NCBI GenBank assembly: GCA_017511925.1 | Contig: JAFWHS010000016.1 | Location: 1-64,000, forward strand | Source: Candidatus Saccharimonadota bacterium | GTDB lineage: Bacteria; Patescibacteriota; Saccharimonadia; Saccharimonadales; Saccharimonadaceae | Length of the DNA: 64,000 nt | Direction: 5' to 3' | Shown: piece by piece, positions 1 to 64,000 of the stretch | How positions within the stretch are numbered: position 1 is the stretch's first letter | Layout: each line of letters starts with the position of its first letter | Translations under genes and position numbers: made by a program | The notes under the pieces: generated by a model | Seen by the model: the letters and a program-made list of their open reading frames with translations, nothing else | What the model was told of the DNA's origin: nothing | Database searches by the model: none

Positions 1-77
1 GCTGCAAACACCCCTACTACTGGCATTGCGGCTAAGGCTACTGCGGAAGCACCAGCTGCAATTATAGATTTTTTCAT
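1..77 (-). CDS. N-terminus of a secreted protein (partial, runs off the window)
   Basis: Only the first 25 or so codons are inside the window. They read as a Sec signal peptide: Met-Lys-Lys, then an Ala/Val-rich hydrophobic stretch (IIAAGASAVALAAMPVVGV). The start is supported by AGGAG a few bases upstream (positions about 83-90), itself preceded by a small hairpin (TTCTGC-TTA-GCAGAA). The signal peptide resembles that of the DUF11 surface protein at 57199-58431, so a surface protein is likely. The mature part is not visible and no function can be given. Confidence 0.7.
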   Translation of the reverse strand, partial: MKKSIIAAGASAVALAAMPVVGVFA

Positions 78-182
78 ATTAATTTCTCCTTCTGCTAAGC
101 AGAATTATTTTATATTTGTGTTAAAGCATGACCCTTCAACATCTTCTATTTTACATAAGCTTAATCACATTGTCAAGCTTTT

Positions 183-1016
183 TTAACGATATTTATCAAA
201 CAATTCCATCAATCTTCCATCAAATCCATGTAGATATCTTTCTGTCGTCGCCAGGCTCTCGTGACCAATCATTTCCTTTATCTCTTCCACACTCGCTCCA
301 TTATACTGCAAATCCGTCGCAAAGGAGTGCCTAAGAGCGTGTGGATAAAAATCCGTAAAGCCCGCCTCAAAAAATGGCCGTCGCAGCCTCTTTCTTACTG
401 TTTCTACCGTCGGCGGCTCTCCATTCAAAGTATCTCCCCACAAATACCCCTCTATATTATATATATTAATATACTTATGTACCCACAAGAGAGTACTCTC
501 TCTTATATATACCTCACGCGGTTTTCTTCCCTTTCCAATAAATTTTATTCTCCGCCCATCAAAATCCGACACCCTCAAATTCACCAGCTCAGCAATTCTT
601 AACCCAGTTTCAAACATCAAAGTAATCATCAGCCCAGTTTTAAAATCCGCACAAGATACAGCCTGCTTTACCTCATCAGCTGTATAAAATTTTCGTCGGA
701 CTTCGCCCTCTTTCAATTTTCCTATTAAAGCCGTTTTTAGAGGTATCGCCCTACCCATACCTATAAAATATCGCACCATCGCAAGAATCACCGTATCATA
801 AGCATTCACAGATCTATAACTTACTCCACGTGAAACTTCATGAGCTACCCACGCATTAAATACTTCATTTGTCAGCTCACTCAAATCACTTAACCTAGTC
901 ACTTTCGCAAATCTCTCTAAAACATTCTTCTTCGTCCGCATTGTCGCCTCGGACATGCAACGTACTTTTTCGCAATATTCTAAATAATCCCCCAATTGGC
1001 GGTTAATTGTTTTCAT
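183..1016 (-). CDS. Tyrosine recombinase / integrase, XerC/XerD-like
   Basis: 277 residues. An N-terminal helical core-binding domain (about 1-95) is followed by the tyrosine-recombinase catalytic domain. All active-site residues can be placed: Arg140 in ETGLRIAEL, Lys162 in GKGRKPREV, His226 and Arg229 in HALRHSF, His252 in GHESLATTERYLH, and nucleophile Tyr261. Such enzymes cut and rejoin DNA through a 3'-phosphotyrosine. Its length and lack of extra domains fit a Xer-type recombinase for chromosome dimer resolution. The absence of phage genes or flanking direct repeats argues against a prophage integrase, but an element integrase cannot be excluded. An AGGAG ribosome site lies just upstream of the ATG. 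Confidence 0.9.
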   Translation of the reverse strand: MKTINRQLGDYLEYCEKVRCMSEATMRTKKNVLERFAKVTRLSDLSELTNEVFNAWVAHEVSRGVSYRSVNAYDTVILAMVRYFIGMGRAIPLKTALIGKLKEGEVRRKFYTADEVKQAVSCADFKTGLMITLMFETGLRIAELVNLRVSDFDGRRIKFIGKGRKPREVYIRESTLLWVHKYINIYNIEGYLWGDTLNGEPPTVETVRKRLRRPFFEAGFTDFYPHALRHSFATDLQYNGASVEEIKEMIGHESLATTERYLHGFDGRLMELFDKYR

Positions 1017-1055
1017 ATCACTCCTTATCTTTTAGATAATCTTACCGCCAGAACG

Positions 1056-1760
1056 TTAATATATCACCTTTTCGTCTGGACAATTTGAAAGTACCTGCGA
1101 AATCGCTTGCTTCTCCGCCTCTGTCACCCATAGACTATATTTATATTTCACAGACACTTGCCTTGCTACATACTGACACCGAAATTTTTTATTAGACGGC
1201 AGCCATGTCGCCGCATCACCATCCGATTTCTTCTCATTTGCACTTGCGTCTACCGCCAATAAGTTCAGCGGGTCAGTTGCAATACTATACCTTGTCTCCT
1301 TTTCCATGTATTGTGCACCTTTTTGCCAAGCATCAGACAGCGCCACCACATGGTCTATCTGCAAACCTTTAGAGATCTCTTCCCGCGTTGTAAATTTCAT
1401 ATGCTCACCAGTATATGACTCATCAAACTCCCCCGCTACCACATTACAACCATCCAGCACCGCACTTTCACCAAACTCCCGCTTTAAAATTCTCTGCCTC
1501 AAATTACATCCATCCACCGTAGGCCAACCACTATAAAACTCATCCCGCGAATAACCAGTTTTAGGCGCCCGCCCTTTCACCTCGAGCATTTCTAATACCT
1601 CAGTCGCCAATAAATTTTCACCCTCAACCGTCGCATCCGCACCGGTGTTTTCCACCTTGATAAAAATTTCTTCATAGCTTTCAGGATTCACTACCAACCA
1701 AATACCCACAAAAACTAGCGCCACCAGCACCGCCAATAGTCTTCTACTTTTCAACTTCAC
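1056..1760 (-). CDS. Secreted/anchored HNH nuclease of the DUF1524 (GmrSD C-terminal-like) family
   Basis: 234 residues with a GTG start. Residues about 8-24 form a membrane anchor or signal peptide. The nuclease core is LQIDHVVALSDAW (Asp136-His137), followed by DPLNLL with Asn166 and NEKKSDGDAATW, the His-Asn-Lys pattern of DUF1524 HNH nucleases. The domain faces outside, so a role in degrading extracellular DNA for nucleotide scavenging is likely (inference). The start lies 1 nt beyond the stop of the NUDIX-metallopeptidase gene, so the two are probably one transcript with coupled translation. Two or more cysteine pairs could form disulfides outside the cell. Confidence 0.82.
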   Translation of the reverse strand: MKLKSRRLLAVLVALVFVGIWLVVNPESYEEIFIKVENTGADATVEGENLLATEVLEMLEVKGRAPKTGYSRDEFYSGWPTVDGCNLRQRILKREFGESAVLDGCNVVAGEFDESYTGEHMKFTTREEISKGLQIDHVVALSDAWQKGAQYMEKETRYSIATDPLNLLAVDASANEKKSDGDAATWLPSNKKFRCQYVARQVSVKYKYSLWVTEAEKQAISQVLSNCPDEKVIY

Positions 1761-1761
1761 G

Positions 1762-3147
1762 CTATTCTATACTCTCTATTTTTTGATTAGAATTTATAAT
1801 TTGATTTAATTTGTTGCTTTTTATTACATTATTATTATATTCATCCACTTTTGCATTATACCGATCTATCAAATCACTTATCTCATTATAAAGCACCATC
1901 AAACTTTCTCTTTCCATCATCAGCTGATTTCTCTGCATATAAAATTCCCATGAGCTCTCAAAACACCCCGCAGTATCGGCACAATTATTGAACTCATTAA
2001 TTCTCGCCGTAAGATCCGCTGTTCTATTTTCATAATCAATTGTTTTTTCATCCATCACGGTTTTTATTACATCCATTTCTTTTGTAAGATTATCTAATTT
2101 TGTTTCCACTTCCCGAAACACACCTATATATTGATCATAAAAATCCACCACCGCATCCTGATCTTTAAATACCCTCGCATAATGTTCCTCCAGCTCATCG
2201 GGTAATTTTTTTATTTCCGTACCAGCGCGCACATAAATTTCTTCTAATCTTTCACTTTCCAAATAAATTTCCAGATCACTTTTCAAAATATCCACATTAT
2301 CATCATAAACTTTTTCTAACACCGGTTTTAAGTTTATTTTTTCATCCTGACTCAATCTAGCATAGATCGCATGCAGCAATTCATGTGCCGTAGTCAATTC
2401 CCTTATCCCGTCTAAACTTTTTTCCGTAATATCATAAACATAAATATTCTGATTAACATAACAGCCCAGTACCGCCGCGTCATCATTTATAGCATAACAA
2501 TTCCTATTGAATTCGTCTTGCTTATTTAATTCCGGCTGTGAAGCATTAAAAATAAACTCGCCCAGATCGGTTAGCTGCAAACTTTTTTTGATATTCGCCA
2601 TTTCTTCTGATGGCTGATAACTTAACCCCCGCACAAAATCATATACCACAACCCGATTTAAAATCACAGCCACAGCAATAGCCGCGACTAGAGCTAGCAG
2701 CACGACACCAAAAACATTTCGCCCAGTCTTATTTTTATTTCGCCGAATTATATTTTTCTTCAAAATTTCCTGCCAAGCTTTCTCGAAATGACTAGATATT
2801 TTTCCTTCAACTTTTTTTATCGGTACCCACTCTGCCTTTTCCACTTCTTCCTCTTGCAAGACGATTTTCTTGCTAAGTGGCTTAGCCAAAAACAAGTAAA
2901 CGTATTTCAAAACAGTATTATCGTGTATCAAATATTCTGCAACTACTGGCTCGTCGTCTATTATTTTTACATCAAGACCGGTTTCTTCCTTAGTTTCCCT
3001 AAGAGCAGTCTCCACGTTCGTCTCACCACCCTCTTGATGCCCTTTCGGAAACCCCCAATACATTGTACCGTCATTGTCTCGAGCCCCAATCAACAAAACC
3101 TTACCGTTCTTTACAATAACGCATCCACAGCTTTTATCTTGCTTCAT
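1762..3147 (-). CDS. NUDIX hydrolase fused to a membrane-anchored metallopeptidase-like domain
   Basis: 461 residues in one uninterrupted frame. Residues 1-130 form a NUDIX domain with a complete Nudix box: Gly36, Glu42, then REtkEETGL at 50-58. It should hydrolyse a nucleoside diphosphate linked to X in the cytoplasm. A hydrophobic segment at about 143-163 crosses the membrane. The outer part contains TTAHELLHAIYARLS near residue 250, a zinc-binding HExxH-like motif with the second histidine kept, a later acidic helix (ESERLEEIYVRAG) and then long coiled coil to the C-terminus. The two activities would be on opposite sides of the membrane. A -10 hexamer TATAAT ends 7 nt before the ATG, so the mRNA is probably leaderless. 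A sequencing frameshift joining two genes is possible but nothing in the sequence suggests it. Confidence 0.8.
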   Translation of the reverse strand: MKQDKSCGCVIVKNGKVLLIGARDNDGTMYWGFPKGHQEGGETNVETALRETKEETGLDVKIIDDEPVVAEYLIHDNTVLKYVYLFLAKPLSKKIVLQEEEVEKAEWVPIKKVEGKISSHFEKAWQEILKKNIIRRNKNKTGRNVFGVVLLALVAAIAVAVILNRVVVYDFVRGLSYQPSEEMANIKKSLQLTDLGEFIFNASQPELNKQDEFNRNCYAINDDAAVLGCYVNQNIYVYDITEKSLDGIRELTTAHELLHAIYARLSQDEKINLKPVLEKVYDDNVDILKSDLEIYLESERLEEIYVRAGTEIKKLPDELEEHYARVFKDQDAVVDFYDQYIGVFREVETKLDNLTKEMDVIKTVMDEKTIDYENRTADLTARINEFNNCADTAGCFESSWEFYMQRNQLMMERESLMVLYNEISDLIDRYNAKVDEYNNNVIKSNKLNQIINSNQKIESIE

Positions 3148-3154
3148 ACTCTAC

Positions 3155-3179
3155 ATTATACACTAAATATGTTATAATA
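3155..3179. promoter_or_regulatory. Divergent promoter pair: NUDIX fusion (-) and ychF (+)
   Basis: On the minus strand TATAAT (3160-3155) lies 7 nt from the NUDIX-fusion ATG. On the plus strand an extended -10, TGTTATAAT at 3171-3179, lies about 32 nt before the ychF ATG. The two -10 boxes are 11 nt apart and point away from each other. Confidence 0.6.
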
Positions 3180-3211
3180 ATACCTACAATAACATATATC
3201 ACAGGTTGGTT

Positions 3212-4201
3212 ATGAATTTAAAGATAGGTATCGTCGGCCTACCAAACGTAGGCAAATCGACATTATTTAACGCACTTACCAACGCTGGCGCACTCGCCGC
3301 CAACTACCCTTTTGCTACTATTGAACCAAACGTCGGTATCGTACCGGTACCAGACGAAAGATTAGACGTACTCGCCAAAATGTACGAAACCGACAAAGTC
3401 GTCCCCGCCACTGTTGAATTTGTCGATATCGCCGGTCTAGTTCAAGGCGCTTCAAAAGGCGAAGGTCTCGGCAACAAGTTCCTTGCCCACATTCGTGAAT
3501 GCCAAGCCATCTGCCATGTCGTCCGCGCTTTCAAGAATAACGACATCGTCCGTGCTGACAATAAAATTGAAGAAGACATCCTAGCCCAAGCCAAAGACGA
3601 CATCGATATCATCAACTTAGAGCTACAGCTCGCAGATGACGAAACCAAAGCAAAAGTCGAGGCAAAAAGAAAAAAAGATCCAGCAGACGAAAACATTCCA
3701 TATCTCACAGATAAACCAGTCATTTATATGTTCAATGTAGACGAAACTGGCCTTACCGACACAGACTTACAAAACAAACTAAAAGATCTGGTAAAACCAG
3801 CCGAAGCTATCTTTGTGAATGCCAAACTTGAAGAAGAAATGTCTGGCATGGACAGAAATGAACGCAAAGAATTCTTAAAGTCTTACGGCGTAGAACACGA
3901 TGCCCTAGAAGAGCTCATCAAAGCCGCCTACAAAACCCTCGGCCTCCAATCATTCCTCACCGCCGGCAAAAAAGAATGCCGCGCTTGGACCATCAAACAA
4001 GGCGCCACCGCACCACAAGCTGCCGGCACTATTCATACTGATTTTGAACGCGGCTTTATTGCAGCATCAATTTGCAACTACGACGATCTTAAAGAATACG
4101 GTTCCGAACAAGCAGTTAAAGCTGCTGGCAAACTCCGCACGGAAGGAAAAACTTACATCATGCAAGATGGCGACGTCGTAGAATTTAAATTCAACGTCTA
4201 A
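3212..4201 (+). CDS. ychF: Ribosome-binding ATPase YchF (Obg-like)
   Basis: 329 residues. Conserved GTPase-fold motifs are visible: P-loop GLPNVGKST near residue 10, DIAGLVQGASKGEGLG (G3 and following loop), and FNVDE in place of NKxD, the change that makes YchF prefer ATP. The C-terminal TGS domain is present (ECRAWTIKQGATAPQAAG to the end). It is about 30 residues shorter than the E. coli protein, mainly in the helical insert. YchF binds ribosomes and responds to stress. The ATG at 3212 is preferred over an in-frame TTG at 3206 because the TTG lies too close to the only purine-rich stretch (CAGG). The 3' end overlaps the convergent rnhB-yraN gene by 4 bp. Confidence 0.95.
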   Translation: MNLKIGIVGLPNVGKSTLFNALTNAGALAANYPFATIEPNVGIVPVPDERLDVLAKMYETDKVVPATVEFVDIAGLVQGASKGEGLGNKFLAHIRECQAICHVVRAFKNNDIVRADNKIEEDILAQAKDDIDIINLELQLADDETKAKVEAKRKKDPADENIPYLTDKPVIYMFNVDETGLTDTDLQNKLKDLVKPAEAIFVNAKLEEEMSGMDRNERKEFLKSYGVEHDALEELIKAAYKTLGLQSFLTAGKKECRAWTIKQGATAPQAAGTIHTDFERGFIAASICNYDDLKEYGSEQAVKAAGKLRTEGKTYIMQDGDVVEFKFNV

Positions 4202-5154
4202 AAAACTTCAAACCAATCCCGCACTTCGAATTCAGCACCAGTTACATCCGCTACCGCCAAAATCGGGTCAAAATTTATATAATCTTTCTTATATTTCAAA
4301 AAACTTTCCGCTGCAAATTTCATTTGTTTTAATTTGTGATTATCTATCGCCGCCAATCCACCGCCAGCAAAATCATTTTTTCTATACTTCACTTCCGTAA
4401 AATATATTTTATTACCAAAAATAGAAACTATATCAATTTCACACAACTTTGTTTTAAAATTCCTCGCCACAATCTTATGGCCCATGCTTACTAAATATTC
4501 CGCTACTTTTTCTTCCGCTTTCAAACCAACTTTAGTCGTATCCTTTCGTACAACCTCATTTCTACAAAAACCCACCAAACTTTTGCAAGGCTCAAAAGAC
4601 AATCTATGTTCTTCGCACACGCCATATTTATTAATCGCCGCAATATGTGCCGCCGTCCCGTACCCCACATGTTTATCAAAGCCATATTCCGAAAATTTTT
4701 CCGCAATATTTATCATATAATTATCTCGCGCTACTTTCGCTACAATTGACGCTGCCGAAACTTCTTTTATTAAATCATCCGCTTTTACTAAAGTTGAAAC
4801 ATAATTTTCTAATTTTGTTCCGGCCAGGAAGTTAATCTTCCCATCAATCACAATCTGTGAAAAAGCCACACGCCGGCCCCGTACTTCTTCCACCGCCCTT
4901 CGTGTCGCTAACCTTAAAGCCTCAGAAATTCCAACTTCATCTATTTCATGAGCCGCAACCCAGCCAAGCCCCACCGCTGAAGCCTCCTGCAAAATGATCC
5001 CATTTAAATTCTGGCGTTTTTTCGCCGTCAACTTTTTTGAATCTTTTAATTCATCCACCCACTCCAGTTTATCCACCGGCAAAATTACCGCACCAACAAC
5101 AAGCGGACCCGCTAAGGGTCCGCGTCCAACTTCATCTATTCCGAGAATCGCCAT
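4198..5154 (-). CDS. rnhB: RNase HII fused to an UPF0102/YraN endonuclease-like domain
   Basis: 318 residues in a single frame. Residues 1-200 are RNase HII: GIDEVGRGPLAGPLV at the N-terminus (first catalytic Asp-Glu), IVIDGK, and SAASIVAKVARD, which together give the DEDD set for removing RNA from RNA-DNA hybrids. Residues about 205-318 are a YraN/UPF0102 domain with the restriction-endonuclease-like pattern CEIDIVSIFG...YFTEVKYR. In many bacteria rnhB and yraN are separate neighbours; here they are one polypeptide. The ATG overlaps the rplS stop codon (TAATG), so translation is coupled to L19. Confidence 0.93.
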   Translation of the reverse strand: MAILGIDEVGRGPLAGPLVVGAVILPVDKLEWVDELKDSKKLTAKKRQNLNGIILQEASAVGLGWVAAHEIDEVGISEALRLATRRAVEEVRGRRVAFSQIVIDGKINFLAGTKLENYVSTLVKADDLIKEVSAASIVAKVARDNYMINIAEKFSEYGFDKHVGYGTAAHIAAINKYGVCEEHRLSFEPCKSLVGFCRNEVVRKDTTKVGLKAEEKVAEYLVSMGHKIVARNFKTKLCEIDIVSIFGNKIYFTEVKYRKNDFAGGGLAAIDNHKLKQMKFAAESFLKYKKDYINFDPILAVADVTGAEFEVRDWFEVF

Positions 5155-5606
5155 TAGGCTTCAGTCTTCTCTTCTACTGGCTCTTTAGCTTCTTCTACTG
5201 GAGCCTCTTCGGCCACTTCCTCAACTACAGTCACATCATTCACTGCTACGCGGTCAAAATCCTTACCAGCAAGTCTTGCAGACTTACCAGAACGATTGCG
5301 AAGATATGAAAGATTGTTGCGGCGAACCTTAGCGCGCTTGGTAATTTCAATCTTTTCTACAAGTGGCGAATGAATTAGGTAAGATTTCTCTACACCTACA
5401 CCAGAAGTAACCTTGCGCACTACTATACGTGCAGTGTGAGACTCTTTGCGATCCACACGAATCACTACACCTTCGAACACCTGTAAACGGAACTTCTCAC
5501 CTTCCTTAATTTTCTGAGTGACTTTCACAGTATCACCAGAGCGCACATCTACTACGGCCTTCTTTTTCTGTGCGTCACCAATTTGTTTTAGAATCGAAAA
5601 ACTCAT
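5154..5606 (-). CDS. rplS: Ribosomal protein bL19 with an acidic C-terminal tail
   Basis: 150 residues. The first 115 or so match L19 (FRLQVFEGVVIRVDRKES, SGVGVEKSYLIHSP, RAKVRRNNLSYLR). After that comes a glutamate/alanine/proline-rich tail of about 35 residues ending VEEKTEA. Tails of this type are common on ribosomal proteins of small-genome lineages; its role is unknown. L19 sits at the 30S-50S interface. The start has an AAAGGT Shine-Dalgarno. It is followed directly by rnhB-yraN. Confidence 0.96.
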   Translation of the reverse strand: MSFSILKQIGDAQKKKAVVDVRSGDTVKVTQKIKEGEKFRLQVFEGVVIRVDRKESHTARIVVRKVTSGVGVEKSYLIHSPLVEKIEITKRAKVRRNNLSYLRNRSGKSARLAGKDFDRVAVNDVTVVEEVAEEAPVEEAKEPVEEKTEA

Positions 5607-5655
5607 ATTTTACCTTTATTATTAGACAATTACCTATTATTTTAACACACTTGCT

Positions 5656-6231
5656 TTATCTTTTCAAGGCCAATTTTATTCTTTCCTCTACCGCCAAGCT
5701 CTTATCTACATTCTCCAATGCCGCCATTGCCTCTTTCAATGGAAAACCAAGCGCGATTAAAGCATCTAGAGCCTCATCAGACTCTCGCTCACCACTAGTA
5801 AATTTAGCTTCCGTTGCCCCATATTTAGATGGCGCGCCCACTTTATCAGCCAAATCCACAATCACCCTTTCTGCCGTCTTTTTACCTACACCACTAGCCT
5901 TTGACACAAATGCCGCATCTGCATTTGCAATTGCATTTCGTACCGATTCGGCATCTGCGAGCGACAATATTGCAATTGCCGCCTTTGGTCCCACCCCCTG
6001 CACTGATATCAACATCTCGAAGATCTTCTTTGCCACCAAACTAGAAAAGCCATAAAGCTCCTCAGAATTTTCTCGTACTGCATGATATGTAAAATATTTT
6101 CTTTCCTCATTTAGTAAAGTCGCTTCAAAATCCGGCGTCGGCACCATTACCTCATAGCCCACGCCATTTACATCCACAATCACAAAGTTGCCAAACTTTT
6201 CAGTTACCACACCTCTAATATGCGCTATCAT
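5656..6231 (-). CDS. ruvA: Holliday junction DNA helicase subunit RuvA
   Basis: 191 residues. The N-terminal OB fold starts MIAHIRGVVTEKFGNFVIVDVNGVGYEV. The central helix-hairpin-helix part contains LISVQGVGPKAAIAIL and ASGVGKKTAERVIVDL. A short C-terminal domain (about 145-191, DEALDALIALGFPLKEAMAAL) would contact RuvB. RuvA tetramers hold the four-way junction for RuvB branch migration. The gene overlaps ruvC by 17 bp and is last in radA-ruvC-ruvA. No ruvB is in the window. Confidence 0.95.
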   Translation of the reverse strand: MIAHIRGVVTEKFGNFVIVDVNGVGYEVMVPTPDFEATLLNEERKYFTYHAVRENSEELYGFSSLVAKKIFEMLISVQGVGPKAAIAILSLADAESVRNAIANADAAFVSKASGVGKKTAERVIVDLADKVGAPSKYGATEAKFTSGERESDEALDALIALGFPLKEAMAALENVDKSLAVEERIKLALKR

Positions 6232-6751
6232 TCTTCCTCCTAGTGTTAGAAAACTTATCTACCGCTATTATATCATCTTCGCGATACAAGAATCCACAAG
6301 TAATTGCCGCAGCCAAAGCGTCTGCCGCATCATCCGGCCTCGGCTTTTTCTCAAGCCCCAAATGCACCCGCACCATTTCCTGCATCTGAGCCTTAGTCGC
6401 CGAACCATATCCCGTCAAAGACTTTTTAATTTCATTTGGCGTATATTCTCTTACCTTCGCGCCACTTTGCTCCGCCACCAATAATATCACCCCCCTCGCC
6501 TCAGCCACTGCAATCCCAGTCGTAATATTTTTCGAAAAAAACAATTTTTCTACCGCTACCACATCTGGCTTTGTTTCCTCAAAAACTGTTTTTAGTGATT
6601 CGTATAATTCTTTCAACCGCTCCGGCATCGGCGCATCTACTTTGGTAGTTACTGCACCATAATCCAAAGCTTTAGCATTAGCTCGCGTAGACGTTTCAAT
6701 CAAACCGAATCCACAAATTCCAATCCCGGGATCAATTCCTAAAATTTTCAT
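6215..6751 (-). CDS. ruvC: Holliday junction resolvase RuvC
   Basis: 178 residues of the RNase H-like fold. Acidic catalytic positions are in the expected places: Asp7 of LGIDPG, Glu in VAVEKLFF, and the C-terminal pair in RPDDAADALAAAI. It cuts Holliday junctions at symmetric sites. The start overlaps the radA stop by 4 bp (ATGA) and its end overlaps ruvA, a tight operon that puts junction processing beside RadA. Confidence 0.95.
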   Translation of the reverse strand: MKILGIDPGIGICGFGLIETSTRANAKALDYGAVTTKVDAPMPERLKELYESLKTVFEETKPDVVAVEKLFFSKNITTGIAVAEARGVILLVAEQSGAKVREYTPNEIKKSLTGYGSATKAQMQEMVRVHLGLEKKPRPDDAADALAAAITCGFLYREDDIIAVDKFSNTRRKNDSAY

Positions 6752-8100
6752 TTCACATACCTTATTAATGTTTCTCTAAGATCTTTTACTGGCACCACAA
6801 ACTTATCCCGCACAGTAGCCGGTGCTATAGCATGACGAAAGCCCAACTTCTTTGCTTCCGCAATCCTTTGATCCGCCCGAAATGCCGAACGTATTTCACC
6901 ACCAAGCCCCACTTCACCAAATACCACATATTCTTCGCCCAACTTTCGTCCTGCCACCACAGAAGCTATAGCCATACAAACTGCAAGGTCCGCTGCCGCA
7001 TCATTTATTTTCATACCGCCAACTACATTGATAAATATATCTTTATCAGATAGTTTCAATTTCGTCCGCCGCTCCAAAACCGCAATTAACAAATTTAACC
7101 GATTAATATCAAAACCACTTGCTGTTCGTTTTGGATAGCCAAAATTGGTTTTCGTAGCCAAAGCCTGTATTTCCACCAGTATTGGTCTGTTCCCTTCCAG
7201 TGTTGCCAAAATCACCGAACCATCCGTATTTGTCCGTTCTGCGAGAAGCGCCGCCGATGGATTTTGCACCTCCTTTAACCCATCCTGTGTCATCTCAAAA
7301 ATCGCCACTTCATTAGTAGAACCAAACCTATTTTTTACCGCCCTTACTGTTTTAAACCCGCCATAACGATCCCCTTCAAAATTCAGCACCACATCCACCA
7401 AATGCTCAAGAACTTTTGGCCCTGCAAGCGTACCGTCTTTGGTTACATGCCCCACTATCACCACGGCCGTATCAGTCGCCTTAGCCGCTCTAATAATCAA
7501 ATTTCCAGAATTCGTTACTTGCGACACAGTACCCGGCGCTGAAGATATTTCGTCCATCGCCAAAGTCTGAATGGAATCCACTATCACCAAATCAAATTCG
7601 CCGCTTTCTATTGTTTTTGCAATGTCATTGCTAGAAGTAGACGCAGCGAAGTTTAGTTTATCTGAATCCGCACCCAACCTTTCTGCTCTCAATTTTACCT
7701 GCCCGGCAGACTCCTCACCAGAAACATACAACACATTGTGTGTTTTTGCTACTTCGGCACATATTTGCATTAGTAGTGTAGACTTACCGATACCCGGCTG
7801 CCCAGCAAGCAGAGATACGCTCCCCATCAAAATCCCGCCACCAAGTACGATATTTAAGTCTGGAAACTCCGTAACGAGCCTTGCCTTTGCATCAGACGGC
7901 ACTATCGTTTTTATTTTTACAAAATCTAATTTTTTACCAGAAAGCTTGCCTTTTTCTATCGCGGTTTTTTTATTACCTTCAGTCTCTACTACCTGCTCTA
8001 CTAAAGAATTCCACGCCTGACAATTAGCGCATTGCCCTACCCACTTAGCATACACCGCGCCACATTGCTGACAAACAAACTGATTCCTCGCTTTTACCAT
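6748..8100 (-). CDS. radA: DNA repair protein RadA
   Basis: 450 residues. Domains in order are an N-terminal four-cysteine zinc finger (CQQCG, CANCQ), a RecA-like ATPase with Walker A GQPGIGKST near residue 95, the RadA-specific KNRFGSTNE motif near 256, and a Lon-protease-like C-terminal domain that lacks the Ser-Lys dyad. RadA drives branch migration of recombination intermediates. It heads the operon with ruvC and ruvA. The promoter is leaderless: TGCTATAAT, 6 nt, ATG. Confidence 0.96.
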   Translation of the reverse strand: MVKARNQFVCQQCGAVYAKWVGQCANCQAWNSLVEQVVETEGNKKTAIEKGKLSGKKLDFVKIKTIVPSDAKARLVTEFPDLNIVLGGGILMGSVSLLAGQPGIGKSTLLMQICAEVAKTHNVLYVSGEESAGQVKLRAERLGADSDKLNFAASTSSNDIAKTIESGEFDLVIVDSIQTLAMDEISSAPGTVSQVTNSGNLIIRAAKATDTAVVIVGHVTKDGTLAGPKVLEHLVDVVLNFEGDRYGGFKTVRAVKNRFGSTNEVAIFEMTQDGLKEVQNPSAALLAERTNTDGSVILATLEGNRPILVEIQALATKTNFGYPKRTASGFDINRLNLLIAVLERRTKLKLSDKDIFINVVGGMKINDAAADLAVCMAIASVVAGRKLGEEYVVFGEVGLGGEIRSAFRADQRIAEAKKLGFRHAIAPATVRDKFVVPVKDLRETLIRYVK

Positions 8101-8106
8101 ACTATC

Positions 8107-8112
8107 ATTATA
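8107..8112 (-). promoter_or_regulatory. Leaderless -10 of radA-ruvC-ruvA
   Basis: TATAAT (with upstream TG, extended -10) is followed by exactly 6 nt and then the radA ATG, so transcription should start at or within a base of the start codon. It lies between radA and the stop of the giant surface-protein gene at 8120. Confidence 0.65.
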
Positions 8113-8119
8113 GCACGCT

Positions 8120-11100
8120 CTATAATCTTGGCGCCAGCTCGTGCTGATAAGTCATCGTAAGATCATTAGACTGGCTAGACCCAGCCACATATCTACCCCA
8201 TAGAATAGACGATACATCATAGTTAACAATCTCTGCCGGCACACCAGAATTACTACCATGGTTTTGAGGGCCAGCCCTCCAAAAATTAATTTTCTTTGCG
8301 ATCAAAGCGCCATTTATTTGTAATACATCTCCACCATTATGACTACTACAGGTATCAATTGTTTCATCAGCTATTAAAATTGCATCTATAGTTGACACAT
8401 TACAATTAATATTAATATTACCGCCATCCGCATAGATAATAAGCTTCGGAATATAATTCAAGAATGCCATATTTACAGACTTATCATAAACGATATTGCT
8501 ATTTATAGTTATATCACCACTAGCCCTCACTATATGCGTAGTCTGATTTGGTACAACTATCGGATTCGTAAAGCTTCCGTTCGACAAAGTGATAGAATTA
8601 CTTGCATTTGTATATCTCAAAATCGTGCCAGTACCCACATCTGCAGATGCTCCAATTTCGTTATACTTAGATGGATCAGATATGTCCACATTACCACTAA
8701 AATTCCTGGGGTTCTCAGCACTCCCACTTATTTTATTCGTCCAATAATCCACTATAGCTCCTACATTACCGGTATTTGATGTAACATTACCACCCCCAAG
8801 ATTACCAGTAGTATTAGAACAACCATAATTTCCATAATAATTTGCAAAGCTTAAAGGCACACGATATCGACAATAATAATCCGAGCTTCTTCCACTTTCA
8901 AAGCTACCATATATTGAGCTATTCAAACCAGTAGCCGCACCCGAAGCCAAATCATATACGCTACCTAAAGCCACCACACCCTGCTCCACCCAAGAGTTAA
9001 ACGCAGCAGTGTTACCGCCAGTAGACCTATAGGCATAATCACCACTAACGCCCCACAAATTATTCTTTACCGGAGCCAAAGTTTCTATATCGCCAACAGA
9101 ATACAAACTTCCACCAAGCACCTGGAAAGTTGGCTTCCTAGCTATCTTTTGACAACTTGCTTTTGATATGTACCAGTTATTACTACCAGAAGAACTCATA
9201 TCTGTATTACCATTGACAGTATACGGATACACAGCCGCTCTCACGCAAAAATATTTATTGTTGACATCCGTATCGTAAACATTAATACTAGCACCGCCAT
9301 TAAAAGTATCCGTATCTGCAATAGTCACCGTTCTTGATCCAGTTATATCTGTACCACTTCCAATTTTTTTATGCGAACTATCTACATACCCTTCACTATT
9401 CAAAGTTAATGGCGTTTTCCTATCATTCTCTTTTTCAATCGTATGAATATTATATCTACACATATCAGACACATAAGTTAAACTATTACAAATATCGTAG
9501 CCCCTACCATTACCAGCGCTAGTTATCGCATTGCCATTATCATATCCATCATGCACATATGCCGCTATTTGTACCTTTGCGTCATCCACCTGCGTAGCAT
9601 AAGTCCCTTTCAAAGTGCTATTGTATCTAGTATTAACATCCACTTTAAGATTACCCACCGTAGCCGACTCCCCAGCAAAAACCACTGTTTCGCTAGAGCC
9701 ATCTGAACGTGTAACATCGGTACCATTCAATGATATCTCTGCGGTGTTCGTAAAATTATACGGCACTTTCACCTCTGCAGAAGAAACCGCCGGACTAGTA
9801 TCTCTAGAATTCTGATAATACTCATCATGCTCGCACGTTTCAAAGCAATATATAGGCTTGTATTTTGTACAGTTACCCTCTTTATCTGTTTTTGCACAAT
9901 ACTCCCCACACTGATATTTATTACAACTCCAGCTATGCGTAACTCCATTATTACTCCTACTGACAGAACTGGGTACGCCAGAAGTATTTATTTCTTTTAT
10001 TGTCTTACCGGCTTTATTTTTACCAGAACCATATTCCACTCTATATTCATTATCTTCGGTTTTTTGTATCGCCGTAACACCAAATGCAGAAGTATATAAT
10101 TTCTGAGCCGATGTAGTGCTACTCATATTATTACTACTGATTGTATATTGATTTTGCCAAGTATACGCGCTTGAAAACCACATATTATTCAGCAAATTAC
10201 TATTCGAAGCAGTTGTTGGGTGAGGATTACTAGGGCTATTTATATGTTTATTATCCTTTGTCACAGTCCTATTAAAAAGATGTTGTACACCGGGATAATA
10301 ACAATGCACCCAATTGATCGTATCGCCCGGTTTAGCATAAACACTATTCGCCCAACTACTATACCCAGAGCTCGGATCCTTCACCTTCGATACGACGCTA
10401 GTTACACCACTCGTCTCCGACGTCAATGAACTATTATAACTGCCTGGTGCCCATGTACTACATATATTTGTAGAAGTGGTTGGACAACCAGACCCCTTAC
10501 ATCCTCTAGGCCCCACAGTCACCTTAGCGCATACCTCCGCTTTAGTCTCATCGCCGACTTTAATTTTCTCACAAAACGTATAGCTCTTGTTAACCTCAGT
10601 AAACTTCACTTGATAAACATCCCTTGAAATATATCGCCATTTCCCATCACTGCAATTTCTAGGATTACCCACGTAGTTTACATCTGCCGGCTCATTCTCG
10701 CTATGGGAATTGTTACCCTCCCATTGTGTAACTTTACTATTTTTCAATCCGCAAGCCTCTGTAATACCGCCACTCATCAGCTGAGCACCATTACCAAAAC
10801 TAGGCGTTGTCACCTCAACACTAGGATCACCGGAATCAGCATCACTATAGACATTATGCGAAAATACTATCGTACTCACAGTATTTACCGGCACAACAAC
10901 ATTACTCTCCGCATAACCGTCCCTTTTCACTACGCCGGTAGTTTTATAATCATTACCCTCGCCGGCATCATCCCTTATACCTACATTAGATTTCACAAAA
11001 TATTCATTCTCCGACTCTGGGGGAGGGGGGCTAACGTTAATCGTAGCACATGCCTGACTATGAATTTCCTCCACTGAAGCCAAGCCCTTTGGGAACATCA

Positions 11101-12166
11101 ACTTCTCACAATATACCCATGTCCCTGGGTTATTGAATTTCACTGTGTATTCTCGTCGCCTTACATTACTGTTGCTTGTAGTGTATAAATTATTTCTATA
11201 CGTAGTCAACGTACCATTACCATAATCAATTTTTGCCCCATCCGAACCATCACCGGTAGGAAAACTATCCATACTGCTATAATCACTACTTCCCCAAAGA
11301 TTACCCCACCTTTTCCCATATATCTCCCAATATCTCGTCTCGTCAACACTGACATTAGAAAAAACCTCATGCGAAAACGCTATCTTTGCAGTATCGCCGA
11401 CATAAAAAACACCATCACCGACATCTAAATCCTCTGAGGAGCTATAGTTCACCGGTCCAGTGGTCGTCCATTCGTCATAACCACCTTCTTGCCTTTTAAT
11501 AGAAACATTAGACTTCGAATAATATGTGGGACTCATATTGTCACCAGCACAAAATGCCCATAGATTATTTGGCAAAAATGTCGGTATTTCGCTGGAACCA
11601 GAAATACGCATTGCTTCTTGATAAGCCGCAAGAACTTCGCTATCCGTACCATAACGATCAGCATAATATACCCCTATAGTCTGATTAAGTGGCTTCTCTG
11701 TCTTATTTGGTCCAGTCGAGTATACTCGATTCATAGTATTCCAATGCCCCTGATCAGTCTGATTTAACGTCCAAACTTCCCGTTCCGATCCGGAAACTAC
11801 CACTGCAGCTTTTCTAGCGTTAATTCCGAAATGCCAAAAACCACCATACTTTGGATCAGAACATTCCGAAGGGATAATAGCATTCTGTATTTCACCTTTT
11901 ATCTTGCCCAGATATGGGAAATGGACATCCTCGGTAGTTTGTTCACTTGCTTTATAATATATCCAAGAAGTCCCGGCACAATCAATCGTATACCTATTTG
12001 TCTGAGCATTACAAGATGAACCGGTCCCGCCATAACCACCAGTACTAGAGCCCCCGCTATCCCCGAACCAAGCACCAGCAGACACATAATCAACACGACA
12101 TAGACACAATAAAACACAGACCGTAACAACCACTAACGCAATTGCGAAATTCTTGACTCTATTCAT
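8120..12166 (-). CDS. Giant secreted surface protein, copy A (1348 aa)
   Basis: Not recognised as a named family. A Sec signal peptide (about 1-31, ending VSAGA) precedes a secreted Ser/Thr/Asn-rich protein with many cysteines. Two related repeats carry the pattern SNVxI...TTGxV...FSHxVxS, near residues 215-270 and 395-445. A WVHCYYPG segment is near 620, a cysteine cluster (YQCGEYC, CFETCEHD) near 745-790, and VPYNFTNTAEI near 800. The last 330 residues begin FQVLGGSLYSVGDI and include a repetitive beta-type stretch (IIYADGGNININCNVSTIDAILIA), ending LTMTYQHELAPRL. Copy B at 12832-16656 has the same order of elements. There is no C-terminal membrane anchor. The start overlaps its partner gene (12159-12785) by 8 bp. 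An adhesin, appendage or host-contact role is plausible but unproven. Confidence 0.85.
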   Translation of the reverse strand: MNRVKNFAIALVVVTVCVLLCLCRVDYVSAGAWFGDSGGSSTGGYGGTGSSCNAQTNRYTIDCAGTSWIYYKASEQTTEDVHFPYLGKIKGEIQNAIIPSECSDPKYGGFWHFGINARKAAVVVSGSEREVWTLNQTDQGHWNTMNRVYSTGPNKTEKPLNQTIGVYYADRYGTDSEVLAAYQEAMRISGSSEIPTFLPNNLWAFCAGDNMSPTYYSKSNVSIKRQEGGYDEWTTTGPVNYSSSEDLDVGDGVFYVGDTAKIAFSHEVFSNVSVDETRYWEIYGKRWGNLWGSSDYSSMDSFPTGDGSDGAKIDYGNGTLTTYRNNLYTTSNSNVRRREYTVKFNNPGTWVYCEKLMFPKGLASVEEIHSQACATINVSPPPPESENEYFVKSNVGIRDDAGEGNDYKTTGVVKRDGYAESNVVVPVNTVSTIVFSHNVYSDADSGDPSVEVTTPSFGNGAQLMSGGITEACGLKNSKVTQWEGNNSHSENEPADVNYVGNPRNCSDGKWRYISRDVYQVKFTEVNKSYTFCEKIKVGDETKAEVCAKVTVGPRGCKGSGCPTTSTNICSTWAPGSYNSSLTSETSGVTSVVSKVKDPSSGYSSWANSVYAKPGDTINWVHCYYPGVQHLFNRTVTKDNKHINSPSNPHPTTASNSNLLNNMWFSSAYTWQNQYTISSNNMSSTTSAQKLYTSAFGVTAIQKTEDNEYRVEYGSGKNKAGKTIKEINTSGVPSSVSRSNNGVTHSWSCNKYQCGEYCAKTDKEGNCTKYKPIYCFETCEHDEYYQNSRDTSPAVSSAEVKVPYNFTNTAEISLNGTDVTRSDGSSETVVFAGESATVGNLKVDVNTRYNSTLKGTYATQVDDAKVQIAAYVHDGYDNGNAITSAGNGRGYDICNSLTYVSDMCRYNIHTIEKENDRKTPLTLNSEGYVDSSHKKIGSGTDITGSRTVTIADTDTFNGGASINVYDTDVNNKYFCVRAAVYPYTVNGNTDMSSSGSNNWYISKASCQKIARKPTFQVLGGSLYSVGDIETLAPVKNNLWGVSGDYAYRSTGGNTAAFNSWVEQGVVALGSVYDLASGAATGLNSSIYGSFESGRSSDYYCRYRVPLSFANYYGNYGCSNTTGNLGGGNVTSNTGNVGAIVDYWTNKISGSAENPRNFSGNVDISDPSKYNEIGASADVGTGTILRYTNASNSITLSNGSFTNPIVVPNQTTHIVRASGDITINSNIVYDKSVNMAFLNYIPKLIIYADGGNININCNVSTIDAILIADETIDTCSSHNGGDVLQINGALIAKKINFWRAGPQNHGSNSGVPAEIVNYDVSSILWGRYVAGSSQSNDLTMTYQHELAPRL

Positions 12167-12785
12167 TGCCTTCTCCCTTCACAGCCTTCTCAAACTGTTC
12201 GCCAGTTACTTTCTCTCCAGGAGACAGTAAATTCACCTCATTACTTACCGCCTCCAGTTTTGCCAAATCGCCAATTTTACTATAAAAATCTTCCAGCACA
12301 AAATAAAATTCTAACTTCTTATCCATATCCATATCTTCCGGTTTTAATTCTTCTAGCATCTCGACTATAGAACTCAAACTGCAACCATTATTTTCGAGAA
12401 AATACGCATAATAAATTGCTATACTCACTCTCAGGTCGCCAGAACTCTCATTTATGGCATTTTCGAAATCACTAACAGCCCCACTAAAACCATAATCCGG
12501 ATCATTCATCATTCTATAAGTAATGTTGTTGTTGAGATTAAGAGCCACTACAGAGTCATCCTCATTTACAACAACAGGCGATATATCATCTTTTTCTTTT
12601 GTATTAATAACAATCAGAGCTATCGCCACCAAAAGCACGGCCGCCGCGGCGACCAAACCCACAAAGACCAAAATCAAGCGTTTTCTAAGGCGCCCCCTCC
12701 CGTGAGCATTTTCGATACTATCAAAATTAACCTCAGCAGATTGCTCGTGGCTAATCATACCTCCAGTTTCATTTTCCATAAACAT
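12159..12785 (-). CDS. Membrane-anchored partner protein of giant protein A
   Basis: 208 residues, not recognised. About 35 basic/polar cytoplasmic residues are followed by one membrane segment (LILVFVGLVAAAAVLLVAIA, about 38-60) and an acidic outer domain that reads as helical hairpins (SDFENAINESSG, LEFYFVLEDFYSKIGDLAKL), suggesting TPR-like repeats. It occupies the same position relative to giant protein A as the 168-residue protein (16658-17164) does to giant protein B, so it may bind, anchor or chaperone its giant neighbour. TATAAT lies 8 nt before the first ATG, with a second in-frame ATG two codons on. Confidence 0.75.
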   Translation of the reverse strand: MFMENETGGMISHEQSAEVNFDSIENAHGRGRLRKRLILVFVGLVAAAAVLLVAIALIVINTKEKDDISPVVVNEDDSVVALNLNNNITYRMMNDPDYGFSGAVSDFENAINESSGDLRVSIAIYYAYFLENNGCSLSSIVEMLEELKPEDMDMDKKLEFYFVLEDFYSKIGDLAKLEAVSNEVNLLSPGEKVTGEQFEKAVKGEGNE

Positions 12786-12831
12786 ATATTATGATTATAG
12801 CATAATCATTTATGTTTTAGTGTCGAAAAGT

Positions 12832-15800
12832 TCAAAGTCTTGGTGCCAACTCATGCTGATAAGTCATTGTTAGCTTATTAGACTGACTAGACCCAGCCAC
12901 ATATCTGCCCCAAAGCAAGGCAGATATATCATAATTAATAATCTCTGCCGGAACGCCAGAATTAGCACCAACCCCAGCGCCATAAACACGATTAAATTCT
13001 ACTTGGTCTGCTATAACTACACCATTGATCGTAAGTTGCTTATCTTCCGAACTGGCGCTGAAGTTCGCACAAGTATCCACTTTGCCTTCAGCAATCAAGA
13101 TTGCATCTATAGATTCTACTTCGCAATCAATACCAATATTACCACCAGCATATATTATTAACTTTGGTATGTAAGATGATAATGCCATGCCTACGCTCTT
13201 ATCATAACCTATATCACCTTTGACATTTATATCACCATCAGCTTTTACTATATGAGTAACTTGATTTGGTATAACGGCACTATCCAAATCTAAATTACCA
13301 TTTTTATAAGTATATCTTAATATCGTGCCGGTCCCCACATCCACAGCCCCACCAACAACACGATAATGCCTACCGTCACTTATTGTTGCACGATCATCGA
13401 CAATTGACTCTAAACCACCAGGTATTTTACTCGTCCAATAATCCACCAACGATCTCCGATTGCCAACATTCAAAGTACTACTGACACTATTACTGCCGAG
13501 GTTTCCAGTGGTAGTAGCGCACGGATAATTCGCAAAGCTCAGTGGTACACGATCATTACAATAACTTGGAGAAACTCCTTCGTAACTCCCATAATACCAC
13601 TGGTTAAGGCCAGTAGCTGCGCCAGAAGCAAAGTTGCTCACCGTACCCTTTGACACCACACCTTGCTCTGCCCAAGAATTAAATGCAGTAACATGGTTTC
13701 TATCTATAGGCTCATACCCATAGATGCCACTCAGATGATTCTTCACACCAGCTATAGTCCTTATATTGCCAGCAGAATACACACCCCCGCCCAACACCTG
13801 AAATATTGGCTTTTTCGCAATTTGTTTACAACTCGGCTCAGATACATACCAATCACGATAACCACTCGTACTCATTACAGTGTCATTTGCGACAGTGTAC
13901 GGATAAACCGCCGCCACTACACAGAAATATTTTCCGATATTCACATCATAGACATTATATCTTCCATGCTGTAGACTACCAATAGAATCGGTACCGCCAT
14001 TCACTGACCCACCGCTATTCAAGTCACGAGCATCAAAATCTAGTTCATCGCAATGCCCATCGTGACTCAAACCAGAAACGCTACAAATATTCCCACCAGT
14101 ATTAGAAACCCTACCGCCAGCAGGAATAGTCCCGCCATTACTAGAATCAGAAACATAACCGATTACCTTTATCTGGGCATCATCAACTCTAGTTGCATAA
14201 GTCCCATTTAGCGTCGTATTATTCCTCATTCCAACTTGCACATCTACCGAACTCACCCGTGCCGTCTCACCAGCATAAACTATATTAGTCGAATTTGACA
14301 GTTCAATAGACGCAGTATTTTCAAAATTATAAGGTATCTTTACATCAGCATGACTACTTGTAGTCCCCCAGCTAGAAACATTATTTGTGAAGAAATTATC
14401 ATCATGTTTACAGATACCCGTGTAACAAGTCCTCGGGACGTGCACCGTAGTTGTCCCGCCATGCCCATCGGAGACCGTTATATCATAGCTACAGTCCACC
14501 GGATTACATCTCCAGGTATGCAAACCGCTATCTGTAACCTTAGCAACCGCAGGCTTGCCACTCTCTATTTTTTCAGTCAAAGTCTCCGCAGTCAATGTAT
14601 TAGCCACTTCGTATCCACCACTGTTATTATAAAAATCTTCAAAAGTCTTCACGGAACTATCGCCGTCACCGAAAGTTTCCGTAATACCAGAGGCAGTAGT
14701 CACTTTCCTAGTTCTAAAATTATCTGAAGTCGTAATTTTATATTCATTCGTCCAGTCACCATATTGCTTCATCAAATGGTTATTTAATCCAACGATACTT
14801 CCATTAGATAAACTCATATTATGAGCTGGGTCATAATTATTTGGCGTAGCTTTAGTGTCCGCTACTTTTTGTGCTCCTGGATAATAACAGTGAATCCAAT
14901 CAATCTTATCGCCCGGTTTAGCAAAAACTGTATCATCCCAATCATTATAAGCGCTCACTGAATTATTTTTTACCTTCGAAACAGTCAAAGTATATCCAGC
15001 CCATTCATTAGAAGATAAATATTTCGATGGCGTCCATGCGCCACAATCTCCACTAATCGTGGGCCTGACTACTACCCTGGCGCATACCCTAGTCTTATTG
15101 ATACCTCCAACGCTAAACGTTTCACAAAAATCATACGTTCCAACAGTATTAAATCTAATCCTGTATATATCTCTAGCTAAATACAAACCGTGCCCCAACC
15201 CGTCACCCACAACATTTTCATCATCATGACAGTTTCTCGGCTCACCAACAAGATATCCTTCGCCACTTAAGAAATTAATATTACCTCCGGCACCGCAGTA
15301 TCTTCTATCGGTTATAGTATATCCAGCTCCATTCGCACTTAGCCTATTCGCACCACTGTCCCTGTCTAGGCCCCAAGTTTCATTATATGCCCTCATTTCA
15401 GAATAAGCATTATGCGAAAAAACGATATTCCTCTCTTCACCGGCCGTAATATCTACCACTGCCCTTACTCTATCCATATCCGAAACGGTTATACCGGTGC
15501 TCTCGTAATCGCCGCTAATAACACTAGACTCACGAATTGCCACATTGGAATCAGCACGATACTCATTAATAGCAAGCGGAAGAACGTTTAGTTCTACACA
15601 AGCACCCGTACCGGACGATCCAAATGTAACGTTTTCACAAACGCTAAATAACCCTACATTATTTAATTCCACTAAATAAGATCTTTCAAAAGTCTGGGTC
15701 GTAGGATATCCACTATTTGTATACAAATTATAAGTTTGCGACGATTTATTATTAAGGTTAACAGTCTCACTGCTAGAACCACTAGAAATACTCGGCGAAG

Positions 15801-16656
15801 AATCAACCCCATACCTAGCCCTACTAATAGTATAGCCTGCATTATTTGTTTCGCTAGACGAAAAAACCGAATGCGCAAAAGTAACCGTCACTTTATCACC
15901 CACCATATAAGTATCCGTCACACCGGCCTGATTACTTATATATCCTGGTTGCTCATTATTGCTTAACTGTGCAGTACCACTGTTACTCGGTCTACCAGTG
16001 CTAATTTGATCAACCACATCAGAACCAAACTTTTGTACAGACACATAAGACTGAGTATAATCTTGCTTATTCACAACTACTCCGACCGGAACACCTTGAT
16101 GACTGCAGCTATTATTAGAAACAAACGGCAGGCTCGTCCCATTCGCATTATGACAACGCCCCACGTCTATAGTTTTGCTATAAACAAAATTTCCACCAGC
16201 ATCAATTGTTGGAGTTAACCCAGCTATAAACATGTCCACATTCAAGCTAGCAGTTGTATATGTTGGAGAAGCCCAAGTCCCACGAATAAAAGGGCCTGGG
16301 TTCGTTATTGAATTGTTATCATTGTCCGTTGTTATATTGCCAGCCATATTCGGCGAACTCGTACACATGCCCCAGAATTGCACATTTACAATATTATCGC
16401 CGGATGGGTTATACGAAGAAACAACCACACTCGCACTCGTACTACTACCTATCCACAAAGAGCACGCATTCACGCTATCAGTCGCATGTTCACATGCCCA
16501 CCGCACCGAATCAATATCGCCACGCCCGCCACTACTATTTATACAACTATTATATCTGCTACCACTCCAAGCCGAACACGATGCCGAAAAAGCAAAACAG
16601 GACAGAGCAATAGCCACGCAAAAAACCAAAATCCTTCTCATAAATTTATACTCCAT
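12832..16656 (-). CDS. Giant secreted surface protein, copy B (1274 aa)
   Basis: Paralogue of the 8120-12166 product. The start is taken at 16656 (MEYKFMRR), because GGAGGG lies just before it; an upstream in-frame Met would overlap the partner gene. The signal peptide ends near SASCSAWSG. It shares with copy A the FSH motifs (near 259 and 414), WIHCYYPG (near 589), IPYNFENTA (near 775), AAVYPYTV (near 912), FQVLGGGVYSAGNI (near 952), the beta-type stretch, and an almost identical end (WGRYVAGSSQSN, then LTMTYQHELAPRL). The C-terminal 320 residues are the most conserved between copies; the N-terminal 200 differ most. Function is unknown. The pattern fits a common export or assembly tail with divergent exposed heads. 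Confidence 0.85.
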   Translation of the reverse strand: MEYKFMRRILVFCVAIALSCFAFSASCSAWSGSRYNSCINSSGGRGDIDSVRWACEHATDSVNACSLWIGSSTSASVVVSSYNPSGDNIVNVQFWGMCTSSPNMAGNITTDNDNNSITNPGPFIRGTWASPTYTTASLNVDMFIAGLTPTIDAGGNFVYSKTIDVGRCHNANGTSLPFVSNNSCSHQGVPVGVVVNKQDYTQSYVSVQKFGSDVVDQISTGRPSNSGTAQLSNNEQPGYISNQAGVTDTYMVGDKVTVTFAHSVFSSSETNNAGYTISRARYGVDSSPSISSGSSSETVNLNNKSSQTYNLYTNSGYPTTQTFERSYLVELNNVGLFSVCENVTFGSSGTGACVELNVLPLAINEYRADSNVAIRESSVISGDYESTGITVSDMDRVRAVVDITAGEERNIVFSHNAYSEMRAYNETWGLDRDSGANRLSANGAGYTITDRRYCGAGGNINFLSGEGYLVGEPRNCHDDENVVGDGLGHGLYLARDIYRIRFNTVGTYDFCETFSVGGINKTRVCARVVVRPTISGDCGAWTPSKYLSSNEWAGYTLTVSKVKNNSVSAYNDWDDTVFAKPGDKIDWIHCYYPGAQKVADTKATPNNYDPAHNMSLSNGSIVGLNNHLMKQYGDWTNEYKITTSDNFRTRKVTTASGITETFGDGDSSVKTFEDFYNNSGGYEVANTLTAETLTEKIESGKPAVAKVTDSGLHTWRCNPVDCSYDITVSDGHGGTTTVHVPRTCYTGICKHDDNFFTNNVSSWGTTSSHADVKIPYNFENTASIELSNSTNIVYAGETARVSSVDVQVGMRNNTTLNGTYATRVDDAQIKVIGYVSDSSNGGTIPAGGRVSNTGGNICSVSGLSHDGHCDELDFDARDLNSGGSVNGGTDSIGSLQHGRYNVYDVNIGKYFCVVAAVYPYTVANDTVMSTSGYRDWYVSEPSCKQIAKKPIFQVLGGGVYSAGNIRTIAGVKNHLSGIYGYEPIDRNHVTAFNSWAEQGVVSKGTVSNFASGAATGLNQWYYGSYEGVSPSYCNDRVPLSFANYPCATTTGNLGSNSVSSTLNVGNRRSLVDYWTSKIPGGLESIVDDRATISDGRHYRVVGGAVDVGTGTILRYTYKNGNLDLDSAVIPNQVTHIVKADGDINVKGDIGYDKSVGMALSSYIPKLIIYAGGNIGIDCEVESIDAILIAEGKVDTCANFSASSEDKQLTINGVVIADQVEFNRVYGAGVGANSGVPAEIINYDISALLWGRYVAGSSQSNKLTMTYQHELAPRL

Positions 16657-16657
16657 A

Positions 16658-17164
16658 TTATCCCTCCGTCTCCCCGTCACTAAAATTATTACCTGCACGT
16701 TCCACTAAAATATTTGAATAATCATCAGCAATCTCACTAAACCCATAAGATAATGCCATATTCAATACATCTATTGCAGATTCTGCAGTCGGATACATTT
16801 TGTCAACACTAATCAAATCAGAAATCACAGTCTCACCATACTTTCTCTCGGTATCCAACAAATCTATTTCTTCCGCCCGTTGATCCATCAATTTAGCAGC
16901 GTCTTCTTCATTCAATTTATCGATATATATTTGATATACAGATATTATATCGTCTATATCTTTCTGCCTAGCTTTTAAAAGTTCTTCGTTTAACTCATTC
17001 TCGTATTCAGACAGATTACCCCCTCGTTCCATATCGCCATTAATATTTATCGCCACAACCGCAACTACAAGCATTACAATCAACACCGCCAAAGAAGAAA
17101 GCACACCAATCAAAACGCCACGTTCACGTGGCTGTTTTCTATTCACACCATCACCCTTTACCAT
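16658..17164 (-). CDS. Membrane-anchored partner protein of giant protein B
   Basis: 168 residues, not recognised. A short basic N-terminus is followed by one membrane segment (VLIGVLSSLAVLIVMLVVAVV, about 16-38) and an acidic helical outer domain (ELLKARQKDIDDIISVYQIYI; DVLNMALSYGFSEIADDYSNI). Same topology and gene position as the 12159-12785 protein. Its last codons hold the GGAGGG that serves the giant gene starting 2 nt downstream, so the two are translationally linked. The promoter is leaderless: TGTTAAAAT, 6 nt, ATG. Confidence 0.75.
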   Translation of the reverse strand: MVKGDGVNRKQPRERGVLIGVLSSLAVLIVMLVVAVVAININGDMERGGNLSEYENELNEELLKARQKDIDDIISVYQIYIDKLNEEDAAKLMDQRAEEIDLLDTERKYGETVISDLISVDKMYPTAESAIDVLNMALSYGFSEIADDYSNILVERAGNNFSDGETEG

Positions 17165-17170
17165 ACCCCC

Positions 17171-17176
17171 ATTTTA
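17171..17176 (-). promoter_or_regulatory. Leaderless -10 of the giant protein B module
   Basis: TAAAAT preceded by TGT, then 6 nt (GGGGGT), then the ATG of the 168-residue protein. Same spacing as radA and the other leaderless genes here. Confidence 0.5.
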
Positions 17177-17194
17177 ACATAACTATTTTATTTA

Positions 17195-18409
17195 TTAAAT
17201 ACCTAGTTTTTTTCTCAGCCACCCATCCGCCGGACCGGCAGTCATTAGTACTACTAAATCATCATTATCCCGATGTTTAATAATTTTATCAAATAACTCG
17301 TCATCCAATTTCGCTACTTCTGCGACTTCGCAATTCACTAAACCACTAATCAAATCTTCTGGAGTCAAAATTTCAAGGTTTGGGTCTTCACGCGTCAAAT
17401 ACGTCGGTAGCCAATATACTTTATCTGCATAGATAAAAGCATCACGATAACTATCTTTCACTTCGTGCTGCCTCGTATTCTGATGCGGCTGATATACTAC
17501 CACTACCCGTTTCAACCCCCTCATCTTAGCCTCATCTCGCGCTACATCTATAGTTGCCGCAATTTCTTCTGGATGATGCGCATAATCTGTATATACTCCG
17601 TCCGTCAGCCTTTCAAATCTTCTACCTACACCCGGAAATTCATTCATCGTTGTCACTATCCCACTCAAACCAATTTCTGGTGCCATTTCACAAATCGCCA
17701 CGCTAGCCAGACCAGCGTCCTTCCGTCGCACTTCACCCGCCAGCTTAAAATCATCAAAATCACATTCCTTTATCACTTTTTCACTCTGAGCTTCAAACTG
17801 TCTAAAGGCTCCCTCGTAATCCTCTTTCGTTGTATAAATATCCGGATGATCATATGATACACTCGTTATCACCGATAGCCACGGATAAAACTTCAAAAAA
17901 TTCCTATCATACTCATCTGCTTCGTAAACAAAATATTTATCTCCCTCTTTATACGATCCGCTTTTTGCAAAACCAAGCGTCGTACCCACTATATATGATA
18001 CTGGCAAACCCAACTTCAGACTTGCCCACACAATCATTGCCGTGGTTGTGGTTTTGCCATGTGTCCCAGCCACCGCCACCATTTTGAGCCCCAACGCTTC
18101 CACTAAAAACGCCGTTAGCTCGTCTCGCTTAGTCACTTTGATGCCAGCTTTTCTCGCCATTTTCAGCTCCGGATGTTCCGCCGGCAAAGCCGAAGTATAT
18201 ACAAACCAATCCACTCCATCCGCTAGTTTTTCTCTCAAAAATTCGCCGTCTTGCTCGCCAATTTTCACTTCTATACCAGCACTTTCAAGCTCAGGATAAA
18301 TCGCCCCCTTCAAAAGATCCGAGCCATACACCGTGTGACCAGCCTTTTTCGCCATCAAAGCTAGTGGCCCCATCCCAGTCCCAGAGATTCCAGAAATATA
18401 TATCTTCAT
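17195..18409 (-). CDS. murC: UDP-N-acetylmuramate--L-alanine ligase
   Basis: 404 residues of the Mur ligase fold. The N-terminal UDP-binding domain starts IYISGISGTGMGPLALMAKK; the ATP site is AVAGTHGKTTTTAMI near residue 115; the central domain has EADEYDRNF; the third domain has DYAHHPEEI and VVYQPHQNTR. It adds L-Ala to UDP-MurNAc, the first amino acid of the peptidoglycan stem. It is somewhat shorter than typical MurC (about 450). An Mpl-type recycling ligase is the main alternative but is normally longer. It is transcribed divergently from tsaE with only 14 bp between the start codons. Confidence 0.9.
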   Translation of the reverse strand: MKIYISGISGTGMGPLALMAKKAGHTVYGSDLLKGAIYPELESAGIEVKIGEQDGEFLREKLADGVDWFVYTSALPAEHPELKMARKAGIKVTKRDELTAFLVEALGLKMVAVAGTHGKTTTTAMIVWASLKLGLPVSYIVGTTLGFAKSGSYKEGDKYFVYEADEYDRNFLKFYPWLSVITSVSYDHPDIYTTKEDYEGAFRQFEAQSEKVIKECDFDDFKLAGEVRRKDAGLASVAICEMAPEIGLSGIVTTMNEFPGVGRRFERLTDGVYTDYAHHPEEIAATIDVARDEAKMRGLKRVVVVYQPHQNTRQHEVKDSYRDAFIYADKVYWLPTYLTREDPNLEILTPEDLISGLVNCEVAEVAKLDDELFDKIIKHRDNDDLVVLMTAGPADGWLRKKLGI

Positions 18410-18423
18410 GTTATAATTGTATA
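18410..18423. promoter_or_regulatory. Overlapping divergent leaderless promoters of murC and tsaE
   Basis: The 14-bp space between the two start codons holds both -10 boxes. For tsaE, TATAAT is at 18412-18417, followed by 6 nt and the ATG at 18424. For murC on the minus strand, TACAAT is at 18421-18416, followed by 6 nt and the ATG at 18409. The boxes share two base pairs, so the two polymerases cannot open both at once, and each -35 region must lie inside the other gene. Confidence 0.65.
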
Positions 18424-18846
18424 ATGAAAATTCATTCTGAGCAAGAAATGCTAGATTTTGGTAAAAAAGTTGCTGAGCAAATCACTAAAGCAAATGTGAC
18501 AGGACCCGTCGTCATTGAACTTATCGGTGATGTTGGCGCCGGCAAAACCACTTTCACGCGCGGTCTCGCCGAAGGCTTCAAAGCTAAAACTCCAGTCACT
18601 AGCCCCAGCTTCACTATTTCCAAATCCTACGCCCTACCAGACGACAAGACTCTCATCCACTACGATTTTTACCGCCTCTCAGACCCTGGTCTCATGGTAG
18701 AAGATCTTGAAGAAAATCTCAGTAATAAAAATAACATCATTGTAATCGAATGGGGCAATTCCATCGCAAATCTTTTGCCCAAAAATCATACTATCATTAA
18801 AATCAATTACAATGACGACAACACCCGCGAGGTAACCATACAATGA
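18424..18846 (+). CDS. tsaE: tRNA threonylcarbamoyladenosine biosynthesis ATPase TsaE
   Basis: 140 residues. Walker A GDVGAGKTTFTRG near residue 34, then SPSFTISKSY and IHYDFYRLSD, and VIEWGNSI near the end, as in TsaE. It works with TsaB and TsaD to make t6A37 on ANN-decoding tRNAs. The ATG at 18424 is chosen because the leaderless -10 places transcription start there; the open frame extends 20 codons further up into murC. It overlaps tsaB by 4 bp. Confidence 0.93.
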   Translation: MKIHSEQEMLDFGKKVAEQITKANVTGPVVIELIGDVGAGKTTFTRGLAEGFKAKTPVTSPSFTISKSYALPDDKTLIHYDFYRLSDPGLMVEDLEENLSNKNNIIVIEWGNSIANLLPKNHTIIKINYNDDNTREVTIQ

Positions 18847-19175
18847 AATTATATCTAGACACTAGCACCCCGGAAACTATCTTAAAACTAAACGATCGAG
18901 AATATCGCTATACTTTTGATCGCTCCCTCGCCGAAAAGCTCCTTGATTTTATTCGTGAAAAACTCGCAGAAAACAACGCCACTTGGCAGGACCTCACCGA
19001 AATCACTTTCATGTCTGGTCCGGGCTCTTTTACCGGACTTCGTATTGGCGCCAGCATCGTTAATGCACTCGCGCACGAACTAAATATCCCCCTCTACACT
19101 CACAAAGGTGAAAAAGTCAAAATTATCGCCCCAGATTACGGCCGCGGCGCGAATATCTCGTCACCACGGAAATAG
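18843..19175 (+). CDS. tsaB: Shortened TsaB (t6A scaffold protein)
   Basis: 110 residues, about half the usual TsaB length. The N-terminal lobe is intact: MKLYLDTSTPETILKL, TWQDLTEITFMSGPGSFTGLRIGASIVNALA. The tail IIAPDYGRGANISSPRK resembles the extreme C-terminus of full-length TsaB (the P-x-Y-x-R element). The second lobe is therefore missing as an internal loss rather than a simple truncation. TsaB is a pseudo-kinase partner of TsaD; the retained N-lobe is the part known to make the dimer contact. The 3' 53 bp overlap the convergent fibro-slime gene. Confidence 0.8.
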   Translation: MKLYLDTSTPETILKLNDREYRYTFDRSLAEKLLDFIREKLAENNATWQDLTEITFMSGPGSFTGLRIGASIVNALAHELNIPLYTHKGEKVKIIAPDYGRGANISSPRK

Positions 19176-20259
19176 CCGTCATCACAATCACTGCCAACAT
19201 ACATATAACCGTTGTCTGCACCACTACCGACACCGCCAAAGTCTTCTGTCTATCAGGCGCTACTTTCATATTTTCGCCAAGCGGTGCCACATAAGACGGA
19301 TCAGCCGGATTATAAGCTATCTCTACCCCGCCACTCTTTGCCAAACTACTGCTATTTATATTTGGCAACATATTTGCAAAATATAACTTAAATACCGAAC
19401 TCTCGCTATTTCTGTCCGCATGGAAAATCCTCACCACCGTGCTATCTCCACCATTTAATTTCACTCCCGCATAAGCATAATCTTCGTCACCCACCGCAGC
19501 ATATACCTCACCGTCTTCGTTTATCATAAAATGTGCCAGCATTTCATCATGAATTCCACCCATATCAAGCACCAACTTACTTCCCACAAACACCCACGTA
19601 TCATCATCTGCCACAATTTCAAATTTTTCACTACCATCCGCTATCACCTGAAACGGCACGCCCAAGCTCAAGGTAAACAAATGATTGTGCCCATTACTGT
19701 TTACGCTCTCATCCCCAGCTAAATCAATTTCATCCAGCGGATAAAAATTCTCATCCTCATATTTAAAAATCCTAGAACTCTCATTATAAACCAAGCTCAA
19801 AGTCCCAGCATAGCTCGTACTCAAACCATCCACAGCATTAAACCATCTCGCGAAATTATCTCCCCATACCCCACGATTTGGCAGCATCTGACCACCGCTA
19901 GCCACCGGCAAATAATCTTCGTCCAGTACACCCTCCACCATGTCAGCCTCCAAAGCATTCGTAAAATACCCACAGCTCGCCCACTCAAATTGACGATTTT
20001 TCACCACGCTAAACAAACTTACGCCATAAATATCCGCACACTCATCCATTTTTTGATCATAATAAAGGATCGGCACATTCACTACAGTGTCATTTTTTAC
20101 ATTAGCACTTGCTAGTATTGCCTCTGGCTGTTTACTAGTAACCTCTACTGCCAACTCTCTTACTGTATTGGATAGACCAAAGATTATAGCACTCATCCCA
20201 AGTACAGTCAGTACCATCACTGCCATACTTATACTTAGTGCGATGCGTCGCTTTTTCAT
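19123..20259 (-). CDS. Double-anchored membrane protein with a fibro-slime (PA14-like) domain
   Basis: 378 residues. There is an N-terminal membrane segment (about 7-32) and a C-terminal one (about 342-365, VVVQTTVICMLAVIVMTAISV) followed by basic residues. The outer domain contains FEIVADDDTWVFVGSKLVLDMGGIHDEM, the DDDxWVFxxxKLVxDxGGxH signature of the fibro-slime/PA14-like beta-sandwich, a fold that commonly binds glycans. A role in surface recognition is inference. The promoter is leaderless: TGCTATACT, 6 nt, ATG. Its 3' end runs 53 bp into tsaB on the other strand. Confidence 0.82.
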   Translation of the reverse strand: MKKRRIALSISMAVMVLTVLGMSAIIFGLSNTVRELAVEVTSKQPEAILASANVKNDTVVNVPILYYDQKMDECADIYGVSLFSVVKNRQFEWASCGYFTNALEADMVEGVLDEDYLPVASGGQMLPNRGVWGDNFARWFNAVDGLSTSYAGTLSLVYNESSRIFKYEDENFYPLDEIDLAGDESVNSNGHNHLFTLSLGVPFQVIADGSEKFEIVADDDTWVFVGSKLVLDMGGIHDEMLAHFMINEDGEVYAAVGDEDYAYAGVKLNGGDSTVVRIFHADRNSESSVFKLYFANMLPNINSSSLAKSGGVEIAYNPADPSYVAPLGENMKVAPDRQKTLAVSVVVQTTVICMLAVIVMTAISVVTRYSRRGRNLGR

Positions 20260-20265
20260 ATTTTC

Positions 20266-20271
20266 AGTATA
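20266..20271 (-). promoter_or_regulatory. Leaderless -10 of the fibro-slime gene
   Basis: TATACT with upstream TG, 6 nt before the ATG at 20259. It lies in the 15-bp gap to the clpP stop codon. Confidence 0.6.
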
Positions 20272-20274
20272 GCA

Positions 20275-20856
20275 CTATTTTATAATTTCATCTACTATAC
20301 CATAAGCTTTTGCTTCTTCGGCACTCATCCAATGATCGCGATCCATATCCTTTTCTACCTGTGCCAAAGATTTTCCGGTATTTTTTGCAAAAATTTCCGC
20401 CAATCGCTTTTTCAGGAAAATCCCTTCCTTTAGCATGATTTCTTGATCAGTGATTTTACCTTCCGTACCAGAAGATGGCTGGTGAATCATAATCCGGGCA
20501 TTTGGCAAAACATATCTTTTACCTTTCGCTCCACAAGAAAGTAACATCGCTCCCATGCTCGCCTGCAAACCAATGCCGATCGTTTCTACATCCGGCTCAA
20601 TATAATTTATCGTGTCAATTATAGCCAAACCATCATATACGCTGCCGCCAGGAGAGTTAATATACAACTTAATTGGTTTTTTGGGATCCTCATGCGCAAG
20701 ATAAAGTAGCTGTGCTACCACCAAATTTGCCGTATGGGCATTCACATCTTCACCAAGAAATACAATTCTGTCATTCAACAGTCGTGAATAAATATCATAC
20801 GCCCGTTCACCTTTATTAGTTTCTTCCACCACAGTTGGAACCAAATAATTTTTCAT
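20275..20856 (-). CDS. clpP: ATP-dependent Clp protease proteolytic subunit
   Basis: 193 residues with the catalytic triad in place: Ser100 in GLQASMGAM, His125 in [10 protein letters not shown], and the Asp near 172-174 in [12 protein letters not shown]. It forms the double-heptamer peptidase fed by ClpC or ClpX. The start is 1 nt after the clpC stop, with AGGAG at the end of clpC, so the two genes are co-transcribed and translationally coupled. Confidence 0.97.
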
Positions 20857-20857
20857 A

Positions 20858-23326
20858 TTACTCCTTTACTAATCTTAGTTTACCCTTTTCTAATTTAAGT
20901 GTCGGAATATCTCCCTTCACAAACTCTTCTGCAATTATCGCTTCCGAAAGCAAAGATTCTACCTCGTCTTCAATTTTTCTTCTGAGTGGCCTTGCACCAT
21001 TTTTTGGATCGTAACCTTCTTTAATTAGATATTCCTTTGCCTTATCCTCAACCTTAAGTCCAATTCCTTTTGTCGCCAAACGTTTCTTTAAATCATTAAT
21101 TAAATTATCAAAGATTTTTTCTACATCTTTTTTCGTCAAAGCGTGAAATACCAAAATATTATCCAAACGATTAATGAGTTCTGGCCGCATCACTTTTTTA
21201 AGTGCCTTCATCGCGTAGGCTTTATTTTCTTCATATTCTTCTTCTAGCGCCTTCTTGTCCTTCGCCGTCTTCGCCGTAAAACCAAGCTCACTTTCACGAT
21301 ACATATCTGCCGACCCGAGATTAGAAGTCAAAATCACAATTGTATTATTAAACTTGATTTTATTACCCTGTCCATCCGTCAAAATTCCATCTTCCAAAAT
21401 CTGCAACAGCAAATTAAATACATCCGGATGCGCTTTTTCGATTTCGTCAAACAGTATCACGGAATAAGGCTTCCTGCGCACCGCTTCAGTCAGCTTGCCA
21501 CCATCATCATAACCCACATATCCAGCCGGCGCACCTACGAGCCTAGACACATTATGTTTTTCGCCAAACTCACTCATGTCAATTTTGATCAAAGCATTTT
21601 CTCCACCAAACACCTCTCTCGCAATCACGCGCGCAAGCTCAGTCTTACCTACGCCAGTCGGACCCATAAATAGTAGAGAACCAATTGGGCGCCTCGAATC
21701 CGCAATGCCAGACCTACCACGTCTTATCGCTTTAGATACCGCCCTTACCGCCTCGTCCTGTCCAATAATAGATTTCTTCAACTCGTCTTCAAGCCCCATC
21801 AACATTTTCATTTCAGATCCATGCACTTTAGACACCGGAATTCCAGTCTTCAAAGACACCGCAGTTGCCAAATTTTCTTCCGTTAAAGTCGGGTTTTCAG
21901 TTTCCTTAATACCAGCTTTTTCAAGTTTTTTAATTTCCTGTTCTAACTTAGCGAGCTCAGTCTTGAGATTCGCCGCTTTTTCATAATCTTCTTTTTCAGC
22001 AGCCTCGCCAATTTTCTCTTCCAAAGCATTCTTTTCAATCTTCATTTTCTTATACTTGCCACCACCTTTTTTATCCGCCGCCACTTTTGCAATTGCCGAA
22101 GCCTCATCTATGATGTCAATCACTTTATCCGGCATAAATCTATCATTAATATATCTCTGGCTCATCGTAATAGCAGTTTCCAAGATCTCATCCGGAATCA
22201 CCACGCCATGATGATTCTCGTAATGTTTTTTAATGCCTTTCAAAATCCTAAGCGTCACCGTAGCGCTTGGCTCTTCTACCATCACAGTCTGGAATCTCCT
22301 AGACAACGCCTTATCCTTTTCTATCGTCTTGCGATATTCATCCAATGTTGTCGCGCCAATCAAATTAATCGTATTACGCGCCAAGACCGGCTTCAAAATA
22401 TTTGCCGCGTCCATCGATCCTTCCGAACTTCCCGCCCCACAGAGCAAATGAATCTCATCGATAAATAATAGCACCGAATCATCACCCGTCGCTTCATCAA
22501 TAATACCTTTGATGCGTTCTTCAAATTCGCCGCGGAATTTTGTCCCCGCCACTACTGACGACAAGTCCACCTGATAAATATGCTTGCCGATCAAGTTCCC
22601 CGGCACTTCATTTTTTACAATCCTCGTGGCAAGACCTTCCACAATCGCAGTCTTACCCACACCAGCTTCACCAATCAAAACTGGGTTAGATTTTGTGCGA
22701 CGCGACAATACCGTCACCACTCGCTCAATCTCATTTTCACGCCCAATCACCGTATCAAGTTTGCCAAGCTTCGCTTCTTCGGTCAAATCCTTACCGTACT
22801 TTTTCAAAAACCTCAAACCAGAATTTTTTACATACTTAGCTTTTTCGGCTTTTAGTTTTTCGTCCTTAGTTTGCTCTTCTACTAAGTCCTCAATTTCTAC
22901 AATAATTTTCTCAGTATCTACATTAAGCCCACTCAAAATTAGCGACGCTCTCGAATTCGGCTGGCTCAACAGAGCATATAATATATGCTCCGTACCAATC
23001 ATTGTTAAACCTTGTTCGCGCGTATAATTTTGCGCCATCCTTAGCGTCAAAATTACCGCCTCAGACAACGACATCATCGCCATATCTGATCCAGGCACTT
23101 CCACTGCAGTTTTGTTTAAAGATTTCTCTATTTCGTCTAATGTCGCACCGGCCTCACGCAAAAGTTTTGCGCCAGTGGACATATCAATCGCTATGATTCC
23201 AAGTAGTAAATGCTCAGTCCCCATGTAACCATTATTGTATCTCTTACTATAAAAATCAGATTTCTGCAAAGCAAATCTTGCATTCTCCGACAAATTTCTC
23301 ATTATTTCACTAAATTCTTCTTGCAT
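20858..23326 (-). CDS. clpC: ClpC-type AAA+ unfoldase
   Basis: 822 residues. An N-terminal Clp_N repeat domain ([36 protein letters not shown]), D1 with Walker A GEAGVGKT, a UVR motif-bearing middle region ([18 protein letters not shown]), D2 with Walker [14 protein letters not shown], and a C-terminal domain. The UVR region and linkage to clpP favour ClpC over ClpB. The ATG at 23326 is chosen because TATGAT lies 6 nt upstream; an in-frame GTG at 23350 falls inside the CIRCE operator and is rejected. Confidence 0.93.
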
Positions 23327-23332
23327 ATTCCC

Positions 23333-23370
23333 ATCATAGCAAATTAGCACTCCAGAGTCAAGAGTGCTAA
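23333..23370 (-). promoter_or_regulatory. CIRCE operator (HrcA site) and leaderless promoter of clpC-clpP
   Basis: TTAGCACTC (23344-23352), a 9-nt spacer, GAGTGCTAA (23362-23370): a perfect CIRCE inverted repeat, the binding site of the heat-shock repressor HrcA. It covers the -35 region; the extended -10 TGCTATGAT ends 6 nt before the clpC ATG. Binding of HrcA would block polymerase directly, so clpC-clpP should be heat-inducible. Confidence 0.93.
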
Positions 23371-23391
23371 TTTATAATTTTTGATTCAAAT

Positions 23392-24132
23392 TTAAAACTT
23401 TGAATAATTATCCGAATTAGACAACATTTCATCAACAATGTTTACACTATCCAGCTCCCAATTTGCTTCATCACTCGGATTATCCACTGTATAAGCAACT
23501 TGTATATGATATACATAATAATCATATGCTTCATCCGAGAAAACCAATGTTGGCGCAGAACCACCACTAAATTCCTGACCTTTTGGATATCTGGCAATGC
23601 TACCCATACCCGAAATATTCTTATTTACATTAGCAAAATCCGGAAAATACTGACAACCATCAGAACAATCCACCCCCCAAACAGCAACACTGGTATAGCC
23701 GCTCTCGTAACTAAATCTATAACTTACCGTAGATAAAGCATCTGGTATCTTAATCTTTACACCCCACTCCCCCACATAAATATAATCTTCCGTGCCTACA
23801 TCGGTATCAGTGTCTATATTTATAATAGTATCCCCGTCACCCACCTGCTCCATAAGTTCATCATTCTGTTGCTTCAAGGTATTAATCTGATTGTTCAAAG
23901 CATCCTTCTGCGAATTCCCGTCCATCATTGCCCAAACACCAAAGCCAATCCCGCCAATTGCAAGCACAATACATAAAATCAACCCTAACAACATACCATT
24001 ATTTTTCTTTTTTTCTGGAGCTACCACTGGACTCATTGGCGCCTCCGTGACTTGCTCCGTCACAACTTGTTCTGAAATTACAGGTTCTCCACCCAGTGGA
24101 TTATTACCCCCCATATTATTATTTGGTTCCAT
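23392..24132 (-). CDS. Single-pass membrane protein, paralogue 1
   Basis: 246 residues, not recognised. A Pro/Glu/Asn-rich cytoplasmic tail of about 45 residues, a membrane segment (NGMLLGLILCIVLAIGGIGF, about 45-68), a short coiled coil (DALNNQINTLKQQNDELMEQ) and an outer beta-type domain with the motif YVGEWGVKIKIP and a likely disulfide (CSDGC). The 24182-24835 product has the same plan and motif, so the pair arose by tandem duplication. AAAGGGTG precedes the ATG. Confidence 0.75.
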   Translation of the reverse strand: MEPNNNMGGNNPLGGEPVISEQVVTEQVTEAPMSPVVAPEKKKNNGMLLGLILCIVLAIGGIGFGVWAMMDGNSQKDALNNQINTLKQQNDELMEQVGDGDTIINIDTDTDVGTEDYIYVGEWGVKIKIPDALSTVSYRFSYESGYTSVAVWGVDCSDGCQYFPDFANVNKNISGMGSIARYPKGQEFSGGSAPTLVFSDEAYDYYVYHIQVAYTVDNPSDEANWELDSVNIVDEMLSNSDNYSKF

Positions 24133-24181
24133 TTCACCCTTTCTAATTATTAAATAATATTACAAAAGTATAATTTTAATC

Positions 24182-24835
24182 TTAGATCTCTGAATAGTTT
24201 TCAGCATTAGATAGCATTGCTTCTACCACTGCCGCACTTTCTTCTTCCCATACTCTAAGCTCTTCACCTTCAGACACTAATGGCAAATCACCACTATATA
24301 CATATTCATATTCATCATCAGAGAATATGACTTCGCCATAGCTAAACCCAAGGTCCGCCGGCACTCTCATAATTTTCGCCATACCAAACGTTCCTTCAAC
24401 GCTAGCAAAATCCGGAAAAGCAAACTCACCCTCCGTTACGCCAGCAACAGTCAAACTAGAACTGCCATCTTTATATGGCACATACTCATAACTTACGGTC
24501 GTCAACTCTTCTGGAATTTTAATCTTCAAACCCCATTCGCCAACATACAAAAACTCCCCATCTTCTGGCTCCTCAACAATCAATGCAGCCTTCAACTCTG
24601 CAATCTCATTCTCCAAATCTGCAATTTTTTGATTACTAGAAATCATCTCATATACACCAAAGCCAATGCCACCAATCGCAAGCACAATACACAAAATCAG
24701 CCCAATCAACATACCATTTGATTTCTTTCCCTCCGGAGCTTTTACTACGCTTGACTCATCTTGCACTGCTGGAGTACTACCAAACGATTCACTTTGCACA
24801 GCCTGTGCACCTTGTATATTTTGATTTGGTTCCAT
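24182..24835 (-). CDS. Single-pass membrane protein, paralogue 2
   Basis: 217 residues, not recognised. Same order as its downstream neighbour: short tail, membrane segment (GMLIGLILCIVLAIGGIGFG), coiled coil (NQKIADLENEIAELKAAL), outer domain with YVGEWGLKIKIPEELTTVSYEY. It lacks the cysteine pair of paralogue 1. AAAGGAT precedes the ATG. Possible roles include sensing or cell-envelope binding; nothing in the sequence decides. Confidence 0.75.
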   Translation of the reverse strand: MEPNQNIQGAQAVQSESFGSTPAVQDESSVVKAPEGKKSNGMLIGLILCIVLAIGGIGFGVYEMISSNQKIADLENEIAELKAALIVEEPEDGEFLYVGEWGLKIKIPEELTTVSYEYVPYKDGSSSLTVAGVTEGEFAFPDFASVEGTFGMAKIMRVPADLGFSYGEVIFSDDEYEYVYSGDLPLVSEGEELRVWEEESAAVVEAMLSNAENYSEI

Positions 24836-24880
24836 CCCATCCTTTCTAATTAGCTTACGCTTACAATTATATCACAAATT

Positions 24881-26587
24881 TTATTCAGCCAACTCTTTTG
24901 CCATTTGTTCCAATTTACGAAAATCTGTTTTATTAGCTCTCGTCAACGGCAACTCATCCAAAAACACAACTTTACGTGGTATTTCATAACTCTTTAAAGT
25001 AATTCTCCGCTTCCCCAAATAAAACGGTTCCGTCGCGCTTTTTACAATTTCTCGCCTAATATTATTATTTCTCCCTACCCCTTCATTTGGTACCACAAAA
25101 GCACATGAGGAAAATCCTAATTTTTTATCCGGCATCTTCACTACATAGCATCTAGACACCAAATCGCTTTTTGCTACAGCCGCACGCACCACTTCGTAGT
25201 ACACTTTTGCCGGCACCGTATTAATGAAAAACGTCGCTCGTCCAACCAATGTTACAAAACCAGTCTCTGACACCGACGCAAGATCACCAGTATTGATAAA
25301 ATTACGCCCTTTAACTACTTTAATCTTTTCTTTCGTAAGCTCCGGCCTATTAAAATAACGATTCAAAGTATGTTTACCAGACACATAAAGCATACCAGTC
25401 TTACCAAATCCTAGCTCTTCATCAGTCTCCGGATCCAACACCATCACATGTGCACCAGGCACCACTCGTCCTACCGTATCAGGATGATACGTTGAACCAA
25501 CCGCCACCGTAATTGAACCTAAACACTCGCCCACACCATAGCCATTGCAAATTTTTACTTCCGCACCATGATCTTTAAAGTAATTCAAGATTTCTTCCGA
25601 TGCTTGCTTCTCCAAACGCTCTCCGCCAGAAATACACATTTTTACCGCCGACAAATCAAAATCTTCCGGTAATACTTTTGGCAAAGTATCAAATAGAAGC
25701 GGTACCGCCTGAATCACACTAATATCTTTGCTGAAATAATATTCAAAATTATCTTCTTCAAGATCTGGAGTCAAAATCACACATGACCCGCCAATAATCG
25801 GCGTCATCGCACTCGTCCAAAAACCATACGGACAGTCAAACTTCACAAACGATAACCATGTCCGCACCACTTTATCCCACATCTTAATCCCACTTGCCGC
25901 TTTAGAAAACAAAGCCGCCGCGATTAAATTTGCGTTAGTAAACACCATCGGCTTCGGTCCGCTCGTTGAGCCAGATGTAAAGGAGATCAAAGCCTCCTTG
26001 TTTCCGCCAAAAATCCCCAACGGCACTCTACCTTTGTATTTCTCCGCTATTTTACGAACCGTCTGCTTGCCGACCCACATATGATCAAGTGTCGACATCT
26101 CCAAAATTTCAGTCTGTTCTTCATCCACATCGCCGGCCGCAATTATCTCGCCATCCAAGTTTATTACCGTCTTCAAAGATTTCGCATCACGTTTCAAATC
26201 TTTGATTCTTCGGTCGCTATATTTATAAGTTACCACTACCTTAGATTGAAAATCATCTATATAATGTAACAAGGTTTCTCTGGGAGTTTTCTCATCCAAA
26301 AACGACACCAGCGCACCAATTTTATTCGCTGCCAAAAATATCAAAATATTATCATACATACTCCGCCCAGTCGCTACCGTAATAATATCGCCCTTTTTGA
26401 CACCCAACGCCAAAAGCGCCCTCGCCATTATCTTGCGATCGCTCTTCAACTCTCGCCTCGTAAAATCAAACTCTTTTTGATTTACAACTACATTATTCCA
26501 ATGCCGAAAACTCGACAAATCGAATAACGCCGAAATCGTCACTGGCGGTACTATAGGATCTTTTTTCTGCCCTTTAATCTTAAGCAT
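24881..26587 (-). CDS. ANL-superfamily adenylating enzyme (acyl-CoA synthetase-like)
   Basis: 568 residues. Core motifs of the AMP-forming acyl/aryl-CoA synthetase superfamily are visible: SFTSGSTSGPKPM (P-loop), NGYGVGECLG (A5), NTGDLAS (A7 with the ribose-binding Asp) and LPLTRANKTDFRKL with the catalytic Lys near the C-terminus. It should activate a carboxylic acid as an acyl-adenylate. No carrier protein, thioesterase or fatty-acid synthesis gene is nearby, so the substrate cannot be deduced; a scavenged fatty acid or a wall-linked acid are possibilities. The start overlaps the galU-like gene by 8 bp, so both are co-expressed. Confidence 0.82.
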   Translation of the reverse strand: MLKIKGQKKDPIVPPVTISALFDLSSFRHWNNVVVNQKEFDFTRRELKSDRKIMARALLALGVKKGDIITVATGRSMYDNILIFLAANKIGALVSFLDEKTPRETLLHYIDDFQSKVVVTYKYSDRRIKDLKRDAKSLKTVINLDGEIIAAGDVDEEQTEILEMSTLDHMWVGKQTVRKIAEKYKGRVPLGIFGGNKEALISFTSGSTSGPKPMVFTNANLIAAALFSKAASGIKMWDKVVRTWLSFVKFDCPYGFWTSAMTPIIGGSCVILTPDLEEDNFEYYFSKDISVIQAVPLLFDTLPKVLPEDFDLSAVKMCISGGERLEKQASEEILNYFKDHGAEVKICNGYGVGECLGSITVAVGSTYHPDTVGRVVPGAHVMVLDPETDEELGFGKTGMLYVSGKHTLNRYFNRPELTKEKIKVVKGRNFINTGDLASVSETGFVTLVGRATFFINTVPAKVYYEVVRAAVAKSDLVSRCYVVKMPDKKLGFSSCAFVVPNEGVGRNNNIRREIVKSATEPFYLGKRRITLKSYEIPRKVVFLDELPLTRANKTDFRKLEQMAKELAE

Positions 26588-27410
26588 CGCCTAGCACCAC
26601 ATTATTAGCATGTAACCACCCCTCGACCGACCCACCATCCAAAAACTCACCAGTAGTCGGCGCTACCTTCATTACGCCGCCATCTTTTATATACTCATCA
26701 ATCGGATCCGTCACCATATATTCTTGATCCCTTGGCCCAAAATCATGTTCATTTACATACGCCACAATTTTATCTAACAAATCTGGCGTCATAATATATT
26801 TAGATACATTGATCAAATTCGACGGCGCCTCTTCAACACTCGGCTTTTCTACCACTTCAACTAAATTCCCGTCTTTTGCCGAAAGCACACCATATTTCTC
26901 AACTTTATTTTTATCGATCCCTACTCCCAAAATTGCCGACTTATTGCCTTCTGAAGCCTTTATTAAAGCTTCTGCTGCCGACTCGCCACCCGGATTCCAA
27001 ATAAAGTCATCGCCCATAAACACCAACACCGGTTCATCAATTTTGTACTCTTCCACCACCAAGGCAATCGGCACCGCCGTGCCATATTTCCCAGCCGGAT
27101 CCTGCACCGTATAATGAATTGTCACATCATCCGGCAAAGTCTTTGCTAATTTCAATCTATCTTCTTTGCCACGTTCAGTCAAATATTCATTTAACGCCAA
27201 ATTATCCCGATAAAATTCCCTCACCTGGCAAGGCTCAACATTCGATATCACCATATAAATATCTTTTACGCCTGCCTTAATTAATTCCTGCACCGAATAA
27301 TCCACTAGCGGCCGATTTCCTACCGGCAACATAGATTTTTCAATAATCTTCGTAATCGGCAACCTTCTAGTGCCCCATCCGGCCACCGGTATAATTGCTT
27401 TCGTAATCAT
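26580..27410 (-). CDS. galU: UTP--glucose-1-phosphate uridylyltransferase
   Basis: 276 residues of the nucleotidyltransferase GT-A fold. PVAGWGTRRLPITK is the nucleotide-binding loop, EKSMLPVGNRPLVDY contains the conserved Lys, VFMGDDF binds metal, and DPIDEY/FLDGGSVEGWLHAN match the GalU C-terminus. It makes UDP-glucose for surface polysaccharide or glycolipid. The usual GalU loop motif reads GxGTR; here the sequence is GWGTR. A GCGAGG element lies 12 nt before the ATG and a TATAAT about 29 nt upstream. Confidence 0.9.
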   Translation of the reverse strand: MITKAIIPVAGWGTRRLPITKIIEKSMLPVGNRPLVDYSVQELIKAGVKDIYMVISNVEPCQVREFYRDNLALNEYLTERGKEDRLKLAKTLPDDVTIHYTVQDPAGKYGTAVPIALVVEEYKIDEPVLVFMGDDFIWNPGGESAAEALIKASEGNKSAILGVGIDKNKVEKYGVLSAKDGNLVEVVEKPSVEEAPSNLINVSKYIMTPDLLDKIVAYVNEHDFGPRDQEYMVTDPIDEYIKDGGVMKVAPTTGEFLDGGSVEGWLHANNVVLGDA

Positions 27411-27461
27411 AAAACAAAAACCTCGCTTATTTTCCCAAATTATACCACAAAGTTATTTTAT

Positions 27462-29066
27462 TTACATCATTCTTGGCAAAATCAATGATTCATCCCAGCT
27501 CATCGGATAATCATTTTGGCCTAAAAGAGTTGCAATAGTTGCCGCCAAATTCGAAAGCCCTGGATTCACCAAATTCGCCACCACATATTCATCACGATTC
27601 TTAGTATTATCATAAATAATACATGGCACTTTATTCAAAGTGTGCGCGGTCTTTTTCATACCGTTAGTATCCAATAACTCCTCCGCATTACCATGGTCAG
27701 CCACTATTACCAACGCTCCGCCCAACTTATCTACTTCTTTTGCAATCCTCGCAAGCGACAAATCTATCGCTTCCATCGCCACTATTGTCGCTTCCATATC
27801 AGCCGTATGCCCAACCATGTCACCACCCGGATAATTCAATCTTACAAACTTATATTTTGGCATTTCCTTTATCACGGCATCAGTAATCTCTGCCGTACGC
27901 ATCCATGGCCGCGTCTCATATGGCTCAGTATACGACTCAATTTCTTGAAATTCTTCGCCGTCAGCCTTTTCATAACTGTTGCCATTAAAATAATAAGTTA
28001 TATGCCCAAACTTCACAGTCTCGCTTATCGCAAACTGCGAAATACCACGTTGTCCCAAAAATTGATTTAAAGTTTCGTTTATTACTACTGGCTCAACCAA
28101 CCTGTGCTCTGGCACATGTGTATCCGAATTATACTCCGTAAGCCCTGCAAAATATACATCTGTTGGCTTATAATCTCCACGATTAAAATACGGAAAATCC
28201 CAATATGTAAACGCCATTGCTATTTCTATCGCCCTATCCGCCCTAAAATCAAAATAAATCAATGCGTCACCTTTTTCCACACGCCCTACTGGCCGTTCAT
28301 TTTCATCCACAATTACAAAAGCCGGCAAATATTGATCTTGCACATTTGGATCAATTCTTCTCAAGATCGATATCGCTTCTTCGCCATTTTTGAAATAATA
28401 ATCCGCTTCGCCATTTACCATCATATCCCAACCACGCGCTACCACATTCCAGTCATTCTCGTACCTATCCGCCACACATACCATCCTACCGCCGCCCGAG
28501 GCTAATTTAATGTCTGCATCCGGATATTTTTTCGCTAACTCCTCAAACCTCCTAATGTACTTTGGCTCAGATTGCGGTGCTACATCTCGCCCATCAAAAA
28601 TCGCATGCACGCGCATTTTACGCACGCCTTCCTGATAGGCTCTGTCAATCATTTGCTCCAGATGCGAAATATGACTATGTACACCGCCATCAGAAAAAAT
28701 ACCCGCAAAATGTAACGTCCTAGAATTCACTTCTTCGCCATAAGTTCTTTTAATAGCTTCTTTCCAAGCCTCAGATTGAAAGACTTCTCCGCTTTCAAAT
28801 GCCTCATTTATTCTAGCAATACCTTGACGAATCGCTCTGCCGGCCCCCATTGTGTTATGCCCCACTTCAGAATTACCCATCTGTCCAGGAATAAGTCCCA
28901 CCGCCTCACCCGAAGCATTTAGAGCGATATGTGGATATTCCCTAGCCGCACGTCCCAAAAAAGACGTCCGTGCTTTACTTACGGCGTTACCAGGCCCATC
29001 CGGTGCTAAACCCACTCCATCTAAGATCGCTAAAACTACCGGCCCATCATACGATAATTCATTCAT
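27462..29066 (-). CDS. gpmI: 2,3-bisphosphoglycerate-independent phosphoglycerate mutase
   Basis: 534 residues of the alkaline-phosphatase superfamily. AILDGVGLAPDGPGNAV carries the first metal Asp, MGNSEVGHNTMGAGR the phosphoserine, FDGRDVAP, RADRAIEIA and VADHGNAEELLD further metal and substrate ligands. It interconverts 3- and 2-phosphoglycerate in lower glycolysis. The start is placed at 29066 (MNELSYDGP) because TGTGCTATAAT lies exactly 6 nt upstream; an ATG at 29072 lies between the -10 box and that start, and an in-frame TTG at 29084 lies upstream of the -10. Confidence 0.94.
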   Translation of the reverse strand: MNELSYDGPVVLAILDGVGLAPDGPGNAVSKARTSFLGRAAREYPHIALNASGEAVGLIPGQMGNSEVGHNTMGAGRAIRQGIARINEAFESGEVFQSEAWKEAIKRTYGEEVNSRTLHFAGIFSDGGVHSHISHLEQMIDRAYQEGVRKMRVHAIFDGRDVAPQSEPKYIRRFEELAKKYPDADIKLASGGGRMVCVADRYENDWNVVARGWDMMVNGEADYYFKNGEEAISILRRIDPNVQDQYLPAFVIVDENERPVGRVEKGDALIYFDFRADRAIEIAMAFTYWDFPYFNRGDYKPTDVYFAGLTEYNSDTHVPEHRLVEPVVINETLNQFLGQRGISQFAISETVKFGHITYYFNGNSYEKADGEEFQEIESYTEPYETRPWMRTAEITDAVIKEMPKYKFVRLNYPGGDMVGHTADMEATIVAMEAIDLSLARIAKEVDKLGGALVIVADHGNAEELLDTNGMKKTAHTLNKVPCIIYDNTKNRDEYVVANLVNPGLSNLAATIATLLGQNDYPMSWDESLILPRMM

Positions 29067-29072
29067 AAGCAT

Positions 29073-29078
29073 ATTATA
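29073..29078 (-). promoter_or_regulatory. Leaderless -10 of gpmI
   Basis: TATAAT with TGTGC upstream, followed by 6 nt (ATGCTT) and the chosen ATG. The upstream terminator hairpin ends only a few bases away, so gpmI is transcribed separately from the arginine locus. Confidence 0.65.
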
Positions 29079-29084
29079 GCACAA

Positions 29085-29112
29085 AAATAGCCCCGTACGG
29101 GGCTATTTTTTA
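29085..29112 (-). terminator. Intrinsic terminator after the arginine/ornithine antiporter gene
   Basis: Near-perfect hairpin AAATAGCCCC-GTAC-GGGGCTATTT followed by T residues on the minus strand. It ends the arcB-arcA-antiporter transcript just before the gpmI promoter. Confidence 0.85.
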
Positions 29113-29120
29113 AATACGGG

Positions 29121-30902
29121 CTATATAGAGAATAAGCAAAGCACTACAATATTAACTACTGCAATACAAGCTACTACTCTAATTCCCCACTTAAACCAAG
29201 TTGAGTAATCAACCTTGGCAAGTGCAAGGCCAGCCATAATTGCACCACAAGTTGGCGTAATTAAGTTCACTAAACCATTAGCCGCTACGATAGTCATCGC
29301 AGCTACGTTAGTGCTATAGCCAAGTTGCGCTGCAACCGGCGCAATAATCGGAGTAGACAAAGTCGCAAGCCCCGAAGACGACGGCACCAATACAGATAGT
29401 ACCACATGCAACAAATAGTTTAGCGGTACAAATGCCATTTCCGGCAAAGAAGCTAGCCAATTCGCCGCATTAATCACGATAAAGTTATCGAGCGCAGTTT
29501 GAGACATCAACACCGATGCACCTCTCGCCACCGCAATCACGAGCACGACACCAATCATATCGTCAGCGCCATCGATAAATGTATCGATAAACCCATGCTC
29601 ACCTTGACGATTAATAATCGAAATGATGATAGAGCAAATCAAGAACCACAAAGCAGCTTCATAGAACCACCAGCTACCTAGCGGAGCGCCCGTTAACCAA
29701 CCAGTCAAAGCTGGACCGTTCTCCCACAAGGGTTCCGTAAAGAAAGTAATTCCAAAATCTTCCCATGGAATAAACCCAACAATCATTACTACGAATGTAA
29801 GCCCGAATACTATCAATGAAGCGATTTGCTTACCGCTAAGTTTTAGATCATCTTCCTTACCTTCTAAGAACTTTGAATATCTCTTCTCAGCAGCAGCTTG
29901 TTCACGCAAAGACAAGAATGTTGAGCCCTTATCACGCTGCACTTTTTTCGCATAACGTATCACAAAGAACGCTGCAATCGCAAGAGTCGTTAGCCAAAGC
30001 ACTACGGCTATCAAAATAATCGTGCCTTGATTGAACTCAATTCCTGCGTCTTTCATAGCCGACACTGCCACGCCAGTCGCAAACGGGTTAATTGTGGAGC
30101 CAAGCACACCTGCACCAGCACCAAGCAAAATAGTTGCTACACCTACTAACGGATCTAGCCCTGCCGCAAACATTGTCGCCGCAATAAGTACATAAAAACC
30201 TACGCTTTCCTCGAGGAAACCATATGTGGTACCCATCACCGAGAAGATTAGCATCAATGTTAAAATCAGCCAATATTCTTTACCGTGCATCTTTTTGACC
30301 AAAATCTTAATTCCGGTCTCTAGCGCCTTAGTCTTTGCCATGACAGCCAAGAACCCACCGAGGATCATCACGAAGATACACACATCAATTGCATTTTCAA
30401 ACCCGAGAATTGGAGCAATCAATACCTGATAAAGTTCTGCACCTTCTACACCCGAACCGTCCACAATCGCGCAGCCATCTTCACCATAAACTTCTTCACA
30501 AGCAGCCTTCGTATTATAGACTTCAGTCGTAGCTGTAACTTCTTCTTTTATAACTTCACTATCAGCTGACACCTCATCACTAATAAGCACCGGCGCAGCT
30601 TCTACAGTTTCTGCAGGCTCTACCTCTGGCGCCATTTCGCGTGAAAGATTTTCCGGCTCACCTAAAGGTTCTGGAATCTCAAGCGGTTCACCCTCTGGCT
30701 TTTCTGGCGGCACCTCGCCTTCCCATTCACCAGGGCCCACTTCTACACTTGGTGCTTCATCGCCATCAATTACCGGTGCATACTGAGCCTTTGGCAATAC
30801 ATGCGACAAAATACCAAGCAAGATAATCAAAATCATAATAATCGAATACGCCGACAGCATCGCACGCGTTCGCTTCTTACTTCGATTCTTCTTTCTAAAC
30901 AT
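29121..30902 (-). CDS. YfcC/DcuC-family transporter, probable arginine/ornithine antiporter
   Basis: 593 residues with about 12 membrane segments. After the first one (about 15-36) there is an unusual outside-facing insert of about 110 residues, very rich in Glu and Pro (VGPGEWEGEVPPEKPEGEP) and containing two cysteines (TKAACEEVYGEDGCAI). The remaining helices resemble the YfcC/C4-dicarboxylate-type family, with signature stretches GSTINPFATGVAVSAM and LVPSSSGLATLSTPIIAPVA. Members next to arc genes exchange arginine for ornithine, which its position directly downstream of arcB and arcA supports. The name is by context; specificity is not proven. Confidence 0.82.
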   Translation of the reverse strand: MFRKKNRSKKRTRAMLSAYSIIMILIILLGILSHVLPKAQYAPVIDGDEAPSVEVGPGEWEGEVPPEKPEGEPLEIPEPLGEPENLSREMAPEVEPAETVEAAPVLISDEVSADSEVIKEEVTATTEVYNTKAACEEVYGEDGCAIVDGSGVEGAELYQVLIAPILGFENAIDVCIFVMILGGFLAVMAKTKALETGIKILVKKMHGKEYWLILTLMLIFSVMGTTYGFLEESVGFYVLIAATMFAAGLDPLVGVATILLGAGAGVLGSTINPFATGVAVSAMKDAGIEFNQGTIILIAVVLWLTTLAIAAFFVIRYAKKVQRDKGSTFLSLREQAAAEKRYSKFLEGKEDDLKLSGKQIASLIVFGLTFVVMIVGFIPWEDFGITFFTEPLWENGPALTGWLTGAPLGSWWFYEAALWFLICSIIISIINRQGEHGFIDTFIDGADDMIGVVLVIAVARGASVLMSQTALDNFIVINAANWLASLPEMAFVPLNYLLHVVLSVLVPSSSGLATLSTPIIAPVAAQLGYSTNVAAMTIVAANGLVNLITPTCGAIMAGLALAKVDYSTWFKWGIRVVACIAVVNIVVLCLFSI

Positions 30903-30958
30903 TTTATATCCTTTTAAATTTTATATTAGTAATAATTTTAAAAACTAATTCTTTTTAC

Positions 30959-32188
30959 TCAAGCCTCCTCTCTGACTAATGCCATACTCATACAATGTGA
31001 GCCTCCTCGTCCACGCGACAATTCAGAACTTGGAATTTCAATAACTTTAATGCCATGTTTTTTTAATGTCTGATTAGTTACAAAATTTCTATCATAAGCC
31101 ATCACTACGCCAGGACGTACACAAAGCAAATTCACGCCATCACTCCATTGTTCACGCTCTGCGTCAATCCGCTTACCATTTCCACACTTAATCAGCTCAA
31201 CTTTATTTAAGTGCAAATATTTTTCCAATACCTTTTGTAAACTTTGATGGATTTCCACTATTTCAATCTCACCGCCCCTTCCGGCCGTGATTTCATAAAT
31301 CGTCGAAATATCCATAATCGCATCCTGCACGGCAAATTTATCTACATCTACCTGCGTCATCACCGTATCGAGGTGCATGAAAGATCTCTCATCTGGAATA
31401 TCGATTGCGAGCACATATTTAAATTTATTGTTTTTATCTTTAAATAACCTTTTTGCAAAATCCGCAATCGCATCCGGCTCCGTTCTCTGCGAAATACCAA
31501 TTGCCACTACTTCGGACGACAGCACTTGAATATCACCGCCCTCTATACAATAAGGTTCTTCACGATCATAATATAACTTAATATCATCATAAAACGGATG
31601 ATACTTATATACATATTCCATGAAAATCGATTCACGCGTCCTTGTCACCGACCACATCTTATGCAATGTAGCGCCATTCCCAATAGTGGCCATTGGGTCA
31701 CGTTGGAAATATAGATTCGGAATTGGATCAATAATCATACGCCCAGTATCACGTGTAGCATAAAACCCAGACACAGAACCCAATTTTTTTAATTCCGAAA
31801 TATCAATACCCGCTATACATTTTTTCACCATATCTCGCGTATCTTTTATCGCGTTCAAAAAATCATAACAATGTTTCACAACTTTTGGCGAAGTTACGCC
31901 AGCCTCAGCAATAAATTGCTCCAAAAATTTTTTACGTACAGTTTTTCCGCCATTTTCAATTGCTTCTGCCACCAAATCCGTCAGGTATACTACCTCCACG
32001 CCTTCAGATCGTAGAGCGTTTGCGTACGCATCATGTTCCTGCTGCGCAATTTTAAGATACGGAATATCATCAAACAATAACCTCTCCAAAGTATTCGGAG
32101 TTAAATTCAAAAACTCATCACCCGGCCGATGCATCAATACTTTCTTAAGCGGCGCAATTTCACTAAAATTACAAATTGTTTTTTTCAT
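30959..32188 (-). CDS. arcA: Arginine deiminase
   Basis: 409 residues of the guanidino-group-modifying fold. FQRDPMATIG (catalytic Asp region), CIEGGDIQV (Glu), HLDTVMTQVD (His-Asp) and RGRGGSHCMSMAL with the nucleophilic Cys near the C-terminus are all present. It converts arginine to citrulline and ammonia, the first step of the pathway. The N-terminus (LKKVLMHRPGDE) is typical. AGGAGGT precedes the ATG; it follows arcB by 9 nt. Confidence 0.97.
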   Translation of the reverse strand: MKKTICNFSEIAPLKKVLMHRPGDEFLNLTPNTLERLLFDDIPYLKIAQQEHDAYANALRSEGVEVVYLTDLVAEAIENGGKTVRKKFLEQFIAEAGVTSPKVVKHCYDFLNAIKDTRDMVKKCIAGIDISELKKLGSVSGFYATRDTGRMIIDPIPNLYFQRDPMATIGNGATLHKMWSVTRTRESIFMEYVYKYHPFYDDIKLYYDREEPYCIEGGDIQVLSSEVVAIGISQRTEPDAIADFAKRLFKDKNNKFKYVLAIDIPDERSFMHLDTVMTQVDVDKFAVQDAIMDISTIYEITAGRGGEIEIVEIHQSLQKVLEKYLHLNKVELIKCGNGKRIDAEREQWSDGVNLLCVRPGVVMAYDRNFVTNQTLKKHGIKVIEIPSSELSRGRGGSHCMSMALVREEA

Positions 32189-32197
32189 TTACCTCCT

Positions 32198-33193
32198 TTA
32201 ATTTTTATCATTTAAAGTTAAATACATTACCGCTTTGATCGTATGCATACGATTTTCCGCTTCATCAAATACTACAGAATGCTCAGATTCAAACACTTCA
32301 TTTGTGACTTCCATTTCCGAAATTCCAAATTTTTCATACACATCCTTCGCAATCGAAGTATTAAGATCATGAAACGAAGGTAAACAATGCAAGAAAATTG
32401 CTCCTGGTTTTGCCGCATTTATCATTTCCATCGTCACTCGGTATGGTTGCAACTGCTGAATTCTTTCACCCCATTTTTCCTTATCTTCTCCCAGAGAAAG
32501 CCAAACATCGGCATAAATGGCATCTGTCACACCATTCAAGACATTAATATCATTAGTCACTGTAATGGTACAACCATTTTTTTCTGCTATTGGCTGGCAC
32601 GCCGCAATAATCTCATCAGACGGCTTCAAAGCCGTCGGCCCACATGCAATATAATTCACTCCCATTTTCGCACTCATCGCCATCAAAGAATTCGATACAT
32701 TATTATGCGTATCACCTACAAAAGCCAAAGTCTTACCCCTAAGTCCACCCAACTTTTCTTCCATTGTCATAAAATCTGCCAAAGCCTGTGTAGGGTGACA
32801 AGAGTCTGTCAAACCATTCCATACCGGCACATCAGAATATCTAGCAAGTTCATCTACAGTTTCCTGTTTAAATCCTCTAAATTCAATCCCATCATAAAAT
32901 CTCGCCAAAACCCTCGCTGTATCCGCAATCGATTCCTTATGTCCCATCTGCGAACCAGTCGGATCAAGATAAGTTACACCCATACCAAGATCATACCCCG
33001 CCACTTCAAACGCACAGCGCGTCCGAGTTGATGTCTTTTCAAAAATCACTGCAATATTTTTATTAGGAAAATATTTATGATTCTGCCTGGCGTGTTTCAT
33101 TTCTTTAAATTTCTTCGCCACGTCTAGCATATAACGAAGCTCCGCCTCGCTAAAGTCTAGAATTCTTAAGAAATCTCTTCCTTTAAAATCCAT
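32198..33193 (-). CDS. arcB: Ornithine carbamoyltransferase (catabolic)
   Basis: 331 residues. FEKTSTRTRCAFEVA binds carbamoyl phosphate, HPTQALADF and FVGDTHNNVSNS bind ornithine and phosphate, and IFLHCLPSFHD is the closing motif. In this pathway it splits citrulline to ornithine and carbamoyl phosphate. The start is MDFKGRD at 33193 (GAAGGG upstream); the open frame extends 48 codons further but across the promoter. TATACT at 33223-33218 is the likely -10. No other arginine biosynthesis genes are nearby, which supports a catabolic role. Confidence 0.95.
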   Translation of the reverse strand: MDFKGRDFLRILDFSEAELRYMLDVAKKFKEMKHARQNHKYFPNKNIAVIFEKTSTRTRCAFEVAGYDLGMGVTYLDPTGSQMGHKESIADTARVLARFYDGIEFRGFKQETVDELARYSDVPVWNGLTDSCHPTQALADFMTMEEKLGGLRGKTLAFVGDTHNNVSNSLMAMSAKMGVNYIACGPTALKPSDEIIAACQPIAEKNGCTITVTNDINVLNGVTDAIYADVWLSLGEDKEKWGERIQQLQPYRVTMEMINAAKPGAIFLHCLPSFHDLNTSIAKDVYEKFGISEMEVTNEVFESEHSVVFDEAENRMHTIKAVMYLTLNDKN

Positions 33194-33217
33194 TTGATGC
33201 CCTTCTTTCTTAAAATA

Positions 33218-33256
33218 AGTATAACTTAATTTTATTTTAACCACAAGTGTTATAAT
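33218..33256. promoter_or_regulatory. Divergent promoters of arcB-arcA-antiporter and arcC
   Basis: The 69-bp gap holds TATACT for arcB on the minus strand (33223-33218, leader with Shine-Dalgarno) and TGTTATAAT for arcC on the plus strand (TATAAT 33251-33256, exactly 6 nt from the ATG, leaderless). The pathway is thus expressed from two face-away promoters that a shared regulator could control. Confidence 0.65.
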
Positions 33257-33262
33257 AATAAT

Positions 33263-34201
33263 ATGAAAAAACGTATCGTCCTCGCGCTTGGCGGCAACGC
33301 TCTTCAAAAAAACGGCGAAGCTACCGCTGAAGCTCAAAAAAAAGTCGCCATCAAAGTCGGCGAAGTGATTGCTAGTTTATCAAACAAATACGAAATCATT
33401 GTCGCTCACGGCAACGGCCCCCAAGTTGGGAACATCCTTATTCACGAAGAATCCGCCAGTACCGACAAAGCACCTGCCATGCCACTCGAAACTGCCGTCG
33501 CCATGAGTCAAGGCCAAATCGGTTACTGGCTCACCCAAGCTATTAATAACGCTTTTGCAAAACAAGGTCGCACTGCCAAAGTTGCCACAGTCGTTTCGCA
33601 GGTTGTAGTAGATCGCCAAGATTCCGCTTTCAAAAATCCTACTAAGCCCATCGGCCAATTTTACTCCGAAAAAGAAGCCAAGTTGCTCGCCAAAAAGAAT
33701 CACTGGACCGTCAAAGAAGATGCCGGCCGTGGCTGGCGCCGCGTAGTCGCTTCACCTAAACCGATCGATATTGTTGAGAAAAAAGCCATCTCGGAGCTCG
33801 TCAAAGACGGCATTATTGTTATCGCTGCCGGTGGCGGTGGCATTCCAGTCGTTCGTACGAAAATCTTAAAACGCCTTAAGGGAATCGATGCTGTTATCGA
33901 CAAAGATTTTGCCGCTGAAAAACTTGCCGAACTCGTCAAGGCTGATATTTTCGTTTCAGTTACCGCCGTGCCAAATGCCTTCATTAATTACGGCCTATCA
34001 AATGAAGAGCCCATTCACACAACCACGCCCAACGAAATTTCAAACTTAATCAAATATGGCTACTTCAAGCCTGGTTCCATGCTTCCAAAAATCGAGGCTG
34101 CCGTTACTTTTGCCAAAAAAGGTGGCACCGGCATCATTACCGATATTGATAATTTAAAAGAAGCCTTGGACGGCAAAGCCGGAACTATAATAATTTCTTA
34201 A
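33263..34201 (+). CDS. arcC: Carbamate kinase
   Basis: 312 residues of the amino-acid-kinase fold. VLALGGNALQK, VAHGNGPQVGN and VIAAGGGGIPV form the phosphate and substrate sites; the C-terminus GTIIIS is typical. It transfers phosphate from carbamoyl phosphate to ADP, the ATP-yielding step of arginine fermentation. It is leaderless and diverges from arcB. Its last 17 bp overlap the convergent pgi gene. Confidence 0.97.
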   Translation: MKKRIVLALGGNALQKNGEATAEAQKKVAIKVGEVIASLSNKYEIIVAHGNGPQVGNILIHEESASTDKAPAMPLETAVAMSQGQIGYWLTQAINNAFAKQGRTAKVATVVSQVVVDRQDSAFKNPTKPIGQFYSEKEAKLLAKKNHWTVKEDAGRGWRRVVASPKPIDIVEKKAISELVKDGIIVIAAGGGGIPVVRTKILKRLKGIDAVIDKDFAAEKLAELVKADIFVSVTAVPNAFINYGLSNEEPIHTTTPNEISNLIKYGYFKPGSMLPKIEAAVTFAKKGGTGIITDIDNLKEALDGKAGTIIIS

Positions 34202-35348
34202 GCTCAGCTTTATACGCCTCAACACCCGGCTGGTCAAACGGATTTACACCAAATAATTTTGCACTTACGGCACATGCCATTTCGAAGAAATAAATCAATT
34301 CACCAAAACCTTCTTCATTATATTCGGACACACCAATATTTAACACTGGAATCCCACCCATCGAATGTGCGGTTCTTACCGCAGTTACCACCTTTGCATT
34401 TATCTCATCCGTTGGAAAATCAATTATTGTCTCAAACAAATTCCTGCGCCCGTCTTGCATAAACTGCCCCAAAGAATGCAAATCCGCAGAATACACCACC
34501 GAAGCCGGCCAAATCCCTTGCTTATTTTTTCCCTCCGACTCACCAAATAGCTGCTTCAACCATTCATTAAAATACATTGTCGCCGGCTCAAAACTCGCAA
34601 ATACCTCCGTGTCGTAGCCTTTCTTCCCCAAAATATATCTCATCCAAGCATATTTTATAATTGGGTTTTCTGTTACCTGCGCCGCATTCACCGCTAAATA
34701 CTCTTCCGAAAAACCCGCTGCCATTTTTGCCGCACCCTCAAGTAGTTTATCTATATCCACTCCAGCTACCGCCATCGGCAACATTCCTACTGCCGAAAGC
34801 ACCGAATATCTTCCACCAATATTATCTGGCACTACAAATCTAACATAGCCATTCGCCACAGCTTCATCGTGAAGTGCACCTTTAGCCGCATCAGTCGTTG
34901 CGTAAATCCTTTTTACAGCTTCTTCCGCCCCATATTTTTCAATCAATTTTTTCTTAAATGCCTCAAAAGCTATCGCCGGTTCTAAAGTTGTCCCAGATTT
35001 TGATATTACATTAATCGAAAAATCCGCATCACCTAGTTCGGTCAAAGCATTTTCTAATTCTCTATGCGAAAGTGAATTCCCCGCATAAATAATTTTCGTT
35101 GGTGACTCTGGCCTTAAAGCTTCTATTATCGCTCTATGTCCTAAATATGAACCGCCTATTCCAATGCAAACCAAAAAATCTGAATCTTCATGAATCTCCG
35201 CCGCCGCTTCTTTGATGCGTGCAAGCTCCGCCATGTCGTATTTGCGCGGCAAATCCACCCATCCACCCATCGCATCACCACGAATCTCATTTAATATTTT
35301 TAGTGTTTTTGCATGATCTATTTCAGGACTGAAATTAACTGTTACCAT
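34185..35348 (-). CDS. pgi: Glucose-6-phosphate isomerase (short form)
   Basis: 387 residues, shorter than the usual 430-550. GIGGSYLGHRAIIEAL and NVISKSGTTLEPAIAFE match the PGI sugar-phosphate sites; the catalytic Glu region FGESEGKNKQG and His region (HSLGQFMQDG) are present. It interconverts glucose-6-phosphate and fructose-6-phosphate. GGAGGG precedes the ATG with TATAAT 35369-35364. Confidence 0.93.
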   Translation of the reverse strand: MVTVNFSPEIDHAKTLKILNEIRGDAMGGWVDLPRKYDMAELARIKEAAAEIHEDSDFLVCIGIGGSYLGHRAIIEALRPESPTKIIYAGNSLSHRELENALTELGDADFSINVISKSGTTLEPAIAFEAFKKKLIEKYGAEEAVKRIYATTDAAKGALHDEAVANGYVRFVVPDNIGGRYSVLSAVGMLPMAVAGVDIDKLLEGAAKMAAGFSEEYLAVNAAQVTENPIIKYAWMRYILGKKGYDTEVFASFEPATMYFNEWLKQLFGESEGKNKQGIWPASVVYSADLHSLGQFMQDGRRNLFETIIDFPTDEINAKVVTAVRTAHSMGGIPVLNIGVSEYNEEGFGELIYFFEMACAVSAKLFGVNPFDQPGVEAYKAELKKLL

Positions 35349-35363
35349 ATTCCCTCCGTTCTC

Positions 35364-35387
35364 ATTATAGCAAACTTATGTTATAAT
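35364..35387. promoter_or_regulatory. Divergent promoters of pgi and tRNA-Leu
   Basis: TATAAT on the minus strand (35369-35364) serves pgi and leaves room for its GGAGGG leader. TGTTATAAT on the plus strand (TATAAT 35382-35387) is 13 bp before the tRNA-Leu 5' end. Confidence 0.55.
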
Positions 35388-35400
35388 TACACCTATAAAT

Positions 35401-35487
35401 GCCCGAGTGGCGGAATTGGCAGACGCGCTAGCTTCAGGTGCTAGTGATAGCAATATCGTGCAGGTTCAATCCCTGTCTCGGGCACCA
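35401..35487 (+). tRNA. tRNA-Leu (anticodon CAG)
   Basis: 87 nt with an encoded CCA. Acceptor GCCCGAG pairs with CTCGGGC, discriminator A. The anticodon arm is CTAGC-TTCAGGT-GCTAG, giving anticodon CAG, and a long variable arm follows, as required for tRNA-Leu. The T arm is CAGG-TTCAATC-CCTG. Confidence 0.96.
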
Positions 35488-35510
35488 GATCCCTAGAGGA
35501 TCTTTTTTAA
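35486..35510 (+). terminator. Terminator of tRNA-Leu
   Basis: AGATCC-CTAG-AGGATCT followed by six T residues on the plus strand. It overlaps the stop region of the convergent pepN gene. Confidence 0.8.
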
Positions 35511-37976
35511 TGCTGCATAAACCGCTGCTTTATCATCCGCAATTAGTTTCAATCTTGCCTCAATCTCATTTTTGCCTATTTCTATTGCCCGCTTCAGAGC
35601 CGGGTCATCTTTCATTGGCATAAAGAAATCTTTCCAAGCCTCATACTCACTTTCAGTTCTAATCATATTCGCCGTATAACGCGGATAATCATCCATTGAT
35701 TTATCACCCGCCATCTTTTTTACATCTTCCCAATGCTGCCTTAGCCACAAAAATGCCCCATCGCGAGAATGCCTATTTCTATACATATATATAAATAAAT
35801 GCGTTTGATCCTGTGGCTTCACTACTTCAATTTCCCCCAAAAGCCCCAACATTTTCTTCAAAACTTCCGGATTTTTCGAAATCGTTCCCGCAAACAAAAG
35901 TTCAAACTTAATTTCCGGATCAGCTTGCTTTTGATAATCCTCTACATATTTGTCCACAATTTCTGGTTCTAGATAAATCTTGGCCTCCAAAATATCTTCA
36001 CGAATTTCTGGGTCCATTTCATCATAATTTTCACAATACAAATCCGCTAATTCTTCAATATGCTTCTTATTTTCCGCATAATAATCTAGAGTTAGCAAAA
36101 CCGCACGCAATCTAATCGTGTTCTCGTCATCATTTTTCTTAGTAACAAGACCAATTTGTGCCAACTTTGGCCGTACCAATTCACCAATAAATTTCTTAAA
36201 TTCCTGCTCTTCTTCCGAATCGGTATCAAAGAAAAATTTCAAATTACCCACGATCGACAAAATAATATTCCAAACCGCCGCCGCATCTTCATTTTTAAAT
36301 TTTTCAATCAATGGAATCAAAGATGCCGCACTTGCCAAATCTGTCTGCGCAATTAAATTTCTATCTATGAGTAAGCGAATTTTCTCTTCCAAACCTAGCT
36401 CATCAAATTTATTTAATCTCTCTCCAAACTCCGCTTCAGACAAATTTAAAACATAATGCCCAGACATATCTTCGGTAATTTTCGGCAGCGGCCAATCCGA
36501 TTTTTTCATTGGGCCATCTAGCAAAAATCTTTTCTGATCATATTCATCAAAATCACCTTTTTTATTAGTAATCACCGGATATCCTGGTTTATCAATAAAA
36601 GCATGCATCATTTTGCCAACGTCAAACTCCGCATAAGGCAAAAGTGCAGCCCACAAATCATCGCCCACCGTATTTTGATATTTATATTTCTCAAAATAAT
36701 CCTTCAAGCCTTTACAAAAATCTTCCCACCCCATCGCTCTTATTACCATCAACATTAATCTAGCACCCTTAGAATATACAATCGCCGGATCAAACAATGT
36801 AGCAATCTCCGCCGGGTTATGCACTTCTTGATGTACCGACTGCACATCTTTGTGCGAATCTCGAATCAACGCTAAATACGAATCACCCGTAAAAAATCCT
36901 TCAAATATTTTATATTCTGGATGTGCCGCATCCACTGCATAATATTCCATTACGCTAGCAAAAGATTCATTAAGCCACAAATCATCCCACCACTCCATCG
37001 TCACGAGATCACCAAACCATTGATGCGAAAGCTCATGCGCTACAGTCAATGCCACACCTTTTTTCGTGCCTAGAGTTGCCGACTTTCCGGCCAGCAGCAT
37101 AGATTCTCGATATGTTACCAACCCCCAATTTTCCATCGCTCCCGCTTCAAAATCCGGTAACGCCACCTGATCTAACTTCGACAGTGGATAAGGTACCCCA
37201 AAATTATCATCATAAAATTCTAAAGATTTTGCCGCAATCTCATTCGCAAAATCCACCGCATCAATATCTTGATTCAAGGCTGCATAAGTTGTAATCTCTA
37301 CCCCATGCGCATTTTTAATCGTCTTCCCATGAAATTTCCCAATCACCCACGCGAGCAAATATGTACTCATCCTCGGCGTCGGTTCAAATATGGTAGTGTT
37401 GATGCCAGAAGCAAAGGTTGATTCAGGGTATTTCGGAGGCTGCTGCCGAGACATAGGGGTCGAGCCCCGTGAAGACGGGCGCGAGAACCCCGGCCCTGAA
37501 GCGACCTTTACTTCTGGCATATTAGACAGCACCACATCATCTTTATATGGCGTTGTTATCGCAAGTTCAAACACCGCCTTTGCTGCCGGCTCATCAATAC
37601 AAGGGAATGCTTCTCTGGCATAATGACTCTCAAACTGTGTCGCCACTATCACCTCTGTTTTACCCCCATACTCATACGTAGAAATATACGCTCCCTGCAT
37701 ATTTTCATTCAGAGAGCCATGATACCCTATTTTGATAGCAACTTCGCCCCTAGGTACCTTAAAAAGCGTCAAAACACCATCTGTCACATCAAAATCCACT
37801 TTTTCCTCACCAATCAATACTTCATCAACAGATAAGCCCACTGCATGAAATTTCACATTTTCGGCTTTTGCTGCGCCTCTCACTTCCACTGCGCCAGATA
37901 TAGTCTTTTTATACTTATCAATCACCAAATCTAAGCTATATTTCTCTGGTACAAAATAATCTAATAACCTTTCCAT
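35493..37976 (-). CDS. pepN: M1-family zinc aminopeptidase (PepN-like) carrying an in-frame palindromic insert
   Basis: 827 residues. GAMENWGLVTYRE (substrate loop), HELSHQWFGDLVTMEWWDD and downstream NESFA (zinc ligands and catalytic Glu) define an M1 aminopeptidase; an ERAP1-like helical C-terminal domain follows. It trims N-terminal residues from peptides, useful for a peptide-scavenging cell. Between SNMPE and TPRMSTYLLA the family normally has about 22 residues; here there are about 46. The extra part (residues about 152-192) is encoded by a GC-rich 119-nt inverted repeat (see the separate entry). GGAGGAAA precedes the ATG. Confidence 0.95.
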   Translation of the reverse strand: MERLLDYFVPEKYSLDLVIDKYKKTISGAVEVRGAAKAENVKFHAVGLSVDEVLIGEEKVDFDVTDGVLTLFKVPRGEVAIKIGYHGSLNENMQGAYISTYEYGGKTEVIVATQFESHYAREAFPCIDEPAAKAVFELAITTPYKDDVVLSNMPEVKVASGPGFSRPSSRGSTPMSRQQPPKYPESTFASGINTTIFEPTPRMSTYLLAWVIGKFHGKTIKNAHGVEITTYAALNQDIDAVDFANEIAAKSLEFYDDNFGVPYPLSKLDQVALPDFEAGAMENWGLVTYRESMLLAGKSATLGTKKGVALTVAHELSHQWFGDLVTMEWWDDLWLNESFASVMEYYAVDAAHPEYKIFEGFFTGDSYLALIRDSHKDVQSVHQEVHNPAEIATLFDPAIVYSKGARLMLMVIRAMGWEDFCKGLKDYFEKYKYQNTVGDDLWAALLPYAEFDVGKMMHAFIDKPGYPVITNKKGDFDEYDQKRFLLDGPMKKSDWPLPKITEDMSGHYVLNLSEAEFGERLNKFDELGLEEKIRLLIDRNLIAQTDLASAASLIPLIEKFKNEDAAAVWNIILSIVGNLKFFFDTDSEEEQEFKKFIGELVRPKLAQIGLVTKKNDDENTIRLRAVLLTLDYYAENKKHIEELADLYCENYDEMDPEIREDILEAKIYLEPEIVDKYVEDYQKQADPEIKFELLFAGTISKNPEVLKKMLGLLGEIEVVKPQDQTHLFIYMYRNRHSRDGAFLWLRQHWEDVKKMAGDKSMDDYPRYTANMIRTESEYEAWKDFFMPMKDDPALKRAIEIGKNEIEARLKLIADDKAAVYAALKKIL
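37402..37520. repeat. Palindromic element inserted in frame within pepN
   Basis: Two arms of 27 nt, 37402-37428 and 37494-37520, are inverted repeats with 24 matches (each arm reads ATGCCAGAAG, one base, AAAGGT and so on towards the centre). The 65-nt centre is much richer in G+C than the gene and folds again: GGGGT/ACCCC enclosing GCCCGT-CTTC-ACGGG. The reading frame stays open through it, adding about 25-40 residues to a surface loop of the N-terminal beta domain. The design matches the Rickettsia palindromic elements in form; no sequence relationship is claimed. Confidence 0.75.
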
Positions 37977-37998
37977 TTTCCTCCTAAATGCACGTTAG

Positions 37999-39936
37999 TT
38001 AATGCAATTTTACGTTTGTTGGCAACTTTGCATCTTTCAAAATCGGCGCAAGCTCCGCCTCTTCCAAAGTCTCTGACTTTAGTAGTTCTTCTGCCAATTT
38101 ATCCAAGACTACCTTATTCGCCTTCAATACTTCCTCGGCCCGCTTCGCTGCTTCATCGGATAAAATTTTTATTTCCGAATCAATTAATTCAGCCGTTTTC
38201 TCAGAATATGGCTTCCCGGTAGTAATTGTATAATAACCAGTAGCTTCAGACGGGAACACGATATTTCTCGTATTTTTACCCATCCCCTCTTCCACAATCA
38301 TAGATTTAGCCAGTTCTGCCACATTTCTTAAATCCGAAGAAGCGCCGGTAGTTACAGCATCAGTTCCAAAAATTAGCTTCTCTGCTACACGGCCACCCAT
38401 TGCCCGCGCCAAAATATCCTTAAGTTCATAAATGCTCTTATAACTTCTATCCTCTGGTGGCAAAAACCAAGTCACGCCACCAGTTTGCCCACGCGGAATG
38501 ATAGTCACTTTATGCACTGGGTCAGAATCTGGCAACACATGCCCGACTATCGCATGACCCGCCTCATGGTAAGCCGTAATCTTACGTTCCTTTTCATTCA
38601 TTACCTTACTCTTGCGTTCAGGTCCAATCGCCACTCTTTCAAACGCTTCCGTCACATCCGCGTTCGATATTGCCTTATGGCCCTCACGCGCCGCCGTAAT
38701 TGCTGCTTCATTTGCCACATTTGCAAGATCCGCACCACTAGATCCCGCCGTCTTTTTTGCAAGAGATTCCAAATCTACATCAGCCTCCACCGGCTTACCC
38801 CTAAAGTGTACTTTCAAAATTTCCAAACGATCTTTTCTTTCTGGCAAAGTTACGTTCACATGACGATCAAACCGCCCAGGACGTAAAAGCGCTTTATCCA
38901 ACATATCTACCCGGTTCGTCGCTGCCATTACAATCACGCCACTGTCATTATCAAACCCGTCCATCTCTACCAAAATCTGATTTAAAGTCTGCTCATCCTC
39001 ACGGCCGGCACCACCTCTTGCATCACGTTTGTGTGCTACTGCATCAATTTCATCTATAAATATAATAGATGGCGCATTTTTCTTAGCTTTACTAAATAAA
39101 TCTCTTACTCTTGATGCACCCACGCCCACAAACATTTCCGCAAACTCAGAACCCGAAATAGAGAAGAACGGCACATCAGCCTCACCAGCCACTGCCCGAG
39201 CCATTAAAGTCTTACCAGTACCCGGATCACCTGCGAGCAACACACCACGCGGTATCTTAGCGCCCAATTTTTCATATTTCTTCGGATTCTTCAAGAAATC
39301 CACTATTTCAGTCAAATCCTGTTTTGCCGATTCATTACCAGCCACATCCTTAAAAGTTACCTTTTTCTTATCAGGACCATAAAGTTGAGCCCTTGCCTTA
39401 CCAAAAGAAAGTGACTGACTATTCGCGCTGCTCGCCTGTCGCATCATCCAAGAGAAGAATATTACCAACGCCAAAATTGGCAACACCGTTAGTGCTACAT
39501 CCAGCACTATTCCGCCAACGTTTACATCTTCCTTATATTCAATTGTGGGATAAGTCTCTTCGCACTTTGTTAATTCTTCCCCAGTTTCGCCATCACAATA
39601 ATTTATCAAGCCTTGATCATATAATGTTCCAGACGGATCTTTCCGTGAAGTTTCAGTCGGGACATCTTTACCTTTTAATGTGATATCCAGTGTATCACCT
39701 ATCACAGTAATTTTCGCAATATTACCATCAGGATCGTTCGCGCGCTGAATCACTTCCGAAATCGGTACTTCAGTTTTCTTTGCATTATCAGTATTCATAT
39801 TAGTGATAAAAAACATTGCCAAACATACTAATAGAAACGTAAAGATCACACTCCTTAGCATATTGGAGCGACTCATATTTGGTTGTGCGCCATTCTTCAT
39901 TCTGTTATTCGTTTTCTTCGGTATATTTTCCGCCAC
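37999..39936 (-). CDS. ftsH: ATP-dependent zinc metalloprotease FtsH
   Basis: 645 residues. Two membrane segments (about 26-46 and 148-168) enclose an outer domain; then AAA+ with Walker A GDPGTGKT, SRH ATNRVDMLDKALLRPGRFDR and the zinc motif HEAGHA near 430. It degrades membrane and some soluble proteins. The outer domain includes a cysteine pair (CDGETGEELTKC). AGGAG precedes the ATG. Confidence 0.97.
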   Translation of the reverse strand: MAENIPKKTNNRMKNGAQPNMSRSNMLRSVIFTFLLVCLAMFFITNMNTDNAKKTEVPISEVIQRANDPDGNIAKITVIGDTLDITLKGKDVPTETSRKDPSGTLYDQGLINYCDGETGEELTKCEETYPTIEYKEDVNVGGIVLDVALTVLPILALVIFFSWMMRQASSANSQSLSFGKARAQLYGPDKKKVTFKDVAGNESAKQDLTEIVDFLKNPKKYEKLGAKIPRGVLLAGDPGTGKTLMARAVAGEADVPFFSISGSEFAEMFVGVGASRVRDLFSKAKKNAPSIIFIDEIDAVAHKRDARGGAGREDEQTLNQILVEMDGFDNDSGVIVMAATNRVDMLDKALLRPGRFDRHVNVTLPERKDRLEILKVHFRGKPVEADVDLESLAKKTAGSSGADLANVANEAAITAAREGHKAISNADVTEAFERVAIGPERKSKVMNEKERKITAYHEAGHAIVGHVLPDSDPVHKVTIIPRGQTGGVTWFLPPEDRSYKSIYELKDILARAMGGRVAEKLIFGTDAVTTGASSDLRNVAELAKSMIVEEGMGKNTRNIVFPSEATGYYTITTGKPYSEKTAELIDSEIKILSDEAAKRAEEVLKANKVVLDKLAEELLKSETLEEAELAPILKDAKLPTNVKLH

Positions 39937-39986
39937 TTTTTCTTCTCCTTAATATATCTATTCTAACATAATTTCATAAACTATGA

Positions 39987-39992
39987 TATAAT
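39987..39992 (+). promoter_or_regulatory. Promoter of the tRNA-Pro cluster
   Basis: TATAAT preceded by TGA (extended -10), 11 bp before the first tRNA-Pro. It lies in the gap between ftsH (minus) and the tRNAs. Confidence 0.6.
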
Positions 39993-40003
39993 AAGGTTAC
40001 CGT

Positions 40004-40079
40004 CTGGGTGTAGCACAGTTGGTAGCGCGCGACGTTTGGGACGTCGAGGTCGCAGGTTCAAGTCCTGTCACCCAGACCA
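40004..40079 (+). tRNA. tRNA-Pro (anticodon UGG)
   Basis: 76 nt with encoded CCA. Acceptor CTGGGTG pairs with CACCCAG, discriminator A. The anticodon arm CGACG-TTTGGGA-CGTCG gives UGG. T arm CAGG-TTCAAGT-CCTG. Confidence 0.95.
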
Positions 40080-40097
40080 TTTTTTAAGTAACCACAC

Positions 40098-40173
40098 CTG
40101 GGTGTGGCGCAGTTGGTAGCGCGCAGCGTTCGGGACGCTGAGGTCGTCAGTTCAAGTCTGATCACCCAGACCA
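40098..40173 (+). tRNA. tRNA-Pro (anticodon CGG)
   Basis: 76 nt with encoded CCA. Same acceptor stem as the preceding tRNA-Pro. The anticodon arm CAGCG-TTCGGGA-CGCTG gives CGG. The T stem differs (TCAG/CTGA), so it is not a simple recent copy. Confidence 0.95.
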
Positions 40174-40184
40174 CACGGAAATAC

Positions 40185-40259
40185 CGGGGGTTAGCGCAGT
40201 GGTAGCGCGTACGTCTGGGGGGCGTGAGGTCGCCAGTTCGATCCTGGTACCCCCGACCA
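40185..40259 (+). tRNA. tRNA-Pro (anticodon GGG)
   Basis: 75 nt with encoded CCA. Acceptor CGGGGGT pairs with ACCCCCG, discriminator A. The anticodon loop CTGGGGG gives GGG, with a stem (TACGT/GCGTG) that has wobble pairs at both ends. Confidence 0.92.
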
Positions 40260-40263
40260 CAAA

Positions 40264-40288
40264 GCACACTTTAGGTGTCTTTTTTTTA
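40264..40288 (+). terminator. Probable terminator of the tRNA-Pro cluster
   Basis: A short hairpin (ACAC/GTGT) directly followed by a run of eight T. The stem is weak. The T run overlaps the stop codon of the convergent 40286-40621 gene. Confidence 0.5.
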
Positions 40289-40621
40289 TTCTTCTATTCC
40301 CAACTTTTCGTCGCTTAACGCCGAAGCGTCAAAAGGATTCTTATACGCATCTATTGCTTTTATTTCAGACTCTAATTTTTCAATATATTCATCAAGTATT
40401 TCTTTCGTCACCGGGCCACTTTTTTCAAATTCATACTCTTCCTCTTCCGTGTCCACCTCTTGTTCTATCTCTTCATCATCAGGCAAAAATCCCGGTCGCG
40501 ATCTATCAAGATAAATATCACCAGAATTATGATAAATCGCTAACGATACACCAGTAGTCGCAACCGCAACTAATGACGCCGCAATACCCAAAATTACCAA
40601 ATTTCTACCGCCACGCGTCAT
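40286..40621 (-). CDS. Small membrane-anchored acidic protein
   Basis: 111 residues, not recognised. Basic N-terminus, one membrane segment (LVILGIAASLVAVATTGVSLAI, about 8-29), then a very acidic outer part (DDEEIEQEVDTEEEEYEFE) and a helical end. The start overlaps the stop of the upstream 164-residue gene by 4 bp (ATGA), so they form a two-gene unit. Confidence 0.75.
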   Translation of the reverse strand: MTRGGRNLVILGIAASLVAVATTGVSLAIYHNSGDIYLDRSRPGFLPDDEEIEQEVDTEEEEYEFEKSGPVTKEILDEYIEKLESEIKAIDAYKNPFDASALSDEKLGIEE

Positions 40622-41112
40622 AATCTGCCCTCCAAAATTTTCAAATCATCAATCTGATTAAGGGCCAAAGATCTTAATTTATCTGCATCTTTTGCCACCA
40701 ATTCACGCTTTTTTCTCGTACTCACTAACTTTTCATAAAATAATCCCGGCTCTTCCTTGCAATTTGTCGCCACCAAATCCTCTAATTCTTTTTGATATTC
40801 TACATAATCAATCATAAAATTCGTCCGCGTCTTTGCAAAATCATTCTGGTTGCTAATCAATTCCGAATTAGATAAATTATTTTCTACCAATCTCACATTC
40901 AGCGGAGTTATAAATTTATTCAAAATATTTTCATAATATCTGCCAAGATATACTCTTGCTCGCGAATCATCTCTCTGCACAGATTTCAAGCTGTCCCTTA
41001 AACTATCGCAATGATCTACTATAGCTTTCTCCTGACTATCCGATATTGCAAACACTGGCAAAGCCACCAAACTCGCCACCAAAACAATCATCGTAAATAG
41101 AAATCGTTTCAT
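40618..41112 (-). CDS. Secreted alpha-helical protein
   Basis: 164 residues, not recognised. A signal peptide (about 1-22, cut near PVFA-IS) precedes an all-helical mature domain with two cysteines (VDHCDSLRDS and VATNCKEE) that could form a disulfide. Regular charged heptads suggest a helical bundle. The promoter is leaderless: TGATATAAT, 6 nt, ATG. It is coupled to the acidic anchored protein downstream, a possible partner. Confidence 0.78.
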   Translation of the reverse strand: MKRFLFTMIVLVASLVALPVFAISDSQEKAIVDHCDSLRDSLKSVQRDDSRARVYLGRYYENILNKFITPLNVRLVENNLSNSELISNQNDFAKTRTNFMIDYVEYQKELEDLVATNCKEEPGLFYEKLVSTRKKRELVAKDADKLRSLALNQIDDLKILEGRL

Positions 41113-41118
41113 ATCACG

Positions 41119-41124
41119 ATTATA
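41119..41124 (-). promoter_or_regulatory. Leaderless -10 of the secreted helical protein gene
   Basis: TATAAT with TGA upstream, 6 nt (CGTGAT) before the ATG at 41112. It sits between this gene and the lepA stop codon. Confidence 0.62.
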
Positions 41125-41130
41125 TCACGA

Positions 41131-42900
41131 CTAATCTCTTTTTAACATTACAGTAAAGGCTTCGCTAGGTATATCAATCTTCCCAAATCTCTTCATCCTT
41201 GCCTTTCCTTTTTTCTGTTTTGCTAGCAATTTCGCCTTGCGGTCCCTATCCCCGGTATGTATTTTCACAGTCACATCTTTACGATATGCGCCAATCGTCT
41301 CTCTTGCAATAATTCTCGCGCCAATCGCCGCCTGTAAAGCTACTTCAAAATTTTGCCTTGGTATTACTTCTTTCAATTTTTTAGTTACTTCTCGTCCTAT
41401 CGCATCTGCCTCGCTCCTATGCGCCATCACGCTGAGTGCATCTATCCTATTTCCAGCCACCAAAAAATCTACTCTTACTAAATCCTCTGCCTTATATCCA
41501 TTTAATTCATAATTAAATGATGCATAGCCGCTCGTCGCAGATTTTAATTGATCATAAAAATCTGTCAAAAGATTTGCCATCGGTGCTTCAAAATCAATCA
41601 CTGCCCTGTCTTCAATATATCCTAAATTGGTTTGATGCCCACGTTTTTCGTTAATTAAATTCAGCACATTACCGATCATTGGCTTCGGCACAATAATCTC
41701 ACCTTTCACCCAAGGTTCACGAATCTCCGCCACTTCCGAAATATCTGGCAAATCCGCCGCGGATTTTATTTCCTTAACTATGCCATTCGCCATTACTACT
41801 TCATAATTTGTAGACGGATTCGTCACAATAAGATCTAACCCAAACTCACGTTCCAACCTCTCACGGATAATATCCATATGAAGAAGCCCCAAAAATCCTA
41901 TTCGAAGCCCAAATCCTAAAACTGGTGAATTTTCTGGCTCAAATCTCAAAGCCGAATCAGACAAACTCAATTTTTCAATCGCCTCTTTCAAATCTTTATA
42001 TTGATCATTAGAAACGGGGAAAAACCCAGCATACACAAAAGGCAGTACATTTTTATAACCCGGCAAAGGCTCTAAGGCCGGCTTTTTTGCCAAAGTCACC
42101 GTATCGCCTACTTTTGCTTCGCGTGTAGTTTTTAAATTCGTCACAATATATCCGATCTCACCTGCCGACAATTTCTCACGTGAGCTCATTTTTGGCGTCA
42201 ACACCCCAACTTCAAGCGCCAAACCTTTATGCTCTGCCGCCATCATCAAAATTTCAGAATTTTTAGCAATCTCCCCCTCAAACACTCTCACATAAAGCAC
42301 CACCCCACGATAATCATCAAAATATGAGTCAAAAATCAATGCTTTTGTATAATCTGAATCATTTATTTTTAAATTATCTAAACTAACAATTCTGTCTAGA
42401 ATTTTATCAACCCCATATCCAGTCTTTCCCGAAACCTCAATAATATCTTCCCGTTTACATCCGAGCAAATTAATTATCTGCGCCGCAACCCCCTCCACAT
42501 CTGCCGCCGGCAAATCAATCTTATTTATCACCGGAATAATCGTTAAATCTTGTTCCAAAGCAAGGTATACATTAGCTAAAGTCTGCGCCTGTATACCCTG
42601 AGTCGCATCCACCACCAAGACCGCCGCTTCTACAGCCTGCAAACTCCGTGATACCTCATACGAAAAGTCCACATGCCCCGGCGTATCTATCAGGTTCAGC
42701 GTATATCCTTTCCACTTCATCGTTACAGGAGCTAGTTTGATCGTAATCCCCTTCTCTCGCTCCAATTCCATTGAATCAAGAAGCTGCGACTGCATCTCGC
42801 GTTTAGAAACTGTACCAGTCAGCTCCATCATCCTATCCGCAATCGTACTCTTACCGTGATCAATATGCGCAATTATACAAAAATTCCGTATCTTATCCAT
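41131..42900 (-). CDS. lepA: Elongation factor 4 (LepA)
   Basis: 589 residues. GTPase domain IAHIDHGKSTIADRMM, DTPGHVDFSYEV and INKIDLP; EF-G-like domains II, III and V; and the LepA-specific C-terminal domain (LLAKQKKGKARMKRFG). It acts on stalled ribosomes under stress. The promoter is CATAAT with TGC upstream, 6 nt from the ATG, leaderless. Confidence 0.97.
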   Translation of the reverse strand: MDKIRNFCIIAHIDHGKSTIADRMMELTGTVSKREMQSQLLDSMELEREKGITIKLAPVTMKWKGYTLNLIDTPGHVDFSYEVSRSLQAVEAAVLVVDATQGIQAQTLANVYLALEQDLTIIPVINKIDLPAADVEGVAAQIINLLGCKREDIIEVSGKTGYGVDKILDRIVSLDNLKINDSDYTKALIFDSYFDDYRGVVLYVRVFEGEIAKNSEILMMAAEHKGLALEVGVLTPKMSSREKLSAGEIGYIVTNLKTTREAKVGDTVTLAKKPALEPLPGYKNVLPFVYAGFFPVSNDQYKDLKEAIEKLSLSDSALRFEPENSPVLGFGLRIGFLGLLHMDIIRERLEREFGLDLIVTNPSTNYEVVMANGIVKEIKSAADLPDISEVAEIREPWVKGEIIVPKPMIGNVLNLINEKRGHQTNLGYIEDRAVIDFEAPMANLLTDFYDQLKSATSGYASFNYELNGYKAEDLVRVDFLVAGNRIDALSVMAHRSEADAIGREVTKKLKEVIPRQNFEVALQAAIGARIIARETIGAYRKDVTVKIHTGDRDRKAKLLAKQKKGKARMKRFGKIDIPSEAFTVMLKRD

Positions 42901-42906
42901 ATCTAT

Positions 42907-42912
42907 ATTATG
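42907..42912 (-). promoter_or_regulatory. Leaderless -10 of lepA
   Basis: CATAAT preceded by TGC, then 6 nt (ATAGAT) and the lepA ATG. Confidence 0.55.
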
Positions 42913-42955
42913 GCATAAACCCCTATTTTATCAAAGCATAAACAATAAATATATA

Positions 42956-45427
42956 TTAACTGTTTTTTCTTATATTTACAGTCACCAAAATCATTTCATC
43001 ATCAGCCTGCGTTAATGAATAGAGTTTGGCTGTCTGCGTAAATATATCTCCGCTAACAAATAAACTCGTGCGATTTGAAGAATCTATTATTTGGTCCATC
43101 ACATTAAAATTAAAGCCCATTGCAGACTGAATTTTTTGTTTTGTGGAGTCAAAATCACTGCCATTCATTTCATTAATACATAAAGTAATATAATATTCCG
43201 AAAGTTCCTTTTTTGCTGCTTCCGCTTCGCGATCATATTCAGCAATACTATCATTAAACTCTTTCTTAATTTCACTATAATCATTCTCTGAATCAAATTC
43301 AGACATAAAATCTATTGCACTTCCTGCCACTCCAAACATACTTTTTGGTAATTCAAACAAGCTATTCGTATTTACCGCGTAACAACCCTGCCCGATCGGA
43401 GAAAGTATGTCGGTTGGCAAAGAAAAACTCAAGTCTTCAAGTCCACCAGGCCCATCAATTTCTTCCGCCAAATCACCGTCCATCACCATAATAGAAGCAA
43501 TATGATCATTTTCTATATCCGAATTTATAACGGCCACAGCTATAACTTTATAATCAGACTCCTTACCTATTGAATATTCACCTTTACCCTCTTCAGTTTT
43601 TATGACTTTCCACTTACCGGACCGATCTTTTCCAACAAACAAAATCGCCCCATCATTTTCAACCGTAATTTTTTTATTTCTATACTCTCCCGTCGGAAAA
43701 TACACATAACGCATAGACGCATAAGATACTTGATAATCTTTTGAACAAAAATCACTACACGGCGCTTCTTCGCCTACCGGCAAAACTCCATCATAGGCAC
43801 GCACCGCTTTCAAATTGCCATAATCATTTGTCAAATTTTTCTCGGCTAATTTTGTCATCACTTCAGCAAACTTTTTCTCGCCAGCCTGATCATGCAAAAA
43901 TTCAAGCGCATCATTAGTACATAATGAGCTCATCGCAATATTAAATCCATTATCCACAATATCTGTATAGTTTAACAAAAAGGCATATGATCCATATCCT
44001 ATATTAGCTGGCACAATTTTATCCAAGGACATCACTACTCCCAATTTCAAATAACCATTATTCTGCCAATTTCTCAAAAAACTTTCTTCGGATGTTGTAT
44101 TGTCTGAAATTTTTGCCGCTAAATAATTCGCAACCGTCTCAGACGTAAACATGTTAGACCCATCTCTCGCAATGCCGTAATTAGCCTGACAAAATAGATT
44201 GGAATAATGATGCCCTAACTCATGAGAAATTATCTGTTCTAAACTCTCATCTCTCAAATTTTGTGAATTTACAGCAATAAAAGGGAAGCTCGGCACACTC
44301 AACGCAAAACTTGATTTTGTTTTATCGTTAATATCGGCAAGGCTATCCAATCTCATTGCTATCCTATTTAATATTTTTGCCGTATCAATACCTGCATAAT
44401 ACGCAAGCACCGTGCTTCCTTCGGAAACCGTCCTCGCAATATACACTGGCATCGCCCGATCCAAAAGATCTTCTTCCAAATTATTATTCTTTAATACTTT
44501 TTTAATTTTTTCTTCTTTCAAAATACCAACTTTGGCTATATCATATGCATATTGAAGCTGAAAGTTTTCTTTGTATCTTCCTGTAATCTTATCAAATTCT
44601 TTTCCAAGCCTCACAACCTCTTCATCAGACACGGCATCATCGCCAGTATCCGTATAAAAAAGCACGAAATTACCGCTAGGACTCTTTTGAGCTTTATTTA
44701 AAACAGTGACTTTTTTAGTTTGCGCATAAGCAGGTTGACTAAATAAACTAGCCCTCCCTACAACATTTGAACTCGCATCAATATCAAAATCGATATTTGC
44801 CAAAGTCATGGCATCAAGCATTTCCTGCAAAGCATCCGCATCAAGATCATCAATATCCTCATTAAACTCCGGCAGACTATCTATAGCCAAACCAAAATTC
44901 TGTTCCGCTTCGCCACTTCCAATGGCATTTATAATTGCTGGCGCAATAAAAAATAATGACAAAATCACTACTGGCAAAACAGCACAGGTACGCCAAAGCC
45001 CACCACCAATTAATTTACCCGCAACTTTCCCGGCAGTCCACTTTTCTTTCTTCCAACGCAAAACCCAGCGCACAGTTCCCCAAACCAAGTTCAAAATACC
45101 CACAACAAGCGCAATCCAAAAAATAATATTTCCCCACTTTTCTCGCGCAATATATGATCCATCCGCATAAGCCGAAGATAGATCCGCGCTTCTTGTCACC
45201 GAAATCCCCACTGGCAAGAAGACCGCCACCACTCCCCAAATCAAAACACGCAGTAACTTTATCCAGCTAAACGATTTCTTAGGTTGCTGTATTTGCTGCA
45301 CCATTGGCCCAGACAATGGTTGTTGCGTAGGCGAATCCAAAACTATAGATGCCGAACCATCTTGTGGAGCCTGGACATCAGGCTCCACTTGTTGCACATT
45401 TTCTGCTTGCTGCGTATTTTCTTCCAT
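42956..45427 (-). CDS. Large membrane-anchored zinc metalloprotease
   Basis: 823 residues. A Gln-rich cytoplasmic tail (about 1-50) is followed by three membrane segments (about 55-75, 98-120, 143-170). A long outer part carries IISHELGHHYSN near residue 400, a full HExxH zinc site with the zincin glutamate offered by TSETVANYLA about 30 residues on (gluzincin-like). A linker segment, SLFSQPAYAQTKK, and several cysteines are seen. The C-terminal 400 residues are not recognised. It is the third gene of the TM2-domain operon. Substrates are unknown; trimming of surface proteins or attack on neighbour-cell proteins are both possible. Confidence 0.82.
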   Translation of the reverse strand: MEENTQQAENVQQVEPDVQAPQDGSASIVLDSPTQQPLSGPMVQQIQQPKKSFSWIKLLRVLIWGVVAVFLPVGISVTRSADLSSAYADGSYIAREKWGNIIFWIALVVGILNLVWGTVRWVLRWKKEKWTAGKVAGKLIGGGLWRTCAVLPVVILSLFFIAPAIINAIGSGEAEQNFGLAIDSLPEFNEDIDDLDADALQEMLDAMTLANIDFDIDASSNVVGRASLFSQPAYAQTKKVTVLNKAQKSPSGNFVLFYTDTGDDAVSDEEVVRLGKEFDKITGRYKENFQLQYAYDIAKVGILKEEKIKKVLKNNNLEEDLLDRAMPVYIARTVSEGSTVLAYYAGIDTAKILNRIAMRLDSLADINDKTKSSFALSVPSFPFIAVNSQNLRDESLEQIISHELGHHYSNLFCQANYGIARDGSNMFTSETVANYLAAKISDNTTSEESFLRNWQNNGYLKLGVVMSLDKIVPANIGYGSYAFLLNYTDIVDNGFNIAMSSLCTNDALEFLHDQAGEKKFAEVMTKLAEKNLTNDYGNLKAVRAYDGVLPVGEEAPCSDFCSKDYQVSYASMRYVYFPTGEYRNKKITVENDGAILFVGKDRSGKWKVIKTEEGKGEYSIGKESDYKVIAVAVINSDIENDHIASIMVMDGDLAEEIDGPGGLEDLSFSLPTDILSPIGQGCYAVNTNSLFELPKSMFGVAGSAIDFMSEFDSENDYSEIKKEFNDSIAEYDREAEAAKKELSEYYITLCINEMNGSDFDSTKQKIQSAMGFNFNVMDQIIDSSNRTSLFVSGDIFTQTAKLYSLTQADDEMILVTVNIRKNS

Positions 45428-45434
45428 AAATTTC

Positions 45435-46433
45435 CTAATCGCAAATTATCTCGCCAATCAATTCCATACAATCACCACTATCGGCATTATAATTTAATTC
45501 GTATATATCAGCCAAATTTTGATAAAACTTATTAAACTCAGTATACATAGCTGAAGTGTCAGAAAACGATAGCGGCGCTATTATGCTAATATCTGGCTTA
45601 TTTGCAGAAATCCAATCACTACGTTCACTCCTCTTACGATTGTATTCATTATACAAACTAGACCAGCCCGTAGTCGCATTATCGTAAGCCTGGTACGCGT
45701 GCGCAGTCTCAAGAGTTTTCTCAAGCCAGCCTTCGCCATAAGTCTTAAATGCATCAATACCAGAATTTATCAAAATATTCGCTGCGGCTTGAAATTTCGA
45801 ATCGGCATCCGTCCAGTTCATGTCATCACTCGCTATCCATTCATGCCAAATTTTATAAATATCAAGTTTTTCAGACAATTCAGCATCATTCGGCACAGCT
45901 TCTAAGATCAATTTTTTGACTTTTTCAAATTGCTCAGAAAGTTCCTTATTCTTTTTTATGCCTTCCGTATTGGCGAGAGTCTCTACTAATCCATCCGTAT
46001 CAGATGCTACTTCCTTACACTTTGTAATATATTTTTCATAATCTTTGTTACTGGTATAGCTAGACTCAACATAATCTACCACATACTCACAATCATAATT
46101 ACTATATATATTATATACTTTACTCTTTAGCTCGCCAGCAGCACGATAAGCTGTAGAATAATCCACTCTTAAAACAATCGGCAAAACAATTGCCAAAACA
46201 GCTCCAATTACCACCAAGCCAGCACCCACGCAAGACCAAGTTATGATAGCTTTTTTCTTCTTTGGATCCATTGGTTGCTTCGGTGGACGCGGAGGATAGG
46301 GCTGCCCATACGGCGCCTGCCCATAAGGCGGTTGCTGTTGTGGATAACCTTGTTGCTGTGGATAGCCTGGCTGCGGCTGATACCCAGGTTGTGATGGATA
46401 CGGCTGCTGTGCCCCCTGCATATTATTGTCCAT
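45435..46433 (-). CDS. Membrane-anchored protein with Pro/Gln/Tyr-rich tail
   Basis: 332 residues, not recognised. The cytoplasmic N-terminus has repeats of PGYPQQQ/PYGQ type (about 1-55), then basic residues and a membrane segment (IITWSCVGAGLVVIGAVLAI, about 68-92). The outer domain of about 240 residues is helical with cysteines at YDCEYVVDY, ITKCKE and SGDCMELIGEIICD. Start at 46433 (MDNNMQ) with GGGAGG upstream, overlapping the TM2 gene by 11 bp. Similar low-complexity tails occur on all three proteins of this operon, which hints that they cluster together at the membrane. Confidence 0.75.
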   Translation of the reverse strand: MDNNMQGAQQPYPSQPGYQPQPGYPQQQGYPQQQPPYGQAPYGQPYPPRPPKQPMDPKKKKAIITWSCVGAGLVVIGAVLAIVLPIVLRVDYSTAYRAAGELKSKVYNIYSNYDCEYVVDYVESSYTSNKDYEKYITKCKEVASDTDGLVETLANTEGIKKNKELSEQFEKVKKLILEAVPNDAELSEKLDIYKIWHEWIASDDMNWTDADSKFQAAANILINSGIDAFKTYGEGWLEKTLETAHAYQAYDNATTGWSSLYNEYNRKRSERSDWISANKPDISIIAPLSFSDTSAMYTEFNKFYQNLADIYELNYNADSGDCMELIGEIICD

Positions 46434-46992
46434 TCTGGCCTCCCATGTCATTTGGCTGAACTTCCGACTGCGGATTAACTGGCTGCTCCGGTGGCATATT
46501 CATCGGTTGCATTGGCGGCATCGGTTGTTGCATTGGCTGTTGCATCGGTTGTACTGGCTGCATTGGTTGCCCGTATTGTGGCTGACCATACTGAGGTTGA
46601 TTGTACTGCGGCTGGCTGTAGCCATATTGTGGCTGATTTACGTAATATCCTTTTGCCGCCAGTCCAGCATCACCTTGCGACAAAATCATAATTCCTTCAA
46701 TCGCTCCCCATATAGCATTACCAGAAGCCACAACACCAGCAACTGCAGATAAAATCCCCGCGATAGCAAAACCAGGAGACCCACCAAGCGCCGCTGCCGC
46801 TACCGAATAAACATCTTTCGGCATTACGATAAACGATATAATACCAAGCAACACCGACGCACCAATCAAGCTAACGTGAATAATACCTTTTTTCTTATCT
46901 CCAAGATACCAACAGTGCGCGCCAAAGCTACCTAGGAAAAGCCCAAGAAGTCCAGCCGTTGTTGCTGATTTAGGGTTGCCGTAATTATTCAT
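46423..46992 (-). CDS. TM2-domain membrane protein with Q/P/M-rich C-terminal tail
   Basis: 189 residues. The first 60 match the TM2 domain plan: AGLLGLFLGSFGAHCWYLGDKKKG, a turn with charged residues, then a second helix. More hydrophobic stretches follow to about residue 108. The last 75 residues are low-complexity repeats of NQPQYGQPQY and PMQPMQQPM type. TM2 proteins are small membrane proteins of uncertain function. It heads the operon with the anchored protein and metalloprotease and sits just behind the riboswitch-like leader at 47032-47158. AAGGAG precedes the ATG. Confidence 0.8.
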   Translation of the reverse strand: MNNYGNPKSATTAGLLGLFLGSFGAHCWYLGDKKKGIIHVSLIGASVLLGIISFIVMPKDVYSVAAAALGGSPGFAIAGILSAVAGVVASGNAIWGAIEGIMILSQGDAGLAAKGYYVNQPQYGYSQPQYNQPQYGQPQYGQPMQPVQPMQQPMQQPMPPMQPMNMPPEQPVNPQSEVQPNDMGGQNGQ

Positions 46993-47031
46993 ATTTGTCT
47001 CCTTTATGTTATTTATTTACGGAACCCTTAC

Positions 47032-47158
47032 AAAAAAGGACACCGCGAGGTGTCTAATCCTTGTCATAACCCGGGCGATACCCGAAAATTACTTACGCGG
47101 TGCCCATCACTGAGTACCGCAAAGCCAAAGCTATGACAAATTTTAAGGATTAGACACC
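47032..47158 (-). promoter_or_regulatory. Riboswitch-like structured leader with terminator switch, upstream of the TM2 operon
   Basis: On the minus strand TGTTATAAT (TATAAT 47167-47162) starts an RNA at about 47158. P1 is a 14-bp perfect stem, GGTGTCTAATCCTT (47158-47145) with AAGGATTAGACACC (47062-47049). P2 is GTCATA (47137-47132) with TATGAC (47068-47063). Inside are two hairpins: GCGGT (47120-47116)/ACCGC (47101-47097) and CGGG (47084-47081)/CCCG (47075-47072). The 3' strand of P1, GACACC (47054-47049), can pair instead with a second GGTGTC (47044-47039) that is followed by a run of six T: an intrinsic terminator. P1 and terminator exclude each other, so a stabilised P1 would turn the operon on. 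The start codon is 40 nt beyond the T run. No known class was recognised. Confidence 0.72.
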
Positions 47159-47198
47159 ATAATTATAACACAATTTGAAAAAACACAAACATTTTGCA

Positions 47199-47232
47199 AA
47201 AAATAAATTGGGATAAATCCCAATTTATTTTT
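47199..47232 (-). terminator. Terminator of pnp
   Basis: AAATAAATTGGGAT paired with ATCCCAATTTATTT followed by T residues on the minus strand, just after the pnp stop. Confidence 0.8.
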
Positions 47233-47244
47233 TAATTTAACTCC

Positions 47245-49416
47245 CTACACGCCGATCATCGACAGGCTGAGTTTTCCACCATCAATCGCCACTAATCTCA
47301 CGCGTACTTTATCTCCTACATGCAATACTTCATCAACTTTTTTGAGTCTCCTACCTTCCACAATTTGCGAAATATGGAGCATACCGTCAATTCCAGGCAT
47401 AATATTCACAAATGCCCCAAAATCTTTGATCGATACTACTGTACCTTCATAAATTTTCCCTACTTCTGGCTCCTCAGTCAAACTCTTGATCCAATCTAAT
47501 GCTTTCTTAATCTTTTCCGGATCATTACCGCTCACCGTCACAAGACCAGAATCCTCAATATCTACTCCAGCTCCAGTTTCTGAAGTAATCTTGTTGATCA
47601 TCTCGCCACCCTTGCCAATCACCGCACCAATCTTTTCAGGCTTAATCATCAATTTTTCAATCCTCGGTGCATATTTCGAAATCTCTTTCTTCGGCTCGGC
47701 AATTACACTTACGATATGATCCAAAATAAACATTCTACCTTCGTGGCTCTGCTTAATCGCCTTTTCAAGAATTTCTACTGGGAGACCATGTACTTTCATA
47801 TCCATCTGAAGCGCCGTCACACCTTCAGTTGTACCAGTTACCTTAAAGTCCATATCACCAGCAAAATCCTCTGCATCCATAAGATCAGTCAGTACATATG
47901 CCTTATCAATATCGTCAGCAGTAATTGGCTGTCCCTTTGGCACATCCACCATGAGGCCCATTGCTACACCAGATACCGGTCTTTTAAGTGGCACACCCGC
48001 ATCCATCAAAGCCATACAGCTTGAACAAGTCGCAGCCATCGAAGTCGAACCATTTTGCGACATAATCTCAGTCACTGAACGAATCGCATAGGGAAACTCC
48101 TCTTCACTTGGCAATACCGGCATCAAAGCCCTCTCTGCCAAATAGCCATGCCCAATTTCACGACGCCCCGGCGAGCCAATCCTACCCGGTTCGCCTACCG
48201 TATATGATGGCGCATTATAATGATGCATATAACGACGCTTGCCGTCCGTTACCTCCATCGTATCTACTTCTTGCGCATAAGACAAAGGCGCCAAAGTCAC
48301 AATATTCATCGCTTGAGTCACACCACGCGTAAAGAGAGAAGAACCGTGTACTCTCGGCAAAATTGAAACTTGGCTAGACAAAGGTCTCACTTCGTTCAAT
48401 TTGCGCCCATCTGGCCTTACTCCCTCTTCTACAATCCCCCGCCTCACTTCCTTATGTACAGCTAGTTCAAACGCCTGATCATACACGTCGCGCAAATTTT
48501 CATCGTACCATTCAACTTTTTCGTTATCAGTATCACCTTCACCCTTAGAAAGTGCAAATTCGTCATGCATCGCATATTTGATGTCATCAAGCATCTGTGC
48601 CCGCTCCATCACATTGCCACGCACTTTCGAGCCAAATTTGCCCTTTGTCCACTCGGCTACTTCTTCCATCACAGCCTCATCCGGCAAAACCAATTCATAT
48701 TCTTGCTCTTTTGCAGCTACCTGTTTCGATAACTCTCTCTGGAGATCCAGCACCGGCTGTACATTCTTCACCGCCCAGTGCATAGCCTCAATAATAGTAT
48801 CTTCCGGCACTTCGTTTGCGCCAGCCTCTACCATCATTACCTTACCATCCTTACAGGCTACTACGAGATCAAGCGGGGAAGCTTCACGCTCTTCCGCACT
48901 TAAGAATCCCTTAAATTCACCCCCAATTCTACCAATACGAATCCCGGCTACTGGGCCATCAAACGGCACGCCAGCGTTCATAAGTGCCGAGCTTGCCGCA
49001 ATCATCGCTACACAGTCTGGCCTAAAACTTGGATCCATCGAAAGCACTGTACATACCACCTGTACCTCTTGACGATAACCCTTAGGGAATAGCGGGCGAA
49101 TCGGACGATCAATCAACCGCCCCACTAGCACAGCCTCATCCGCCGGCTTGCCTTCGCGCTTAATAAATTTCGAACCGCTAATTTTCCCCGCCGCATAAAA
49201 CTTCTCTTCGTAATCAATCGAGAGAGGGAAAAAGTCCTGCACTACCGGCTTCGTACCCACTACCACCGATCCAAGCACTACGGTATCGCCATAAGTCACA
49301 AGTACCGACGAAGTAGTACGGAATCCTACTCTGTTTACCTCTAGCGTCAATTCACGACCAAGCCACTCTGTAGAAAGCCTCACGGTCTTCTTACCATTAG
49401 GGTTTATAATATCCAT
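47245..49416 (-). CDS. pnp: Polynucleotide phosphorylase
   Basis: 723 residues. Two RNase PH-like domains separated by an all-helical linker, then KH (IGAVIGKGGEMINKITSETG) and S1 (GKIYEGTVVSIKDFGAFVNIMPG) RNA-binding domains. GSSLFTRGVTQAM and the downstream DIPYAEEF-like region (VLPSEEEFPYAIR) mark the second catalytic domain. It degrades RNA phosphorolytically from the 3' end. AGAAAGGAT precedes the ATG. Its leader (about 85 nt from TATAAT at 49503-49498) holds a hairpin with stem CAGATA/TATCTG, a possible autocontrol site as known for pnp in other bacteria. Confidence 0.97.
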   Translation of the reverse strand: MDIINPNGKKTVRLSTEWLGRELTLEVNRVGFRTTSSVLVTYGDTVVLGSVVVGTKPVVQDFFPLSIDYEEKFYAAGKISGSKFIKREGKPADEAVLVGRLIDRPIRPLFPKGYRQEVQVVCTVLSMDPSFRPDCVAMIAASSALMNAGVPFDGPVAGIRIGRIGGEFKGFLSAEEREASPLDLVVACKDGKVMMVEAGANEVPEDTIIEAMHWAVKNVQPVLDLQRELSKQVAAKEQEYELVLPDEAVMEEVAEWTKGKFGSKVRGNVMERAQMLDDIKYAMHDEFALSKGEGDTDNEKVEWYDENLRDVYDQAFELAVHKEVRRGIVEEGVRPDGRKLNEVRPLSSQVSILPRVHGSSLFTRGVTQAMNIVTLAPLSYAQEVDTMEVTDGKRRYMHHYNAPSYTVGEPGRIGSPGRREIGHGYLAERALMPVLPSEEEFPYAIRSVTEIMSQNGSTSMAATCSSCMALMDAGVPLKRPVSGVAMGLMVDVPKGQPITADDIDKAYVLTDLMDAEDFAGDMDFKVTGTTEGVTALQMDMKVHGLPVEILEKAIKQSHEGRMFILDHIVSVIAEPKKEISKYAPRIEKLMIKPEKIGAVIGKGGEMINKITSETGAGVDIEDSGLVTVSGNDPEKIKKALDWIKSLTEEPEVGKIYEGTVVSIKDFGAFVNIMPGIDGMLHISQIVEGRRLKKVDEVLHVGDKVRVRLVAIDGGKLSLSMIGV

Positions 49417-49497
49417 AAAAATATCCTTTCTCGGGAAAACCTCAGATATGAGCCCCCTTCTCGTATCTGCCGTCTTCCCTTTGTTAATGTCCTTTTT

Positions 49498-49539
49498 ATT
49501 ATACCAAACCTTGCTTTTTTTAGCAAAGTGTGATATAAT
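49498..49539. promoter_or_regulatory. Divergent promoters of pnp and the 126-residue gene
   Basis: TGGTATAAT on the minus strand (TATAAT 49503-49498) for pnp and TGATATAAT on the plus strand (TATAAT 49534-49539) for the 49600 gene. Both produce leaders with Shine-Dalgarno sites. Confidence 0.6.
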
Positions 49540-49599
49540 AATAGTATAAGCGTTATTCTACCAAAGATTGCGCAAATTACACAAAGGGGGAGTTCTTTA

Positions 49600-49980
49600 A
49601 TGAACAATCTGAAAATTTCTATAAGCGGACCAAACATCATCGTTTCCGGAGTCGACATCAACAAAGAGACTACGGAAAAAATCAACGAGATTTGCATCAG
49701 AAAGAAGAAAAAGTACCTAAGCGGCTACGAACATAGTCGTAGAACCAGGGTAAAGCTCGCAGATGTTGGAGTGTTCTTCAACAAATGGGAGAGTTATCCC
49801 AACGTTTGCATTACCTATCTTTTCAAAAAAGAAGGTGACGACCTTATCATCAATGCAATCATTCCCACGCAGCCACAACACGCCACTAAAACCCAGCAAG
49901 AATTAGAGTACTGGCGAGCTATGTGGCAGCAAGATGTTGCCGACGAATTAGAAACATTGTTCACAAAAAATCCCCGCTAA
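49600..49980 (+). CDS. Small cytoplasmic protein of unknown function
   Basis: 126 residues, not recognised. No signal peptide or membrane segment. The N-terminus (MNNLKISISGPNIIVSGVDI) looks like beta strands, then a basic patch (CIRKKKKYLSGYEHSRRTR), then strands and a helical end (QELEYWRAMWQQDVADELETL). A strong AAAGGGGG Shine-Dalgarno precedes the ATG and a terminator overlaps the stop, so it is a single-gene unit. Confidence 0.7.
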   Translation: MNNLKISISGPNIIVSGVDINKETTEKINEICIRKKKKYLSGYEHSRRTRVKLADVGVFFNKWESYPNVCITYLFKKEGDDLIINAIIPTQPQHATKTQQELEYWRAMWQQDVADELETLFTKNPR

Positions 49981-49995
49981 GAGCGGGGATTTTCC
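49967..49995. terminator. Bidirectional terminator between the 126-residue gene and rpsO
   Basis: AAAATCCCCGCT-AAG-AGCGGGGATTTT; the stop codon of the plus-strand gene lies in the loop. A-rich and T-rich flanks make it usable from both sides. Confidence 0.85.
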
Positions 49996-50001
49996 TTTCT
50001 A

Positions 50002-50268
50002 CTATTTCCTGAGGCCTAATTTCTTTACAGTCTTCTTATATAGCTCAAAATCAGTCTCTTCTAGGTAACGTAGCAACTTTTTGCGCTTCCCTACCATCTG
50101 CATTAGACCTCTTTTGGCCATAAAGTCATGTTTGTTATTCTTTACGTGCTCAGTCACCTCTTTGATGCGAGCCGTCAGAATAGCCACTTGAACTTCAGGA
50201 GAACCAACATCGTTCTTATTGCGAGCGACACTGGCAATAGCCTTATCTTTATTCTCTTTTGTTATCAT
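50002..50268 (-). CDS. rpsO: Ribosomal protein uS15
   Basis: 88 residues, full length. GSPEVQVAILTARI, HDFMAKRGLMQMVGKRKKLLRYL are signature stretches. It binds 16S rRNA early in 30S assembly. TGATATAAT lies 6 nt from the ATG, so the mRNA should lack the 5' leader through which S15 represses itself in E. coli. Divergent from truB. Confidence 0.97.
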   Translation of the reverse strand: MITKENKDKAIASVARNKNDVGSPEVQVAILTARIKEVTEHVKNNKHDFMAKRGLMQMVGKRKKLLRYLEETDFELYKKTVKKLGLRK

Positions 50269-50274
50269 TGCCCC

Positions 50275-50296
50275 ATTATATCACATCTGTTATAAT
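50275..50296. promoter_or_regulatory. Back-to-back leaderless promoters of rpsO and truB
   Basis: In the 34-bp gap, TATAAT on the minus strand (50280-50275) is 6 nt from the rpsO ATG and TATAAT on the plus strand (50291-50296, with TGT upstream) is 6 nt from the truB ATG. Confidence 0.7.
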
Positions 50297-50302
50297 ATTG
50301 CA

Positions 50303-50959
50303 ATGATAGAAGACCAAATCATCTTAGTTGATAAACCGGCTGGCATTTCCAGCTTTGGCGTCGTTGCCAAAGTTCGCGGCTTTTTAAAAGCCAAATTTGG
50401 CCACAAAATCAAAGTCGGCCACACCGGCACTTTAGACCCATTCGCTACCGGTCTTCTAATTCTACTTTCCGGCAAAATGACCAAAAAATCTAACGAATTT
50501 TTGAAGCTCGACAAAGTCTATGAAGCCACTTTAAAGCTCGGTTACACCTCCACCACCGGCGACCCAGAAGGGGAGATTTGTAAATATAATACAACCGAAA
50601 AAGCACCAGGAGATGTATCTCTGGTGCTTGATAGTTTTATTGGCAAAATCACTCAAACTCCCCCCAAATTCAGCGCCATCAAAATCAATGGCGAACGAGC
50701 TTACAAATTAGCTAGAAAAGGCCAAGATTTTGATATTCCATCACGCGAAATCGAAATCTACTCTATAGAAATCCTAGATTATAACTACCCTGAACTAAAA
50801 ATCAGAACCCACGTTTCCTCTGGCACTTACATTCGCACTCTCGCCGAAGATATCGGGGAAAAACTCGGTACTGGCGCCTATCTCACCGCCCTTCGCCGCA
50901 CCAAAATTGGCAATTACAGTATAGAAAACGCCACATCACTAGACGATTTTACCGCTTAA
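50303..50959 (+). CDS. truB: tRNA pseudouridine(55) synthase
   Basis: 218 residues. VDKPAGISSFGVVAKVR, GHTGTLDPFATGLLILLSGKMTK with the catalytic Asp, and TPPKFSAIKINGERAYKLAR match TruB. It modifies U55 in the T loop of tRNA. It lacks most of the C-terminal PUA-like extension, as in short TruB forms. The ATG at 50303 is set by the leaderless -10; the open frame runs on into rpsO and is rejected. Confidence 0.94.
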   Translation: MIEDQIILVDKPAGISSFGVVAKVRGFLKAKFGHKIKVGHTGTLDPFATGLLILLSGKMTKKSNEFLKLDKVYEATLKLGYTSTTGDPEGEICKYNTTEKAPGDVSLVLDSFIGKITQTPPKFSAIKINGERAYKLARKGQDFDIPSREIEIYSIEILDYNYPELKIRTHVSSGTYIRTLAEDIGEKLGTGAYLTALRRTKIGNYSIENATSLDDFTA

Positions 50960-50963
50960 ATAG

Positions 50964-50996
50964 CATAAAAACCTTTACAAAAATAAAGTTTTTATG
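50964..50996 (+). terminator. Probable terminator after truB
   Basis: Imperfect inverted repeat CATAAAAAC...GTTTTTATG around a short A-rich loop. It is A/T-rich with T residues in its 3' arm; its end overlaps the TG of the next promoter. Confidence 0.5.
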
Positions 50997-50997
50997 T

Positions 50998-51293
50998 TAT
51001 ACTTAAGGTGCAACAATTCAATAATATAAGTCACTAGTTATTTTTATAACATCGGCTTGAATATAAATGGCATCGTAAGGAAGTCTAATGTTCAAGCTAG
51101 TTCTAGCTAGTGATGATTATTGGATTGTTGCACCCCTTGCGGTGCCATTTTTGTGCATGATCCAAATAAATAAAATAAGTGGCACCGCAAGGAGGATTGG
51201 GGGCATTAGGATACTAGCCAGAGCCATGGCTAAGTAGAGTGTGGGGGAAATAAAAAGTAGGGGGGACATAACAATACTAAGTGAGGTAGCCAC
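50998..51293 (+). promoter_or_regulatory. Long structured leader of the FISUMP surface-protein gene (334-bp gene-free stretch)
   Basis: TGTTATACT (TATACT 50998-51003) starts the RNA near 51007. P1 is 19 bp with one wobble: GGTGCAACAATTCAATAAT (51007-51025) with 51116-51134. Inside are CACTAG (51032-51037)/CTAGTG (51107-51112) and GCTTGAA (51055-51061)/TTCAAGC (51091-51097) with a 29-nt apical loop. The 3' strand end GCACC (51130-51134) can pair instead with GGTGC (51141-51145), followed by CATTTTT: a competing terminator. A third alternative is a perfect 13-bp stem 51135-51147/51180-51192 that would break the terminator and partly cover AAGGAGG at 51189-51195. From 51196 to 51293 nothing is recognised except GAGGT before the ATG. 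Confidence 0.6.
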
Positions 51294-53012
51294 ATGAAGA
51301 TCAAGCACTATCAACCATTAACCTATATTACTTATAGTATAGTAGGTATTACAGTATTAGCTGGTATGTTATTATCATGTAATATACCTATCTTCCCAGG
51401 AATAAGCGTTAATGGTTCTACATCAGCTCTCACTCAGACTACTACAGCCAATGCTGCCATCCGTGTTAAATCCACCTGTTCTATGACCGCTAATATACAA
51501 CCAGGTGAAGAACATACAGCTACTATGATCAATGGACAATATAAAGAAGATATAGGACTAACCACTATACAAACCTTCTGTAATGATCCCAATGGCTATG
51601 CAATCTATGCTATAGGCTATACTGGAGAAGATGCAGGAGTAGCAGAAGGAACTAATACAGTCCTGCATAGTAATGCACTAGGTAGTACTTACGATATCAT
51701 TACTGGCACTAGTACTAATGGACTAGATAATGATGATACTTCTAACTGGGCTATGAAACTAACTGCTCTAGGTACTACTGATACTTATAGACCTAATATA
51801 CTAAGTGATGATAATGGATCATTCAGTGACTACCATATAGTACCATCTACCTATACCAAAGTAGCTTCCTATCCTACTGCTACTGACCTAGATAATCCTG
51901 CCAGTACTAGACTAGGCTCTAACCTCACTACTACCTATGCTGCCTATATCTCCAATACTCAACCTGCTGGAACTTATGAAGGGCAGGTGAAGTATGTATT
52001 AGTTAACCCAAGTACTATGGAAACACCATACTATATGCAGAATGTAGATGAGTGGGGCGATACTATAGCCATAGGTCAGGAAGTTACAGTCTATGACATA
52101 AGAGACGAGAAATCCTATACAGTGAGACGTATGTGTATGAGTGGCACTGGCAATAGTGGCTGCAACATAAACGACTCTATGCTCTGGATGACCCAGAATC
52201 TAGACCTAGACTTAGACAAGAACACAGAACTCACTTCAGAAGACACTGATCTTAATGTAGTAGATGATAAGGCTTATAATACTGGATACACTAAAGATGC
52301 ATTAGGCGTTATCCACTGGGCTCCAGCTACAACAACTATTACCAGCGTCAACACTTCAACCGGTAGGTTCAATGGCTGGGCGAGCAATTATAACGTCGCT
52401 TACTCCGCTGACCCAGATGCCGGCAACCCAGATAACCCATGGTATGCTACAGGTGAAGCTTATAACTCCAACCTATGTTATGTAAGCAGCAATAACCAAA
52501 CCTGTAACTACCTTAACGTAAACAACACTGTAGCCCCTACCTACTTTAGCCACACAGTCTTCACTACTAATGGTAATCATGGTAAGATTGGAAACTACTA
52601 CAACTGGTCTGCAGCGATAGCCTCCAACAATTCCAGTGGCTATAGCACTAGCACCTACAATAACATAGCCAATAACCCTCAGAACTCTATCTGCCCTAAG
52701 GGTTGGCGGTTGCCCACTATATCTAGTGTAGCGGCTAAGAGCGAATTCGCCAAATTAAATAATGTATATAATGGCGGTAGTACAAGTGATGGTAATAAGT
52801 TAGTTCAAAGCCCACTTTACTTGGTCCGGTCCGGCTACGTGGACGATGGCGCCCTTCTTAACTACGCAGGGTACAACGGCATCTACTGGTCTAGTACAGT
52901 GAGCAATGCTTACGGCGCATACACCTTGAGCTTCCGTAGTGATAACGTTAACCCTGCCGGCAGCTACAGCAGGCTCGTCGGCTGGTCAGTGCGCTGCGTC
53001 TCTGATTATTAA
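51294..53012 (+). CDS. Secreted FISUMP-domain surface protein (572 aa)
   Basis: A signal peptide or anchor (about 10-32) is followed by an N-terminal domain with two cysteines (VKSTCSMTANI, IQTFCNDPNGYAIYAIGY). From about residue 275 the Fibrobacter succinogenes major paralogous (FISUMP) pattern appears: MLWMTQNLDLDL, then YYNWSAAIA, ICPKGWRLPTIS, IYWSSTVSNAYGAYTLSF and the end VGWSVRCVSDY. This C-type-lectin-like fold is used for ligand binding. Base composition changes within the gene: the 5' two thirds favour codons ending in A or T (CTA, ATA, ACT), the last 200 nt are much richer in G+C. That mosaic suggests a separately exchanged or diversified 3' end. It is not in an operon. Confidence 0.82.
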   Translation: MKIKHYQPLTYITYSIVGITVLAGMLLSCNIPIFPGISVNGSTSALTQTTTANAAIRVKSTCSMTANIQPGEEHTATMINGQYKEDIGLTTIQTFCNDPNGYAIYAIGYTGEDAGVAEGTNTVLHSNALGSTYDIITGTSTNGLDNDDTSNWAMKLTALGTTDTYRPNILSDDNGSFSDYHIVPSTYTKVASYPTATDLDNPASTRLGSNLTTTYAAYISNTQPAGTYEGQVKYVLVNPSTMETPYYMQNVDEWGDTIAIGQEVTVYDIRDEKSYTVRRMCMSGTGNSGCNINDSMLWMTQNLDLDLDKNTELTSEDTDLNVVDDKAYNTGYTKDALGVIHWAPATTTITSVNTSTGRFNGWASNYNVAYSADPDAGNPDNPWYATGEAYNSNLCYVSSNNQTCNYLNVNNTVAPTYFSHTVFTTNGNHGKIGNYYNWSAAIASNNSSGYSTSTYNNIANNPQNSICPKGWRLPTISSVAAKSEFAKLNNVYNGGSTSDGNKLVQSPLYLVRSGYVDDGALLNYAGYNGIYWSSTVSNAYGAYTLSFRSDNVNPAGSYSRLVGWSVRCVSDY

Positions 53013-53041
53013 ATTCCTTATCCCATCAATAATAGTTGTGC

Positions 53042-53047
53042 TATAAT
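53042..53047 (+). promoter_or_regulatory. Leaderless -10 of the PRC-barrel gene
   Basis: TATAAT with TGTGC upstream, 6 nt (AAAACT) before the ATG at 53054. Confidence 0.65.
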
Positions 53048-53053
53048 AAAACT

Positions 53054-53662
53054 ATGTTAATCACGAGTTCCAAATTAATTGGTACGCCAATTCTTAGCAT
53101 GCAAGCCTCCAGTAGCATCGGCAACGTCTCTGAGCTTATCGTAGACCCCGAGTCCCTCAAAATTGTCGCTTTCATCATTACTGGCCCTTTGGCCGATAAA
53201 CGCGCCAACGTCCTAGACGTCAAATCCATTCGCGAATATTCCAGCTTTGGTATGGTAATTGATTCTATCGATGAACTCGTCCAAAAAGAAGACATTCTCA
53301 AAATCAGCGACATTATCGACCTCAACTTCAATCTTATTGATCTCAAAGTCGAATCCAAAAAAGGTAGCAAACTCGGTCATGTTTCAGACTTTACCGTCAC
53401 TAGCGAAGATTTCACTCTCCAGCAAATTATCGTTAGGCGCCCTCTCTTCAAAAGCTTCACCGACTCCGAGCTCACCATTCCTCGCAAAGAAATTGTCGAA
53501 GTTACAGACTACAAGATCATCGTCAAAGACGAAGAAAAAACCATTCGCAAAAAGGCCGAAAACGAAGATTTTATTCCAAACTTCGTCAATCCTTTCCGTA
53601 AGACCGAACAAGTTCACGCACCAGCTCGTACGAAAACCCCTGCCGACACAGATACTGAGTAA
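53054..53662 (+). CDS. PRC-barrel domain protein
   Basis: 202 residues. Two PRC-barrel-like units: LIGTPILSMQASSSIGNVSELIVDPES at the N-terminus and KKGSKLGHVSDFTVTSEDF near residue 105. The C-terminal 40 residues are polar and probably disordered. PRC barrels bind RNA or protein partners (as in RimM) or photosynthetic complexes; the partner here is unknown. The ATG at 53054 is set by the leaderless promoter. The last 77 bp overlap the convergent recX gene. Confidence 0.82.
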   Translation: MLITSSKLIGTPILSMQASSSIGNVSELIVDPESLKIVAFIITGPLADKRANVLDVKSIREYSSFGMVIDSIDELVQKEDILKISDIIDLNFNLIDLKVESKKGSKLGHVSDFTVTSEDFTLQQIIVRRPLFKSFTDSELTIPRKEIVEVTDYKIIVKDEEKTIRKKAENEDFIPNFVNPFRKTEQVHAPARTKTPADTDTE

Positions 53663-54191
53663 GTTTTTCATCATCATATCTTGCGCGTTTCTTCGTAATC
53701 ATTTTGACGATTTCCTCTTCATCATTCCTATTATCTAAAACTCTTTCAATTATATCCTTAGAGATTCCTTTTTTCATAAGCTCCACCCTAAGCCTCTTCT
53801 TCGAAATCCCCTTCTTCACAAACCGATTTTCTACATACCACTCCGCAAACCTCAAATCATCCACATATTTTTTTATTTTCAATTTTTCTATAATATTATT
53901 TATATAATTTTTATCTAATTTTTTTTCATATATTTTTTTATATAAATAATCATTCAGTTCTTTTTCCGATCTAGGCCTCACGAGCACCCATTCTAGCGCC
54001 CTTTGATACAACTTCCCAAACTCCGAAGTGTCCTTATATTCCGTCAATTCTTCTTCGCTAATCTCCTTCCCAACTTTCACTCCCAAATCTACCACTTGAG
54101 CCATATCAAGCGAAAAACTATATTTTCCATCCACAAAAACATTCACCCGATTCGGATTCTTCACCCCCTGCTTCAAATTCGTAATTATCAT
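53586..54191 (-). CDS. recX: Recombination regulator RecX
   Basis: 201 residues. Three-helix RecX repeats are seen: YQRALEWVLVRPRSEKELNDYL, YVDDLRFAEWYVENRF, KRLRVELMKKGISKDIIERVL and a last repeat RQGFSYELVRELV. RecX binds RecA filaments and limits them. The start MIITNLK at 54191 lies 4 nt after the recA stop; the longer open frame begins within recA and is rejected. It overlaps the PRC-barrel gene by 77 bp. Confidence 0.92.
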   Translation of the reverse strand: MIITNLKQGVKNPNRVNVFVDGKYSFSLDMAQVVDLGVKVGKEISEEELTEYKDTSEFGKLYQRALEWVLVRPRSEKELNDYLYKKIYEKKLDKNYINNIIEKLKIKKYVDDLRFAEWYVENRFVKKGISKKRLRVELMKKGISKDIIERVLDNRNDEEEIVKMITKKRARYDDEKLTQYLCRQGFSYELVRELVRSYGKD

Positions 54192-54195
54192 AAAA

Positions 54196-55224
54196 TTATT
54201 CGGCAGCAGCTTTTTCGCGTACTTTCGCTTCAATCTCCGCCATCAGTTCTGGCTTTTCCTTAAACAACTTTTTCACCGCTTCACGTCCTTGGCCCAAAGT
54301 CTCACCATTGTATTTAATGAACGCTCCAGCCTTATCTAGTACACCATATTGCACACCAAGATCCAGCACGTCGCCAGCCTTTGATATCCCCTCGTTATAC
54401 ATCACGTCAAATTCAGCCGTACGGAAAGGCGCTGCAATCTTATTCTTTACCACTTTAATCTTTGTACGGTTACCAGAAATATTATCGCCATCCTTGATCT
54501 GACCAATTCTCCGAATATCTACCCTTACCGAAGCGTAAAACTTCAAGGCATTACCACCAGTCGTCGTCTCTGGATTGCCAAACATTACACCAATCTTCAT
54601 GCGAATCTGATTAATAAATATCACTGTTGCACGTGATTTCGAAATAATGCCCGTGAGCTTTCTCATCGCCTGCGACATCAATCTCGCCTGAAGCCCCATT
54701 TGCGCATCACCCATATCACCGTCAATCTCGGCCTGTGGCACCAAAGCCGCCACTGAGTCTACCACTATTAAGTCCACTGCATTAGAACGCACCAATGTCT
54801 CACAAATTTCCAAAGCTTGCTCGCCATTGTCTGGCTGCGAAATCAATAAATCTGCCGTGTTTACTCCAATCTTTTTCGCATAAGCCGGATCCAAAGCATG
54901 CTCCGCATCAATAAACGCCGCCTGTCCGCCCTGCTTTTGCATCTCTGCGATCGCATGCAAAGCCAACGTCGTCTTACCAGAAGATTCTGGTCCATAGATC
55001 TCAATAATCCTACCCTTTGGCCAGCCACCACCTAGCGCCAAATCAAGCGACAGCGACCCACTCGGTAATAATTCCACATCCATCTTTGGCGTCTCGCCAA
55101 GCTTCATAATCGAGCCATCACCAAACTGCTTCGTGATCTGCGCAATAGCCAATTTCAAGGCTTCACTTTTACCGTCAGACTGTTTATCATTTTTATTCTC
55201 TGCCACCGCTTCCTTTTTTGCCAT
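54196..55224 (-). CDS. recA: Recombinase RecA
   Basis: 342 residues. Walker [31 protein letters not shown], loop L2 region ([22 protein letters not shown]) and DNA-binding C-terminus. It pairs homologous DNA and triggers LexA-type cleavage where present. TATAAT (55253-55248) and AGGAAAGG precede the ATG. No SOS box was recognised. Confidence 0.98.
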
Positions 55225-55334
55225 AGTATTACCTTTCCTTTTCTTATATTATACATTATTTTTGATAAATTCCCACCCTTGCGCTCTTTCTTAACACGCC
55301 TTATCACATCTTACAACCCCCCACCATCATATGG

Positions 55335-55340
55335 TATAAT
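55335..55340 (+). promoter_or_regulatory. Leaderless -10 of murB-folD
   Basis: TATAAT with TGG upstream, 6 nt (AAAAAC) before the murB ATG at 55347. Confidence 0.65.
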
Positions 55341-55346
55341 AAAAAC

Positions 55347-56345
55347 ATGAAAATTTACGACAATGTACCCTTAGCAAACCTTACCACCATGCGTCTTGGT
55401 GGTCCAGCTCGCTATGTTTTAGAAGTTGAAAAACCCACCGACCTTCCCGATGCCTACGGTTTTGCCAATGCTTACCACTATCCCACTTTTATCCTCGGCG
55501 GTGGCGCCAATTCTATCGGCCACGACGAAGGATTCAACGGTGTCATCATCCTAAATCGCTTGCGTGGTTTCAACGATGAAAATGGCAAACTTACTATCAT
55601 GGCCGGCGAAGATTGGGATCCTATCGTAGAATATGCTTGCAGCAAAGGTTACACCGGCATCGAAGCTCTCAGCAAAATCCCTGGGCTCACCGGCGCCGCA
55701 CCAGTTCAAAATATCGGTGCCTATGGCCAAGACATCTCCCAAACTTTCCTCGAAGCCGAAGTCTACGACATCGCCACCGGCGAATTTAAAATCATGTCAA
55801 AAGACGATTTTAACTTTTCTTACCGCAAAAGCATCCTAAATACCAACGAGCGCGGTCGTTATTTTGTAGTTTCCGTCACGCTTCAACTTGAGCAAGGCCA
55901 AATGTCTCGCCCATTTTATAATTCCGTCGAAAAATACATTTCCGAACACAACATTACCGACTTCTCCCCAGCCGGCATTCGCCAAATTGTTTCCGCAATT
56001 CGCGCCGACAAACTCCCTGATCCTCGCGAAAAAGCTAGCTCTGGCTCATTTTTCAAAAACGTCTATCTTACCAACGAAGAGGCCGAAGAGGCCGAGTCAA
56101 AAGGCTACCCAGTCCACCGCGGTAAAGACGGCAACAAAATCAATTCTGGCTGGCTTATCGAAAAATGTGGCTTTTCCGACAAACTCCTTTACGGCATGCG
56201 CGTAAACCCCAAAGCCGCCTTAGTATTAATCAACGAATCCGCCGGCTCCTACACCAACCTCGCCAAAGCTCGCTCCGAAATCATCGGCACAGTTTATGAT
56301 AAATTTGGTTACTGGCTCGAACAAGAACCCATGGAGATCGCATGA
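55347..56345 (+). CDS. murB: UDP-N-acetylenolpyruvoylglucosamine reductase
   Basis: 332 residues, FAD-linked oxidoreductase fold. TMRLGGPARYV, FILGGGANSIG, GIEALSKIPGLTGAAPVQNIGAYGQ and FSYRKSIL bind FAD and substrate; ASSGSFFKNV carries the catalytic Ser of the MurB family. It makes UDP-MurNAc, the substrate of MurC at 17195-18409. The last codon overlaps the folD ATG (ATGA). Confidence 0.96.
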   Translation: MKIYDNVPLANLTTMRLGGPARYVLEVEKPTDLPDAYGFANAYHYPTFILGGGANSIGHDEGFNGVIILNRLRGFNDENGKLTIMAGEDWDPIVEYACSKGYTGIEALSKIPGLTGAAPVQNIGAYGQDISQTFLEAEVYDIATGEFKIMSKDDFNFSYRKSILNTNERGRYFVVSVTLQLEQGQMSRPFYNSVEKYISEHNITDFSPAGIRQIVSAIRADKLPDPREKASSGSFFKNVYLTNEEAEEAESKGYPVHRGKDGNKINSGWLIEKCGFSDKLLYGMRVNPKAALVLINESAGSYTNLAKARSEIIGTVYDKFGYWLEQEPMEIA

Positions 56346-57127
56346 AAATTCTAAACGGCAAAGAGCTAGCCGGCTTTATCAAAGAACGGCAATCGCATCA
56401 AGCTAAAAGTATGGGCAAAAAGCCTACTCTTCTCATTATCCGTGACAGCGACAATCCAGTCATCACCAAATACGTCAACCTCAAAATCCAATATGGTGAA
56501 GATATTGGCGTAAATGTCATTGATTATTTTGCTACAAGCTCTGAAGACATCAAAAATAAAATTCTCTCCGCTAATAAAGATCCCGAGATTTCCGGCATCA
56601 TTTTGCAACTCCCTATCCTCAAAAAAGACCAAACCGACACCCTCACCGATCTTATCACCGCCAACAAAGATGTAGACGGCCTATCCAGCCATGGCGCTTT
56701 TGACTCTGCTACCGCCACCGCCATCAACTGGCTCCTCGCTGGCTACGACATCAAACTTCAAAATCAAAAAATCGCCATCGTCGGCCGTGGCAAACTTGTC
56801 GGCGCCCCACTTTACAAAATGTTCCAAGATTCAAATTACGATGTCACTCTCTTTCACCGCGGCGATGACTTGACAAAGCTTAACCAGTATGATATAATCA
56901 TCACTGCAACCGGCGTTCCCGGCCTGATTTCTGATTCCATGATCAAGCCCGGCGCTATTCTTATTGATGCAGGCACAGCCTCCGAAGACGGCGTCCTAAA
57001 AGGTGACATTGATTCCTCAATCCGTAATCGCACCGACCTCTCTGCCATTACCCCTACTACTGGCGGCGTTGGTCCTCTCACCATTACCTGCCTCTTCGAT
57101 CACGTCATCCAAGCTGCACTCAAATAA
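56342..57127 (+). CDS. folD: Methylenetetrahydrofolate dehydrogenase/cyclohydrolase
   Basis: 261 residues, slightly short. KYVNLKIQYGEDIGV carries the catalytic Lys, GIILQLPI and DVDGLSSHGAF form the folate site, IVGRGKLVGAPL the NADP-binding turn, and PTTGGVGPLTITCLFDHV the conserved end. It interconverts one-carbon forms of tetrahydrofolate. Co-transcribed with murB. Confidence 0.94.
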   Translation: MKILNGKELAGFIKERQSHQAKSMGKKPTLLIIRDSDNPVITKYVNLKIQYGEDIGVNVIDYFATSSEDIKNKILSANKDPEISGIILQLPILKKDQTDTLTDLITANKDVDGLSSHGAFDSATATAINWLLAGYDIKLQNQKIAIVGRGKLVGAPLYKMFQDSNYDVTLFHRGDDLTKLNQYDIIITATGVPGLISDSMIKPGAILIDAGTASEDGVLKGDIDSSIRNRTDLSAITPTTGGVGPLTITCLFDHVIQAALK

Positions 57128-57146
57128 ACTCTAAAAACCGCCCACC

Positions 57147-57175
57147 AAAAATCCCCTCATTAAGAGGGGATTTTT
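57147..57175. terminator. Bidirectional terminator between folD and the DUF11 protein gene
   Basis: AAAAATCCCCTC-ATTAA-GAGGGGATTTTT, nearly perfect and flanked for use from both strands. Confidence 0.88.
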
Positions 57176-57198
57176 GCAACCACCCGTGAAGCGGTCAT

Positions 57199-58431
57199 TT
57201 ACATTAACTTTTTACGGCTAGCAATAAAGTAACCAAGCGCAGTAACTAACGAACCAGCGCCTAATGCAGCACCAGCAATTTCGGCTGGACCAGTATTTAC
57301 AATAGACGAAGTCGTAGCACCAGTATCTACAGCCTTAGCACGACAGTTTTCGCTCTGAGCCACCATTACGGAAGCATCATCCTTAAACACAGCCGAGTTT
57401 ACAGTAGCACTTGCCCAGTTTACCAACTGATTGTTGCCACAAACTAAGTCTTTGTTGATTACTTTAGCAGTAAAGCGTACATACGCATTACCTTGTGCCG
57501 CATAACTACCAATGTTAATACCAGAAGTAGTTACAGTATTCTCTACTACCTTCACGCCACTCTGATAGTTAGAGTTGTAAAGATAGGTAGAGTCAGCCAC
57601 ATATTCCATATTATTTGGTAAAATATCGCGGATCATCACATTGTCCACCGTATCAGCAGCCAAGTTGACATACTCAATCTGATATTCTACTTCATCGCCA
57701 ACTTTAGCGTCCACCATTTCGCCCCAGGTTTTTGTACCCTTAAGACGTACGGTTTTCGAAAGTTTAGAAGTGATAGAGTTGTGTACTTTTACTTCAATCG
57801 TTACCTGACCATCATATTCATAACAACCAGGAATCTCACCATTCAAAGCATCATAACCGATTGTCGCACCAGAGATAATAACCTCATCTGGCAAAGCAAC
57901 CGTACCGAGCTTAGAGTTGGTATATTTAGCAGACCCCTTCACGTATTCGATATAAAAATCGTTTGAAGAAACCAATTTTACTTCATCCCAATAGCGAGTA
58001 GGGTTTGCATTGCTAGAGTTAAGATAACCAATCACGGTTTGTGATTTAGCTACCGTAGTAGGCAAAGAAAAGTTTGCCGACACACCTTTAGCAATTGCAT
58101 TTACGCCACGTGGGCTGTTATTGTGTACATAAAGACGAATCGTATAAGTTTTGCCATCTTGTACGGTAATTTCATCTGCATTCCACGTAGTAGTGGAGCT
58201 AGAGCTAAGCTTAGCACCTACGAAATTACGTTCGTCACCAATTTTACCATTAGTGATAGAGTTAAAAGTAATATTGTTGCCGAGGTTACCGGCGTTAATT
58301 TGTTCGAGCGTATAAGTATTGCGCCCGTTATTTGAATCGCCCCAAGCAAGTACGCTTGTAGGCACCATGGTTGCACCAGCCACAATCGCTGTAGCTGCCA
58401 CACCAAGGATAGTATTGTAAACTTTATTCAT
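57199..58431 (-). CDS. Secreted surface protein with DUF11-like domain and C-terminal sorting-type tail
   Basis: 410 residues. A signal peptide (about 1-30, ending SVLAWG) is followed by two beta-rich halves. The second (about 240-335) reads as a DUF11-type domain: EVEYQIEYVNLAADTVDNVMIRDILPNNMEYV. The end is VNTGPAEIAG, a hydrophobic segment and RKKLM, the order of a sortase-type or similar sorting signal, although the LPxTG core is replaced by VNTGP. Start at 58431 (MNKVYN) with AAAGGAT upstream. Confidence 0.85.
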   Translation of the reverse strand: MNKVYNTILGVAATAIVAGATMVPTSVLAWGDSNNGRNTYTLEQINAGNLGNNITFNSITNGKIGDERNFVGAKLSSSSTTTWNADEITVQDGKTYTIRLYVHNNSPRGVNAIAKGVSANFSLPTTVAKSQTVIGYLNSSNANPTRYWDEVKLVSSNDFYIEYVKGSAKYTNSKLGTVALPDEVIISGATIGYDALNGEIPGCYEYDGQVTIEVKVHNSITSKLSKTVRLKGTKTWGEMVDAKVGDEVEYQIEYVNLAADTVDNVMIRDILPNNMEYVADSTYLYNSNYQSGVKVVENTVTTSGINIGSYAAQGNAYVRFTAKVINKDLVCGNNQLVNWASATVNSAVFKDDASVMVAQSENCRAKAVDTGATTSSIVNTGPAEIAGAALGAGSLVTALGYFIASRKKLM

Positions 58432-58536
58432 AATTATCCTTTCAATTAAAAAGTTTATAAGTGGTTGTTTGCTAGCCGAATTGTTAACATTCGTCCGCAA
58501 CCGAATCGTCTCAAATCTCAAACTTGGGGTGAGGCC

Positions 58537-58560
58537 CGGCAGCCGAAGCTGCCGAGCTAA
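58537..58560 (-). other. Very stable UUCG hairpin in the leader region of the DUF11 protein gene
   Basis: On the minus strand CGGCAGC-TTCG-GCTGCCG, a UUCG tetraloop hairpin without a following T run. It lies about 110 nt upstream of the ATG and about 55 nt after the stop of the 58617-60551 gene. It could end or protect an mRNA; a classical terminator is excluded by the missing T run. Confidence 0.6.
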
Positions 58561-58616
58561 TAAAGTACTTGAAGGTTATCCACTCCTTCACTTTCTCACC
58601 TGTCTATATATTAGAT

Positions 58617-60551
58617 TTAGTCAACGGGACCACTCCATGAAGTCCCGGGACTATCATTTGATACGCTGTGCGTCGCCCCGTCAGAGGTTTGCACATGCGT
58701 TTCGGCTTTGGTGGTTGGTGTATCAATACCACCATTGCCAGTGCCTTTTTCGGCGTTGCTATCGACATTATCAGTGCCACTACGTGACGATGACGGAGTA
58801 TTGCTTGTACCAGCACCACTAGAAGATGAACCTTTACTGCCAGAAGAGCCATTAGAAGGACTTGTACGCGTAGTACGATTAGCTTCCTTATTTTGCTCTA
58901 TTGCAGCGTCATAGCTGTTGCTCCCGCTAGAGAGCGAGCTCTTGTGGCTAGAGTTTGTTGGTTGATCCGCTGTTGATTCCTTAGCGCCAACTCCGTTATT
59001 AGTACTCGTACCCGGGCCAGTAGTATCGTTTTTGCCAACATCCGTACCCTTTGTCGGGTCTTTAGGACTACGGCTACTACTGCCACCACCGCCACTGCGG
59101 CCACCAGATCCACCAGAGCTTCCGCCGTATGGTCTGCCTCCGGAAGGTATACCACCAGAGCTAATACCATTAGAGGATCTGCCTACACCTACCGAAGAAC
59201 TTCCACCAGAAGATCTGCCCACAGAAGAACTTCCACCACTAGAAGACTTTGATGTACCTGTCTTAATAGTGGTTCCAGTATTCTGAGTCGTTTTAGCTTT
59301 CTTGATGGTTTCTACCGATTGCGGAGTAATTTGCATTACCTTCTCTACGTTACACGGTTGGTAACCACAATCGATACGGAATGCCACTTCAAAGATCCCC
59401 GTTCCTTTAATTTTTAGAACGTAAATCAGGAAGTGACCTTCGTGGTCGGGTGTTTCTACTACAATTACATCCGGAGTACCGTCGGTCGTATATGGATTCA
59501 TATACATTTGATCGGCGATATTCTTCTTTTCCTCTACCTTTACTTCCTTTACCGAAGCATCAAGGTATTTGAAAAATGCATCCAATGTAGCATTGTACTC
59601 TTCTTGGTCTGCCATAAATCTCTCTTTTGCAAGATTGATTGCAGCGTCCCATTTAGAGTCAACTTCATCGTAGAACACACCCATAAACCTGGTTCCGACA
59701 TTAGCGTCAAACCAAGCTAAAACAGCAGCTCCAAGTGCCGGGTCAATCTTCATTCTCGAACGTAAGTCCTCGTCATAAGATTTCCCCACAGTGTTCTCGT
59801 CGTACGGATTCCAACCGAAGTTAAAATCGTTCTCCGAGTCATCATCCATAAGAAGGTTCATGTTATAGAAACCAAACCAATCCTCTGGTTCTGGCTCTTC
59901 TGTAACTACTGGCTCCTCTGTAACTACCGGATCTTCAGCTTTATTTTTGCCAAAGTTTACGGCGCTCCAGTTAGCACCGATCACAAAAACCAAAATCACA
60001 GCTATTGCAGTAAGCACTGCCACGATTTTAGTCCAGCGATTGTACAAAGCTTCCTCTTCATCGTCTTCGGCATATTCCTCGGCACGATAATGTAAGAAAT
60101 TGCACAACATGTAGCCAATCGAACCAACCAGCGTAGCAAGCGGCAACCTGCCTAAAACGAATTTAAAAAATCCGCCTTTCACAAGCCCTGCAACCACACT
60201 AGTTGCCTTGCCTCCAGCAAAGAACACCAATATCGCCAGCAGCACGAAGCATACCAGTTCTCTGATTTCAGAGCCTTCAGCTTGCCAATACCAACATAAA
60301 TAGCCAAGTAAACCTATCGTTGCAACGAAGCAAACTATACCAGTCCACGAAGCCATCGGAGCAAAATATCTTATCGCTCCTACAATTAGGCCAATCACTA
60401 TAGCCTTTTCCCAATCTCTTGCTTCCACACTTCCTCTTACGAAATTTACAAATCCATAATCAGAAATGTCTAAATCAGAGTTGTTAAACATCGCCTCCGC
60501 GATGATGACTAACAATGCGGCTACGACCGCAAATATAATTGAAAACAACAT
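58617..60551 (-). CDS. Large multi-pass membrane protein with Ser/Gly-rich tail
   Basis: 644 residues, not recognised. Six or so membrane segments in the first 200 residues, an acidic cytoplasmic link (EEYAEDDEEEALYNRW), a further segment (IVAVLTAIAVILVFVIGANW), then a soluble domain of about 220 residues. The last 200 residues are low-complexity: runs of Ser and Gly (GGSSSVGRSSGG), then Thr/Ser/Asn-rich sequence. Such tails can be surface stalks or glycosylation targets. Start at 60551 (MLFSII) with GGGGGA upstream. Its leader holds a hairpin, CAGGTTT/AAACCTG, at about 60613-60633. Confidence 0.72.
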   Translation of the reverse strand: MLFSIIFAVVAALLVIIAEAMFNNSDLDISDYGFVNFVRGSVEARDWEKAIVIGLIVGAIRYFAPMASWTGIVCFVATIGLLGYLCWYWQAEGSEIRELVCFVLLAILVFFAGGKATSVVAGLVKGGFFKFVLGRLPLATLVGSIGYMLCNFLHYRAEEYAEDDEEEALYNRWTKIVAVLTAIAVILVFVIGANWSAVNFGKNKAEDPVVTEEPVVTEEPEPEDWFGFYNMNLLMDDDSENDFNFGWNPYDENTVGKSYDEDLRSRMKIDPALGAAVLAWFDANVGTRFMGVFYDEVDSKWDAAINLAKERFMADQEEYNATLDAFFKYLDASVKEVKVEEKKNIADQMYMNPYTTDGTPDVIVVETPDHEGHFLIYVLKIKGTGIFEVAFRIDCGYQPCNVEKVMQITPQSVETIKKAKTTQNTGTTIKTGTSKSSSGGSSSVGRSSGGSSSVGVGRSSNGISSGGIPSGGRPYGGSSGGSGGRSGGGGSSSRSPKDPTKGTDVGKNDTTGPGTSTNNGVGAKESTADQPTNSSHKSSLSSGSNSYDAAIEQNKEANRTTRTSPSNGSSGSKGSSSSGAGTSNTPSSSRSGTDNVDSNAEKGTGNGGIDTPTTKAETHVQTSDGATHSVSNDSPGTSWSGPVD

Positions 60552-60760
60552 TTCGTCGTCCCCCTTTTTTTCAAAATATTTTAGATGGAGTGTTGGATAA
60601 TATATAGACATCAGGTTTTGTTGAAACCTGAGATGATTCGGTTGTTAATGGGCTTCCGTTTTGAGCACACCAAAACCCAGACTGCTTCCATTGTATCACA
60701 CTTTAGCTTTTTTGTCAATATCAATATCATCTTTTCCGCTTATGTCTATCTTTAGAACAA

Positions 60761-60795
60761 AAAAATAACCCCGACCTTTACGGCCGAGGTTATTT
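60761..60795 (-). terminator. Terminator of the coiled-coil protein gene
   Basis: AAATAACCTCGGCC with a matching arm ending GGGGTTATT, followed by T residues on the minus strand. Confidence 0.8.
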
Positions 60796-60817
60796 AGGGG
60801 GGATTTGAGGCTGGTGG

Positions 60818-61336
60818 TTATCCCAGAAGTCTGTCAAGAATTGCCCTTCTTTCGTCGGACTTCTTCTTATTGTTCTCAATGATTTCCTTTGCATTGAGAA
60901 TTTCATCCAGTGCTTTCTGGACATTTTCTCTCTGTTCAGGACTGAGATCCGACAGATCAACCTTTGAGAACACTGGCGGAGCAGCTTTGGCTTCTTTTAC
61001 AGCTTTTTCGGCCGCTTCAAGCTTCTTCTGAAGCTCTTCTGCCGCTTTCTTTGCTGCATCGAGGTCTGCCCTCAATTTCTTCTCAGAAGCTTCCGAAGCT
61101 GAAAGCTTCTTCAAGAGATCCGCCTTTTCGGCAAGAGCCTTTGCTAAGTCCGTCGCGTTGGTCGTGGATTTCTTTTTCTCCTCGTCAAATTTCTTCTGGA
61201 GATTATCGTAATCCTTTACCTTTTGGTCGAACTTTTTCTGCAACTCATCGTTGCCCTTAGGTTCGTCCTTTTTCGGAAGATCTTTCCTCTTTGGAATATT
61301 GCCGCCTCTTTCACCACTATCGTACTTCTTTCCCAT
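60818..61336 (-). CDS. Cytoplasmic coiled-coil protein
   Basis: 172 residues, not recognised. A polar N-terminus rich in Lys and Asp (GGNIPKRKDLPKKDEPKG) is followed by continuous heptads from about 30 to 120 (LQKKFDQKVKDYDNLQKKF; KKAAEELQKKLEAAEKAV), then DLSPEQRENVQKALDEIL and a basic end. No signal peptide or anchor. AGGAGG is 8 nt before the ATG at 61336. The leader contains a GCTGGA/TTCCAGC hairpin. A structural or cytoskeleton-like role is possible. Confidence 0.72.
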   Translation of the reverse strand: MGKKYDSGERGGNIPKRKDLPKKDEPKGNDELQKKFDQKVKDYDNLQKKFDEEKKKSTTNATDLAKALAEKADLLKKLSASEASEKKLRADLDAAKKAAEELQKKLEAAEKAVKEAKAAPPVFSKVDLSDLSPEQRENVQKALDEILNAKEIIENNKKKSDERRAILDRLLG

Positions 61337-61532
61337 TAGAAGCACCTCCTAAATATAAATTTGCTGCTGGAATCTTAGAGCCTCCAGCCAACTTAACCTC
61401 ATTATAGCACACTCTTCCAAAAATGTCAATGGTTAAAACATATTATGCCAAAAACACATCCTATATACATTTCTTTAAATTATGTTATAATATCAACATT
61501 GTACCTTAACATGACCTAAAGGAGGCGATTTA

Positions 61533-62684
61533 ATGATTAAATTTTTTAAGCCAATCATTGAGCAGCGTTTCGACAACGCAAACCCCTATACCAACATTAG
61601 GAAACAAGCTGCCGAGCAAATTTGCGATTTTCTAGAAAATAAACAGGGTGATATGCATGATCCAACAGAACGCCAAGATTTCTACCATGCCTTAGAACTA
61701 TTATTGGAGGATCCCGATTCTGAGAGAATTTTACTCTATCTTCCATTAAGCACTCTAGAAAATGCGCCAAATAGCTTTAAAAAAGCGTATCTTAAAGCTT
61801 GGCATCATCTACTCCATGTTCAAGACGTCCGTGAAAATTTTCATATTGGCGATTGCTTCGAACTTGACGCCCGTCCATCTGATGGATTGGAGCGTGTCGT
61901 AAAATGTGCCCATCTAACCCCATGGCTTATTAAGTATGGCTATCTTGATGCGCAGCAAATCGTCAGCATCCTTGACGAAAATAATTACGACGAAATACTT
62001 CTCCAAAGCTTCAAAGATACCTGGCGTTTTATAAGCGATCACCACATCTTAAGCACATTGGACTTGATCAAACTTTTAGCGAGAACTAGCCATCTAAGAA
62101 TGCGAGTAAAAAAACAACCGCTTTACGTTTCAAAAAAACGCAAGCAATGGTTAGCCGAACTCAACAATGATTCATTTCAGTTATTGACGCCATCAGCAAA
62201 ACTCGAAGGCCCATTTTCTGACAATGTCTCTACTTTTGAACCAAAACTAGCCAAAATCGTCACACACCTCAAACCTACAGATATAGTTCTCGTAGGTGGC
62301 TCCAAACTCAAAGGTTACGGAACCACCGATTCAGATCTCGACATCTGGCTCTTGCCTTCTAATCCCGGTAATCCTGATTCTGTGCACGTCTTTTTTAACA
62401 CAATATGGCTCTGCGGTAGAGATGTTAATTTTAGAAAATTATATCACCTGGCAGATAATATTATGTCATCTTATGCTAGTTCTAGCACCAAAAAACGCGC
62501 CATCGAAAGGCTAGAAAGCGATCTTTTGCAATACCGCCTACTACATAAAGGATTTAGAAGATTTTACGGCATCAAAGAATTCGCCACAAATGGATACCCT
62601 GAAATGGATGGCGATTGCCCATTTTACGATGACAAATATCGAAAAATAGCAACTATGCTCTATGCAAAATATGTTTGGCTCTAG
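61533..62684 (+). CDS. Nucleotidyltransferase-fold protein with a helical N-terminal domain
   Basis: 383 residues, family not recognised. Residues about 1-240 are helical (repeat-like). Near residue 252 comes IVLVGGSKLKGYGTTDSDLDIWL, matching the minimal nucleotidyltransferase motif G(S/G)...DxD. The rest (about 280-383) is mixed helical. NTases of this type transfer NMP to proteins, RNA or small molecules. No toxin or antitoxin partner is next to it. AGGAGG precedes the ATG and an own terminator follows, so it is a single-gene unit, transcribed from TGTTATAAT about 40 nt upstream. Confidence 0.72.
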   Translation: MIKFFKPIIEQRFDNANPYTNIRKQAAEQICDFLENKQGDMHDPTERQDFYHALELLLEDPDSERILLYLPLSTLENAPNSFKKAYLKAWHHLLHVQDVRENFHIGDCFELDARPSDGLERVVKCAHLTPWLIKYGYLDAQQIVSILDENNYDEILLQSFKDTWRFISDHHILSTLDLIKLLARTSHLRMRVKKQPLYVSKKRKQWLAELNNDSFQLLTPSAKLEGPFSDNVSTFEPKLAKIVTHLKPTDIVLVGGSKLKGYGTTDSDLDIWLLPSNPGNPDSVHVFFNTIWLCGRDVNFRKLYHLADNIMSSYASSSTKKRAIERLESDLLQYRLLHKGFRRFYGIKEFATNGYPEMDGDCPFYDDKYRKIATMLYAKYVWL

Positions 62685-62689
62685 GTCAT

Positions 62690-62723
62690 GAAAAAGGTCC
62701 CCTTTAAAGGGGACCTTATTTTT
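62690..62723 (+). terminator. Terminator of the nucleotidyltransferase-like gene
   Basis: AAGGTCCCCTTTAAAGGGGACCTT followed by ATTTTT. Confidence 0.88.
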
Positions 62724-62737
62724 AAGGTACGCTGATT

Positions 62738-63895
62738 TTACAAGACGTCTTTGCCGGTCAGCCCAGTTATTTTACTGGAATTTTTACCACCAAGCTCATT
62801 CCAGTTGATTTGAGTGCCAAGCTGCCATAGCGCTACGAAATAATTAACTTCTACATCCGATGTCACTGCGTCATGTTTAGCAAAAGCCAAAACATACTTC
62901 ACTAAGTTCTGCTCCAGACGAATATAGTTGCTCGAAACGCTAGCCCCTATTTTCTTCAGCATCATTTCACGATTTTTGACACCAATCATAGCCGGCAAAC
63001 GCGGATCTTCTAATGTATTACGAATATTATTCGCATCATACGCCATCGCCGCCGAAACCTGAATGCCAGTACCACGGAAAACTCTATTGATAGAATCAAC
63101 CAGGGTATCACCTGCATCATGAAGCGAAGCGGTATCCGGCGGAGAGATCATAGCAGCCCCACCGCCAAATCCTCCATTAATCGCAGCTATTAGCATTGAA
63201 GGATCAGCAGAGCTTGCACGCCAAGTCTGATACCAACCATCCAGCGTCTGATAACTTTCAACGATTGCCGGCCAAAGTACATCTTGAATACGGCTAAGAA
63301 ATTCTTTACGCCTTCCATCAGTAATAAAAGTACCGTCCAAACCATCAATCGCAGCAAAGATATCACCATAAGCTCTTCTGGTCAAAGATTTGCGCAAAGC
63401 ATAAAAAGTCGGGTCAACCTGCTCTTCGGTTTCATCGGCATATTCTTCCATAGCCTTAGAAAGCGCTTCAGGAATTTTATAAAGACCCGCCCGATCGGCC
63501 AAAGCTGCACGTATGGCAGCAATATAAGACGATTCGTCCACCTTTAATACGCCGCCAGCCTTCAGTGCATTTAACCAAGATTCATCGCTCGGAATGGAAG
63601 GCAGAAGTGATTCAAACTGAGTCTGAATTGCACGTGTCTCCGCAGCAGTTGCTGCCGAAGCAGACGTCGACTTCGCCTCATTTTTCATATCAGCTACAAG
63701 CTTACGAGCCTTTGCGAGTTTCATGCCAATAGCTGTTAAATCTGCCACCTCAAGAGAGGCTAAATCATCCAGACTCTCGACACCAAGATCATCCATCACC
63801 TTAGTGATTACGTTTTCGTCAGCACCATATTCGGCTATTTTAGCACGAACATCATCCTGAACCGGGTTTACAGTTTTCTTTTCTTCTTTACTCAT
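62738..63895 (-). CDS. Cytoplasmic protein with an N-terminal SAM-like helical domain
   Basis: 385 residues, not recognised. Residues about 35-75 (LGVESLDDLASLEVADLTAIGMKLAKARKLVADM) look like a SAM-type helical domain, a protein-protein interaction module. A Ser/Ala linker follows, then a mainly helical domain to the end with a glycine-rich turn (INGGFGGGAAMISPP). No signal peptide or membrane segment. AGGAGG precedes the ATG. It begins 14 nt after the stop of the partial gene at the window edge, so they are likely one operon. Confidence 0.7.
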   Translation of the reverse strand: MSKEEKKTVNPVQDDVRAKIAEYGADENVITKVMDDLGVESLDDLASLEVADLTAIGMKLAKARKLVADMKNEAKSTSASAATAAETRAIQTQFESLLPSIPSDESWLNALKAGGVLKVDESSYIAAIRAALADRAGLYKIPEALSKAMEEYADETEEQVDPTFYALRKSLTRRAYGDIFAAIDGLDGTFITDGRRKEFLSRIQDVLWPAIVESYQTLDGWYQTWRASSADPSMLIAAINGGFGGGAAMISPPDTASLHDAGDTLVDSINRVFRGTGIQVSAAMAYDANNIRNTLEDPRLPAMIGVKNREMMLKKIGASVSSNYIRLEQNLVKYVLAFAKHDAVTSDVEVNYFVALWQLGTQINWNELGGKNSSKITGLTGKDVL

Positions 63896-63909
63896 GGGTT
63901 ATTCCTCCT

Positions 63910-64000
63910 TTATAATTTTTTGGAACTGATTTTGTCCAGCTCCGTAGACCCAATTGAGAGCATTTTTAGAGGAATATGAATTTCCTTTTCGAGAATTCCC
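63910..64000 (-). CDS. C-terminal end of a gene extending beyond the window
   Basis: About 29 codons remain in frame to a TAA at 63912-63910, reading ILEKEIHIPLKMLSIGSTEL and so on to SSKKL. Too short to identify. It probably precedes and is co-transcribed with the SAM-like-domain gene. Confidence 0.55.
   Translation of the reverse strand, partial: GILEKEIHIPLKMLSIGSTELDKISSKKL

Follow-up and report, generated by a model that had tools for sequence, protein, structure and literature searches.

The GC-rich palindrome that interrupts the M1-family aminopeptidase gene pepN in the stretch of Saccharibacteria DNA analysed here (the window, 64,000 nucleotides in its entirety) belongs to a large family of hairpin inserts, which populate the tiny genomes of these bacteria and mostly lie within conserved genes whose reading frames remain unbroken. 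In every copy, a double hairpin of about 75 nt forms the conserved core, and it is flanked by arms of about 22 bp that are unique to their site. What is new and of interest in the finding is these site-private arms, and we know of no mobile element that accounts for a near-constant center combined with private matching ends. Palindromes that code for protein are on record for Rickettsia and Wolbachia; Saccharibacteria present an independent and dense case from another phylum, and one with a feature that the accounts consulted do not describe for the known cases, namely ends that differ at each site and yet pair over a fixed length. The mechanism of insertion can thereby be tested from sequence data alone as well as with simple experiments. 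Further, foreign in-frame segments occur in dozens of conserved genes of these reduced genomes, with consequences for annotation and structure prediction and for how protein loops evolve.

The inverted repeat that an earlier note had reported within pepN lies where it had been placed (Table 1). Its arms, of 27 nt each and 65 nt apart, are 89% complementary, with 24 of 27 positions paired; when every position of the 64 kb was scanned for this 27/65/27 geometry with at least 20 of 27 pairs, it proved to be the only such place. The RNA folding energy of the element is -63.2 kcal/mol versus -36.2 ± 3.3 for shuffled sequences (z = -8.1), and its GC content of 58.8% (67.6% in the core) against 39.5% in the remainder of the gene bears out the compositional contrast with the host that had been remarked upon. 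The proposed in-frame location is likewise borne out: the frame stays open across the element, and the matches to known families break around it. The Pfam M1_N domain ends at residue 158 and the M1 domain begins at residue 243, while the alignment with PDB aminopeptidases stops at residue 155 and resumes from residue 196, indicating that the insert lies in a variable stretch. This stretch comprises 57 residues with the insert versus 33 in the empty-site orthologues (L047, L048), a difference of about 24 that agrees with the roughly 25 fewer residues claimed for family members. The element is best seen as extending slightly beyond the arms as given, with an outer stem of about 22 bp past the GGG/CCC of the core; its outermost CCAGA/TCTGG is present in empty pepN sites. 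The outer part of its 5' arm resembles the empty-site orthologues and is therefore probably native. No match to the element was recovered in Rfam. Separately, a palindrome of 128 nt (51007-51134) lies between truB and the adjacent gene of the window; it is missed by the covariance model described below and likewise has no Rfam match.

Table 1. Coordinates, in the window, of the pepN element with its parts and host gene, and of the empty lepA site.
Feature	Position	Strand	Remarks
Whole palindromic element in pepN	37402..37520	(-), sense with gene	model R1 match 37408-37517, 101.8 bits
5' arm, gene sense	37494..37520	(-)	outer part (NMPE-VK codons) like empty-site orthologues
3' arm, gene sense	37402..37428	(-)	inverted copy of 5' arm; outermost TTCTGG like native empty-site sequence
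Conserved core	37429..37493	(-)	two hairpins and outer stem forming a three-way junction; sole part common to copies
Host gene, M1 family aminopeptidase (pepN)	35493..37976	(-)	827 aa including insert
Empty lepA site of the window's genome	42349..42380	(-)	within gene 41131-42900; site occupied by R1-type or other palindromes in relatives

A plain DNA search of the window's own genome recovered only one partial second copy, and DNA matching the pepN element was detected in 88 of 196 related genomes, 87 of these 88 belonging to the genus. The reach of the family, which we term R1, emerged with a covariance model built from an alignment of 26 copies, whose consensus comprises two hairpins on an outer stem. 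This model has matches in 116 of the 128 genomes of the genus, with G031, G097 and G203 among those free of copies; the window's own genome contributes 10 copies at E<=1e-8 and one weak match, and a single 718-kb genome (G084) contributes 41. At the level of the taxonomic family, R1 members occur in 14 of 61 genera. A 25-mer from the core retrieved at least 118 stretches from a public genome collection, with the matches listed all coming from Candidatus Saccharibacteria, many of them of the ruminant gut; it was not found in viral contigs. Our literature search for palindromic or hairpin repeats in Saccharibacteria returned none. The earlier reading had been made to depend on a second copy and on the insert being lacking in some orthologues of pepN: copies abound in both the window's genome and its relatives, and empty orthologues exist.

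The great majority of the copies are genic. Open frames of 150 aa or longer contain 108 of the 139 distinct copies read in context, and likewise 33 of the 41 R1 copies of G084. The host genes include polA (DNA polymerase I), trmD, queA, der, argS, truB, mnmA, uvrB and tsaD, along with those for ObgE, DnaX and an aminoacyl-tRNA synthetase; most of the named host proteins score above curated cut-offs, and the element often divides the profile match in two. Both orientations are found among the copies, and five of the six frames are used when these are phased on the core motif. The same gene loop, as in pepN and lepA, can carry the element in either orientation, a different palindrome, or none. 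The lepA loop spans 62-69 residues in element carriers versus 35-36 where it is empty, and the window's own lepA and truB are both empty. In three further sequences (L193, L199 and L194) lepA bears additional large palindromes, some of them in frame in this same loop. In another (L205, G079:C8:2869-3469) the gene is seemingly split at the loop that holds palindromes in relatives: it meets a stop codon there, followed by sequence of intergenic appearance and then by a new ATG. On a short contig of 4333 bp, possibly a contaminant (L002/L106, G000:C1), the frame of a YchF-like GTPase runs on across an R1-type element, and the C-terminal part beyond it looks unrelated.

R1 is not alone in its design. 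An unbiased scan of G084 uncovered 100 large palindromes, 68 of which are not R1 copies; its contig C1 has 25, whereas a first-order Markov control for C1 yields none. The R1 design recurs in at least one further core family, family B: its 37-nt core (GGACAC[AG]CTCAAGG..GGTCC) is present in 11 exact-pattern copies in G084, each with its own matching arms, both inside and outside genes and with several in ORFs (among L376-L414; e.g. C1:97727, C2:48425, C5:3543 and C10:18697). Further palindromes of 160-200 nt with a similar-looking design (G084 C1:16739, C1:125325, C3:62193, C3:16994 and C1:2975), together with those in lepA of L193, L199 and L194, seem to form several more families. The reading of the earlier note stands in so far as a multi-copy palindrome does occupy, in frame, a protein-coding gene of a small-genome Saccharibacterium; this is no isolated new element but a member of an abundant family, accompanied by at least one further family of like design.

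The two parts of the element show distinct kinds of conservation. Among the 26 aligned copies, 11 of the 21 consensus pairs are changed on both sides, with G-C/C-G and U-A/C-G swaps at core pairs. The arms differ from site to site and pair with their own partner far better than with swapped ones, 98% of the 139 copies lying above the 95th percentile, even if the search model could slightly favor paired copies via its three outer-stem pairs. Pairing amounts to 0.93-0.98 at positions 15 to 26 from the inner end and drops to the alignment background from position 27, and the arm length is therefore fixed; this ruler-like length suggests an enzyme or complex. Single-base bulges have two preferred places: positions 19-21 of the 3' arm, where 62 events of an additional base were counted, and positions 12-14 of the 5' arm, with 42 such events. 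Even where cores within one genome are at least 99% identical, the arms are only 34-68% alike, and for the 21 copies of G084 so compared the arms occur nowhere else in the fetched genome, as against 20-39 matches for their cores. That the arms were copied from elsewhere in the genome was rejected, as no third copy exists in the 718 kb of G084. Mismatches in the stem are about equally often G-T and A-C, both on the core strand (127 versus 135) and on the mRNA strand (88 versus 111), and, given this want of a G-U preference, the stem looks like a DNA-level palindrome, the pairing of which matters or arises in DNA. The non-coding copies display a weak arm consensus resembling AATAnTnCTTTTCGGGG. 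In the pepN of one relative (G068, L042:1957-2101) an extra hairpin-like segment lies within the core of the element, possibly a nested insertion.

Comparison of orthologous sites, especially within a close clade of four genomes (G055, G100, G103 and G063), reveals what an insertion adds. At G063:C14, the empty counterparts in G055 and G100 already possess the left arm, and the insertion consists of the core plus an inverted copy of that arm. A similar native arm is recognizable in pepN when L044 is compared with the empty L048, and also in the sense copies L001, L035, L037 and L040. The native side is reversed in the antisense copies of pepN and in L022. Accordingly, the fixed polarity suggested by L044 and G063:C14 is contradicted by these reversed cases and by certain intergenic sites where no native arm is seen. 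At three of the latter (L171, L031:277 and G063:C32), neither arm was seen in the empty relatives, so that copying of the target cannot be taken as general from these data. Two of them (L171 and L031:277) are separate insertions into the loop of one native terminator-like hairpin. A diverged direct repeat of about 24 nt accompanies one intergenic site (G100:C5:31476), with none at the other sites looked at. At two sites (G055:C1:252078-252198 and G055:C4:22269-22384, compared with G100) the palindromes are identical between two species amid flanks differing by 14-15%, as if the element had moved between orthologous sites or were unusually constrained.

Based on these comparisons, we somewhat favor the view that these are non-autonomous selfish hairpin DNA elements of Saccharibacteria, the arms of which form by inverted copying of flanking DNA. 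Here, the double-hairpin core would insert into the chromosome and a near-perfect inverted repeat of about 22 bp would be laid down around it separately at each site. One arm would be the native DNA adjoining the insertion and the other its inverted copy, produced, on this view, when the self-complementary core primes snap-back or template-switch synthesis on single-stranded DNA. The palindrome might then be retained because the process acts on its hairpin DNA form, and genic copies would survive because proteins tolerate in-frame inserts in their variable loops. Against this view stand the variable side of the native arm, the intergenic sites with neither arm native, and the outcome of the searches recounted below (Y1 transposase, RVT_1, and an autonomous partner in G084), which yielded no enzyme. 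More tentatively, and with slightly less confidence than in the preceding, we posit an undescribed class of mobile DNA: hairpin cores inserting nearly anywhere, each wrapped via a putative process in a new inverted copy of local sequence measured by a fixed ruler of about 22 nt. One such arm-making process may serve several unrelated core families within the same genomes.

The same data could be read more conventionally, as an ordinary MITE- or RPE-type element that moves with terminal inverted repeats, the arms of which drift between copies while compensatory changes keep them paired. Such drift would fit the compensatory double changes that separate the arms at deeper orthologous sites (L005/L006/L007, L097/L121 and L039/L040), the weak arm consensus of the non-coding copies, and the intergenic sites where both arms look newly inserted. 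It would nevertheless have to saturate the arms without changing the core in order to place identical cores between unrelated yet paired arms in one genome. The arms also evolve slowly between G055 and G100, whose ten shared palindromes differ by 1.5% as opposed to 6.5% in their flanks. Nor did a transposase candidate come to light. The Y1 transposase (PF01797), found in just 5 of 128 genomes and not in the window's own, was rejected as a partner. So was the reverse transcriptase: RVT_1 exceeds the cut-off in 68 of 118 genomes of the genus, including two matches in the window's genome (C24:123604 and C24:205139), and profile matches to it are absent from several copy-rich genomes. In the 718 kb of G084, there is no long-spaced inverted-repeat pair of the kind expected of an autonomous relative with matching ends. 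That genome does have, as an independent observation, inverted-repeat pairs around reverse transcriptase matches that resemble diversity-generating retroelements (C1:101941-104541 and C6:32574-35126; L381, L399). On balance, we consider drift of this type fairly unlikely.

A second alternative retains the insertion of the core and moves the origin of the arms to a later time: a bare core would enter, and replication template switching (quasipalindrome correction) would subsequently turn its flanks into perfect inverted repeats. The net gain of the coding loops of pepN and lepA, which is near the core length, the variation of the native side between copies, the lack of a wobble bias and the double changes at deeper orthologues are all in keeping with it. 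However, ongoing correction predicts double changes, and the ten palindromes shared by G055 and G100 display, in strict alignment, 12 single and 0 double changes in 558 pairs. Moreover, copies with bare flanks are not prominent among copies of which nearly all are already paired, subject to the slight preference of the model for paired copies. We accordingly regard this route as improbable.

It appears more doubtful still, and indeed very unlikely, that the palindrome is a functional RNA structure, i.e. a segment of mRNA that is excised (as are rRNA intervening sequences by RNase III), bypassed by the ribosome, or regulatory. While the very stable RNA fold and the conserved structure of the core would suit such a role, G-U and A-C mismatches are equally common on the core strand and on the mRNA strand, unlike the toleration of G-U over A-C expected of intervening sequences of the rRNA type; the frame is kept in the counted coding copies, which would be needless under excision or bypass; both orientations are used; and there is no Rfam match. 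Finally, a chance palindrome, ordinary loop variation or an assembly artefact, for which one might cite the variable length of the pepN loop among relatives, is ruled out by the copy number, with the same core recurring in numerous Saccharibacteria genomes that were assembled separately, orthologous sites occupied alike in different assemblies, and the uniqueness and extreme folding score of the element in the window.

In terms of known systems, the hairpin elements of Saccharibacteria resemble the REP/RAYT-linked palindromes and MITEs (ERIC, RUP, NEMIS/Correia and YPAL) in being short, non-autonomous palindromic repeats that are likely mobile. MITEs, however, have constant terminal repeats, usually with target duplications and a transposase partner, as opposed to the private arms seen here, for which the searches recounted above yielded neither a regularly co-occurring Y1 enzyme of the REP/RAYT kind nor, in G084, an autonomous relative with the same ends. 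Integron attC sites are folded single-strand hairpins of variable sequence with positioned extra-helical bases. These features find parallels in our elements, in which, by contrast, neither cassettes nor attC boxes are apparent. Regions of dyad symmetry are the targets of YPAL (PMC2229807), and the insertions at L171 and L031 in a terminator-like hairpin may reflect similar targeting. GC-rich palindromic mobile units with no known enzyme also occur in other reduced genomes, as the mitochondrial GC clusters and hairpin elements such as yeast GC42 and sponge RHE (PMC4478555, PMC2800124). The sequence of GC42 is constant, and GC clusters lie mostly between genes; site-specific paired arms are not described in the account consulted (PMC4478555).

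The closest parallel is with the palindromic elements of Rickettsia and Wolbachia, which the earlier note had invoked: palindromes of about 100-150 bp in several families, repeated in reduced genomes both between and, in frame, inside conserved genes, with solvent-exposed positions reported for them (PMC2229807, PMC3767692, PMC10969869). More specifically, RPEs are multi-copy palindromes of 105-146 bp that sit within conserved genes in the reading frame; they have terminal repeats, and their open frame encodes a conserved peptide (PMC2229807, PMC3767692, PMC10969869); a constant terminal inverted repeat of 12 bp is listed (PMC2229807). The 119-nt pepN element, with at least 10 copies in its own genome, shares with them the size, the multiplicity, and the occurrence of both in-frame genic and intergenic copies, and in these respects works as they do. 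As against the one conserved peptide and frame per RPE family and their constant terminal repeat, R1 uses five of six core-phased frames over both orientations and has site-private arms, in a host of a different phylum. Membership in the Rickettsia family is thus not supported, a distinction drawn from the described features of RPEs. With neither constant ends nor a single peptide frame, the Saccharibacteria elements are therefore best called RPE-like, and not RPEs.

Follow-up and report, generated by a model that had tools for sequence, protein, structure and literature searches.

In terminator-type riboswitch platforms, such as those of the c-di-GMP-I and purine classes, P1 and the terminator pair to the exclusion of each other; antisense-RNA attenuation of the pT181 repC type employs long hairpins, exposed loops and mutually exclusive terminator pairing; and the processive antitermination RNAs (EAR, put and the LoaP-associated elements) are 5' leader RNAs with a presumed role in the passage of the polymerase into surface and envelope genes. 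The locus described here invites comparison with all of these. It lies in a stretch of 64,000 nucleotides, hereinafter the window, that opens contig JAFWHS010000016.1 of a Candidatus Saccharimonadota bacterium (GCA_017511925.1). Between pnp (47245-49416) and a TM2-domain gene (46423-46992), the minus strand carries a promoter-proximal leader (47158-47032) with a 14-bp P1 that shares its 3' strand with an intrinsic terminator, where it provides the 5' arm. In our estimate, there is roughly a two-in-three probability (about 0.68) that this leader is a cis-acting transcription attenuator, one of a family of leader RNAs that, in the tiny host-dependent Saccharibacteria, set how much transcription continues into genes for envelope proteins. 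The helices, the way in which they exclude each other and covary, the placement of the promoter and the composition of the regulon are computational results, beginning with the anatomy of the copy in the window and of the genes behind it:

47162-47170, minus strand: extended -10 promoter element TGTTATAAT, read in the sequence, 3 nt ahead of the 14-bp P1
47145-47158, minus strand: P1 5' strand GGTGTCTAATCCTT, with 14 perfect pairs and family-wide covariation; its first base is the likely transcript start
47049-47062, minus strand: P1 3' strand AAGGATTAGACACC, ending in the 6 nt GACACC (47054-47049) that serve at the same time as the 5' arm of the terminator
47062-47138, minus strand: rod interior, made up in this copy of P2 and two inner hairpins (MFE fold)
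about 47138-47129 and 47071-47062, minus strand: P2 arms of this copy (MFE fold)
47096-47105, minus strand: apical-loop core GGGCACCGCG, complementary over 10 bp to the terminator 3' arm, with within-element covariation across 51 distinct elements
47032-47054, minus strand: intrinsic terminator GACACC-TCGC-GGTGTC-CTTTTTT (terminator scan)
47047-47038, minus strand: terminator arm CGCGGTGTCC, able to pair with the apical loop, by complementarity and covariation
46423-46992, minus strand: gene for a TM2-domain membrane protein (Pfam TM2, E 1.5e-10), the first behind the leader; in L024 and L072, relatives follow a leader of this kind
45435-46451, minus strand: probable second gene of the operon, a membrane-anchored protein with no Pfam match
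42956-45427, minus strand: probable third gene of the operon, a large membrane protein with a HELGHH zinc-protease-like motif and no Pfam match

A sequence-only reading of this DNA had taken the locus for a candidate new riboswitch, and what it said of the anatomy is borne out: the dedicated promoter directly before the element, the perfect P1, P2 with its two inner hairpins, the sharing of GACACC between P1 and the terminator, and the TM2 gene downstream. The MFE fold of this copy has an energy of -54.5 kcal/mol (z = -6.85), and none of 200 dinucleotide shuffles is equally stable. The reading could not place the element among the TPP, SAM, purine, fluoride, ZTP, guanidine or c-di-GMP classes; among the 4227 families of Rfam 15, no match reaches the gathering threshold at the window element, nor does any at the element in 20 divergent loci; under permissive thresholds, the matches at the element do not rise above chance. 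The permissive search also produced a match of a eukaryotic miRNA model to a separate, A/T-rich perfect hairpin (AAAAAATAAATTGGGAT/ATCCCAATTTATTTTTT, 47235-47196 on the minus strand) that lies 3' of pnp and is likely the pnp terminator. In the open-licence PMC papers searched, a library of partial coverage, no account of an RNA of this kind in Saccharibacteria came to light. We are therefore dealing with what is apparently a large, undescribed family of leader RNAs, the novelty of which beyond Rfam 15 is likely rather than proven given that partial coverage.

The extent of the family became apparent from several searches. A DNA search of 60 relatives yielded two clear homologues and one partial homologue elsewhere that pointed to the terminator as a conserved part, and a 15-base terminator pattern located about 23 true copies within the genus, with several in a single genome, once matches that were coding or unrelated (L006, L009, L010, L011, L015, L026 and L028) had been dropped. 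The covariance model R1, built from 16 genus copies, has matches in 53 of 174 same-genus genomes, and R2, built from 54 elements, in 44 of 295 genomes of the order, distributed over 24 of 143 genera. In a phylum-wide sample, the R2 matches are confined almost entirely to the same family; the one strong case beyond it is L109, from a different order of the class. A scan of 84,980 species with an exact pattern returned 28 stretches, of which nearly all bear the label Saccharibacteria or Patescibacteria (Nomurabacteria among them), the exceptions by label being two given only as 'bacterium' and one termite-gut MAG given as 'Oscillospiraceae'. Weak R2 matches outside the class, such as L111 (G762), are not taken as proof of spread. 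The other element-like match outside the class, L110 (G744), combines a 14-bp P1 with a 15-bp loop:arm match; it is located on a short contig of a fragmented genome and hence is possibly a contaminant. In one genome (L112, 53-397, plus strand), the element directly follows the RNase P RNA gene. The host genome itself contains 12 copies, two of them within the window.

The homologues show strong covariation of P1, with compensatory changes. Over the 54-element alignment, 98.5% of the P1 cells are paired, and 7 of the 9 pairs have changed on both sides, with as many as four or five types of pair; this alignment was fitted to a model that contains P1 and accordingly favours it, and the first alignment, made with plain MAFFT and independent of that fit, gives the same result. 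Equally independent of the fit is the permutation of P1 partners between elements, which cuts the median helix from 13 to 5 bp. The covariation score for P1 together with the pairing of the apical loop to the terminator arm (loop:arm) is 0.450; shuffling lowers it to 0.148 ± 0.008, and sliding to 0.077 or less. The P1/terminator architecture recurs with compensatory changes in dozens of loci, far more than expected by chance, the mutually exclusive antiterminator and terminator helices being preserved by these changes as befits an attenuator. As to the promoter, a -10 box with at least 5 of 6 matches is present in 75 of 77 elements, carries the TG extension in 59 and ends exactly 5 nt before the aligned start of P1 in 61, so that, judging from the sequence, the promoter lies immediately upstream and the transcript is predicted to begin at the structure.

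Dispersed copies with terminal inverted repeats and three related 12-mers per element could also be expected of a mobile inverted-repeat element (MITE), an integron attC-type site or a DNA operator that does not act as RNA at all. We consider this extremely improbable: the terminal repeats are not the same from copy to copy, and a change on one side is compensated on the other, G-U pairs being tolerated; the spacing of the -10 box is strict, and a gene follows on the same strand; and the exact-pattern scan found no element in viral contigs. Transposon ends, for their part, would be near-identical between copies, whereas here P1 pairs within the element (median helix of 13 bp) and not between elements (5 bp with partners permuted). 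As a separate matter, many element matches fall at contig starts, and assemblies often break within a few hundred bases 3' of the element (G000:C18, G168:C39, G190:C8/C51, G194:C11, G022:C29); paralogous genes behind the element share near-identical 5' ends, which, together with the assembly breaks, suggests repeated or rapidly exchanged surface-protein loci.

What, then, is the common form of these leaders? It is a rod of 27-52 enclosing base pairs with internal loops and a single apical loop (median 23 nt), the linkers being about 2 and 7 nt long; rod length and interior differ widely among the elements (111-190 nt; 27-52 bp). Strong conservation is nearly confined to the base of P1, the loop, the terminator and the promoter, and in the first three of these it is explained by base pairing. 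Elsewhere conservation is weak, about 1 bit, in a U-run in the 5' half and in AAUnGG before the P1 3' strand. These features bear directly on the idea of a metabolite riboswitch in which the three-way junction of the window copy would be an aptamer that stabilises P1. The leader position, the P1/terminator switch and the nearly isoenergetic states are what an expression platform needs, and the weakly conserved U-run and AAUnGG do lie around the P1/P2 junction. However, the two-hairpin junction is found in the window copy and in the TM2 relative L024 and is not family-wide, no column outside the pairing elements comes near the conservation of an aptamer core, and the downstream genes encode envelope proteins rather than a pathway or transporter set. 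The strongly conserved core of unpaired or junction bases that marks riboswitch aptamers is absent from the conservation profile of the family, which speaks against a metabolite pocket while saying nothing against an effector that is a protein or an RNA. A metabolite riboswitch appears very unlikely to us, and of the original riboswitch proposal, the cis-regulatory leader with its exclusive P1/terminator switch is supported whereas the conserved three-way-junction aptamer is not. A new leader RNA attenuator is well supported; a metabolite aptamer is not.

The attenuator might operate as follows. Transcription would start at the first base of P1, and the RNA would fold into the long rod with its large apical loop. 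As long as the last paired bases (GACA or GCA, plus CC) stay in P1, this helix would serve as the antiterminator, and the system would be ON; shifted into the adjacent intrinsic terminator hairpin, the same bases would turn it OFF, with termination in vivo. Energy models that leave out pseudoknots and co-transcriptional kinetics, in which the local terminator is either forced or forbidden, give a difference between the terminator and the P1-intact state with a median of -0.9 kcal/mol over 74 elements (interquartile range -1.1 to -0.3), and with a shuffled P1 5' strand the median falls to -6.8 kcal/mol. In these models, P1 would be an antiterminator worth about 6 kcal/mol that leaves the system balanced, or poised, which agrees with the earlier suggestion that P1 favours read-through. 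The near-equality of the two states comes from the fact that the 5' base of P1 and the 3' arm of the terminator carry the same sequence (mostly TGTC/GTGTC or TGC/GTGCC, with TATC/GTATC in L063), and implies that a small bias decides the state. The source of that bias is probably not a metabolite in a conserved pocket; a protein, an RNA partner or the kinetics of folding is more likely.

Three features of the family did not figure in the sequence-only reading, namely a second copy in the window, the envelope-protein regulon and the complementarity between the apical loop and the terminator arm. The last of these involves a loop sequence of 10-18 nt that is complementary to the terminator 3' arm and covaries with it within the element. 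At six positions outside the local hairpin, 246 of 306 loop:arm pairs are Watson-Crick, compared to 172 ± 6 when the partners are permuted between elements (0 of 5000 permutations), in a test on 51 distinct elements, the sequences of which are related and hence not independent; the loop:arm pairing was part of no model. Different families have different matched pairs (CACGG/CCGUG, UACGG/CCGUA, GGCGGUGUCCC/GGGGCAUCGCC), and the match extends to other families and one other order (L109-L122); in L063 it is lost. The predicted loop:arm duplex has a mean energy of -23.6 kcal/mol against -7.7 kcal/mol for the local hairpin and is the stronger of the two by more than 5 kcal/mol in 76 of 77 elements. 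By capturing the terminator 3' arm, the apical loop may provide a second antiterminating lock, so that P1 and loop capture would both correspond to the ON state.

The same helix, however, could be read in the opposite sense. Being long, rich in G+C and abutting the U-tract, it could itself be a terminator, a pseudoknot helix to which the local hairpin would be secondary. Apart from its greater predicted stability, this reading draws on a pairing that runs as far as the U-tract and covaries at the last two bases ahead of it, and on L023 and L073, which have lost a stable local hairpin and kept the loop:arm match. Conversely, the helix would have to form against a preformed rod of 27-52 bp and is contained in 0 of 77 MFE folds, whereas nearly every element has the local hairpin, at a distance from the U-tract that is usual. 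We regard loop:arm termination as unlikely. The steric difficulty also touches the antiterminating lock: a full loop:arm helix of 13-16 bp next to an intact rod is sterically doubtful, and capture in cis may therefore require bending or partial opening of the rod, or the loop may act differently.

The second copy in the window precedes a gene for a large surface protein, located together with it (51009-53012, plus strand) between truB and the recA region:

51009-51152, plus strand: second copy of the element, with P1 TGCAACAAT/ATTGTTGCA read in the sequence (R2 match, E 6.6e-14)
51065-51080, plus strand: its loop core (sequence)
51135-51152, plus strand: its terminator arm and U-tract (sequence)
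51180-51192, plus strand: third complementary site, A' (TGGCACCGCAAGG), a perfect complement of the terminator arm of this copy, inside its 5' UTR
51294-53012, plus strand: surface protein of 572 aa with an N-terminal membrane segment and a C-terminal FISUMP-like domain (weak Pfam Fib_succ_major match, E 3e-4, under the curated cut-off)

In the FISUMP leaders of the host genome, A' lies 22-26 nt past the U-tract, with a match of 14-18 nt to the arm; the TM2 leader has no such site. The A' 12-mer pairs with the arm without wobble, whereas for the loop one to three G-U pairs are usual, which makes an order of preference from local hairpin to loop to A' plausible; A' may take over the arm once the polymerase has read through. 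Roughly 10-200 nt 3' of the terminator, the long 5' UTRs of eight loci (L013, L016, L018, L025, L030, L034, L041 and L044) contain another conserved block, AGUUCCUU..ACGACCAAACAUGACCUUA..GUUUGG, with a CCAAAC/GUUUGG hairpin that is often followed by GCGACAYCC(A)AGGUGGC; this block could be the counterpart of A' or a second RNA element.

The similarity among the copies of one genome raises the possibility of action in trans, whereby the terminated leader would persist as a stable sRNA, the loop of which pairs with the arms of other nascent leaders and so couples the surface-protein family. The anatomy, a long rod with an exposed loop of about 23 nt, is that of an antisense RNA, and in 11 of the 12 copies the sequences of loop, arm and A' are interchangeable, these 12-mers occurring nowhere else in the genome: the pattern GGCAYCGYAAGG has 32 sites in the host genome, all in leaders as loop, arm or A', with no additional trans partner outside them, and the reversed control pattern has none. 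Yet loop and arm covary within single elements, pairing over 13.4 bp within and the weaker 10.4 bp between elements, and the TM2 copy in the window matches itself best (GGGCACCGCG/CGCGGTGTCC). Action in trans thus seems highly doubtful to us.

The attenuator reading also fits the genes behind the leaders, which lie on the same strand and form a consistent functional class of membrane-anchored or secreted envelope proteins. An N-terminal transmembrane or signal segment is encoded in 40 of the 43 downstream genes with a recognisable start, compared to 24 of 78 background ORFs (p = 6e-12). Among the products are many large surface proteins that carry a FISUMP domain at the C-terminus, over the Pfam cut-off in L046, L047, L066 and L071 and under it in others; OmpA-like, lysozyme plus amidase, YgjV and TM2 proteins are also found. 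The TM2 relatives in two other species (L024 and L072, the latter with 47% identity to the window protein) retain the leader, and the leader is kept in L024 and L002, where the gene upstream differs.

The control of differentiation between free and host-attached cells in Patescibacteria has been described as completely unknown (PMC11665869), which lends interest to a tractable RNA switch placed before surface genes. Present in as many as a dozen or more copies in a genome, ahead of envelope proteins that may face the host bacterium, the leader family offers an entry point and predicts co-regulated genes, transcript ends and bases to mutate. An intriguing extension, which we consider unlikely, is a Patescibacteria-specific, aptamer-free poised switch in which the loop acts on the arm both in cis and in trans, such that a dozen surface-protein genes set each other's expression; if true, this network could be part of the switch between the host-attached and free-swimming states. 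The nearly isoenergetic exchange combined with a loop complementary to the terminator arm also makes for an unusual attenuator design.

How does this design relate to the described systems? The T-box leaders (RF00230) come to mind because the loop of the family often reads UGGCACCGC, resembling the T-box UGGNACCGCG, and the terminator/antiterminator logic and the multiple copies are likewise reminiscent. However, the element is a single rod that lacks Stem I and the specifier loop and matches no Rfam family; moreover, the leading base of UGGN may be C, G or U and changes in step with the terminator arm (C-G in 33, G-C in 6 and U-A in 5 of 51), so that pairing with the tRNA NCCA is not conserved. 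With the terminator-type riboswitches, the family shares the leader position, the use of the P1 3' strand as the terminator 5' arm and on/off control by exclusive pairing; unlike them, it has a variable rod interior, with no conserved aptamer core or known ligand, a loop complementary to the terminator 3' arm and a regulon of surface proteins. The likeness to pT181 repC attenuation resides in the long hairpin, the exposed loop and the exclusive terminator pairing, the difference being that no separate antisense gene was found and that loop and target belong to the same transcript and covary in cis. Finally, like the processive antitermination RNAs, these are 5' leaders thought to control the passage of the polymerase into surface and envelope genes; in contrast to them, and with no match in Rfam, each leader of the family carries its own adjacent terminator and its own exchange between P1 and that terminator.

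Follow-up and report, generated by a model that had tools for sequence, protein, structure and literature searches.

The window analysed here is a stretch of 64,000 nucleotides of contig JAFWHS010000016.1, from the Candidatus Saccharimonadota assembly GCA_017511925.1. Saccharibacteria are ultrasmall bacteria of which little is known; those in culture live on other bacteria, and to our knowledge the regulation of their surface proteins is largely uncharted. The forward strand of the window carries a gene for an exported FISUMP-domain protein, which passes the TIGR02145 cut-off and stays below that of Pfam PF09603 (21.5 vs 33.9). On the 5' side of this gene, a structured leader spans positions 51007-51152 (Table 1). 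A promoter-like sequence precedes it and places the predicted transcript start at about 51007, that is, at the first base of P1, a helix of 19 bp with one G-U pair (51007-51025/51116-51134) at the base of an arm of about 39 bp. For the 127-nt arm the folding energy is -50.2 kcal/mol (z -8.6), equalled by 0 of 200 shuffled sequences, and the 188-nt stretch as a whole gives a z of -10.4 against shuffled sequence. A preliminary description of this DNA had proposed such a P1 closing a long arm with two inner helices, both of which are present far beyond the shuffles; the apical loop, which it put at 29 nt, measures 23 nt when this copy is folded with its conserved segment L held open.

Table 1. 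Features of the leader, its downstream gene and a distant relative in the window
Feature	Position	Strand	Basis
Distant (older-form) family member before TM2-domain gene	47034-47156	-	Leader-family model, 23 bits, E 0.005
Sigma-70-like promoter TTTACA-18-TATACT	50974-51003	+	Consensus scan
P1, 5' strand, at predicted transcript start	51007-51025	+	Folding; family covariation
Hinge bulge (A-rich in family)	51026-51029	+	Folding
P1b, 5' strand (partner 51104-51114)	51030-51040	+	Folding
P2, small U-rich hairpin GTTATTTTTATAAC, alternative to top of P1b	51037-51050	+	Sequence
P3, 5' strand (partner 51088-51098)	51054-51064	+	Folding
L, conserved segment of the apical loop, GGCATCGTAAGG; complement of T	51069-51080	+	Family comparison
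P1, 3' strand; last five bases GCACC double as 5' half of terminator	51116-51134	+	Folding
Terminator hairpin GCACC-CCTTGC-GGTGC	51130-51145	+	Consensus scan
T, CCTTGCGGTGCC; partners GCACC (terminator), L or D	51135-51146	+	Family comparison, folding
U-tract	51148-51152	+	Sequence, consensus scan
D, TGGCACCGCAAGG; third, downstream partner of T	51180-51192	+	Folding
FISUMP-domain exported protein gene, 572 aa	51294-53012	+	TIGR02145, 41.7 bits, cut-off 41.65
3' gene end resembling variable region of a diversity-generating retroelement	52821-53011	+	Alignment to template repeat 1, same genome

The foot of P1 leads directly into a putative intrinsic terminator. The preliminary description had read GCACC and GGTGC with the following T run in this way, and a consensus scan recovers the element (GCACC-CCUUGC-GGUGC plus CATTTTT, 51130-51152), with 0.3 such sites expected by chance. 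Its stem is short, 4-5 bp, and its formation costs 5.3 kcal/mol relative to the full P1. With a start near 51007 the terminated RNA would be about 146 nt long, close to the 145 nt or so previously anticipated. The same element takes part in a further pairing that had gone unnoticed, since the apical loop carries AAAUGGCAUCGUAAGG, the complement of CCUUGCGGUGCCAUUU, so that L can pair with T. For the window leader the folding energies are -26.3 kcal/mol for the L-T duplex and -6.7 kcal/mol for the terminator hairpin, leaving aside what it would cost to move L towards T; in terms of these modelled energies L-T would be the favoured pairing, provided that the arm can bend.

A leader search of the 832-kb host genome returned ten further sites with the same 3' part. 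All 11 copies stand before a FISUMP gene or, at contig ends, before the start of one, and the leader is present at 11 of the 12 host FISUMP genes whose start is visible, the sole exception (C24:126 kb) lying beside the first of two retroelements described below. Set side by side, the copies follow an invariant plan (promoter, P1, loop with GGCAYCGTAAGG, P1', CACC(C)CTTGCGGTGCCATTTTT and, for the third time, the loop motif), with arms that are unrelated. An exact two-part pattern recovers 10 of the 11; in the eleventh (C21:20197) L is longer by one T. The possibility that the loop provides a start codon (ATG GCA CCG TAA) was rejected, the ATG being lost in 2 of these 11 copies.

With a relaxed pattern the leader was found in 47 of the 174 genomes of the genus, in up to about 30 copies per genome, and the controls gave 0 matches. 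A scan of named sequences added at least 114 stretches; among the matches listed, nearly all are from Candidatus Saccharibacteria, many from ruminant gut. The same matches include rabbit-gut contigs labelled Clostridia, Oscillospiraceae or Dysosmobacter (L109, L140, L154, L168 and L196), in which the leader accompanies a gene for a large exported protein, with a FISUMP domain in L109; ORFs adjoining the leader in L109, L140 and L154 look by eye like serine recombinases. Either horizontal transfer or wrong binning would account for leaders on these Firmicutes-labelled contigs. Matches in Pantoea and Undibacterium were taken as chance. Viral contigs gave no match to the leader family, and pattern R1, run over 379 genomes of the phylum, gave only two matches outside the order, both by eye inside coding sequence, hence nothing convincing there. 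After removal of P1 runs below 10 bp, of nested duplicates and of four chance or other-family sources (Pantoea, Undibacterium, G200 and G228), 162 of 172 parsed instances were used. The observed stretch is thus confirmed as real, and it belongs to a large RNA family. The recurrence before FISUMP genes of a structured leader with alternative pairings at the terminator is what the preliminary description had proposed to look for, and it bears out that part of its reading. Rfam 15 holds no family matching at or above the gathering cut-off, tRNA excepted, the remaining matches being weak and far below cut-off. A literature search, to which subscription papers were mostly external, found no description of this RNA, and in the available portion of PMC11665869 riboswitches appear only as engineering tools.

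The arms share no sequence across the family, and P1 is kept through compensatory change. In the 191 matches to L plus T, which include antisense readings of near-palindromic sites, a P1 run of at least 10 bp occurs in 157, vs 4.3% in dinucleotide shuffles. In an alignment of 46 of the 52 listed sequences, 11 of the 12 P1 pairs show changes on both sides. Over P1 and L-T together, 95.3% of the cells of this alignment are paired, falling to 35-45% when the partner is slid by 1-3 columns; changes on both sides amount to 139 cells vs 40.7 in shuffles, and the pooled covariation score is 0.41 vs 0.17 in shuffled and at most 0.10 in slid alignments. Folded with L open, the 162 copies converge on one layout. 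P1a, of about 18 bp, is followed by a bulge on the 5' side with 62% A, then by P1b, by a hairpin or segment rich in U, and by P3; the loop measures about 25 nt, and L mostly starts 5-7 nt into it. Structural counts come from 148 of the 162 folds, 116 of them with a hinge. Of the 148 junction segments, 110 contain TTTT, where shuffling gives about 45.

The position of the promoter relative to the arm is fixed as well. In the 161 of 162 copies with upstream sequence, a TATAAT-like hexamer lies close to the P1 start in 158, and in 148 one with at most one mismatch ends 5 nt (130 copies) or 6 nt (18 copies) before the T that opens P1. Because this -10 box stands at a fixed spacing before P1, which is the best evidence for P1 as the 5' end, the transcript very probably starts there.

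These observations bear on two rival readings. A repeat acting at the DNA level, in recombination or gene conversion among FISUMP genes, would fit the 86-93% identity found between some loci of the host genome from T to the signal peptide, the arms of these loci being different; the compensatory changes and G-U pairs, the fixed promoter spacing and the low-copy older forms before unrelated genes make it highly improbable. The covariation and the promoter spacing are likewise at odds with the stretch being a remnant of a duplicated gene end. The second reading, a processing or stability element whose long duplex, a substrate for RNase III, seals the 5' end ahead of an ordinary weak terminator, draws on the very stable arm at the transcript start. 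We consider it very unlikely, as it leaves unexplained the conserved loop, the covariation of L with T and the conservation of CC for pairing with T, to which we now turn.

Because the cores of L and T were fixed by the search patterns, only flanking positions can test the L-T pairing; the test used five of them, all lying beyond the core that the first search pattern had fixed. Within their own locus, L and T pair at 4.63 of 5 positions, vs 4.44 +- 0.03 after shuffling of T within genomes (0 of 2000 shuffles as good), and 4.20 of 5 when T is dealt over all copies (again 0 of 2000). Loci from the scan of named sequences had a partly fixed L at the tested positions, a property which within-genome shuffling keeps, and the relatedness of paralogues inflates these shuffle tests, though several pair types have nonetheless changed. 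Genomes with a single T sequence carry no information on the point. Among the seven genomes with at least four copies and several T sequences, p was at most 0.045 in six (G171, G161, G209, G239, G234 and G250) and 0.096 in G197. Some copies pair poorly, the mean in G171 being 4.0 of 5 positions. The diversity of T itself varies, with one T in all copies of G205, CAMKRV, CAMVCW, CAMVDR and the host genome, and nearly one per locus in G171, G234 and G250.

The other partner of T is kept independently of P1. The four inner terminator pairs with GGTG are conserved in 159 of 162 copies, and the terminal CC in 77 of the 78 copies whose terminator loop is 6 nt or longer, where the P1 partner of the last C is G in only 14. 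Since CC is kept although its P1 partner is rarely G, P1 and the terminator overlap by only a few pairs. P1, which the preliminary description had listed among the competing structures, is therefore not the main rival of the terminator, and L takes that role; the notion of competing structures before a surface-protein gene stands, with the partners reassigned. The covariation of L with T within loci, together with the retention of CACC where P1 does not need it, means that T has two selected and mutually exclusive partners, L and the CACC at the foot of P1.

Judged from sequence, the stretch thus combines the features expected of an attenuation leader: it lies downstream of a promoter and 5' of a gene on the same strand, it carries an intrinsic terminator, and a conserved pairing, L-T, excludes that terminator. 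We lean, if modestly, towards the view that it belongs to a new RNA family of transcription attenuators acting in cis, with L and the foot of P1 as rivals for pairing with T. Comparison shows a transcript that very probably starts at P1 and forms an extended arm (P1a, an A-rich hinge, P1b, the U-rich P2 and P3) with L in its apical loop. T, lying directly 3' of P1 and ending in a tract of five U, can pair either with CACC, forming the terminator, or with L, forming a pseudoknot. On the proposed mechanism both pairings would act during transcription. In the first case an RNA of about 146 nt would be released and the gene would be off; in the second the terminator would be blocked and the polymerase would read on. 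A signal, whether a metabolite, a protein or an RNA touching L, P2 or the hinge, would set the balance, the output being the expression of individual FISUMP surface proteins. This attenuator requires L to reach the foot of an arm of some 39 bp, for which the arm might fold back at the hinge. Such geometry finds no support in the dimensions of the arm, because the lengths of P1a (about 18 bp) and of P1b plus P3 (about 20 bp) correlate negatively across copies.

The same two pairings could be assigned the opposite roles. The L-T helix itself would then be the stem of a pseudoknotted terminator, or would seal the released transcript at its 3' end, and CACC-T pairing would oppose it. The L-T helix is indeed 12 bp long, GC-rich and adjacent to the U-tract, with which A-rich bases before L can pair. 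We nevertheless regard this exchange of roles as unlikely, given that the bases before L are no richer in A opposite U than at a greater distance, except at -2 and -3, that the arm is complete before T emerges and that the CACC-GGTG hairpin is recognisable as a terminator by itself. Another proposal gives the terminated RNAs of about 146 nt a function in trans, as small RNAs that would use their loop or tail to bind T, L or D in other FISUMP leaders, thereby coupling their expression. Cross-pairing is possible in the several genomes in which all copies share one T, and D would be a common extra target; where T differs among loci, however, L follows its own T, a finding with which a dimer of RNAs from the same locus would remain compatible. 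Overall, action in trans seems quite unlikely.

Under the favoured attenuator reading, a third structure would come into play after the choice has been made. In the window, T forms a perfect 13-bp stem with D (51135-51147/51180-51192), as the preliminary description had noted in proposing it as antiterminator. Of the 148 copies in which 140 nt or more follow T, 89 (about 60%) have a D that pairs with T at 11 or more of 13 bases, vs 5 of 148 in shuffled downstream sequence; such a D occurs in 11 of 11 copies of the host genome, in 1 of 10 of G161 and in 0 of 5 of G197. Being transcribed after the U-tract, the T-D stem cannot decide termination at this site, and since it is also rare or absent in some genomes it is no general antiterminator. 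In the many copies which have it, this second L-like segment may instead lock T in the read-through RNA.

Several known systems resemble parts of this arrangement. The ZTP, fluoride and preQ1 types are pseudoknot-gated transcriptional riboswitches, and the leader shares with them a pseudoknot that would withhold one strand of the terminator. The family described here differs in having no Rfam match, arms free in sequence, many copies per genome and surface-protein genes downstream. T-box riboswitches also present a long arm followed by a terminator/antiterminator, and L UGGCACCG resembles part of the T-box bulge UGGNACCGCG. UGG and ACCGCG are nevertheless not kept in L, which varies with T (ACGGC, GGGC, CACAAGG), and the leader arms hold no conserved sequence able to serve as specifier or tRNA-binding site. 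Membership of the T-box class was rejected, the invariant UGGN/ACCGCG bulge being absent and Rfam giving no T-box match. In IncB/IncIalpha plasmids, leader pseudoknots act on translation initiation and are met by antisense RNA. There too the loop that caps a long hairpin binds a segment further downstream, whereas T here is one half of a terminator. The leaders would form a new family within the cis-acting attenuators, set apart by its copy number, by arms that vary freely beside a locked loop-tail code, and by the kind of gene downstream.

The family extends beyond FISUMP genes in an older form. A model built from the 46 leaders finds matches in other genera and families of the order, in 12 of 148 genomes at E <= 0.01, 3 being judged by eye not to be real; weak matches L288-L290 were likewise set aside as unrelated by eye. 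In the window the model also detects, on the reverse strand, the element that the preliminary description had placed at 47032-47158 and considered to work on the same principle, thus endorsing the connection (Table 1). An older-form pattern matches 48 of 394 genomes of the bacterial family, in 19 of 61 genera, and none of the controls. After duplicates were merged and L318 and L320 dropped as chance, 30 of 42 rows remained as a curated set, in which the promoter is present in 29 of 30 and the terminator half in all 30. L-T pairing in these copies scores 3.67 vs 2.96 in shuffles (0 of 2000). Downstream genes are mixed, including TM2 and other (small) membrane proteins and, by eye, DNA methylases (L283, L311). 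Because it heads ORFs of the TM2, other membrane-protein and methyltransferase-like kinds, the older form is not tied to FISUMP. In two of these copies, L284 and L285, CTATGC before L and GCATAG after it could form a further pseudoknot, interleaved with P3 by eye.

In the genus, an N-terminal hydrophobic segment is found in 100 of 103 ORFs following the leaders vs 127 of 354 background ORFs, and 47 of the 52 intact proteins scanned (51 intact ORFs among the 103 plus that of the window) match the FISUMP model. The host genome has two RVT_1 matches, both on contig C24 and not on that of the window. This contig carries two diversity-generating retroelements, L301 (1659-5714) and L302 (1855-5029), with FISUMP or FISUMP-like targets; each comprises a reverse transcriptase with template and variable repeats, in which 19 of 20 and 28 of 29 mismatches fall at template A. 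Such elements are known in the candidate phyla radiation, according to PMC10221324. The 3' end of the window gene aligns with template repeat 1 over 188 nt, 56 of them A, with 28 mismatches, 21 at template A. It is not a fresh copy, because the other 7 mismatches are at non-A template bases. In L016 the corresponding figure is 22 of 34, and other paralogues differ at all bases. Since the mismatches in the window gene and L016 are mostly at template A, some leader-bearing genes, including that of the window, look like remote, perhaps former, retroelement targets.

Taken together, these elements allow a broader and tentative picture, which we think possible though doubtful in its entirety. The leaders would represent a hitherto undescribed cis-regulatory RNA class, native to Saccharibacteria, that has multiplied to tens of copies in a genome and controls retroelement-diversified surface proteins one by one in bacteria that are probably host-attached. 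In genomes where each locus has its own loop-tail code the switches would act independently, and in those with a shared code they would be linked, amounting to an RNA-based choice of receptors. The family offers a testable regulatory layer, a marker for genome annotation and possibly a new ligand-sensing RNA, and it is a structured RNA with sequence-free arms in which loop and tail co-evolve at each locus.

Between D and the start codon, finally, the window contains G runs (GGGGG and GGGGGG, within 51186-51280), which are also seen in relatives such as L043 and might possibly form a G-quadruplex leader.
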